Shown: one piece after another, positions 1 through 23,481 of the stretch
Numbering within the stretch: the stretch's first letter is position 1
How the letters are laid out: the number at the start of each line of letters is the position of its first letter
Origin: a virus
Length of the DNA: 23,481 nucleotides
Virus record (IMG/VR): IMGVR_UViG_3300025162_001875
Span: 1-23,481 of that record
Strand: one strand, 5' to 3'
Notes under the pieces: generated by a model
What the model was told of the DNA's origin: nothing
Seen by the model: the letters and a program-made list of their open reading frames with translations, nothing else
The model's database searches: none
Translations under genes and position numbers: made by a program

Positions 1-207
1 CCCCCCATTAACATAATTAAACATTGAAATAAATAGTAAAACAATTTGTGCATTGCCTACAAATTTATTCAATGTAAAATGTATTTTAGGGGATTCAGGG
101 TTACGGCTCTCACAATTACTACATTTTTGGAACTGTAGTTTTAATTGTTGATTTTCATCTTTAAGCTGTTGAATTTCTTCTAATTTTTCAATTAATAATT
201 TTCTCAT
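1..207 (-). CDS. Coiled-coil small membrane protein, 3' end cut by window edge
   Basis: The leftward reading frame starts with ATG at 207 and stays open to base 1, giving 69 codons with no stop, so its C-terminus lies outside the window. The first 30 residues (MRKLLIEKLEEIQQLKDENQ onward) have a heptad pattern typical of a coiled coil. A CxxC pair follows near residues 33-36, and the last visible part is hydrophobic (AQIVLLFISMF), a likely membrane span. It lies on the same strand as the repressor at 361-768, which suggests a left-arm or lysogeny-side gene. Function is not recognised. If the window were circular, the frame would end two codons past the junction (Leu-stop). Confidence 0.55.
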   Translation of the reverse strand, partial: MRKLLIEKLEEIQQLKDENQQLKLQFQKCSNCESRNPESPKIHFTLNKFVGNAQIVLLFISMFNYVNGG

Positions 208-294
208 CGCGCAAAACTAAGTTAAAGTTGCCGCAAATGTATAAATAAATAACTTTTAAATTGCTATTAAAGATTCGATAATTAAGTAAAATTA

Positions 295-360
295 ACGCAT
301 AGCGAGTAGTAAGCAAGTAATAGTAACTGCTACAAAGCGAGTAATAATAAGTGCTACAAA
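295..360. repeat. Imperfect direct repeat between two leftward genes
   Basis: Two related blocks, each beginning GCGAGTA and ending TGCTACAAA, lie back to back downstream of the repressor stop codon. The first carries an insertion of about 10 nt relative to the second. No gene is seen between 208 and 360. This may be a decayed tandem repeat; no function is assigned. Confidence 0.4.
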
Positions 361-768
361 TTAAGCCGTTTTATTCCTAGCAGGTTTTTTGCTTGATTTT
401 AGCACTTGCATTTTTAATTCATAAAGTTCGGTCGTTACCGCATCGAGCTGGAGCATTTTTTCAATCAGTTTATTTTGAACGGCAATTAGTTCCTTGTTTT
501 CGGCCTTCAATGTTGGTGCTTTCCTTTCTCTTAGTTGCACTTCATTTTCATTTATCATTTCACCATTTCCTAATAAAAGCCATTTTGCCGATATTGTGGG
601 AAATGCCTTTAAAATAAGTATTAAAGCGGAACTGCTAGGGTTAGTTCCTCTTTTTACATAAGTGCTTAAAGTCGTTTCAGGTATTCCGGTTGTTTTTGCA
701 AATTGTCTGTCACTTATTTTTAAGTGTGCAATTAATTTAATAATTCTTTGATTTACAGTTGTTTCCAT
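361..768 (-). CDS. XRE/CI-like phage repressor
   Basis: This 135-residue protein has an N-terminal helix-turn-helix of the XRE type (about residues 7-60: RIIKLIAHLKISDRQFAKTT, then IPETTLSTYVKRG, then NPSSSALILILKAFP). It continues with the segment seen in many Bacteroidota phage repressors (AFPTISAKWLLLGNGEM). The C-terminal half (about 85-125) is a predicted coiled coil, probably for dimerisation, and there is no LexA-type peptidase domain. It is transcribed away from the promoter at 818-849, and two palindromes lie between them, which is the layout of a lysogeny switch. Inference: it keeps the rightward early genes off in the lysogen. It could also be an autonomous regulator of a decayed element. 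Confidence 0.8.
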   Translation of the reverse strand: METTVNQRIIKLIAHLKISDRQFAKTTGIPETTLSTYVKRGTNPSSSALILILKAFPTISAKWLLLGNGEMINENEVQLRERKAPTLKAENKELIAVQNKLIEKMLQLDAVTTELYELKMQVLKSSKKPARNKTA

Positions 769-800
769 ATTTTACTATTTAGAAATAATTATAAATTACT

Positions 801-815
801 AAATATCGTATATTT
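801..815. promoter_or_regulatory. Candidate repressor operator 1
   Basis: AAATAT-CGT-ATATTT is a perfect 6-bp inverted repeat with a 3-nt centre, ending 2 nt before the -33 element of the rightward promoter. It sits between the divergent repressor gene and that promoter, so the repressor is the likely ligand (inference). Confidence 0.4.
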
Positions 816-817
816 TA

Positions 818-849
818 TTTGGTTATATCCGTAATTGCGTATATCTTTG
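818..849 (+). promoter_or_regulatory. Bacteroidota-type rightward promoter
   Basis: TTTG at 818-821 and TATCTTTG at 842-849 match the Bacteroidota primary-sigma consensus (TTTG, 19-21 nt, TAnnTTTG) with a 20-nt spacer. Transcription would start near 855-857 and read the small gene at 925. It is divergent from the repressor gene and probably the early promoter it controls. Confidence 0.7.
825..844. promoter_or_regulatory. Candidate repressor operator 2 inside the promoter spacer
   Basis: ATATCCGTAATTGCGTATAT is a 20-bp imperfect palindrome: ATAT, CG, AATT, CG and ATAT are symmetric, with two mismatched pairs. It fills the spacer and overlaps the first bases of the -7 box, so a bound repressor would block RNA polymerase. 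The assignment rests on position and symmetry only. Confidence 0.45.
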
Positions 850-924
850 CTCCCACATTCAAACAATGTAACAAACGAGAAAGATATAAGATTAAAAACA
901 AACTGAATTAATAACTTAAAAATC

Positions 925-1092
925 ATGGCACAAAAAGAAGTTATCGAAACATTACAAGAATCGTTAAACAAAGTGGTTACTATTGCGCTTAACGCGCTTA
1001 TGGAAGCAATTGATTATCAACAAGGAGTTATCAATAAACAAAAAATTGAAATTCAAGAGTTGAAAAGCAAATTAGAAATTAAGCCGGAGTAG
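925..1092 (+). CDS. Small helical protein, first gene after the early promoter
   Basis: A 55-residue protein starting MAQKEVIETLQESL and ending with a charged coiled-coil segment (KQKIEIQELKSKLEIKPE). It is preceded by the A-rich leader AACTTAAAAATC usual for Bacteroidota starts and is the first gene downstream of the promoter at 818-849. That position would suit an anti-repressor or Cro-like role, but no helix-turn-helix or known family is recognised. Its stop codon lies in the loop of a hairpin (1078-1105) shared with the convergent gene at 1079-1246. Confidence 0.6.
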   Translation: MAQKEVIETLQESLNKVVTIALNALMEAIDYQQGVINKQKIEIQELKSKLEIKPE

Positions 1093-1105
1093 AATCCGGC
1101 TTAAT
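1078..1105. terminator. Bidirectional hairpin between convergent genes
   Basis: ATTAAGCCGGA and TCCGGCTTAAT form a perfect 11-bp stem with a 6-nt loop (GTAGAA). Both convergent genes end inside it: the rightward stop TAG is in the loop and the leftward stop TAA is in the stem. There are short T-rich stretches on both sides but no long U-tract. It probably serves as a two-way terminator. Confidence 0.6.
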
Positions 1106-1246
1106 GCCAATTTCTTTAAATGCTTCTTTTTTTGCGGCTTCAAACTGTTGTTTATCTTCTTCTTTTAATAAACCGGCTTTATCAAGCGCATCCATTGCAA
1201 GTATTGCAAGTTTAATCATTCCGGGTATTTTTTCAGAATTTTCCAT
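1079..1246 (-). CDS. Small helical protein, leftward
   Basis: The start chosen at 1246 gives 55 residues (MENSEKIPGMIKLAILAMDA onward). A start at 1273 would add nine residues (MLLTNHFKI), but the shorter form has the better A/T-rich leader. The protein is amphipathic and helical, with KEEDKQQFEAAKKEAFKEIG in its second half, and has no clear membrane segment or known motif. It converges on the gene at 925-1092 and shares its terminator hairpin. Small proteins of this kind recur beside lysis or lysogeny genes in Bacteroidota phages, but no function can be given. Confidence 0.6.
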   Translation of the reverse strand: MENSEKIPGMIKLAILAMDALDKAGLLKEEDKQQFEAAKKEAFKEIGIKPDSTPA

Positions 1247-1306
1247 GATTTTAAAATGATTAGTTAGTAACAAATAAGAAAAATAAAGTACAAATATAAT
1301 AATATT

Positions 1307-1504
1307 ATGTCACGCATCAAAAAAGACGAAAAAGAACGCAATTACAAGATGTACAAAGCATCTGTAAAAGACTTTATTAAAGAGGGTTTCATTACCCGCG
1401 AAGCCCGCGCAATGGCCGCCGAAAAACACGGCGTATCTGCTAAAACCATTTTCAACGCGCTGACATACAGTAAAAGCAAATCTAAAACAAAACCAAAAAA
1501 ATAA
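1307..1504 (+). CDS. Small basic HTH-like protein
   Basis: A 65-residue, strongly basic protein. Residues about 24-52 (FIKEGFITREARAMAAEKHG then VSAKTIFNAL) read as two helices joined by a turn, consistent with a helix-turn-helix, followed by a Lys/Ser tail (SKSKSKTKPKK). It is likely a nucleic-acid-binding regulator. The next gene begins 6 nt after its stop, so they are probably cotranscribed. No specific family is recognised. Confidence 0.6.
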   Translation: MSRIKKDEKERNYKMYKASVKDFIKEGFITREARAMAAEKHGVSAKTIFNALTYSKSKSKTKPKK

Positions 1505-1509
1505 ATATT

Positions 1510-1929
1510 ATGGAAAATAACAAACAAGTAATTGCATTTTTAGCAATTATACTTCTTTCAGGGGCTGCAATAGCGGCTTATTTACTATCTCAAAAGCAAA
1601 ATCAAACAGCCGGTGCGATCCCGCAGAATAATAATAGTCAAGGTTTATTTGGCGGTCTTTTTGGTGGAAGCCAAAATCAGGGTTACGATAACGGGTATTT
1701 TGATAACTGGGATTTTTTGACCGATGGCACTTCAGGAACTACAAACGAGGGAAATACTGCAAGTTATTACGATAGCTCAATACCTGATAGCGATGGATCA
1801 AATGACTATACTTCTGGCCCAAGCATATTTGATGCTATTGGCGGATTTATTGGAGGTATATTTTCCGGCGGTGATCCAAGTACAAAACCCGATAGCGACG
1901 GTTCAAACGATTATAATTCAAAAGTATAA
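1510..1929 (+). CDS. Membrane-anchored Gly/Ser/Asn/Asp-rich protein
   Basis: This 139-residue protein has a short N-terminus, one membrane span (about 7-26, VIAFLAIILLSGAAIAAYLL) and a low-complexity ectodomain. The ectodomain has internal repeats: GLFGGLFGG, then IGGFIGGIFSGG, and PDSDGSNDY twice. The architecture (charged start, single span, flexible tail) is the same as in several proteins of the virion cluster at 12547-16355, so it may be a membrane-linked structural protein encoded apart from the others. Function unknown. Confidence 0.65.
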   Translation: MENNKQVIAFLAIILLSGAAIAAYLLSQKQNQTAGAIPQNNNSQGLFGGLFGGSQNQGYDNGYFDNWDFLTDGTSGTTNEGNTASYYDSSIPDSDGSNDYTSGPSIFDAIGGFIGGIFSGGDPSTKPDSDGSNDYNSKV

Positions 1930-1957
1930 ATAAATTTAATATATAAAAAGGCATATT

Positions 1958-2188
1958 ATGATAACAATAGATCAAAAAACAGAATTAGACGAAGCCGTAA
2001 AAGGAATTGAATCATTACCGAACTTAATGCTTTTTGCAGTTGAAAAATTTATGATGTTGCTACTTATATTCTTTTGGATATTTAGGCACAACGAACCCGA
2101 ACCCGAATTGCTCGAAAAGATAATTGAACTAAAGCAAATCAGGCTTAAAAAGAAAACAGAAAGACTACAACGGATTTTTAAGGCTTAG
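1958..2188 (+). CDS. Small membrane protein with basic C-terminus
   Basis: A 76-residue protein with one hydrophobic span (about 22-43, containing FMMLLLIFFWIF), an acidic linker (NEPEPELLE) and a basic amphipathic tail rich in Lys and Arg. It could be holin-like, but no family is recognised. It converges with the short leftward gene at 2178-2309, overlapping it by 11 nt. Confidence 0.6.
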   Translation: MITIDQKTELDEAVKGIESLPNLMLFAVEKFMMLLLIFFWIFRHNEPEPELLEKIIELKQIRLKKKTERLQRIFKA

Positions 2189-2309
2189 TTTTCTTTTCCA
2201 ATCGATGTTTAAAAGCATCAATCATTTTTGGAAAATAAACCTTAAAAGCAATTAGAAATACATTTAATAAAGCTTTTTGTTCCGCTTCTTTTTTCTCTTT
2301 TTCATTCAT
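2178..2309 (-). CDS. Very small leftward protein
   Basis: A 43-residue frame beginning MNEKEKKEAEQKALL and ending HRLEKKTKP. A charged N-terminal helix is followed by a short hydrophobic stretch (LNVFLIAFKVYFP). It overlaps the end of the convergent gene at 1958-2188 and otherwise fills a gap with no rightward frame. It resembles the other short leftward genes in size and composition. Its coding status is uncertain because of the length. Confidence 0.4.
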   Translation of the reverse strand: MNEKEKKEAEQKALLNVFLIAFKVYFPKMIDAFKHRLEKKTKP

Positions 2310-2347
2310 AAAATTAGTATTTAAAACTCGCAAAGATAATAAAAAGC

Positions 2348-2572
2348 ATGAAAGATTTTCAAATTACCCCCGACCAAAGCACTTTAACGCTAAATGATAA
2401 AAAGTATTTATTTGTCAATACCGGCGACAAAACTATTGAAGCCTGTACAGTTTGCGATTTAAACAAACATTGTAACGATCAGTTTCCTTGTCTAACATCA
2501 AAAAATCAGAATGATAAAGACAACCGCAAAGATGGTCAATCAGGAATCTTTAAACTATCAGCCGTAAAATAG
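2348..2572 (+). CDS. Small four-cysteine protein
   Basis: A 74-residue protein with a beta-like start (LTLNDKKYLFVNTGDKTIEA) and a cysteine cluster CTVCDLNKHCNDQFPC (spacing C-x2-C-x5-C-x5-C). The cluster may bind a metal or form a compact zinc-knuckle-like fold. Similar short proteins with a Lys/Tyr-rich strand before a Cys cluster occur in Bacteroidota phages without known function. The next gene starts 1 nt after its stop codon, indicating one operon. Confidence 0.6.
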   Translation: MKDFQITPDQSTLTLNDKKYLFVNTGDKTIEACTVCDLNKHCNDQFPCLTSKNQNDKDNRKDGQSGIFKLSAVK

Positions 2573-2573
2573 T

Positions 2574-2885
2574 ATGCTAACAGCCGCCGATCAATTAATA
2601 ATCCGTCAGATTTTCCGCGAAGAGCTGACCACCTTACAAAAACAAAACCCCACCGGTTTTTTTGCCGATAATCAGATTTATAACCTGGCCGATCCGGATG
2701 TTCAATTAAAGCTGGGTATAATAGGGATTAAAAACGGCTCAACAGTTTTACAAACCCGCCTGCGTGCTGCCGGAATAGTATTCACCACCCGCCAACGTGC
2801 CGGGGCCACTGCCACCGGGCGCGAACTCAACAAATACCTTTCGGGAGTTGCCAAAAAAGAGAAATCATTCTTATCTAAAAATTAA
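2574..2885 (+). CDS. Hypothetical protein, 103 residues
   Basis: Starts MLTAADQLIIRQIFREELTT with an amphipathic helix, then a mixed middle (GFFADNQIYNLADPDVQLKL) and a basic C-terminal part (RLRAAGIVFTTRQRAGATA, then LSGVAKKEKSF). The middle resembles a short DNA-recognition helix region, but no fold can be assigned. It has no membrane span. It sits in a tight run of small early genes (2348-3777), with the next start 8 nt after its stop. Confidence 0.55.
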   Translation: MLTAADQLIIRQIFREELTTLQKQNPTGFFADNQIYNLADPDVQLKLGIIGIKNGSTVLQTRLRAAGIVFTTRQRAGATATGRELNKYLSGVAKKEKSFLSKN

Positions 2886-2892
2886 AATAAAC

Positions 2893-3057
2893 ATGAAAAC
2901 AGGATCATTAATTTACGCCGTTCTTTGCGGATTGATAGCTATTACATCCGCCGTTGCTTATTTCGTTTATTTTTCCCCACACCTGGGCTTTTTCGCCTTT
3001 TTGTTTATGGTGCTTAGTCATTTAATGTATAAAGACTTTAAAGCCCAAAAACTATGA
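2893..3057 (+). CDS. Two-span small membrane protein
   Basis: The start at 2893 (MKTGSLIYAV) gives 54 residues. It is preferred over an in-frame upstream ATG at 2797, which would overlap most of the previous gene's end. Two hydrophobic segments (about 5-27 and 31-46) suggest a hairpin membrane protein. Its TGA overlaps the next ATG (ATGA), which implies translational coupling. Function unknown. Confidence 0.6.
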   Translation: MKTGSLIYAVLCGLIAITSAVAYFVYFSPHLGFFAFLFMVLSHLMYKDFKAQKL

Positions 3058-3296
3058 ATAATCCGATCAACTTACTTTGTCCGTTTTGCTCGCTTTGCGT
3101 AAAAGACAAAGACAACAAACCTTGTTGCAGCCTATATGCCGAACGCATTAGTTCATTTGATACCAGCCGATGTTTCAATTTTACATCCAATAAAGCACTA
3201 TTGCGCCGCCAACGCTGGCACATTGCGAAATTGATTGCTATATGTGCCGGATTTATTGCACTGTTGACTTATGTAATTCAACATACACAACTATGA
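3054..3296 (+). CDS. Cys-rich N-terminus with C-terminal membrane anchor
   Basis: An 80-residue protein with cysteines at 9, 12, 15, 24, 25 and 40 (CPFCSLC, then CC, then C), a plausible zinc or metal site, and a C-terminal membrane span (about 58-76, HIAKLIAICAGFIALLTYVI). Both ends overlap neighbours by ATGA, indicating coupled translation. Family not recognised. Confidence 0.6.
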   Translation: MNNPINLLCPFCSLCVKDKDNKPCCSLYAERISSFDTSRCFNFTSNKALLRRQRWHIAKLIAICAGFIALLTYVIQHTQL

Positions 3297-3547
3297 ATAC
3301 CCAGCTCGATATGTTTCCCGAACAGGTAATCAGGATGCCGGCCAAAAAACAATACAGGCTCAGGATTTCAATAGGCCGATATTGCACCCCGGAGCAAAAA
3401 ATGAAGGACGAAATTATACGCGCCGCAATGGCCGAAGAAACCGCCAACCGGCACGATGGCGCAATATGGCGCACACTGCACCGAAATGCTCAGCGAATTG
3501 CTTTTTTAGAAAACAGATTATTACAAAATAACTTACCCATCAGATGA
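3293..3547 (+). CDS. Small basic helical protein
   Basis: The start at 3293 overlaps the preceding stop (ATGA) and gives 84 residues (MNTQLDMFPEQVIRMPAKKQ onward). The central part (SIGRYCTPEQKMKDEIIRAA) and C-terminal part (WRTLHRNAQRIAFLENRLLQ) are helical with a coiled-coil tendency. The start MNTQLDMF is a common opening for phage-encoded small proteins in this phylum. Its stop overlaps the next start by 4 nt. Confidence 0.6.
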   Translation: MNTQLDMFPEQVIRMPAKKQYRLRISIGRYCTPEQKMKDEIIRAAMAEETANRHDGAIWRTLHRNAQRIAFLENRLLQNNLPIR

Positions 3548-3777
3548 CAAAAGAACAATTTACAGCCGGCGCACCATTTGCCGTATTTGGACTTAAATAC
3601 GATTTTTTGGTATTTAATCAGCAGATGGATCAGCTACTTTGCTATGTAGATGGCAAAATTAAAGATCAGAGCTTTTTAGCAGGCGAACCCGACACCGGAT
3701 TTACGGCAATGATAAAGGTTTTCGGACTTCGCCAACCTATAACTGTACAGTTTCCATACTGCGAACTAAAAGTATAA
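3544..3777 (+). CDS. Hypothetical protein, last gene of early operon
   Basis: A 77-residue, beta-rich protein (APFAVFGLKYDFLVFNQQ; QPITVQFPYCELKV) with no membrane span or recognised motif. It starts by ATGA overlap with the preceding gene and is followed 17 nt later by a rho-independent-type terminator (3795-3850), so it closes the early operon. Confidence 0.6.
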   Translation: MTKEQFTAGAPFAVFGLKYDFLVFNQQMDQLLCYVDGKIKDQSFLAGEPDTGFTAMIKVFGLRQPITVQFPYCELKV

Positions 3778-3794
3778 ACCCACAGCCAAGCCAA

Positions 3795-3850
3795 GCCCGG
3801 ATTTACAGCGATTTGCGAAAGCAATAGGAATCCGGGCAGCTTTTTTCTTA
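3795..3850 (+). terminator. Rho-independent-type terminator
   Basis: GCCCGGATT (3795-3803) pairs perfectly with AATCCGGGC (3829-3837). The loop is 25 nt and a T-rich tract (TTTTTTCTT) follows. It ends the early operon before the replication gene. Confidence 0.75.
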
Positions 3851-3882
3851 GCTATCAACTGTAAACTATCAACTATCAACTA
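3851..3882 (+). repeat. Heptanucleotide repeat (CTATMAA)4 before the replication gene
   Basis: CTATCAA, CTGTAAA, CTATCAA, CTATCAA, CTA: about 4.4 units of a 7-bp repeat ending 6 nt before the start codon at 3888. Similar repeats precede the genes at 10152 and 14453. Confidence 0.75.
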
Positions 3883-3887
3883 AAAAG

Positions 3888-5279
3888 ATGTTACAACTCC
3901 CACACATAAACACCCGCTTACACTTGCAGCCCATGATGGACTTATACGATGCTTACGCGGCACTGTATAACGCCGACATCAACGACAAGCGGGCGGCCGA
4001 TCCTGAAAACAAAACCGATTACCAAACACTGAAAGCAACCCACCGGGCAACTTTCAAAGATTTAGTACTGGAAACCGGCAAACGGATGTTGCAAAACATA
4101 AACCGTTACCAGTCGATCAATGCCGAACAGGGCAACGAAGGTACATTTTCGCTACTCCAGTCGAACACACGGCGCATTTGTGGGGCTGACTATTACAGTT
4201 GCAGCACTTCGCGCTTACAGATGAAAAAACACAGCGGCAAAGAGTTTTCCACCATTACCCGAAACCTTAACCGCTTGCGCGATGCTGGGATAATTAAAGA
4301 CAAGATTAATCACGGACATTTTATGTACTTTGAGTTGCACATACGCGCCGAATTTCTGATTGTTTCCGACAAGGCGAACCCAATGTATAACCCGATGCAA
4401 AATGAGCTGGAAACCGCACCACAAAAGGCGTTTTCTTTATACTCTCAAATTGCATTATGCAATGGTAAAGAAAAAGAAAAAGAACATTCAATAAATAAAT
4501 TATATTCCGAAACCCCTGAAATTTTAAATAGTACCGATCAGCAAACATCGCTCCCAACGGCAGGAACATTGACAGGAACACCAGCCATGCCAATAGCCGA
4601 TGCACAACCCACACAGGGCAAAAGAGCCGAAAACAGGGCGCGGGGCCGGGCGTTTGCAGCCGCCGAACTGGAAGCACGCGGCGAAAAAGTGGATAATCTG
4701 AACCTGATCCGCAAAACCGACCTGACAAAATGGCACACGTTCCATCGCTTAGCACATTCAGCATACTTTGTTGATTATCTGATAGATACAATTTACACAC
4801 GCCGCGAAATAGAGATTTACCCGGCAGCCCGAAAACTGCTGATTGAATACGCCGAAAGGTATTATTTCCCGAACCCGGAAGAACCCGAAGCATCAATTTA
4901 CAAACCATGCCTGACGATGGAAGATTACACAACACGGCTTACCGGCCTGATGTGGTGCATAAATGCCGCCAACCGCTACGCACTGGCTCACAACACGTTT
5001 TTCACAATGCCAAACCGGTACATTGAAATAGAAAACACCGGCGGACTTACCGGCACCCTGAAATGGTACAAAACAGCCAAACAAAACGCCAACGACAAGG
5101 CTAAACACATGAAAAACATTGCCGACATTGCGAAACTTCACGCCAAAATACGCGAACTGGCAGAGGGAAAAACCACACTGGTAGAAGCCGAAAACTACAT
5201 CGAAAATCGTTTACAAAAATATAAATATGTGTTTAGACACTCATTAGTAACGGTTATTAACGGAATGGAAAAGGGATAA
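3888..5279 (+). CDS. Putative replication initiator with winged helix
   Basis: A 463-residue soluble protein and one of the largest in the window. Residues about 90-155 contain a likely winged helix (FSTITRNLNRLRDAGIIKDK, then INHGHFMYFELHI) of the type found in plasmid and phage replication initiators. It is followed by a low-complexity linker (about 205-245) and a C-terminal helical region with many aromatic residues (for example RLTGLMWCINAANRYALAHN). No helicase, primase or polymerase motif is visible. It stands alone between a terminator and an attC-like hairpin, typical of a replication gene. Inference: it opens the origin or loads host helicase. A large transcriptional regulator is the alternative. 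Confidence 0.5.
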   Translation: MLQLPHINTRLHLQPMMDLYDAYAALYNADINDKRAADPENKTDYQTLKATHRATFKDLVLETGKRMLQNINRYQSINAEQGNEGTFSLLQSNTRRICGADYYSCSTSRLQMKKHSGKEFSTITRNLNRLRDAGIIKDKINHGHFMYFELHIRAEFLIVSDKANPMYNPMQNELETAPQKAFSLYSQIALCNGKEKEKEHSINKLYSETPEILNSTDQQTSLPTAGTLTGTPAMPIADAQPTQGKRAENRARGRAFAAAELEARGEKVDNLNLIRKTDLTKWHTFHRLAHSAYFVDYLIDTIYTRREIEIYPAARKLLIEYAERYYFPNPEEPEASIYKPCLTMEDYTTRLTGLMWCINAANRYALAHNTFFTMPNRYIEIENTGGLTGTLKWYKTAKQNANDKAKHMKNIADIAKLHAKIRELAEGKTTLVEAENYIENRLQKYKYVFRHSLVTVINGMEKG

Positions 5280-5331
5280 CGACCGCTACTATGTGTCACC
5301 GTATTTCGGTGCACATAGTTAGATGTTATCC
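5274..5331. other. attC-like imperfect dyad 1
   Basis: Outer arms GGATAAC (5274-5280) and GTTATCC (5325-5331) are exact inverse complements. Inside them, ACTATGTG pairs with CACATAGT and CACCG with CGGTG around a TATTT loop, leaving one extra-helical T at 5296 and an unpaired spacer. This R''-spacer-L''-loop-L'-spacer-R' plan, with an extra base in one arm, is that of an integron attC site. It overlaps the stop of the upstream gene and may also act as a terminator. Confidence 0.5.
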
Positions 5332-5377
5332 ATCAGGGCTTTCTTTCTTAATTAATTAATTTTAAACAATATACAAA

Positions 5378-5803
5378 ATGAGAACAATTTTATTTAGAGC
5401 AAAAAGAGTAGATAACAACGAATGGGTTATCGGAAGTTATTTACATGACTACAAAAATTGGGCGCAAGTAATTGCAACTAAAACAAATGTACACGAAATA
5501 AACCCCGAAACTGTTGGTCAATTTACTGGAGTAAATGACAAAAACGGATTGAATATTTTTGAACACGATATTATAAAATACGAAAGGCAATTACCTTTTC
5601 AAAATATGTTCGAGATAAATCAAACTGGTGGCGAAATGGTAGAAGTAAATCATGTTGTTGAATACTTTTTAAACGGTACTGAATTTTCACTTTCTCCTAT
5701 AAGCTATAATGAACTTATGAATGAAAGTTTAGCGTGTTGTCGATTTATGGAAGTAATTGGAAATGTGCACGACAACCCCGAACTGCTGAACACTTCTTTT
5801 TAG
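5378..5803 (+). CDS. YopX family protein
   Basis: A 141-residue protein with the YopX pattern. N-terminal ILFRAKRVDNNEWVIGSYL is followed by NPETVGQFTGVNDKNGLNIF and EHDIIKY, and the C-terminus carries MEVIGNVHDNPELLN. YopX proteins are common phage-encoded beta proteins of unknown biochemical function. The gene is visibly more A+T-rich than the replication gene before it and lies between two attC-like dyads (5274-5331 and 5810-5939), so it may have entered as a mobile cassette. Family assignment is firm; its role here is not known. Confidence 0.85.
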   Translation: MRTILFRAKRVDNNEWVIGSYLHDYKNWAQVIATKTNVHEINPETVGQFTGVNDKNGLNIFEHDIIKYERQLPFQNMFEINQTGGEMVEVNHVVEYFLNGTEFSLSPISYNELMNESLACCRFMEVIGNVHDNPELLNTSF

Positions 5804-5809
5804 CCTTGT

Positions 5810-5939
5810 GGATAACGGTTCCGCTATGAGTAGTGCGGGATTTACGAGTACTAAACTATCAAAATACAACGACTTATGAACGAAGAGACAAACTTACAAT
5901 TAGAAGCGAACCCCGCATTACTTATAGCGAGTGTTAGCC
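5810..5939. other. attC-like imperfect dyad 2
   Basis: GGATAAC (5810-5816) and GTTAGCC (5933-5939) form the outer arms with one mismatch. CGCTATGAGTAGTGCGGG (5822-5839) and the inverse complement of CCCGCATTACTTATAGCG (5912-5929) agree at 16 of 18 positions; the two exceptions are G:T. The loop between the arms is about 72 nt. The 130-nt length is within the range known for attC sites. The start codon at 5876 of the next gene lies inside the loop. Confidence 0.55.
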
Positions 5940-6367
5940 GCTGCCTTATTCATTATGGTTCAAAAGTTTTCAATCCTGAATTAATTCAACCTATCAAAAA
6001 TGATAATTGGGTTAAACCTAAAGGCGGATTGTGGACTTCTCCAATTGATTCAAATTGGGGATGGAAAGATTGGTGTGAAAGTGAAGATTTTAGAGAGTGC
6101 AGTAAAGAAAACTCATTTACTTTAAAACTGCATGATTGGGCTAAAATATGCGTAATTGATAGCATTTCGGATTTGGTATGTTTACCTTATTACGAAAGCT
6201 ATAAAAGATATTTAGACTTTGAAAAAATTGCAGAAAATTACGATGCAATTTGGTTGACCGAAAAAGGGATGCAGGGAACAAGATGGTCAAATCCTGATTT
6301 ATACGGCTGGGATTGTGAAACATTCTTAATTCTAAACCCTAAATGCTGTTACGAAGCCGTTTCTTAG
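5876..6367 (+). CDS. Unknown protein, probably cassette-borne
   Basis: A 163-residue soluble protein, not recognised. The core contains KPKGGLWTSPIDSNWGWKDW, a LHDWAKICVIDSISDL segment and YDAIWLTEKGMQGTRW. Gly-Leu-Trp-Thr-Ser followed later by a Trp-Leu-Thr stretch is reminiscent of ADP-ribosyltransferase-like folds, but this is only an impression. The first 30 or so residues (including LQLEANPALLIASVSRC) are translated from the right arm of the attC-like dyad, and there is no later in-frame ATG before the core. The gene is A+T-rich and ends just before a half dyad at 6373. It could be a defence or counter-defence cassette (inference). Confidence 0.6.
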   Translation: MNEETNLQLEANPALLIASVSRCLIHYGSKVFNPELIQPIKNDNWVKPKGGLWTSPIDSNWGWKDWCESEDFRECSKENSFTLKLHDWAKICVIDSISDLVCLPYYESYKRYLDFEKIAENYDAIWLTEKGMQGTRWSNPDLYGWDCETFLILNPKCCYEAVS

Positions 6368-6372
6368 GTTGC

Positions 6373-6398
6373 GGCTAACATCCCGCTATGTGTACCCG
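6373..6398. other. Half attC-like site
   Basis: GGCTAACATCCCGCTATGTG at 6373-6392 repeats the left-arm layout of the two dyads upstream (TAAC, then CCGCTATG). No complementary right arm is found nearby, so it may be a decayed end of a cassette array. Confidence 0.3.
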
Positions 6399-6431
6399 AA
6401 ACTTTGCACACTTATGCAAAACACTGAAAAC

Positions 6432-6656
6432 ATGAAACTTACAGACAAACAAAAAGCCTCAATTAATCAAATGGATGCAGAAATGGCAACCGAAACTTTG
6501 CACGAATGTGCGGAAAGGCTGGGGCTGGTAACGGTAGATGAATATGCAAAAATAATGTGTAGCAACCGCCGGACTATTTACGATCATATAAGTAAAGGAA
6601 AAATCATAAAAATATACTTTTGCGGATCAGTATTAATGCCAATAAACAACCTATAA
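6432..6656 (+). CDS. Excisionase/MerR-like HTH protein
   Basis: The start at 6432 (MKLTDKQKASINQ) gives 74 residues; an in-frame ATG at 6414 would add six. Residues about 34-60 (LVTVDEYAKIMCSNRRTIYD, then HISKGKI) match the helix-turn-helix_17 pattern of excisionases and MerR-like proteins, including the hydrophobic strand after the recognition helix. It is likely a DNA-binding regulator or directionality factor, although no integrase is present in the window. Its TAA overlaps the next ATG (TAATG). Confidence 0.6.
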   Translation: MKLTDKQKASINQMDAEMATETLHECAERLGLVTVDEYAKIMCSNRRTIYDHISKGKIIKIYFCGSVLMPINNL

Positions 6657-6970
6657 TGGAAAAGCAGTATTTTATTAAAGATAGTATTATTTCCTCTTCA
6701 AAAAGTGAAATAATTGAATACATGAAAGACAATAATCTTTCTGAATTGGTTGTTTTTGAAGCCAAAAACATAAAAGTAGATCAGTATTTTTATTGCAAAT
6801 TGTACGGAATGGCAGAGCGCGATAATATGACTTGCGGCGTAAAATGGTGCAATAAGTACGAACCACGAAACGGAAAATCAGGATGTTGTAAACAAATAGG
6901 ATTTTTATTTGAAACCGGAAAAGAAATAACCATTATCAATAAAAACCATGTGGAACGATCAGGCAAATAA
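6656..6970 (+). CDS. Hypothetical Cys-containing protein
   Basis: The start at 6656 overlaps the previous stop (TAATG) and gives 104 residues (MEKQYFIKDSIISSSKSEII). The middle has a cysteine set (C-KLYGMAERDNMT-C, then WC, then GCC) that could bind metal. The protein is mixed alpha/beta with no membrane segment. No family recognised. Confidence 0.55.
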   Translation: MEKQYFIKDSIISSSKSEIIEYMKDNNLSELVVFEAKNIKVDQYFYCKLYGMAERDNMTCGVKWCNKYEPRNGKSGCCKQIGFLFETGKEITIINKNHVERSGK

Positions 6971-6971
6971 T

Positions 6972-7196
6972 ATGTCCGGCAGATATAAAGTTGTAGTGTG
7001 GTTTTACAGCCACCTTACACCCGAAACACAGACTTACTGGGCGTACCTATCCGACGAAAAAAAAGGGCAGGCAGTTGCCAAACTTCGCGACCGGATAATA
7101 AATAAGCTGGTTTTGGGCCGGTACAAAACAGCAATAATTTACGACAACGGCGTGGAATTGGAACGATGGAAAGAGGGAGTTTTACAAAAAAATTAA
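6972..7196 (+). CDS. Hypothetical protein, 74 residues
   Basis: The start at 6972 (MSGRYKVVVWFYSHLTPETQ) lies 1 nt after the previous stop and is preferred over an ATG at 6948 that overlaps it. The sequence alternates short strands and a basic helix (AVAKLRDRIINKLVLGRYKT). No motif recognised. It closes a small group of regulatory-type genes. Confidence 0.55.
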   Translation: MSGRYKVVVWFYSHLTPETQTYWAYLSDEKKGQAVAKLRDRIINKLVLGRYKTAIIYDNGVELERWKEGVLQKN

Positions 7197-7229
7197 TCAC
7201 TAATCATTAACCACTAATCATTTATACTT
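7197..7229 (+). repeat. Short direct repeat before a small HTH gene
   Basis: CACTAATCATT occurs twice at 14-nt spacing directly upstream of the start codon at 7230. It resembles the short leader repeats at 3851, 10101 and 14421 in placement, though the unit differs. Confidence 0.45.
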
Positions 7230-7436
7230 ATGTGCATTCCCGAATATCTTAAAACAAAAGATTTACAGCTAATTAGCAATAAAAGCGCAATCCAATGCGG
7301 GCGTGATTTTAGAGAAATAAAAGCCCTAAACAATAAGGCCGGTAGAAAATCACTTATCACTCAGGCCGAAGTAGCCGATTTTTATGGCCTTTCGTTGGAG
7401 TATATCAGAAGCAAACTAAGTGGGAAAGCAAAATAA
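7230..7436 (+). CDS. Small HTH-like DNA-binding protein
   Basis: A 68-residue protein. The C-terminal part (SLITQAEVADFYGLSLEYIR, then SKLSGKAK) has the spacing of a helix-turn-helix, with AEVADFYG as the first helix and SLEYIRSKL as the recognition helix. It is likely a transcription factor of the middle operon. It is followed by a terminator at 7458-7483 and then a repeat array that could be its own or another regulator's binding site. Confidence 0.55.
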   Translation: MCIPEYLKTKDLQLISNKSAIQCGRDFREIKALNNKAGRKSLITQAEVADFYGLSLEYIRSKLSGKAK

Positions 7437-7457
7437 TATTCCTGCAAAAACATTGAT

Positions 7458-7483
7458 CCGCACCTCAAAAATGCGGGTTTTTT
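7458..7483 (+). terminator. Rho-independent-type terminator
   Basis: CCGCA (7458-7462) and TGCGG (7472-7476) form a short stem with a 9-nt loop, followed by six T. It separates the regulatory genes from the 7609 operon. Confidence 0.65.
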
Positions 7484-7484
7484 G

Positions 7485-7545
7485 TATCATTTTATATCAT
7501 TATATATCAAAAAATATCATTTTGTTTACTGTACTATTTTGCTGA
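7485..7545 (+). promoter_or_regulatory. Four 10-bp-phased TATCAT repeats with possible promoter
   Basis: TATCAT, TATCAT, TATCAA and TATCAT begin at 7485, 7495, 7505 and 7515, exactly one helical turn apart. TATTTTGCTGAA starts at 7535. The same core, TATTTT(T)GCTGAA, follows the phased repeats at 10431-10485, so both may be activator-dependent promoters. The -7 match here is one base short of TAnnTTTG. Confidence 0.4.
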
Positions 7546-7608
7546 ATTAAAACATATTACTAACATTGCAGAGCTTTTTATTTATAAACAATTAAAAATA
7601 ATGAAACA

Positions 7609-7788
7609 ATGGCATTTACAAACATCCTTTCAGTAATTCAGGTACCTGGGGGCTTTGCAGTGGCAAAAGACGGCATCGCCACCGGCGAAATTTACGACCA
7701 AAAAGAAACGGCTAAAAATCGCGTAAAAGAAATTCGGGCAGAGCGAAAAGCCAAACGCGAAGCAGCTAAACCAACCAAAACCGCGTAA
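7609..7788 (+). CDS. Small basic protein, 59 residues
   Basis: Begins MAFTNILSVIQVPGGFAVAK and ends in a Lys/Arg/Ala-rich helix (KEIRAERKAKREAAKPTKTA). The start at 7609 has an A-rich leader; an overlapping ATG at 7601 opens only a short frame. A basic tail on a small soluble protein suggests DNA or scaffold binding. It is the first gene after the phased repeats and lies 2 nt before the next gene, so it opens the operon that leads to the packaging ATPase. It resembles the small basic proteins at 14242 and 23323 in size and charge. Confidence 0.6.
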   Translation: MAFTNILSVIQVPGGFAVAKDGIATGEIYDQKETAKNRVKEIRAERKAKREAAKPTKTA

Positions 7789-7790
7789 TC

Positions 7791-8417
7791 ATGAGCAAAC
7801 AAGTAACCATCCACACAAGCGATGAAACCTTTGCCGAAATTGACCGACTTTTTGCAGAAGCAAAAGCCACAAACCCCGAACTTACCAAAGGGCAATTTCT
7901 CACAGGCATTGTAAACCTTGCAAAGTACTCACCGGCCGATCAACCCGAACCGGTTGATATGTCGCAATATGTAAGTATTGATGATTTTGACAAACTAAGA
8001 GTTATACACAATACTTTTATTGAAAGCGTTTGCAAACAATTAAATATTGGTCCAAATTCATCTTTTGAAGAAATTGAAACCGAAATTCACGACACCCAAC
8101 AGCGTGCAATGTCTGCACTTGCCGAAAACAATAAAACGGTAGAAGTGGATCGCCCGCTCGACGAAAACGAACTACGGTTTAAGGTGGAAAAACTACAGCT
8201 GGATATTATGCAGGAAACCGCCCGCCGGCTGTCTGCTAAGTTTGGCATTGCCGTAACCGTTGCCGACTTGATGGTAGATGTAACCGTTCGCTACATTGTG
8301 GAACGACATACAGAATGGTTTTTCCCCTTTGTTATCGCCCCGAATGAATTTGAGAGCTTAACCGGACATAAATACAAACAATTGCTTTTATGGCTAAAGA
8401 AGAAACCGGAAGCTTGA
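7791..8417 (+). CDS. Hypothetical soluble protein, 208 residues
   Basis: Opens MSKQVTIHTSDETFAEIDRL, followed by an acidic and helical middle (SSFEEIETEIHDTQQRAMSA) and a C-terminal helical part containing ADLMVDVTVRYIVERHTEWF. The N-terminal strand-helix arrangement resembles a ribbon-helix-helix start, but the match is too weak to name. No membrane span. The next gene overlaps its end by 28 nt. It may be a scaffold or genome-associated protein given its place before the membrane and ATPase genes. Confidence 0.55.
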   Translation: MSKQVTIHTSDETFAEIDRLFAEAKATNPELTKGQFLTGIVNLAKYSPADQPEPVDMSQYVSIDDFDKLRVIHNTFIESVCKQLNIGPNSSFEEIETEIHDTQQRAMSALAENNKTVEVDRPLDENELRFKVEKLQLDIMQETARRLSAKFGIAVTVADLMVDVTVRYIVERHTEWFFPFVIAPNEFESLTGHKYKQLLLWLKKKPEA

Positions 8418-8686
8418 AAACAGCCAATCCGCTTGTAAAAATGGCTATCCGCACACTTACACCTATCATCAAAGAAAAATTGCAGGATGTAGATGTATTT
8501 GTTTCGGATATGCTTAAAAATCAACCGCTTAACGATGGCGAAGATAGAGCCGTATTTATGCTGTCGACCGATACGGCAGGCGTGGCATATATCCGAACCG
8601 TGGCAATAAGTGGCGATCAGTTAAACCGCGTTATTTCAAAAAACCAATTGCGCGAATTTATAGAAAACCTACTAACTCAAATTTAA
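8390..8686 (+). CDS. Hypothetical protein overlapping its upstream neighbour
   Basis: A 98-residue protein starting MAKEETGSLKTANPLVKMAI, with its first nine codons overlapping the preceding gene. The C-terminal part alternates strands (RAVFMLSTDTAGVAYIRTVA) with a helix (KNQLREFIENLLTQI). An internal ATG (MAIRTLTP) could give a shorter form without the overlap. No motif recognised; it is cotranscribed with 8691, which starts 4 nt after its stop. Confidence 0.55.
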   Translation: MAKEETGSLKTANPLVKMAIRTLTPIIKEKLQDVDVFVSDMLKNQPLNDGEDRAVFMLSTDTAGVAYIRTVAISGDQLNRVISKNQLREFIENLLTQI

Positions 8687-8690
8687 TAAA

Positions 8691-9224
8691 ATGGGATTAC
8701 TTGACGACAACGCACCCGAAACGGTGAAAACATACCAATTTGCATCCGCGCCAATTGACGATTTTATACGTGATTTGAATGTTAGTAAGCAGGAGCAAAA
8801 CATCAGTGATGATGATTTAGGTGAACTGGACGAACCAATAGATCAACCCGATGCACCCCTCGAAAAGCTGAAAATGCGGCCAAGCGTAGCCAATGCCACC
8901 GGTAAAGCCTTAATGCTTACGGTCGATACAGTATTGCCTATTGGCCTGGCGTTATTGATTAAAGATGATGCCGAAAACTACAAAGCCACCGAAGCCGAAC
9001 GCGAAGATTTAGCGGAAGTATTTGGCGAATATGCCAAACTGTCAGGCGGTGAAATTCCACCCTGGTTGATGTTGCTTATCACTGTTTTGTCTATTTATGG
9101 TATTAAGGCCTATAATGGCGTTCAAAACAAAAAACTGAACGACCGTAACGCGGAGCTTGAAAAACAGCTTGCCGAACTTCGCGAAAAGTACGAAAAAACC
9201 GAAACCGTAGAGGAAACCACCTAA
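8691..9224 (+). CDS. Membrane protein with coiled-coil tail
   Basis: A 177-residue protein. An acidic N-terminal half (DDDLGELDEPIDQPD) is followed by two hydrophobic segments (about 73-90 and 123-141, WLMLLITVLSIYGIKAY) and a C-terminal coiled coil (about 147-172, NAELEKQLAELREKYEK). This could be a virion membrane protein that anchors internal components. It directly precedes another membrane protein and the packaging ATPase, which supports a role in assembly. Family not recognised. Confidence 0.6.
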   Translation: MGLLDDNAPETVKTYQFASAPIDDFIRDLNVSKQEQNISDDDLGELDEPIDQPDAPLEKLKMRPSVANATGKALMLTVDTVLPIGLALLIKDDAENYKATEAEREDLAEVFGEYAKLSGGEIPPWLMLLITVLSIYGIKAYNGVQNKKLNDRNAELEKQLAELREKYEKTETVEETT

Positions 9225-9236
9225 AACCTAAACCTT

Positions 9237-9527
9237 ATGTCTGAATTTATTTATAGTATAATTGGCGTTGTGCTTATTGTTGTTATTGGTTTAGGCATGG
9301 CCTATCTCGCCGCTTATTCAAAAACGATTGTCGATTATTATTCCGAAGATGACGTAATAAAAGAAAATCACCCGAAACCAAAAGCCGAAAAGCACGAACC
9401 TAAAAACGCCGCGCGAAACAAAGGCAAAGCAATACTGAAAGCTCGCCGGCAAGGTCATCTATCAGCATTTTGGCACGGCGAAAGATACGGAACCGGTTTA
9501 TATAATTATTCTGAAAATGGAAAGTAA
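9237..9527 (+). CDS. Single-span protein with basic cytosolic tail
   Basis: A 96-residue protein with one N-terminal membrane span (about 5-26, IYSIIGVVLIVVIGLGMAYL) and a basic tail (AARNKGKAILKARRQGHLSA) that could bind DNA or the ATPase. Its end overlaps the start of the packaging ATPase by 11 nt, which implies coupled translation. Inference: a membrane partner in genome packaging. Confidence 0.6.
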   Translation: MSEFIYSIIGVVLIVVIGLGMAYLAAYSKTIVDYYSEDDVIKENHPKPKAEKHEPKNAARNKGKAILKARRQGHLSAFWHGERYGTGLYNYSENGK

Positions 9528-10086
9528 CCAGGAACGCACCACCGAACGCACCATCGTACTGGGAGCTAACGGAACAGGCAAAACCACTATAATAAATAAA
9601 ATACTCACCGGTACGCCCTATAAAAGTCTGGTAATTACGCCCGACGATGTGGAATGGCGACAATACCCCGAAACAGAACTGCAAACGTCAGACGATTTCA
9701 GGTTTGAAGGTGTAAGCCGGCATATTTTCAACCCAGCCAAAACGCGCGGTACGCTGGATCAACTGAAATATTTCAATCGTGGTAACATGGTTTTTGACGA
9801 TTGCAGGGCTTATTTGCTATCAGCCACCGATTTACGCATCCGGCAAGTGTTGATCCGGTCCCGGCAACGAATGGTCGATGTGTTCGCCGTTGGTCATGGT
9901 TTTACAGAAGTGCCCCCGGTATTTTTCACCTTTGCCACCCGGATCATACTTTTTCGCACCGCCGACAATATATACCGTCGTAAGGACTGCCTGAAAGACT
10001 TTGATAAAATGGTAGAAGCTCAGCAGCGCGTCAACCGAAAAGCAAAAAGCGATCCGCATTACTATGAAATTATAAAGTTTTCGTAA
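9517..10086 (+). CDS. Putative genome-packaging P-loop ATPase
   Basis: A 189-residue ATPase with Walker A GANGTGKTT (residues 16-24), Walker B NMVFDD (90-95) and a conserved-looking later block (RQRMVDVFAVGHGFTEVPP, about 117-134). Size and motif spacing fit the A32/FtsK-HerA-like packaging ATPases of PRD1-type viruses (PRD1 P9 is the model) better than terminases, which are far larger and have a nuclease domain. A Zot-like ATPase of filamentous phages is the main alternative, although Zot normally has a transmembrane segment, absent here. It lies between virion membrane proteins and the capsid module. In this role it would use ATP to drive DNA into a preformed capsid. Confidence 0.65.
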   Translation: MESNQERTTERTIVLGANGTGKTTIINKILTGTPYKSLVITPDDVEWRQYPETELQTSDDFRFEGVSRHIFNPAKTRGTLDQLKYFNRGNMVFDDCRAYLLSATDLRIRQVLIRSRQRMVDVFAVGHGFTEVPPVFFTFATRIILFRTADNIYRRKDCLKDFDKMVEAQQRVNRKAKSDPHYYEIIKFS

Positions 10087-10100
10087 CGTGGCTAATATAG

Positions 10101-10151
10101 CTGTCAATTATAAACTATAAACTGTCAACTATCAACTATAAACTATCACCT
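10101..10151 (+). repeat. Heptanucleotide repeat (CTATMAA)7 before an HTH gene
   Basis: CTGTCAA, TTATAAA, CTATAAA, CTGTCAA, CTATCAA, CTATAAA, CTATCAC: seven 7-bp units running into the start codon at 10152. Same family as the repeats at 3851 and 14421. Confidence 0.75.
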
Positions 10152-10349
10152 ATGCCCGAAAAACAAACCCTCACAAAATCAGAACTGGCCGAACAATGCA
10201 ACGTCGGACTGGATAAAGTGGCGCAATGGTGCAACGTAGATTATTACGAAGAGCTTGTAAAACTTGGCTACACTAAAACACAAAAGATATTTACACCCCG
10301 GCAAACAAAGTTTTTAATGGCAAACCTGATAGAATACTCCGAACCCTGA
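10152..10349 (+). CDS. Small HTH-like regulator before the capsid module
   Basis: A 65-residue protein: LTKSELAEQCNVGLDKVAQW is a probable helix-turn-helix and IFTPRQTKFLMANLIEY a C-terminal helix. It lies between the ATPase and the capsid promoter region with its phased repeats (10431-10485). It is therefore a candidate late activator, although nothing shows direct binding. It is followed by a terminator at 10385. Confidence 0.55.
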   Translation: MPEKQTLTKSELAEQCNVGLDKVAQWCNVDYYEELVKLGYTKTQKIFTPRQTKFLMANLIEYSEP

Positions 10350-10384
10350 TATATTTTCCGATTCTTGACGACGACTCCCCCGAT

Positions 10385-10421
10385 AAATGCACTTGCTTGT
10401 GAAAGCCGGTGCATTTTTTTT
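10385..10421 (+). terminator. Rho-independent-type terminator
   Basis: AAATGCAC (10385-10392) pairs with GTGCATTT (10409-10416), and the T-run continues to 10421. It ends the ATPase operon. Confidence 0.75.
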
Positions 10422-10430
10422 GCCCCGTAA

Positions 10431-10485
10431 GTCCGTTTATCTCCGACAATGTCCGTTTATCTCCGCTAATGTCCGCTAATCTCCG
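10431..10485 (+). promoter_or_regulatory. Six 10-bp-phased TCCG repeats (activator-site array)
   Basis: GTCCGTTTAT, CTCCGACAAT, GTCCGTTTAT, CTCCGCTAAT, GTCCGCTAAT and CTCCG follow each other at exactly 10 bp. The first 20-nt pair is repeated with two changes. All copies face the same side of the helix. The array ends about 22 nt before the -7 box at 10507, roughly where a -33 element would lie, so it probably binds an activator of the capsid operon. Confidence 0.5.
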
Positions 10486-10506
10486 AACCATGTTTTTTCA
10501 ATACGA

Positions 10507-10514
10507 TATTTTTG
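10507..10514 (+). promoter_or_regulatory. Candidate -7 box of the capsid-operon promoter
   Basis: TATTTTTG fits the Bacteroidota -7 consensus TAnnTTTG exactly. No TTTG is present about 20 nt upstream, where the TCCG array ends instead, suggesting an activator-dependent promoter. The start point would be near 10520. Confidence 0.45.
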
Positions 10515-10690
10515 CTGAACGTTTTTAAATAAATGTAACCCCAACGAACCTGCGACAGTAACAGACCATGTAACCACAACTGCACTTTGGACGAAGAGCC
10601 ACTGTAGGAGGCACGTAATAACCTCCATAAAAACGTATCAATGAATTTTCTTTAAAACAATTATAAACCAATTTTCAAAATTAAACAACA
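10515..10690 (+). other. Long leader of the capsid operon
   Basis: About 170 nt without a convincing gene. It holds an AGGAGG element at 10606-10611 that can pair with CCTCC at 10622-10626, and ACAGT/ACTGT at 10555-10559 and 10601-10605 that could close a larger stem. These are short and may be chance. The last 50 nt are A/T-rich and unstructured, as expected before a start codon. Confidence 0.25.
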
Positions 10691-10813
10691 ATGAACAAAA
10701 CATCAACAGTAGCATGGATGGTCATCGGACTTGCAGTGCTTTTTGTAATCTCAACTGTATTTCACACGCAGATCATTGCTTGGTTTACACCAGCAACAAC
10801 CCCAGCTAAATAA
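10691..10813 (+). CDS. 40-residue membrane peptide, first gene of capsid operon
   Basis: MNKTSTVAWMVIGLAVLFVI begins a single-span protein (span about 8-28) with a short Thr/Pro/Ala tail (TPATTPAK). It has an A-rich leader and lies 51 nt before the capsid candidate. Very short hydrophobic proteins next to the capsid gene occur in membrane-containing viruses, where they sit in the internal membrane; here that is inference. Confidence 0.6.
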   Translation: MNKTSTVAWMVIGLAVLFVISTVFHTQIIAWFTPATTPAK

Positions 10814-10864
10814 GCTGTAAAAACTCATTTTTAATTTAAACCTTAACCAAACAAAAAAAGTATC

Positions 10865-11539
10865 ATGCCTAAGTATCCAAACTTATCCGACCGTGCTATT
10901 GGTGCAGACAGCATCGCAGCCGAAATGCGTTTACGTGACAACAACAAAATTATGCGCGCCCTTGGTGCAGCTGTACCCTCTTTTACTGATGAAGCTCGTG
11001 CCAATCAGGTATTCCCGATTAAAATTACCAACACCGACACTGCCGATCATTTAGTAGCTGTTTTTGCTGGCGATTTAGAATCAATTTCTGAAATCACTGC
11101 AATTTTAGGTATTACCGTTGGAGGTATCGCCAAAGAAGCTGCCGACATTATTACTGACAAAGTAACCTGTGCCACTGCTCCGGGAACTACCATTGAGTAT
11201 TTCCAGAAATTTGTAAAACGCAACCCAACCCGCATCATGCAGATCAAGGTTAAATCTAACCTCGAAGAACAACTTGACGAACCCTTAGTGTTTTCACACA
11301 TTAACCCATTCGCTAAAGCTGGTCAGCAAGTATTGAATCCGGGTGCGTATGCCAAAGAAACCAACCAAAACAACAAACTTGTTACCATACCGGTACGCGA
11401 CATCCAGTTGGATGACCAAACTGTGTTGTATGTCAACATTTTGGCTGGATCAACTCTGCAATTGTCGTTGACCGTAGGTGCAACAAGCAACGCAGCAGCC
11501 GTATTGGCAAAACAAGCCGAAGTAGCTTACAGCAAATAA
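10865..11539 (+). CDS. Putative major capsid protein
   Basis: A 224-residue soluble protein with no membrane span, mostly short strands after a helical N-terminus (for example HLVAVFAGDLESISEITAIL, NKLVTIPVRDIQLDDQTVLY and a final LQLSLTVGATSNAAAVLA). It is the only sizeable soluble protein in a dedicated operon that opens with its own promoter region and closes with the strongest terminator in the window (12132-12166). Codons are clean and regular, as in highly expressed genes. No sequence family is recognised. At 224 residues it is short for a double jelly roll (PM2 P2 is about 269) and could be a single jelly roll. The call is based on context. Confidence 0.45.
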   Translation: MPKYPNLSDRAIGADSIAAEMRLRDNNKIMRALGAAVPSFTDEARANQVFPIKITNTDTADHLVAVFAGDLESISEITAILGITVGGIAKEAADIITDKVTCATAPGTTIEYFQKFVKRNPTRIMQIKVKSNLEEQLDEPLVFSHINPFAKAGQQVLNPGAYAKETNQNNKLVTIPVRDIQLDDQTVLYVNILAGSTLQLSLTVGATSNAAAVLAKQAEVAYSK

Positions 11540-11553
11540 TCAACCCCGAAACA

Positions 11554-12105
11554 ATGGCCGAAAAAATAAGCATATACGATTTTCTGAACTGGTGTGTTCA
11601 GATTATCGATCCGGCGGAACTGTCGGCCCTGATGAGCAATTACGGTTTTCCAAATGATGATGTCGAGAATATAATCGATGGACTTCAAAACGACCAATCG
11701 TTTGTTGCTGATTTCGGATCGCTGCTAGCCGAAGGCCTGAAAGCAAATAACGAACAACTAAACCGCGCTATAGGTGGAGTTCATCAATCAAATGATGAAC
11801 TTACACTGAGCGACTGGGCAGAAATTGTTACACATAATGAAATAACCCGTGCGACCGGAAGTGTTGCAAACCAGAATGTAAATTCAGGTGTTCAGCCTTT
11901 CGACTTTAACGCATTAGTAGGCGGAATTATAGGTATTGCAGACCATATTCTTGGTGGAAGTTCAAAAACTACCACTACAACAGGACAAAATACAATTCCG
12001 ACAAATACAACCGGTTCGAGTACTGCACTTTATATCATTATTGCCGTTGTTGTTATTGCCGTAATAGGCATTCTATGGCTTTCCCTTTCGGGACAAAAGA
12101 AATAA
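11554..12105 (+). CDS. Capsid-operon protein with C-terminal membrane anchor
   Basis: A 183-residue protein: a helical, acidic N-terminal half (MAEKISIYDFLNWCVQIIDP onward), a Thr/Gly/Asn linker (about 135-156) and a C-terminal span (about 158-178, ALYIIIAVVVIAVIGILWLS) ending GQKK. It starts 14 nt after the capsid candidate and ends before the strong terminator, so the two are probably produced together. Inference: a minor capsid or membrane protein linking shell and membrane. Confidence 0.6.
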   Translation: MAEKISIYDFLNWCVQIIDPAELSALMSNYGFPNDDVENIIDGLQNDQSFVADFGSLLAEGLKANNEQLNRAIGGVHQSNDELTLSDWAEIVTHNEITRATGSVANQNVNSGVQPFDFNALVGGIIGIADHILGGSSKTTTTTGQNTIPTNTTGSSTALYIIIAVVVIAVIGILWLSLSGQKK

Positions 12106-12131
12106 ACCTGATTTTTAATTGATTGATAGCG

Positions 12132-12166
12132 AAAAGCCCGCCCGATAATTTAGCGGGCGGGCTTTT
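12132..12166 (+). terminator. Strong hairpin terminator closing the capsid operon
   Basis: AAAAGCCCGCCCG and CGGGCGGGCTTTT form a perfect 13-bp GC-rich stem with a 9-nt loop. The A/T ends would let it work in both directions. Confidence 0.85.
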
Positions 12167-12185
12167 GGTATAAAATGCTCAAAAA

Positions 12186-12533
12186 ATGATACAGGTTATT
12201 TATGACGCTACACATCCCGATTTACAAGATTGCCCCATTGGTTGCATTCGCTCCCAGGAGGTAATTATTATAAATCCCGATCTATTTTACCCGATGCGTG
12301 CTTTTGATCAACAGTTTTGGTTACTGCACGAAGAGGGACATATAAAACTAAATACAAGTGATGAAGTGTTGGCCGACAGCTTTGCGTTTGATGCCTTGGT
12401 GGGCAGTCAGTTTCGCAGTCTGAAACAAATATGTGCCGCGCTTGATAGTTTATTGGTGGGCAGCAACCCCGAATTTGAACGTCGAAAATCCTCGCTTATG
12501 GATCGCGCAATCCGCTGGGACGCTACCCACTAA
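12186..12533 (+). CDS. HExxH metallopeptidase-like protein
   Basis: A 115-residue protein with the zinc motif HEEGH (residues 48-52) in FWLLHEEGHIKL, followed 12 residues later by VLADSFAFDAL, where D64 can be the third ligand as in ImmA/IrrE-type peptidases. The N-terminal strands (IQVIYDATH; VIIINPDLFYPM) fit a compact minimal peptidase. It lies between the capsid terminator and the membrane-protein array. Possible roles are virion maturation, cleavage of a structural protein, or cleavage of the repressor as ImmA does; the sequence alone does not decide. Confidence 0.65.
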   Translation: MIQVIYDATHPDLQDCPIGCIRSQEVIIINPDLFYPMRAFDQQFWLLHEEGHIKLNTSDEVLADSFAFDALVGSQFRSLKQICAALDSLLVGSNPEFERRKSSLMDRAIRWDATH

Positions 12534-12546
12534 ATAAAAGAAAAAA

Positions 12547-12750
12547 ATGAATGATAATAACAAATATTTGATTATTGGCTTGGTGCTGGTTTTAGTAGCC
12601 GGAGTAGTAGCTGGAATATTTTTAATTAAACCAACCACACAACCCGTAACGACTACAACCGAAAACAGAGGTTTATTATCCTCAATTTTTTCTGATGCTT
12701 CAGGCGTTGCAACAAAAAATCCAGATATATTAAAATTATTAATGGCTTAG
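12547..12750 (+). CDS. Small N-anchored membrane protein
   Basis: A 67-residue protein with a short polar start (MNDNNK), a membrane span (about 7-27, YLIIGLVLVLVAGVVAGIFL) and a Thr-rich ectodomain. It is the first of a run of proteins with the same plan: charged start, one span, exported or inward-facing domain. It overlaps nothing and lies 6 nt before the next gene. Function unknown. Confidence 0.6.
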   Translation: MNDNNKYLIIGLVLVLVAGVVAGIFLIKPTTQPVTTTTENRGLLSSIFSDASGVATKNPDILKLLMA

Positions 12751-12756
12751 ACCGAA

Positions 12757-13704
12757 ATGGAAAAGAAACTTATTTATATCGTCGTTGCAGTAGTTTTACT
12801 AGCTGGCGGCGTATGGTTTTACAAAAAAAACCTACAAGGTATTGTTGATCCGGCTGCTGCAAAAAAACAAGCTGCCGCAGATACTAATTACGGAACTGAT
12901 GGTTACAACGCTGCCGGATTTAATGCAGAGGGTTATAACCGAAGCGGTTACGATGTAGACGGATTCGGCAAAAATGGTTATAACAAAGCCGGTTACGATG
13001 CCGATGGTTTTAATAAATCCGGTTACAACTCACTCGGTTATAAAGCCGATGGCTACAACGATGCTGGTTATAATTCATCAGGATATAATGCTTCAGGCTA
13101 CAATAAAGATGGTTATAAATCCGATGGTTATAATGCTAACGGTTACAATATTTTAGGCTACAACGCATCTGGTTATAATAAAGATGGCTATAATACATCT
13201 GGTTATAATAAAGATGGAATAAACCAAAAAACAGGTCGTACAATTGATGGTTTCGACATTAATGGATTCAACGAACTGGGCTTAGATCGAAACGGCTACA
13301 ATAAAGAAGGTTACAAGGATGGCAAAAATATCTACGGATATAATGCCGCACAGGTAATGATGAACTCATTAACTCAAACTCAAAAAGACTGGGCTATGAA
13401 TATAGCTCAACTTGCAAAAAATGATTTGATTTTACCGCTTTTTGGCGCTCATAATATGGGTATTTACGACGAAATTAAAGCGTTTACCGATGCTCAACTG
13501 GTTTATTTTCTTTTGACTGCGTATCCGTATTATGACAGTGATACAAATCATTCATTTTCAGAACGATTAAACCACCAGCCCGACGGATGGAATGCGTTAG
13601 ATAATGCAAGCCGTCATCGCGGATGGACTGTGGGACAGGCAATGCAACGAGTTTCCGAAATTAATTCGGCGATAGTAAGAGTTGCAAAACTAGCTCAAAT
13701 ATAA
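12757..13704 (+). CDS. Membrane-anchored fibre-like protein with GY(N/D) pentapeptide repeats
   Basis: A 315-residue protein with an N-terminal span (about 5-21, LIYIVVAVVLLAGGVWF). From residue 45 to 155 it has an unbroken run of five-residue units of form GY(N/D/K)xx (for example GYNAAGFNAEGYNRSGY), about 22 copies. Shorter, irregular copies follow to about 196, then a C-terminal domain of about 115 residues (with KDWAMNIAQLAKNDLI and AQLVYFLLTAYPYYD). The exact five-residue register suggests a regular solenoid or fibre. Inference: a virion stalk or spike that projects its C-terminal domain. No enzyme motif is visible. Confidence 0.65.
   Translation: MEKKLIYIVVAVVLLAGGVWFYKKNLQGIVDPAAAKKQAAADTNYGTDGYNAAGFNAEGYNRSGYDVDGFGKNGYNKAGYDADGFNKSGYNSLGYKADGYNDAGYNSSGYNASGYNKDGYKSDGYNANGYNILGYNASGYNKDGYNTSGYNKDGINQKTGRTIDGFDINGFNELGLDRNGYNKEGYKDGKNIYGYNAAQVMMNSLTQTQKDWAMNIAQLAKNDLILPLFGAHNMGIYDEIKAFTDAQLVYFLLTAYPYYDSDTNHSFSERLNHQPDGWNALDNASRHRGWTVGQAMQRVSEINSAIVRVAKLAQI
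12889..13221 (+). repeat. 15-bp tandem repeat coding GY(N/D/K)xx
   Basis: About 22 degenerate copies of a 15-bp unit with the consensus GGYTAYAAYNNNNNN. The fixed codons are Gly and Tyr/Phe; the last two codons vary (AA, AE, RS, KD, AS, SD and others). Third positions differ between copies, so it is an old array held by selection on the protein, not a recent expansion. Confidence 0.85.
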
Positions 13705-13709
13705 TAATT

Positions 13710-14234
13710 ATGAATACACCAGCCTTAAATAATAACCCATTTGCATTGGAGCCTGATTATTTTCCAACAGATAACGCACCGGTGCTGAATACTGATTACG
13801 TGGGAAATACAGATACTGTTGGTGGTCTTTCGGGTGGTATTAATCCATACATTGACGATGTTTATGCTATTAAAACGACAACTCCAAATACTAAAAAGAT
13901 GCATAAAGGCAAACAATTACAATACATAACCCGCAAGGCTACAACCGGCGAAAAATCGGTTTTGTGGATCAGTAAGCGAGGCAATTATTACGCCACGGTG
14001 ATAGATGCCAAAAAGGACAAAGCATCGAGGGCTATAGCCTATCATCCGGCTACAGGGCGAATAATTATGCCACCACCACCTACACCGGCAGTAACGCCAC
14101 CAGTAGGGCCAGGCGAAGGCACGGTAACAACCCCAACAACTACCACCCCGGCAACAAGTAAAAAACAAAACGTTGCATTTATGGCAGTTGTGGGAACATT
14201 TATAGCATTACTAATTTACAAAATTTTTAAATAA
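13710..14234 (+). CDS. C-anchored protein with Pro/Thr linker
   Basis: A 174-residue protein. The N-terminal part is polar (residues 1-60), followed by a basic, strand-rich section (LQYITRKATTGEKSVLWISK, GNYYATVIDAKKDKASRAIA), a Pro/Thr linker (about 121-150) and a C-terminal span (about 154-171) ending LLIYKIFK. The same C-terminal ending (YKIFN) recurs in the lysozyme at 17165. It is probably a membrane-tethered virion protein. Confidence 0.6.
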   Translation: MNTPALNNNPFALEPDYFPTDNAPVLNTDYVGNTDTVGGLSGGINPYIDDVYAIKTTTPNTKKMHKGKQLQYITRKATTGEKSVLWISKRGNYYATVIDAKKDKASRAIAYHPATGRIIMPPPPTPAVTPPVGPGEGTVTTPTTTTPATSKKQNVAFMAVVGTFIALLIYKIFK

Positions 14235-14241
14235 AAATATC

Positions 14242-14421
14242 ATGGCAACAAAAAAAACTGGTTACAAAGTTTCTTATACTCAGGTTTTATACAATGGAAA
14301 AACCGAAAGAAAAAAAACGGTAATTACCTACAGCACAAAGAGAGATGCTCAAAAATACGCTAATCAGCTAAACGAAAAAAGCTATCTGTCTACTAAAAAT
14401 GCAAGGGTTGTAAAAGCTTAA
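14242..14421 (+). CDS. Small basic protein, 59 residues
   Basis: Starts MATKKTGYKVSYTQVLYNGK, then ERKKTVITYSTKRDAQKYAN and a basic end (TKNARVVKA). It is beta-alpha in appearance, with a strand pair followed by an Ala/Lys helix. The plan resembles the protein at 23323 (strand, then KTAEAAKAK helix), so the two may be distant paralogues. No membrane span. Possible nucleic-acid binder. Confidence 0.6.
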   Translation: MATKKTGYKVSYTQVLYNGKTERKKTVITYSTKRDAQKYANQLNEKSYLSTKNARVVKA

Positions 14422-14452
14422 CTGTCAACTATAAACTATCAATTATCAACTG
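14421..14452 (+). repeat. Heptanucleotide repeat (CTATMAA)4 before a membrane-protein gene
   Basis: CTGTCAA, CTATAAA, CTATCAA, TTATCAA, CTG directly before the start codon at 14453. Third copy of the leader-repeat family at 3851 and 10101. Confidence 0.75.
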
Positions 14453-14716
14453 ATGCTCAACCCTTATTTACAAACAACCAATTACCCCGGCTTTTCAGGG
14501 ATGGATTTTGCCGATGGCGGAATGAATAAAACCATTGTGCCCGCATGGTACGATGCATACGTTCAGGCAGCCGAAGAAAGCGCAAAAACCGTACTGGAAA
14601 AAGCCCCGGCATACATAGCCAGGTTTCAGGACTTTTACAGCCGTAATTTTGTGTTGATTTCAGCTATTCAGTGGGTTGTAATACTGGTTTTGTTTATTAA
14701 AATCTCAAAAAAATAA
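14453..14716 (+). CDS. Small C-anchored membrane protein
   Basis: An 87-residue protein: a Gly/Tyr/Pro-rich start (MLNPYLQTTNYPGFSGMDFA), an amphipathic helix (YVQAAEESAKTVLEKA) and a C-terminal span (about 66-83, FVLISAIQWVVILVLFIKI) ending SKK. It follows a heptanucleotide repeat and starts a run of tightly packed membrane-protein genes. Function unknown. Confidence 0.6.
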   Translation: MLNPYLQTTNYPGFSGMDFADGGMNKTIVPAWYDAYVQAAEESAKTVLEKAPAYIARFQDFYSRNFVLISAIQWVVILVLFIKISKK

Positions 14717-14720
14717 CAAT

Positions 14721-15182
14721 ATGCGACATCCTTATTATCCATATTATCAACGTCCCGGCGCAGGCATTAAAACCGTGCTGATAATTACAGCGGTCATTAT
14801 TGCGCTGATTTTAGGCATTTATTTCTACGCTAAAAGTCAGGCAACGGCCGATATTACAAAGCAATTGCCAAACCAATATACAAACGACGGCACATACAGC
14901 GATGCTGAAGGCAAACAAATACGCGTAATGAGCCAAAGCCTTAAAGATGACTTGCAGGGATTTCACCCGCTGGGGCACAATTATGATTTGTATTATCAAC
15001 TCCTGAAGCTATCCGATAAGATGTTTGTGGGCACAATGATAGATTATCAACGCATTGCCGGCGGTACTACATTTCGAACCGATTTTACAGGTGCAAGTAT
15101 AACCTTTAAAATGTGGGATCACTTGTTTTCAAGTACCTACGACGATGTAATTTCTAAGCTAAATGCTTTAAGTATAGTGTAA
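14721..15182 (+). CDS. N-anchored membrane protein with soluble domain
   Basis: A 153-residue protein with a Tyr/Pro-rich start (MRHPYYPYYQRP), a span at about 16-36 (IKTVLIITAVIIALILGIYF) and a helical ectodomain (for example MSQSLKDDLQGFHPLGHNYD and DLYYQLLKLSDKMFVG). The ectodomain ends TYDDVISKLNAL. Its TAA overlaps the next ATG (TAATG). Likely a virion membrane protein; family not recognised. Confidence 0.6.
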   Translation: MRHPYYPYYQRPGAGIKTVLIITAVIIALILGIYFYAKSQATADITKQLPNQYTNDGTYSDAEGKQIRVMSQSLKDDLQGFHPLGHNYDLYYQLLKLSDKMFVGTMIDYQRIAGGTTFRTDFTGASITFKMWDHLFSSTYDDVISKLNALSIV

Positions 15183-15304
15183 TGAAAAATAAAATTGCCC
15201 TTGCCGTAACGATTATTGTGCTTGCCGGATTCCTTACTTACTGGAATATGCGGGCCGGTACGGATTACTGGGGCTACAAAGTGAATAGTTATAATTTAGC
15301 ATGA
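15182..15304 (+). CDS. 40-residue membrane peptide
   Basis: MKNKIALAVTIIVLAGFLTY begins a single-span peptide that ends with an aromatic tail (WGYKVNSYNLA). It is coupled on both sides: TAATG with the previous gene and ATGA with the next. Such coupling supports real translation despite the length. Confidence 0.6.
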   Translation: MKNKIALAVTIIVLAGFLTYWNMRAGTDYWGYKVNSYNLA

Positions 15305-15525
15305 CAATTGATTTTAAAAAAGACTGGTGGTTTTGGCTTATTTTGCTGTTGATTTTCTTAATACCCTTTGTGGGTGGTGCTTTATCGGTTTCGGCATACA
15401 TGGCTAAAAAGAAACTAAAAGCAAAAACGAAAACAACGGCAGCCGATGAGCCTGAACCCGAAACAACGACTGAAGAAACAAACGAACCTGAACCCAATAA
15501 CGAATTAAAAGAAAAAACAGAATGA
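15301..15525 (+). CDS. Small membrane protein with acidic tail
   Basis: A 74-residue protein with a Trp-rich hydrophobic stretch (about 9-35, WWFWLILLLIFLIPFVGGAL), a basic turn (MAKKKLKAKTK) and a Glu/Pro/Thr tail (EPEPETTTEETNEPEPN). The positive residues after the span suggest the tail stays in the cytoplasm or virion interior. Its end overlaps the next start by 4 nt. Function unknown. Confidence 0.6.
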   Translation: MTIDFKKDWWFWLILLLIFLIPFVGGALSVSAYMAKKKLKAKTKTTAADEPEPETTTEETNEPEPNNELKEKTE

Positions 15526-15941
15526 AAAAAGAGAATATTATAATTGCGGCCTTTTTAGGCTTACTGGTAGTAGCAGCAATAATTATGCTGACGCAGAAAA
15601 AAGCGGTAGTAACCAATCCAAACGGTACAACCGGAAACGGTACTCAAACAGCTAACAGTTTAGGAAATTCAGTAGCTGATTTTTTCAGTGGATTATTTAA
15701 ACCATCGGCAAACTCCGGCAGTGCATCATCAAGCAACTGGATAACCAGGCAAGTAGTAAGCGGATCAATAGTTTCAAGCGAAGAAATAGGCGTCGACCTG
15801 GCAAATTATATTCAGGAAAACCCGGCGGATTATGGTTTGAGTTATGCTGATTTCGAGGCTCAAAACCCATACTATACCGACAAAGGTTTTTCTGTAGGTA
15901 GCTTTATTGTATTGCCAAGCAATATTAATTATGTAGCATAA
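15522..15941 (+). CDS. N-anchored membrane protein, possible wall-facing domain
   Basis: A 139-residue protein with a span at about 5-23 (NIIIAAFLGLLVVAAIIML), a Gly/Thr/Asn linker and a small C-terminal domain (NYIQENPADYGLSYADFEAQ, then GFSVGSFIVLPSNI). The arrangement of the C-terminal domain (helices, then a strand with GSFIVLP) recalls a LysM-like unit, but the fit is weak. It abuts the next gene directly. Confidence 0.55.
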   Translation: MKKENIIIAAFLGLLVVAAIIMLTQKKAVVTNPNGTTGNGTQTANSLGNSVADFFSGLFKPSANSGSASSSNWITRQVVSGSIVSSEEIGVDLANYIQENPADYGLSYADFEAQNPYYTDKGFSVGSFIVLPSNINYVA

Positions 15942-16355
15942 ATGGATAAAAAAACAATCATAACACTTGTAGTTTGTCTGTTGGCGGTGGCTGGAACGGT
16001 TTATTTTCTGTTTTTCAGAACCATAAACACGAAAGCCGACAATGGTATAAGCGACAAAGGCATACCGGGCACTACTCCCGCTAAAAAAACCGATTACCCC
16101 ACGTTTCCGCTGGAGCTGGGCGATAGGTGCGACGAAGTAGGCAAGCTGCAAACAAAGATGAATCAGTGGATGAGTTACAACAATCCAAATTCAGGAGCCG
16201 AATTGCTTATGGTTGACCGGAAATTTGGTGACAAAACACTGCTTTTTGTGCGAATGATTTTTAATACCGATACGGTTACACAGGCACAATATGACTGGCT
16301 AATGGCTTCGAGTTTTCCAGGAGCATTGAGCAAACCAAACTGGCAAATTTTCTAA
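15942..16355 (+). CDS. N-anchored peptidoglycan-binding-like protein
   Basis: A 137-residue protein with a span at about 5-24 (TIITLVVCLLAVAGTVYFLF) and a C-terminal domain of PG_binding_1 pattern: LELGDRCDEVGKLQTKMNQW, then VDRKFGDKTLLFVRMIF, then TVTQAQYDWLM. The pattern G-D-x-x-D-E-V-x-x-L-Q, D-x-K-F-G-x-K-T and a final helix is the usual one for this fold. It would hold a virion membrane to peptidoglycan, next to the lysozymes at 16736 and 17165. Family moderately sure. Confidence 0.65.
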   Translation: MDKKTIITLVVCLLAVAGTVYFLFFRTINTKADNGISDKGIPGTTPAKKTDYPTFPLELGDRCDEVGKLQTKMNQWMSYNNPNSGAELLMVDRKFGDKTLLFVRMIFNTDTVTQAQYDWLMASSFPGALSKPNWQIF

Positions 16356-16370
16356 AACAACAATAAAACT

Positions 16371-16502
16371 ATGGCATCAGCAATTTCAGCATCGGTACAA
16401 GCCGAATTAACAGCGGACACCTACATTAAACTGGCAGTTTCGCTATGCGTGCCGCTTATTGTGTACGTGGTGCTACTTGTAGCTACTAAAAGATATAGAT
16501 AA
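16371..16502 (+). CDS. 43-residue membrane peptide
   Basis: Single span at about 20-38 (KLAVSLCVPLIVYVVLLVA) after a polar start (MASAISASVQAELTADTY), ending KRYR. It lies in a run of three very short membrane genes (16371-16739) before the lysozymes. Each is spaced or overlapped tightly, which argues that they are real. Confidence 0.55.
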   Translation: MASAISASVQAELTADTYIKLAVSLCVPLIVYVVLLVATKRYR

Positions 16503-16506
16503 CCTA

Positions 16507-16614
16507 ATGAATGGCGAAGCAAGCATAAGCCTTTGGCTAACAAACGACTGGTGGATAACGATGGTTATTCTGTTGGTTTTGCCGGTACTAATTTACTTTA
16601 TAATTAAGAAATAA
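16507..16614 (+). CDS. 35-residue membrane peptide
   Basis: MNGEASISLWLTNDWW is followed by a span (ITMVILLVLPVLIYFIIKK). Starts 4 nt after the previous stop, and its TAA overlaps the next ATG (TAATG). Too short for family assignment. Confidence 0.5.
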   Translation: MNGEASISLWLTNDWWITMVILLVLPVLIYFIIKK

Positions 16615-16739
16615 TGGACAATTCAAAAATTATCAAAATAACCATTTTCGCACTTATTGCTATTGGTGCATATTGGTTACTGTACCGAATGACACACTTT
16701 GCAGGTAGTGATACCGGCACAACCGAGATAGCCTTATGA
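16614..16739 (+). CDS. 41-residue membrane peptide
   Basis: MDNSKIIKITIFALIAIGAY starts a single-span protein (about 6-24) with a short polar end (GSDTGTTEIAL). Its TGA overlaps the lysozyme start (ATGA). Position immediately before the lysozymes would suit a holin, but membrane peptides are common throughout this operon. Confidence 0.55.
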   Translation: MDNSKIIKITIFALIAIGAYWLLYRMTHFAGSDTGTTEIAL

Positions 16740-17161
16740 ACATTTCACAAAAAGGATTACAGCTAATTATGAATTTTGAAAGTTGCCGCTTGCAGGCCTA
16801 TCAGGATTCAGCCGGTAACTGGACTATTGGTTACGGACACAAAGGCGGTGTAAAGCCCGGTCAGACAATTACGCAAGCTCAGGCGGTGCAGTATTTACGG
16901 TCGGATGTGGGTAAGGTTGAAAATGCTATCAACCTGAAGCGTTACGATCTGACACAAAATCAGTTTGATGCGTTGGTTTCATTTTTCTATAATCTGGGCA
17001 CAACAGCGATTAAAAAATACGGTTTTCACGATTTGATCAAAGCCGATTCGTGGAACGATGAAATTACCAATAAAATGGAACGCTATGTTTACGCCGGTGG
17101 CCGTGTGGCAGCAGGATTGATAACACGTCGCGAAGCAGAAGTAAACCTTTATAACGCCTAA
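16736..17161 (+). CDS. T4-type lysozyme (GH24)
   Basis: A 141-residue enzyme of glycoside hydrolase family 24. The catalytic triad E15, D24 and T30 has the same spacing (9 and 6) as E11, D20 and T26 of T4 lysozyme, in FESCRLQAYQDSAGNWTIGY. NQFDALVSFFYNLGT is the usual second family motif. It hydrolyses the MurNAc-GlcNAc bond of peptidoglycan. There is no signal peptide or anchor, unlike its partner at 17165. Start by ATGA overlap. Confidence 0.9.
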   Translation: MNISQKGLQLIMNFESCRLQAYQDSAGNWTIGYGHKGGVKPGQTITQAQAVQYLRSDVGKVENAINLKRYDLTQNQFDALVSFFYNLGTTAIKKYGFHDLIKADSWNDEITNKMERYVYAGGRVAAGLITRREAEVNLYNA

Positions 17162-17164
17162 AGA

Positions 17165-17665
17165 ATGAAAACAGGACAAGCCGGATTAGCTCTGATCAAA
17201 AAACATGAAGGCTGCCGACTTGTAGCGTATCTCGATGCAACCGGAACGCCAACAATTGGCTGGGGACATACCGGAAATGTGAGTTTAGGCAATACGGTTA
17301 CTCAAGCGCAAGCGGATGCGTTGCTGGTTCAGGATTTGGCGGAATGCGAACAAACGATAAACGATTCGGGCGTTACGCTCAATCAAAATCAGTTCGATGC
17401 GATGGTTTCCTTGCTTTACAATTGTGGGACAGGCGTTTTTCACAACTTTACGGCACTTATTCAGGCAAAAAACTGGCAGGGCGTAACTTTGAAAATGAGT
17501 AAATATACCATAAGCAAAGGTTTGCAGCTTACCGAACTGGTAAACCGCCGTGCCGAAGAAATTGATTTATTTAATACAAAAAATACTATGCAAACAATTG
17601 ACTATGTGATTTTAACCTTGTGGCTCATACTGGGCGCACTGATAGCTTATAAAATTTTTAATTAA
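17165..17665 (+). CDS. Membrane-anchored T4-type lysozyme (GH24)
   Basis: A 166-residue second GH24 lysozyme, 3 nt after the first, with triad E15, D24 and T30 in HEGCRLVAYLDATGTPTIGW and the motif NQFDAMVSLLYNCGTG. It differs by a C-terminal extension ending in a membrane span (about 147-162, VILTLWLILGALIAYKIFN). The pair arose by tandem duplication or paired acquisition and then diverged. The anchor suggests a virion-membrane enzyme that opens the wall at entry, while 16736 could act at lysis (inference). Confidence 0.9.
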   Translation: MKTGQAGLALIKKHEGCRLVAYLDATGTPTIGWGHTGNVSLGNTVTQAQADALLVQDLAECEQTINDSGVTLNQNQFDAMVSLLYNCGTGVFHNFTALIQAKNWQGVTLKMSKYTISKGLQLTELVNRRAEEIDLFNTKNTMQTIDYVILTLWLILGALIAYKIFN

Positions 17666-17673
17666 TTACAATT

Positions 17674-18054
17674 ATGCCAGGCGGACCAGGAGAAGGAGAA
17701 GATCCTTATTTATTGACGGTAATACAAGAACGTCCCGGCGCACCGGTTTACGCTCGTGCCGATGAAGATGCAATACCCGATCAGGTAATTACAATTATTC
17801 AGGTTTTACATTATCCAATTTGGAATTGGGCAAAGCAGTTGCACGACTACATCAATACAACTCAATTTACATACCGATGTTTTCGGAAATACAATGCAAA
17901 AAACCGTAATTTTTGGAAAATAGAGCTAACCGTACAGGGCACCGATATAGCAGGAAAAATAAGGACTTACAAATTATACCCTTGGGGATGTGCAGGCTAC
18001 AATTTCGATCCGGTTGATATTTCGTATTATGCAAGCTGGATGACTAAATTTTAA
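17674..18054 (+). CDS. Unknown protein, paralogue of 18062, upstream of the DGR target
   Basis: A 126-residue protein with a Gly/Pro-rich start (MPGGPGEGEDPYLL), a helical middle (QVLHYPIWNWAKQLHDYINT) and a beta-rich C-terminus containing NFWKIELTVQG and YPWGCAGYNFDPVD. The last part matches the next protein (SWKI, then YPFGCAGYNFNPDD), so they share a domain of about 60 residues. No membrane span. Its place directly before the variable target protein suggests a part of the same receptor-binding complex. Confidence 0.6.
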   Translation: MPGGPGEGEDPYLLTVIQERPGAPVYARADEDAIPDQVITIIQVLHYPIWNWAKQLHDYINTTQFTYRCFRKYNAKNRNFWKIELTVQGTDIAGKIRTYKLYPWGCAGYNFDPVDISYYASWMTKF

Positions 18055-18061
18055 AAAAACT

Positions 18062-18331
18062 ATGGCAACAATAACAAAAAGACCTACATCTTTTCGTACA
18101 AAAACGACAGAAGATATTCAACCTGATTTAATCATCACGTCAGGCGCAGTTACATACAATTGCTGGAATATGTTTAAATCCGGTGAGGTAAACTCGTGGA
18201 AAATAATGCGCGCTACAACCACAACTGTAGGCGACGAAACAACTATTAAAAACGAATATCCGTTCGGGTGTGCCGGATATAACTTTAACCCCGATGATGC
18301 GGCTGGTTATTCTTATACATACAAATATTAA
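18062..18331 (+). CDS. Unknown protein, short paralogue of 17674
   Basis: An 89-residue protein, essentially the C-terminal domain of the preceding one: TYNCWNMFKSGEVNSWKIMR and YPFGCAGYNFNPDDAAGY. The shared GCAGYNF core and a conserved Cys in front (TYNC versus TYRC) could make a disulphide pair. It starts 7 nt after the previous stop and ends 9 nt before the DGR target. Probable virion surface protein. Confidence 0.6.
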   Translation: MATITKRPTSFRTKTTEDIQPDLIITSGAVTYNCWNMFKSGEVNSWKIMRATTTTVGDETTIKNEYPFGCAGYNFNPDDAAGYSYTYKY

Positions 18332-18340
18332 AACTATAAT

Positions 18341-20050
18341 ATGAAATCAATAGTAAAAACCCTCTCGGCCTACAATGCGCCGGATGATAATTACCTGAAA
18401 GGGCGCAATTATCTGTTTGTCATTGGCGACAATACGCCGCCTAAAAACGCGCTCGAATTAAAACAAACTATTAATCTGGCCAAGCAAATACAACCCAACA
18501 AAATAGCCAGGAGCGCCACCAATCAAATGACCATATTAGTTGCACCCGGAAATTATCCGTTTGGGGCTACAAAACTGGTACTCGATACGCCATATATTAA
18601 CATCGTATCACTTACCGGAAATATGGATGTATTTATTGATGGTTTATCCATTACTGGTAATAATATATTTGTACGCGGTATTGATGCCGGTACAAACGCA
18701 TTTACTATTACCGGCACCGGCGTAACCGTTGAAAAATCCAGGGGCTTGAATTATGTAAGTGATATTGTAAAAGCCGATCAATCCGATTTAAATACAACCA
18801 ATGAAACCGTTTCCGAAATCGAAACCGACCTGGGTGAAATAACAGAAAACATACTTACCAATTACGCCACCAAAAACGAACTATCAGCAGCAGTTGAAGG
18901 TACTAACGGCTGGTGTGGTGTTCGCTGGAATCCAAAATTATCATCTACCAGCATGACGAGGGTAGGCGATGAAAACTGGGAGCAATTATTCGAAGATTGC
19001 AAGGTAGTTTCGCTTAACGATGATGGCACTGAAGGTGCGACATTGGCCACGTATGCCGATCCTACTATTACAGGTGCAACGGATGAGGGCGTGGGACAAA
19101 TAATGGTACGCATACCACGCAAATATTACCGCGAAATTTTTAATTCCGATGGCGAACTGTGTGGGCTTGATATGAGTAATTTGCCACTTGGCGGCTTCCG
19201 CTTGCACGAAAAATTTGCTTGGGGAAATGGACGGAGTGAAATATATGTAGGTGCCTTCGAAGCAAGCCTTGACACAGCCAAACTGCAAAGCTCAACCGGA
19301 TTTAGTTTATTGACTTCCGTTAATATGCGACAATTCAACAATTACGCAGTGGCGCGCGGTACTGGATGGCATGGTTACGATTACTTTACTAATCAGCTAT
19401 TGCAGACGATGTTTTATATCTATTATGCAAACTTAAATTCTCAATTAGTTTTACCGGCTTATTCTGAACACGCTTGGATGGATGGCCATGAAAAACGAGA
19501 AACAGGCCGCACGGTAGGCTTAACCACTATGAACGGCTATGTAAACGCTCAAGAGGGAGCAGATGACGATATTGCTACAGGCTGGAATGGCGAAAGCCGC
19601 GTAATTGCCAACCGCTTTATGTGGGTTGAAAATTTATACGGCCATGTTTGGAAATTCTTAGATGGTTGTAGTTTCGATGGACGAATTGGTAAGAAAAATA
19701 CAGCTTTCTTAACTGCCAATCCACTATTATTTAGTTCGGTTGAGGCTGACATAATTAGCAAATATACCGATATGAACATTGATCTACCTGCTTCGCCTGA
19801 TTCTGGCTGGCAAGGTTCGCTTGGTGTGGCATTGCTTCCAAAATCTTTTGCTGGTGATAGCTCAACCAATGTAACGGATTATTTATGGAGCTATTTGGAT
19901 AATGAAACGTTGAATTATATGCGCGTTGTGTTTGCGGGCGGCCGTCTGGATATTGGCGCGAGCGGCGGGGTCGCGGCTCGGTATGCGTATTACGCTCTTG
20001 CCCTTGCGAGTGCGAAGATCGGTTCGCGCCTCTGCTACGAAAAAAATTAA
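18341..20050 (+). CDS. DGR variable (target) protein, C-type-lectin/FGE-like
   Basis: A 569-residue soluble protein. Residues about 60-135 read as a right-handed beta-helix-like region (QMTILVAPGNYPFGATKLVL; ITGNNIFVRGIDAG), about 140-185 as a coiled coil, and about 190-569 as a formylglycine-generating-enzyme/C-type-lectin fold (GWCGVRWNP; MVRIPRKYYREIF; RFMWVENLYGHVWKFLDG). The C-terminus carries the variable repeat, residues 529-566, ending RLCYEKN. This is the layout of DGR ligand-binding proteins such as Mtd-type and FGE-type targets. Inference: a trimeric or stalked receptor-binding protein of the virion whose tip is diversified. The paralogue pair before it may be its base. Confidence 0.85.
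   Translation: MKSIVKTLSAYNAPDDNYLKGRNYLFVIGDNTPPKNALELKQTINLAKQIQPNKIARSATNQMTILVAPGNYPFGATKLVLDTPYINIVSLTGNMDVFIDGLSITGNNIFVRGIDAGTNAFTITGTGVTVEKSRGLNYVSDIVKADQSDLNTTNETVSEIETDLGEITENILTNYATKNELSAAVEGTNGWCGVRWNPKLSSTSMTRVGDENWEQLFEDCKVVSLNDDGTEGATLATYADPTITGATDEGVGQIMVRIPRKYYREIFNSDGELCGLDMSNLPLGGFRLHEKFAWGNGRSEIYVGAFEASLDTAKLQSSTGFSLLTSVNMRQFNNYAVARGTGWHGYDYFTNQLLQTMFYIYYANLNSQLVLPAYSEHAWMDGHEKRETGRTVGLTTMNGYVNAQEGADDDIATGWNGESRVIANRFMWVENLYGHVWKFLDGCSFDGRIGKKNTAFLTANPLLFSSVEADIISKYTDMNIDLPASPDSGWQGSLGVALLPKSFAGDSSTNVTDYLWSYLDNETLNYMRVVFAGGRLDIGASGGVAARYAYYALALASAKIGSRLCYEKN
19925..20038 (+). repeat. DGR variable repeat (VR)
   Basis: 114 nt (38 codons) at the 3' end of the target gene that align without gaps to the TR at 20077-20190. 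By hand count there are 25 differences, 22 of them where the TR has A (33 A in the TR), the remaining three at G, T and T. The changes fall mostly on TR Asn (AAY) codons, giving for example Arg, Asp, Ile, Ser, Tyr and Leu, and never create a stop. Confidence 0.95.
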
Positions 20051-20076
20051 CAAAATACAGGTTTGTTGGTTGATGG

Positions 20077-20190
20077 GTTGTGATTGCAGGCGGCAATCTG
20101 AATAATGGCGCGAACGACGGAGTCGCGGCTCGGAATGCGAATAACGATCTTGGCAATGCGAATACGAATATCAGTTCACACCTAAGCTAT
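20077..20190 (+). repeat. DGR template repeat (TR)
   Basis: 114 nt starting GTTGTGATTGCAGG and ending CTAAGCTAT, 38 nt after the end of VR and 102 nt before the reverse-transcriptase gene. Its frame corresponding to the target reads GGNLNNGANDGVAARNANN, with ten Asn codons, as known for FGE-type DGR templates. It would be transcribed with the RT and copied with errors at adenine. Confidence 0.95.
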
Positions 20191-20292
20191 TTTTTTGAAA
20201 GACTGAAACCAACAACCTTGCCGCTTGGCAAAAAATTAAAAATAATGCAACTGTGCTGGTAGGTACGCCGAACGCTCAAGTTTAATAGCAGA
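20191..20292 (+). promoter_or_regulatory. TR-RT spacer with short hairpin
   Basis: About 100 nt between TR and the RT gene. TTGCC and GGCAA around GCTT form a small hairpin followed by an A-run. In the Bordetella phage DGR, the RNA after TR is needed for cDNA priming, so this stretch may serve likewise (established for that system, inferred here). Confidence 0.35.
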
Positions 20293-21255
20293 ATGAAACG
20301 AAACGGAAATCTTTTTGAAGCCGTATATTCAGCCGAAAATGTAAGAGCCGCTATGTTGGCCGCCATGAAAGGTAAAGGGCATTACGGCGAAGTACAACGA
20401 ATTAAAAATGACCTTGAAAAATATGTAACAGAATTGAGCGAAATTCTGAAAACAAAACAGTTTAAAACAGCCGAATACGAAGTCTTTGAAAAGCAATCGG
20501 GCGATAAATTGCGGACAATTTACAAATTACCATTTTACCCGGATAGAGTTGTTCACCACTGTATTGTACAAGTACTTTTGCCAATGTGGGTAAAATTATT
20601 GATTAGAGATACTTACAGCACAATACCGGGACGTGGAATACACGACGGAGTAAGGCGAATGAAAATAGCTTTGAAAGATGTAGCCGGTACGCAATACTGC
20701 TTAAAGTTCGACATACGAAAGTATTATCCGTCAGTGGATCACGATATTTTAAAGCAGATTTTAAGGCGAAAAATAAAGGATGCTGATTTATTGGAGTTAC
20801 TCGATGAAATAATTGATAGTGCCGATGGTATTCCAATTGGCAATTATGTTTCGCAATGGCTTGGTAATGTTTATTTAGCGTATTTCGATCATTTTTGCAA
20901 AGAACAATTACAGTGCCGTTATTATTTCCGCTATTGCGACGACGTGGTTATTCTTAGTGATAATAAAGAATTTTTACACGGTATTTTAGTATCAATAAAC
21001 GATTATTTGGCAAACGAGCTAAATTTAGAATTAAAACAAAATTATCAGGTTTTCCCGACCAACGTTCGCGGGATTGATTTTTTAGGTTATCGGTTTTTTC
21101 ATACGCATACGCTTGTACGCAAGCGGATTGTGCAACAAATGAAACGCCGGTTGAAAAATATAAAATCGATGGCGAGTTACTGGGGCTGGTTGAAACACGC
21201 AGACACATACAAACTAACAACTAAATATTTAAAATATGATAGGAAATTCAAGTAA
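20293..21255 (+). CDS. DGR reverse transcriptase
   Basis: A 320-residue RT. Motifs in order: RDTYSTIPGRGIHDGV (about 105-120), FDIRKYYPSVDH (139-150, Asp140), GIPIGNYVSQWLGNVYL (179-195, with the DGR signature IGNYVSQ in place of the usual QG), YCDDVV (214-219, catalytic Asp216 and Asp217) and GIDFLGYRFF (260-269). It has no maturase or endonuclease domain, and its length is normal for DGR RTs. With an accessory protein it would make adenine-mutated cDNA from TR RNA to replace the VR. The 3' end overlaps the next gene by 20 nt. Confidence 0.95.
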   Translation: MKRNGNLFEAVYSAENVRAAMLAAMKGKGHYGEVQRIKNDLEKYVTELSEILKTKQFKTAEYEVFEKQSGDKLRTIYKLPFYPDRVVHHCIVQVLLPMWVKLLIRDTYSTIPGRGIHDGVRRMKIALKDVAGTQYCLKFDIRKYYPSVDHDILKQILRRKIKDADLLELLDEIIDSADGIPIGNYVSQWLGNVYLAYFDHFCKEQLQCRYYFRYCDDVVILSDNKEFLHGILVSINDYLANELNLELKQNYQVFPTNVRGIDFLGYRFFHTHTLVRKRIVQQMKRRLKNIKSMASYWGWLKHADTYKLTTKYLKYDRKFK

Positions 21256-21565
21256 TCAACCCTTACAGGTTGAAAAATTAAACAGATCACAGTTTTTGAT
21301 ACGCTGGAACATTAAACCGTTTACACGTCCGGCAATGGAAGGAATGCCCGAAATGGAAGGCTTTGAGTTTGAATATAACTCAAAATACTATCCGCACGAA
21401 ATCAGCAAAAAAGAAATCATGCTGGCCGTTATCCGCGAGAAATACGATGCAAACGATGAACTTGCAATAGCTATTCGTCGCACCGGAGATGAGGCTAAAT
21501 TTCAGGCGCATGAAGATTATGTAAACTTTGCCCGGACAGTGGCCGATGCAATCCTTGCCGAATGA
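21236..21565 (+). CDS. Small protein following the DGR RT
   Basis: A 109-residue soluble protein. Its start overlaps the RT gene and its end overlaps the next gene by 4 nt. It has strands at the N-terminus (RSQFLIRWNIKPF; EGFEFEYNSKYYP) and helices at the C-terminus (KKEIMLAVIREKYDANDELA; VNFARTVADAILAE). I have seen similar small proteins next to Bacteroidota DGRs and tail-fibre genes, but the family name is not known to me. It lacks the four-helix basic pattern of Avd. Could be a chaperone of the target protein or a DGR accessory. Confidence 0.6.
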   Translation: MIGNSSNQPLQVEKLNRSQFLIRWNIKPFTRPAMEGMPEMEGFEFEYNSKYYPHEISKKEIMLAVIREKYDANDELAIAIRRTGDEAKFQAHEDYVNFARTVADAILAE

Positions 21566-21858
21566 AGCGATTTTGCGACATTTCCGAAGAAGATGAACGG
21601 CTGGAGGGTGAGAAAATAAAACTGGATGACATACTTGGAACTGAAATAACAATACATGGCTTTACACTGGCAAAATCGAACTTCAGTAAAAACCAATCAG
21701 GTAACTATCTGACAGTTCAATTCTCGACCAACGAAAACGAAAAGCAGGTATTCTTTACCGGATCGGATGTGTTGATTACCCAAATGCAAAAATATAAATG
21801 CGAAATGCCTTTTTTAGCGATAATTAAAAAGATTAATAAATACTATACATTGACATAA
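21562..21858 (+). CDS. OB-fold-like protein, possible DGR accessory
   Basis: A 98-residue protein with five likely strands: DDILGTEITIHGFTLAKSNF, SGNYLTVQFSTNENEKQVFF, a helix (SDVLITQMQKYKCEM) and FLAIIKKINKYYTLT. The strand-strand-strand-helix-strand order and basic loops suggest an OB-fold, as in single-stranded nucleic-acid binding proteins. Directly after the RT and its partner, it may bind TR RNA or cDNA. The fold is my reading of the pattern, not a database match. Confidence 0.5.
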   Translation: MKRFCDISEEDERLEGEKIKLDDILGTEITIHGFTLAKSNFSKNQSGNYLTVQFSTNENEKQVFFTGSDVLITQMQKYKCEMPFLAIIKKINKYYTLT

Positions 21859-21860
21859 AT

Positions 21861-22142
21861 ATGGGTACATCTCAATTTGATACAAAAACAATAATAGGGT
21901 GGATAATTATAGTTCTAATTTCCGTATTTACATCATCGGCGACAAGCAGTTTTAGCAAGGATCAAAAGGCGCAAGATGATTCGAAAATTATTGCATCGCA
22001 GCAAATTGAAATAAACGAACTTCAAAAAACAGATCAAAAGCTATTCAATTCGCTCGAAAAAATAAATAAGAGTGTGGAAGAAACGCACGACAATATTATA
22101 ATTCTAATGGATCGACACGGTTTAATTCCGGTAAAAAGATAA
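21861..22142 (+). CDS. Holin-like membrane protein with coiled coil
   Basis: A 93-residue protein with one span near the N-terminus (about 10-26, IIGWIIIVLISVFTSSA) and a coiled coil (IASQQIEINELQKTDQKLFN, then SLEKINKSVEETHDN) ending DRHGLIPVKR. The layout, just before an M15 peptidase, is frequent in phage lysis cassettes. Holin function is inferred. Confidence 0.55.
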   Translation: MGTSQFDTKTIIGWIIIVLISVFTSSATSSFSKDQKAQDDSKIIASQQIEINELQKTDQKLFNSLEKINKSVEETHDNIIILMDRHGLIPVKR

Positions 22143-22148
22143 TAAGCT

Positions 22149-22544
22149 ATGCAACTATCTAAAAATTTTTCACTGGCCGAACTTACAACCACTAACAGCG
22201 GGTTGCCGAATGTTCCGGATGCTGATTCAATTAAAAATCTGACCGAATTATGTATAAAGGTGCTTCAACCTTTGCGCGAACTGTACGGAAATTCGATACA
22301 TATTACAAGCGGTTACAGGAGTTTTGAAGTAAACAAAGCCGCTAATCATGGAGCAGTGAAACCATCGCAACACATGAAGGGGCAAGCCGCCGACCTGAAT
22401 AATGGCCGGGCGGAAAATATAAAAATGTACAATCTGATTAAAGATCATTTTCCTTTCGATCAGTTGATTAATGAAAGTGATTTTACCTGGATTCATGTAA
22501 GTTACAATGCAAACCAAAACCGAAAAATGCTTTTAAAACTATGA
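22149..22544 (+). CDS. M15 peptidase endolysin
   Basis: A 131-residue enzyme of the peptidase M15A group. SGYRS (54-58), S73-Q-H75-x2-G-x3-D82 (SQHMKGQAADL) and W114-I-H116 (TWIHVSY) give the zinc ligands H75, D82 and H116. It would cleave peptide stems of peptidoglycan (D-Ala-D-Ala or L-Ala-D-Glu type), complementing the glycosidases at 16736 and 17165. No signal peptide, so release by the holin-like neighbours is likely. The next start overlaps its stop codon by 4 nt. Confidence 0.85.
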   Translation: MQLSKNFSLAELTTTNSGLPNVPDADSIKNLTELCIKVLQPLRELYGNSIHITSGYRSFEVNKAANHGAVKPSQHMKGQAADLNNGRAENIKMYNLIKDHFPFDQLINESDFTWIHVSYNANQNRKMLLKL

Positions 22545-22720
22545 AAACAAAAATACAACAAGCAACCCCGGCCCGCTGGTCAAAACTTGCATCGGCCTGC
22601 AATGCTACCGGCACAATGATACTGGGAACTGCCTTTGCCAATCAAAGTATTGCACTTTGCATTGTGGGCATGGCGTTTAATGCAGCCGCTTTTTTTATAC
22701 CATTTATAACCGGGGAATAA
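22541..22720 (+). CDS. Small two-span holin-like protein
   Basis: A 59-residue protein, MKTKIQQATPARWSKLASAC onward, with two hydrophobic segments (about 16-33 and 37-57, ALCIVGMAFNAAAFFIPFI). It overlaps the endolysin end (ATGA) and lies 4 nt before the spanin-like gene. Position and topology favour a holin or antiholin. Confidence 0.6.
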   Translation: MKTKIQQATPARWSKLASACNATGTMILGTAFANQSIALCIVGMAFNAAAFFIPFITGE

Positions 22721-22724
22721 CGAA

Positions 22725-23108
22725 ATGAAAAAGATTCTTTTCTTACTGTTTACCGCTTACTGCTTACTGCTTACTGCTTGTAAGCCGCTGGAAGTAATCC
22801 GATATGTGCCGGTAACAAATACGCTTCAGGTGCATGATACCACCACCGTAAAAGATGTACATAATCATTACATATATCAGCGGGGCGATACTATTTACAA
22901 CGAGCGAACCGATACATTTTTCAGGTATAAGGTACTTTCAACCGTAAGGCGCGATAGTATTCCGTACATGGTAAAAGTATTAGTACCAGGCAAAGCCGAA
23001 ATAAAAGAAGTACCGACAAAGGGCTTTTTATGGTATTCAGGACTGTTTTTTTACATTGCATTAATAATTTTCACACTATATAAACTCAAACAAAAACTAA
23101 CATTATGA
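22725..23108 (+). CDS. Unimolecular-spanin-like lipoprotein
   Basis: A 127-residue protein with a lipoprotein signal peptide (MKKILFLLFTAYCLLLTAC; lipobox LTAC, modified Cys19), a periplasmic middle rich in charged strand segments (VHDTTTVKDVHNHYI; VLSTVRRDSIPYMVKVLVPG) and a C-terminal membrane span (about 101-119, FLWYSGLFFYIALIIFTLY). An outer-membrane lipid anchor plus an inner-membrane span is the design of u-spanins such as T1 gp11, which fuse the two membranes at lysis. The signal peptide is encoded by a 7-bp tandem repeat (22743-22777). Confidence 0.65.
   Translation: MKKILFLLFTAYCLLLTACKPLEVIRYVPVTNTLQVHDTTTVKDVHNHYIYQRGDTIYNERTDTFFRYKVLSTVRRDSIPYMVKVLVPGKAEIKEVPTKGFLWYSGLFFYIALIIFTLYKLKQKLTL
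22743..22777 (+). repeat. Intragenic heptanucleotide repeat TTACTGC
   Basis: TTACTGT, TTACCGC, then three exact TTACTGC units in a row, in codons 7-18 of the lipoprotein. As 7 is not a multiple of 3, loss or gain of one unit would shift the frame. Confidence 0.85.
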
Positions 23109-23305
23109 ACAAAGGGCTTATTAAATTAAAAGCTATCAATTCATTAGCTCACAAAATACGTGAAGCCGGTGGCAGCAGTACTTCTACCGTAAAAGTGGTA
23201 AAGTACCGGATCAAACAGAAAGATGCTATTAAACAGGCCGCCCGCGAACTGAAAAGCGGCACGACTGTAAAAGCACATACCCGGATCAGACGACACAAAA
23301 AATAA
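23105..23305 (+). CDS. Small basic protein, 66 residues
   Basis: Rich in Lys and Arg (MNKGLIKLKAINSLAHKIRE; KVVKYRIKQKDAIKQAAREL; HTRIRRHKK). It starts by ATGA overlap with the spanin-like gene. The composition suggests nucleic-acid binding or a virion DNA-condensing protein, but no family is recognised. Confidence 0.55.
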   Translation: MNKGLIKLKAINSLAHKIREAGGSSTSTVKVVKYRIKQKDAIKQAARELKSGTTVKAHTRIRRHKK

Positions 23306-23322
23306 ACTTATAAGTTGATTTT

Positions 23323-23481
23323 ATGAATACTTACGACGTAGTTTACAAAACTAAATCCGGTCGCGCTATGGTTGCAAAGCGGGTTGATGCCAAAACAGCC
23401 GAAGCGGCAAAAGCGAAAGTAAAGCGCGAAATGCAAGCATCCAGCACGTTTAAAAATGTAGTAACAGCAATAAAATTATAA
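23323..23481 (+). CDS. Small basic protein, 52 residues
   Basis: MNTYDVVYKTKSGRAMVAKR is a strand pair, followed by a helix (DAKTAEAAKAKVKREMQASS) and a last strand (FKNVVTAIKL). Its stop codon is the last three bases of the window. The plan recalls the protein at 14242 and, less closely, 7609. Function unknown. Confidence 0.55.
   Translation: MNTYDVVYKTKSGRAMVAKRVDAKTAEAAKAKVKREMQASSTFKNVVTAIKL

Follow-up and report, generated by a model that had tools for sequence, protein, structure and literature searches.

Phage diversity-generating retroelements (DGRs) are a known route by which tailed phages alter their receptor-binding tail proteins. The accessory protein Avd is frequent among DGRs but not required, and a C-type-lectin fold is usual, though not universal, in their variable domains. 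Among tailless viruses, the Thermus phage P23-77 (Helvetiavirae) has two major capsid proteins, VP16 and VP17. The accessory gene is missing in about a quarter of DGRs, including crAss-like DGRs assigned to lineage 3, whose order is target gene, variable repeat (VR), template repeat (TR) and reverse transcriptase (RT), and avd is absent from the DGR lineage to which this layout belongs (PMC7290462). In one of the crAss-like elements, the crAssphage LMMB DGR, 21 of 28 TR adenines are changed, together with two other changes (PMC7290462).

Here we analyze a DGR in IMGVR_UViG_3300025162_001875, a virus record of 23,481 nt taken whole (positions 1 to 23,481; hereafter the window). It is a new but ordinary member of the DGRs; what is unusual is its carrier. 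Our reading, which we consider likely, is that the window comes from a temperate virus of Bacteroidota, tailless, membrane-containing and Varidnaviria-like, with an intact Avd-less DGR that would diversify the viral spike. A search of the openly licensed literature recovered no report of a DGR in double jelly-roll, Tectiviridae or non-tailed viruses, a result that does not establish priority.

The window lacks end repeats and may be a fragment of a larger genome. With its packaging-type ATPase gene as query, we recovered the relatives G001, G002, G003, L058 and L088. G001 is complete (27,269 bases, with 71-base terminal repeats); G002 is 100% identical to it over 20 kb, VRs included, so the pair is uninformative as a comparison for VR polymorphism. 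No genome near-identical to the window was found, its best RT relative standing at 69%. ATPase loci also occur in Bacteroidales genomes, such as that of Prolixibacter denitrificans DSM 27267, and in 11 of 393 genomes sampled from the order of that species; the host group of the window virus appears to be Bacteroidota-type bacteria. A temperate life is suggested by the CI-type repressor of the window and the tyrosine integrase of G001.

Table 1. Features of the window, in order of position
Feature	Coordinates	Strand	Evidence or remark
CI-type repressor	361..768	-	Pfam Phage_CI_repr E 1.3e-6, passes its cut-off
Packaging-type ATPase	9517..10086	+	Profile match to P23-77 packaging ATPase; phrog_2666
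Candidate major capsid protein, 224 aa	10865..11539	+	Homologues, AF2 model, Foldseek
Block of short proteins, mostly with one terminal TM helix each	11554..16355	+	Hydropathy; collinear in G001 and G003
Two tandem phage lysozymes	16736..17665	+	Pfam PF00959 E 6e-38 and 1e-33
Small protein immediately upstream of target	18062..18331	+	Place conserved in relatives
DGR target gene, 569 aa, probable spike or receptor-binding protein	18341..20050	+	PHROG phrog_5302 'tail protein'
Target N-terminal domain, about residues 5-143	18353..18769	+	Common to a non-DGR protein of G003
Target variable C-terminal module, residues 193-569	18917..20047	+	Aligns with other DGR targets
Variable repeat (VR)	19925..20037	+	Residues 529-566 of 569; 22/33 TR adenines and 2/80 other bases changed
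Bracketing stem, 5' arm	20060..20072	+	Pairs with 20206-20217; covariation in related DGRs
Template repeat (TR)	20077..20189	+	Ungapped alignment to VR
Bracketing stem, 3' arm	20206..20217	+	Covariation in related DGRs
RT-17 RNA (Rfam RF03020), between TR and RT	20214..20295	+	49.2 bits against a gathering score of 40.4, E 1.9e-8
DGR reverse transcriptase, 320 aa	20293..21255	+	Pfam RVT_1 E 7e-16; IGNYVSQ / YCDD
RT-linked ORF family A, 109 aa	21236..21565	+	Overlaps RT stop
RT-linked ORF family B, 98 aa	21562..21858	+	Follows RT closely

Adenine-specific divergence in the window and its relatives

The first-pass annotation had aligned VR with TR over 114 nt without gaps and counted 25 differences, 22 of them at the 33 TR adenines. 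Our recount agrees on these figures (hypergeometric p = 1.7e-12 over 114 nt) and on the positions of the three remaining differences, 20153 (G>C), 20169 (T>G) and 20190 (T>C). The last of these is a mismatch at the repeat boundary, and the natural repeat is 113 nt long; within it the adenine bias amounts to p = 2.8e-13, and VR and TR agree at 78 of the 80 non-adenine positions. The two non-adenine changes inside VR fit some ordinary drift. Similarity ends abruptly on either side of the repeats, which are spaced 39 bases apart, and a search of the whole record, at every offset and on both strands, recovered no second TR/VR pair. The ten Asn (AAY) codons that TR had been said to spell, and its protection from stop codons, were likewise reproduced: none of the 23 adenine-containing TR codons can yield a stop, and all ten AAY codons encode another residue in VR. 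A substituted fraction of two thirds lies near saturation for A-to-N replacement, and so indicates that VR was mutagenized, without thereby indicating current activity; that the element is active now, or was recently, is plausible.

The pattern recurs in the diverged relatives G001, G003 and L058, each of which harbors an RT, a TR and one or two VRs. Across six pooled VR/TR pairs (one from the window, two each from G001 and G003, and one from L058), 116 of 164 adenines are changed, as against 4 of 411 other bases. The G001 pairs (21/25 and 19/23 adenines) and the G003 pairs (16/26 and 18/26) show no change at any other base, and the L058 pair has 20/31 adenines and 2/95 other bases changed. 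Sister VRs, moreover, differ from each other exclusively at TR adenines (8/8 differences in G001, 13/13 in G003, 21/21 in total). In G001 (L042), VRs at 12305-12386 and 12713-12791 lie in two small adjacent targets and share a single TR at 12896-12978; in G003 (L045), VRs at 7313-7401 and 7730-7815 share the TR at 7910-7998.

Both of these cassettes, with their two small targets, sit near a replication-type gene, and those of the window and L058 follow the lysis genes and have a large spike-like target. The four RTs belong to at least two lineages and do not form one group in the RT tree, whose well-supported branches require at least two gains or losses. The window RT pairs with that of L006 (support 100/99), and the L006 target is 51% identical to the variable module of the window target, an indication that target and RT may move as a unit. 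A tailed-phage identity of L006, which has the RT nearest to that of the window, is unproven, since its large ORFs other than the target match no PHROG. Because no RT was found in the examined stretches of 16 bacterial-genome loci and of the viral contig L088, most relatives may lack DGRs; RTs elsewhere in the host genomes fall outside the prophage stretches.

Cassette, target protein and template RNA

Both RT motifs noted earlier, IGNYVSQ and YCDD, are present in an intact ORF, and the top PDB match of the enzyme is 8ub7_A, 'Reverse transcriptase' (E 2e-39, residues 2-290), which we take to be the BPP-1 DGR enzyme. The cassette runs target-VR-TR-RT without avd. The element had been described as complete; this stands for the target with its C-terminal VR, the adjacent TR and the intact DGR-type RT, but not for Avd, of which no homologue was found (no PF05635 match at E 1 in the window and three relatives: G000, G001, G003 and G014). 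The evidence supports a structurally complete DGR, Avd aside, and that the element is a DGR, and one of ordinary kind, is virtually certain.

The target appears to be built from two parts. Its N-terminus is 53% identical to that of a 335-aa protein of G003 (L046:10558-11565) that has no VR. Further along, the protein matches phrog_5302 'tail protein' (E 4e-39, residues 124-568) and, over residues 193-566, tail proteins of crAss-like phages whose genes adjoin an RT; the C-terminal module aligns with the targets of L006 (51%), L058 (29%) and the crAss-like cr50_1 (28%). This combination of a virus-lineage N-terminus with a crAss-like variable C-terminus makes a spike the most likely identity, and we infer that a mobile variable module has been fused to a resident virion-type anchor. 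Sequence profiles did not confirm a C-type-lectin fold in the target: no Pfam or PDB match passed the threshold, the nearest being FGE-sulfatase with E 0.12 for a single one of the four targets aligned, and the target sequence has no significant similarity to solved proteins. The small protein just upstream has homologues beside the corresponding gene in G003 (31%) and L058 (40%).

Two RNA features accompany TR. In most of 27 related DGRs scored, TR is bracketed by a stem of four pairs, one or two unpaired bases and a further seven pairs. Pairing averages 10.2 of 11 when each locus keeps its own arms and 8.3 when arms are swapped between loci, and none of 20,000 permutations reaches the observed mean, a count that gives no exact probability since related loci share sequence. 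The 5' arm was picked for best pairing in own and exchanged combinations alike, so that its choice cannot account for the excess. The stem pairs poorly in two of the 27 loci (L024 and cr50_1), and two loci beyond the 27 have no hairpin. It is visible only by comparison across loci: duplex energies computed for individual loci seldom reach significance, and the TR region of the window folded alone is no better than shuffles (z 0.95).

The second feature, the RT-17 RNA, includes a hairpin at 20219-20230. It exceeds threshold just upstream of the RT in the window, G001, G003, L006 and L018, with matches at 1412-1500 in L040, 1418-1499 in L041, 9913-9995 in L006 and 6132-6228 in L018. The bracketing stem falls outside the Rfam model, and RT-17 is probably the 3' flank of the DGR template RNA. 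In most related DGR loci, the RT stop is overlapped or closely followed by members of two ORF families. Family A is represented at the 3' end of the RT in 14 of the examined RT loci (window counted), and family B at the stop or shortly behind it in 21, including G001 and G003; the two stand in tandem in the window and L058. Searches with either family gave no known function, and it is our guess that they are candidate cofactors in Avd-less DGRs.

The carrier virus

The carrier is apparently a tailless, membrane-containing (Varidnaviria-like) virus, judging from its gene content. The profile of its ATPase family matches the P23-77 packaging ATPase (E 1.4e-8; hhalign probability 96% over 149 columns), a match that falls in the broad FtsK/HerA-type superfamily, and has no match in the tailed controls TP-J34 and crAss cr50_1. 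It gave no direct match to PRD1 or PM2 either; the link to these runs through phrog_2666, which is matched by the window ATPase and its relatives, is found in PRD1, PM2 and P23-77, and is absent from the tailed controls. The label 'terminase large subunit' borne by phrog_2666 was considered as a sign of a tailed phage and rejected, as the search against tailed controls identifies the family with the PRD1/PM2/P23-77 ATPase. Such a label could mislead the classification of tailless viruses. Neither the window ATPase (50,697 phage and 72,556 plasmid records) nor a homologue of the capsid candidate (the same phage records) was matched in these collections.

The 224-aa protein encoded downstream of the ATPase is a probable capsid protein. 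It has 15 homologues in viruses and prophages that bear the ATPase; searched alone, without an alignment, it recovered no relatives. Its AF2 model (pLDDT 72.8) is mostly beta, and Foldseek returned weak matches, mostly to jelly-roll capsids (TM about 0.25, E > 1e-3), which would be consistent with a capsid of jelly-roll type. The profile of the candidate shows no similarity to P23-77 VP16 or VP17.

Hydropathy predicts a TM segment in 12 of the 17 ORFs between 8691 and 17665. One ORF of this region (12757-13704) encodes a 315-aa membrane-anchored protein with many short repeats of GYN type (e.g. GYNASGYNKDGYN); it may act as a fibre or as an adhesive protein of the surface. The tandem lysozymes (16736-17161 and 17165-17665) differ from one another, and the second has a C-terminal TM segment. 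Scans of 31 further ORFs of the window and 33 of G001 recovered no family of portal, HK97 capsid or tail-tube type, nor did the ORFs scanned in the window and G001 include any terminase apart from the mislabelled phrog_2666. The sole tail-associated matches in these ORFs are lysozyme or peptidase domains, which tail proteins may also have, and the window has no ORF of tape-measure length. It is likely, on this genomic evidence, that the DGR sits in a tailless virus lineage, which is an unusual setting.

Proposed function, alternatives and known systems

If the element operates as its parts suggest, the TR transcript would be held by the long-range stem around TR and by the RT-17 RNA 3' of it, and the RT would copy this transcript, erring at adenines. 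The cDNA would then replace the 3'-terminal VR of the spike gene, giving progeny with altered C-terminal residues; the potential repertoire is up to about 1.5e17 protein variants, with no stop codon. In the virion, the spike would be held by its conserved N-terminus, and the variable module would contact the host surface. Retrohoming activity, spike location and receptor binding are each proposed here, as is the jelly-roll capsid.

A DGR carried instead by a small tailed phage or a satellite, with head and tail genes too diverged for profiles, is improbable. Target and RT do resemble those of tailed crAss-like phages, the RT is also similar to the one on contig L035, where portal and head genes are present, phrog_5302 bears a 'tail' label, and most PHROGs have no known function. 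Yet the ATPase family is common to P23-77 and, via phrog_2666, to PRD1 and PM2 while absent from tailed controls, the complete relative of 27.3 kb has no portal or tail-tube family, the TM-protein block is collinear among relatives, and the missing tape-measure-length ORF points the same way. The bias of the repeats themselves (p about 3e-13), repeated in five further pairs of relatives and adjoined by a DGR-type RT, rules out a chance repeat and leaves an ordinary duplication of the C-terminal segment, for which a spacing of a mere 39 bases might speak, with a negligible probability.

VR may have been mutagenized long ago and retrohoming since lost, and the two interior non-adenine changes would accord with such a history; but RT, target, TR, RNA element and stop-proof TR codons are all intact, TR still equals VR at nearly every non-adenine position (78/80), and conservation of the RNA stem extends across the clade, so that we regard an inactive element as unlikely. 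It is similarly unlikely that the diversified protein is an intracellular or secreted factor rather than a receptor-binding spike. The DGRs of G001 and G003, near a replication-type gene and with two small targets having no obvious virion link, would suit that role, but the window and L058 targets end the structural and lysis block, behind a conserved small protein, and a non-DGR protein encoded at the equivalent position in G003 has the N-terminus of the window target in common.

An intact DGR acting on the spike of a tailless virus, the reading we prefer, invites a broader proposal: that widespread, undescribed tailless jelly-roll viruses of Bacteroidota diversify their spikes by DGRs gained at least twice, with a template RNA made of the covarying stem and RT-17, and with families A and B possibly replacing Avd. 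We consider this proposal evenly poised between true and false. If true, targeted hypermutation of host recognition needs no tail and crosses virus realms as a cassette; stem and RT-17 together would define, in testable terms, the template RNA of DGRs without Avd, and the conserved RT-linked ORFs would be candidates for the missing cofactors of such elements.

With the BPP-1 DGR (mtd/avd/bRT), the window shares adenine-specific divergence of VR from TR, and 8ub7_A is the best PDB match of its RT; it differs in lacking an Avd homologue and in belonging to another virus class. The avd-less lineage 3 DGRs of crAss-like phages are closer, with the same target-VR-TR-RT layout and a C-terminal VR in a tail-type protein, and the window RT and target are homologous to those of other crAss-like phages as well. 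This likeness to lineage 3 is one of layout. Unlike the crAss-like elements, the window DGR has a target N-terminus that belongs to a tailless lineage and an apparently tailless carrier of about 23-27 kb, and for it an RT-17 RNA and RT-linked ORFs are described. Rfam RT-17 (RF03020) is assigned here to the 3' flank of a DGR template, and its model does not include the TR-bracketing stem.

The carrier itself compares best with P23-77. Their packaging ATPases are homologous over 149 columns, and the two have in common the order ATPase, small ORF, capsid-region proteins, small proteins and lysozyme. The capsid candidate of the window is not detectably similar to VP16 or VP17, and the window lineage is set apart from P23-77 by a larger genome, a repressor, an integrase (in G001) and a DGR.
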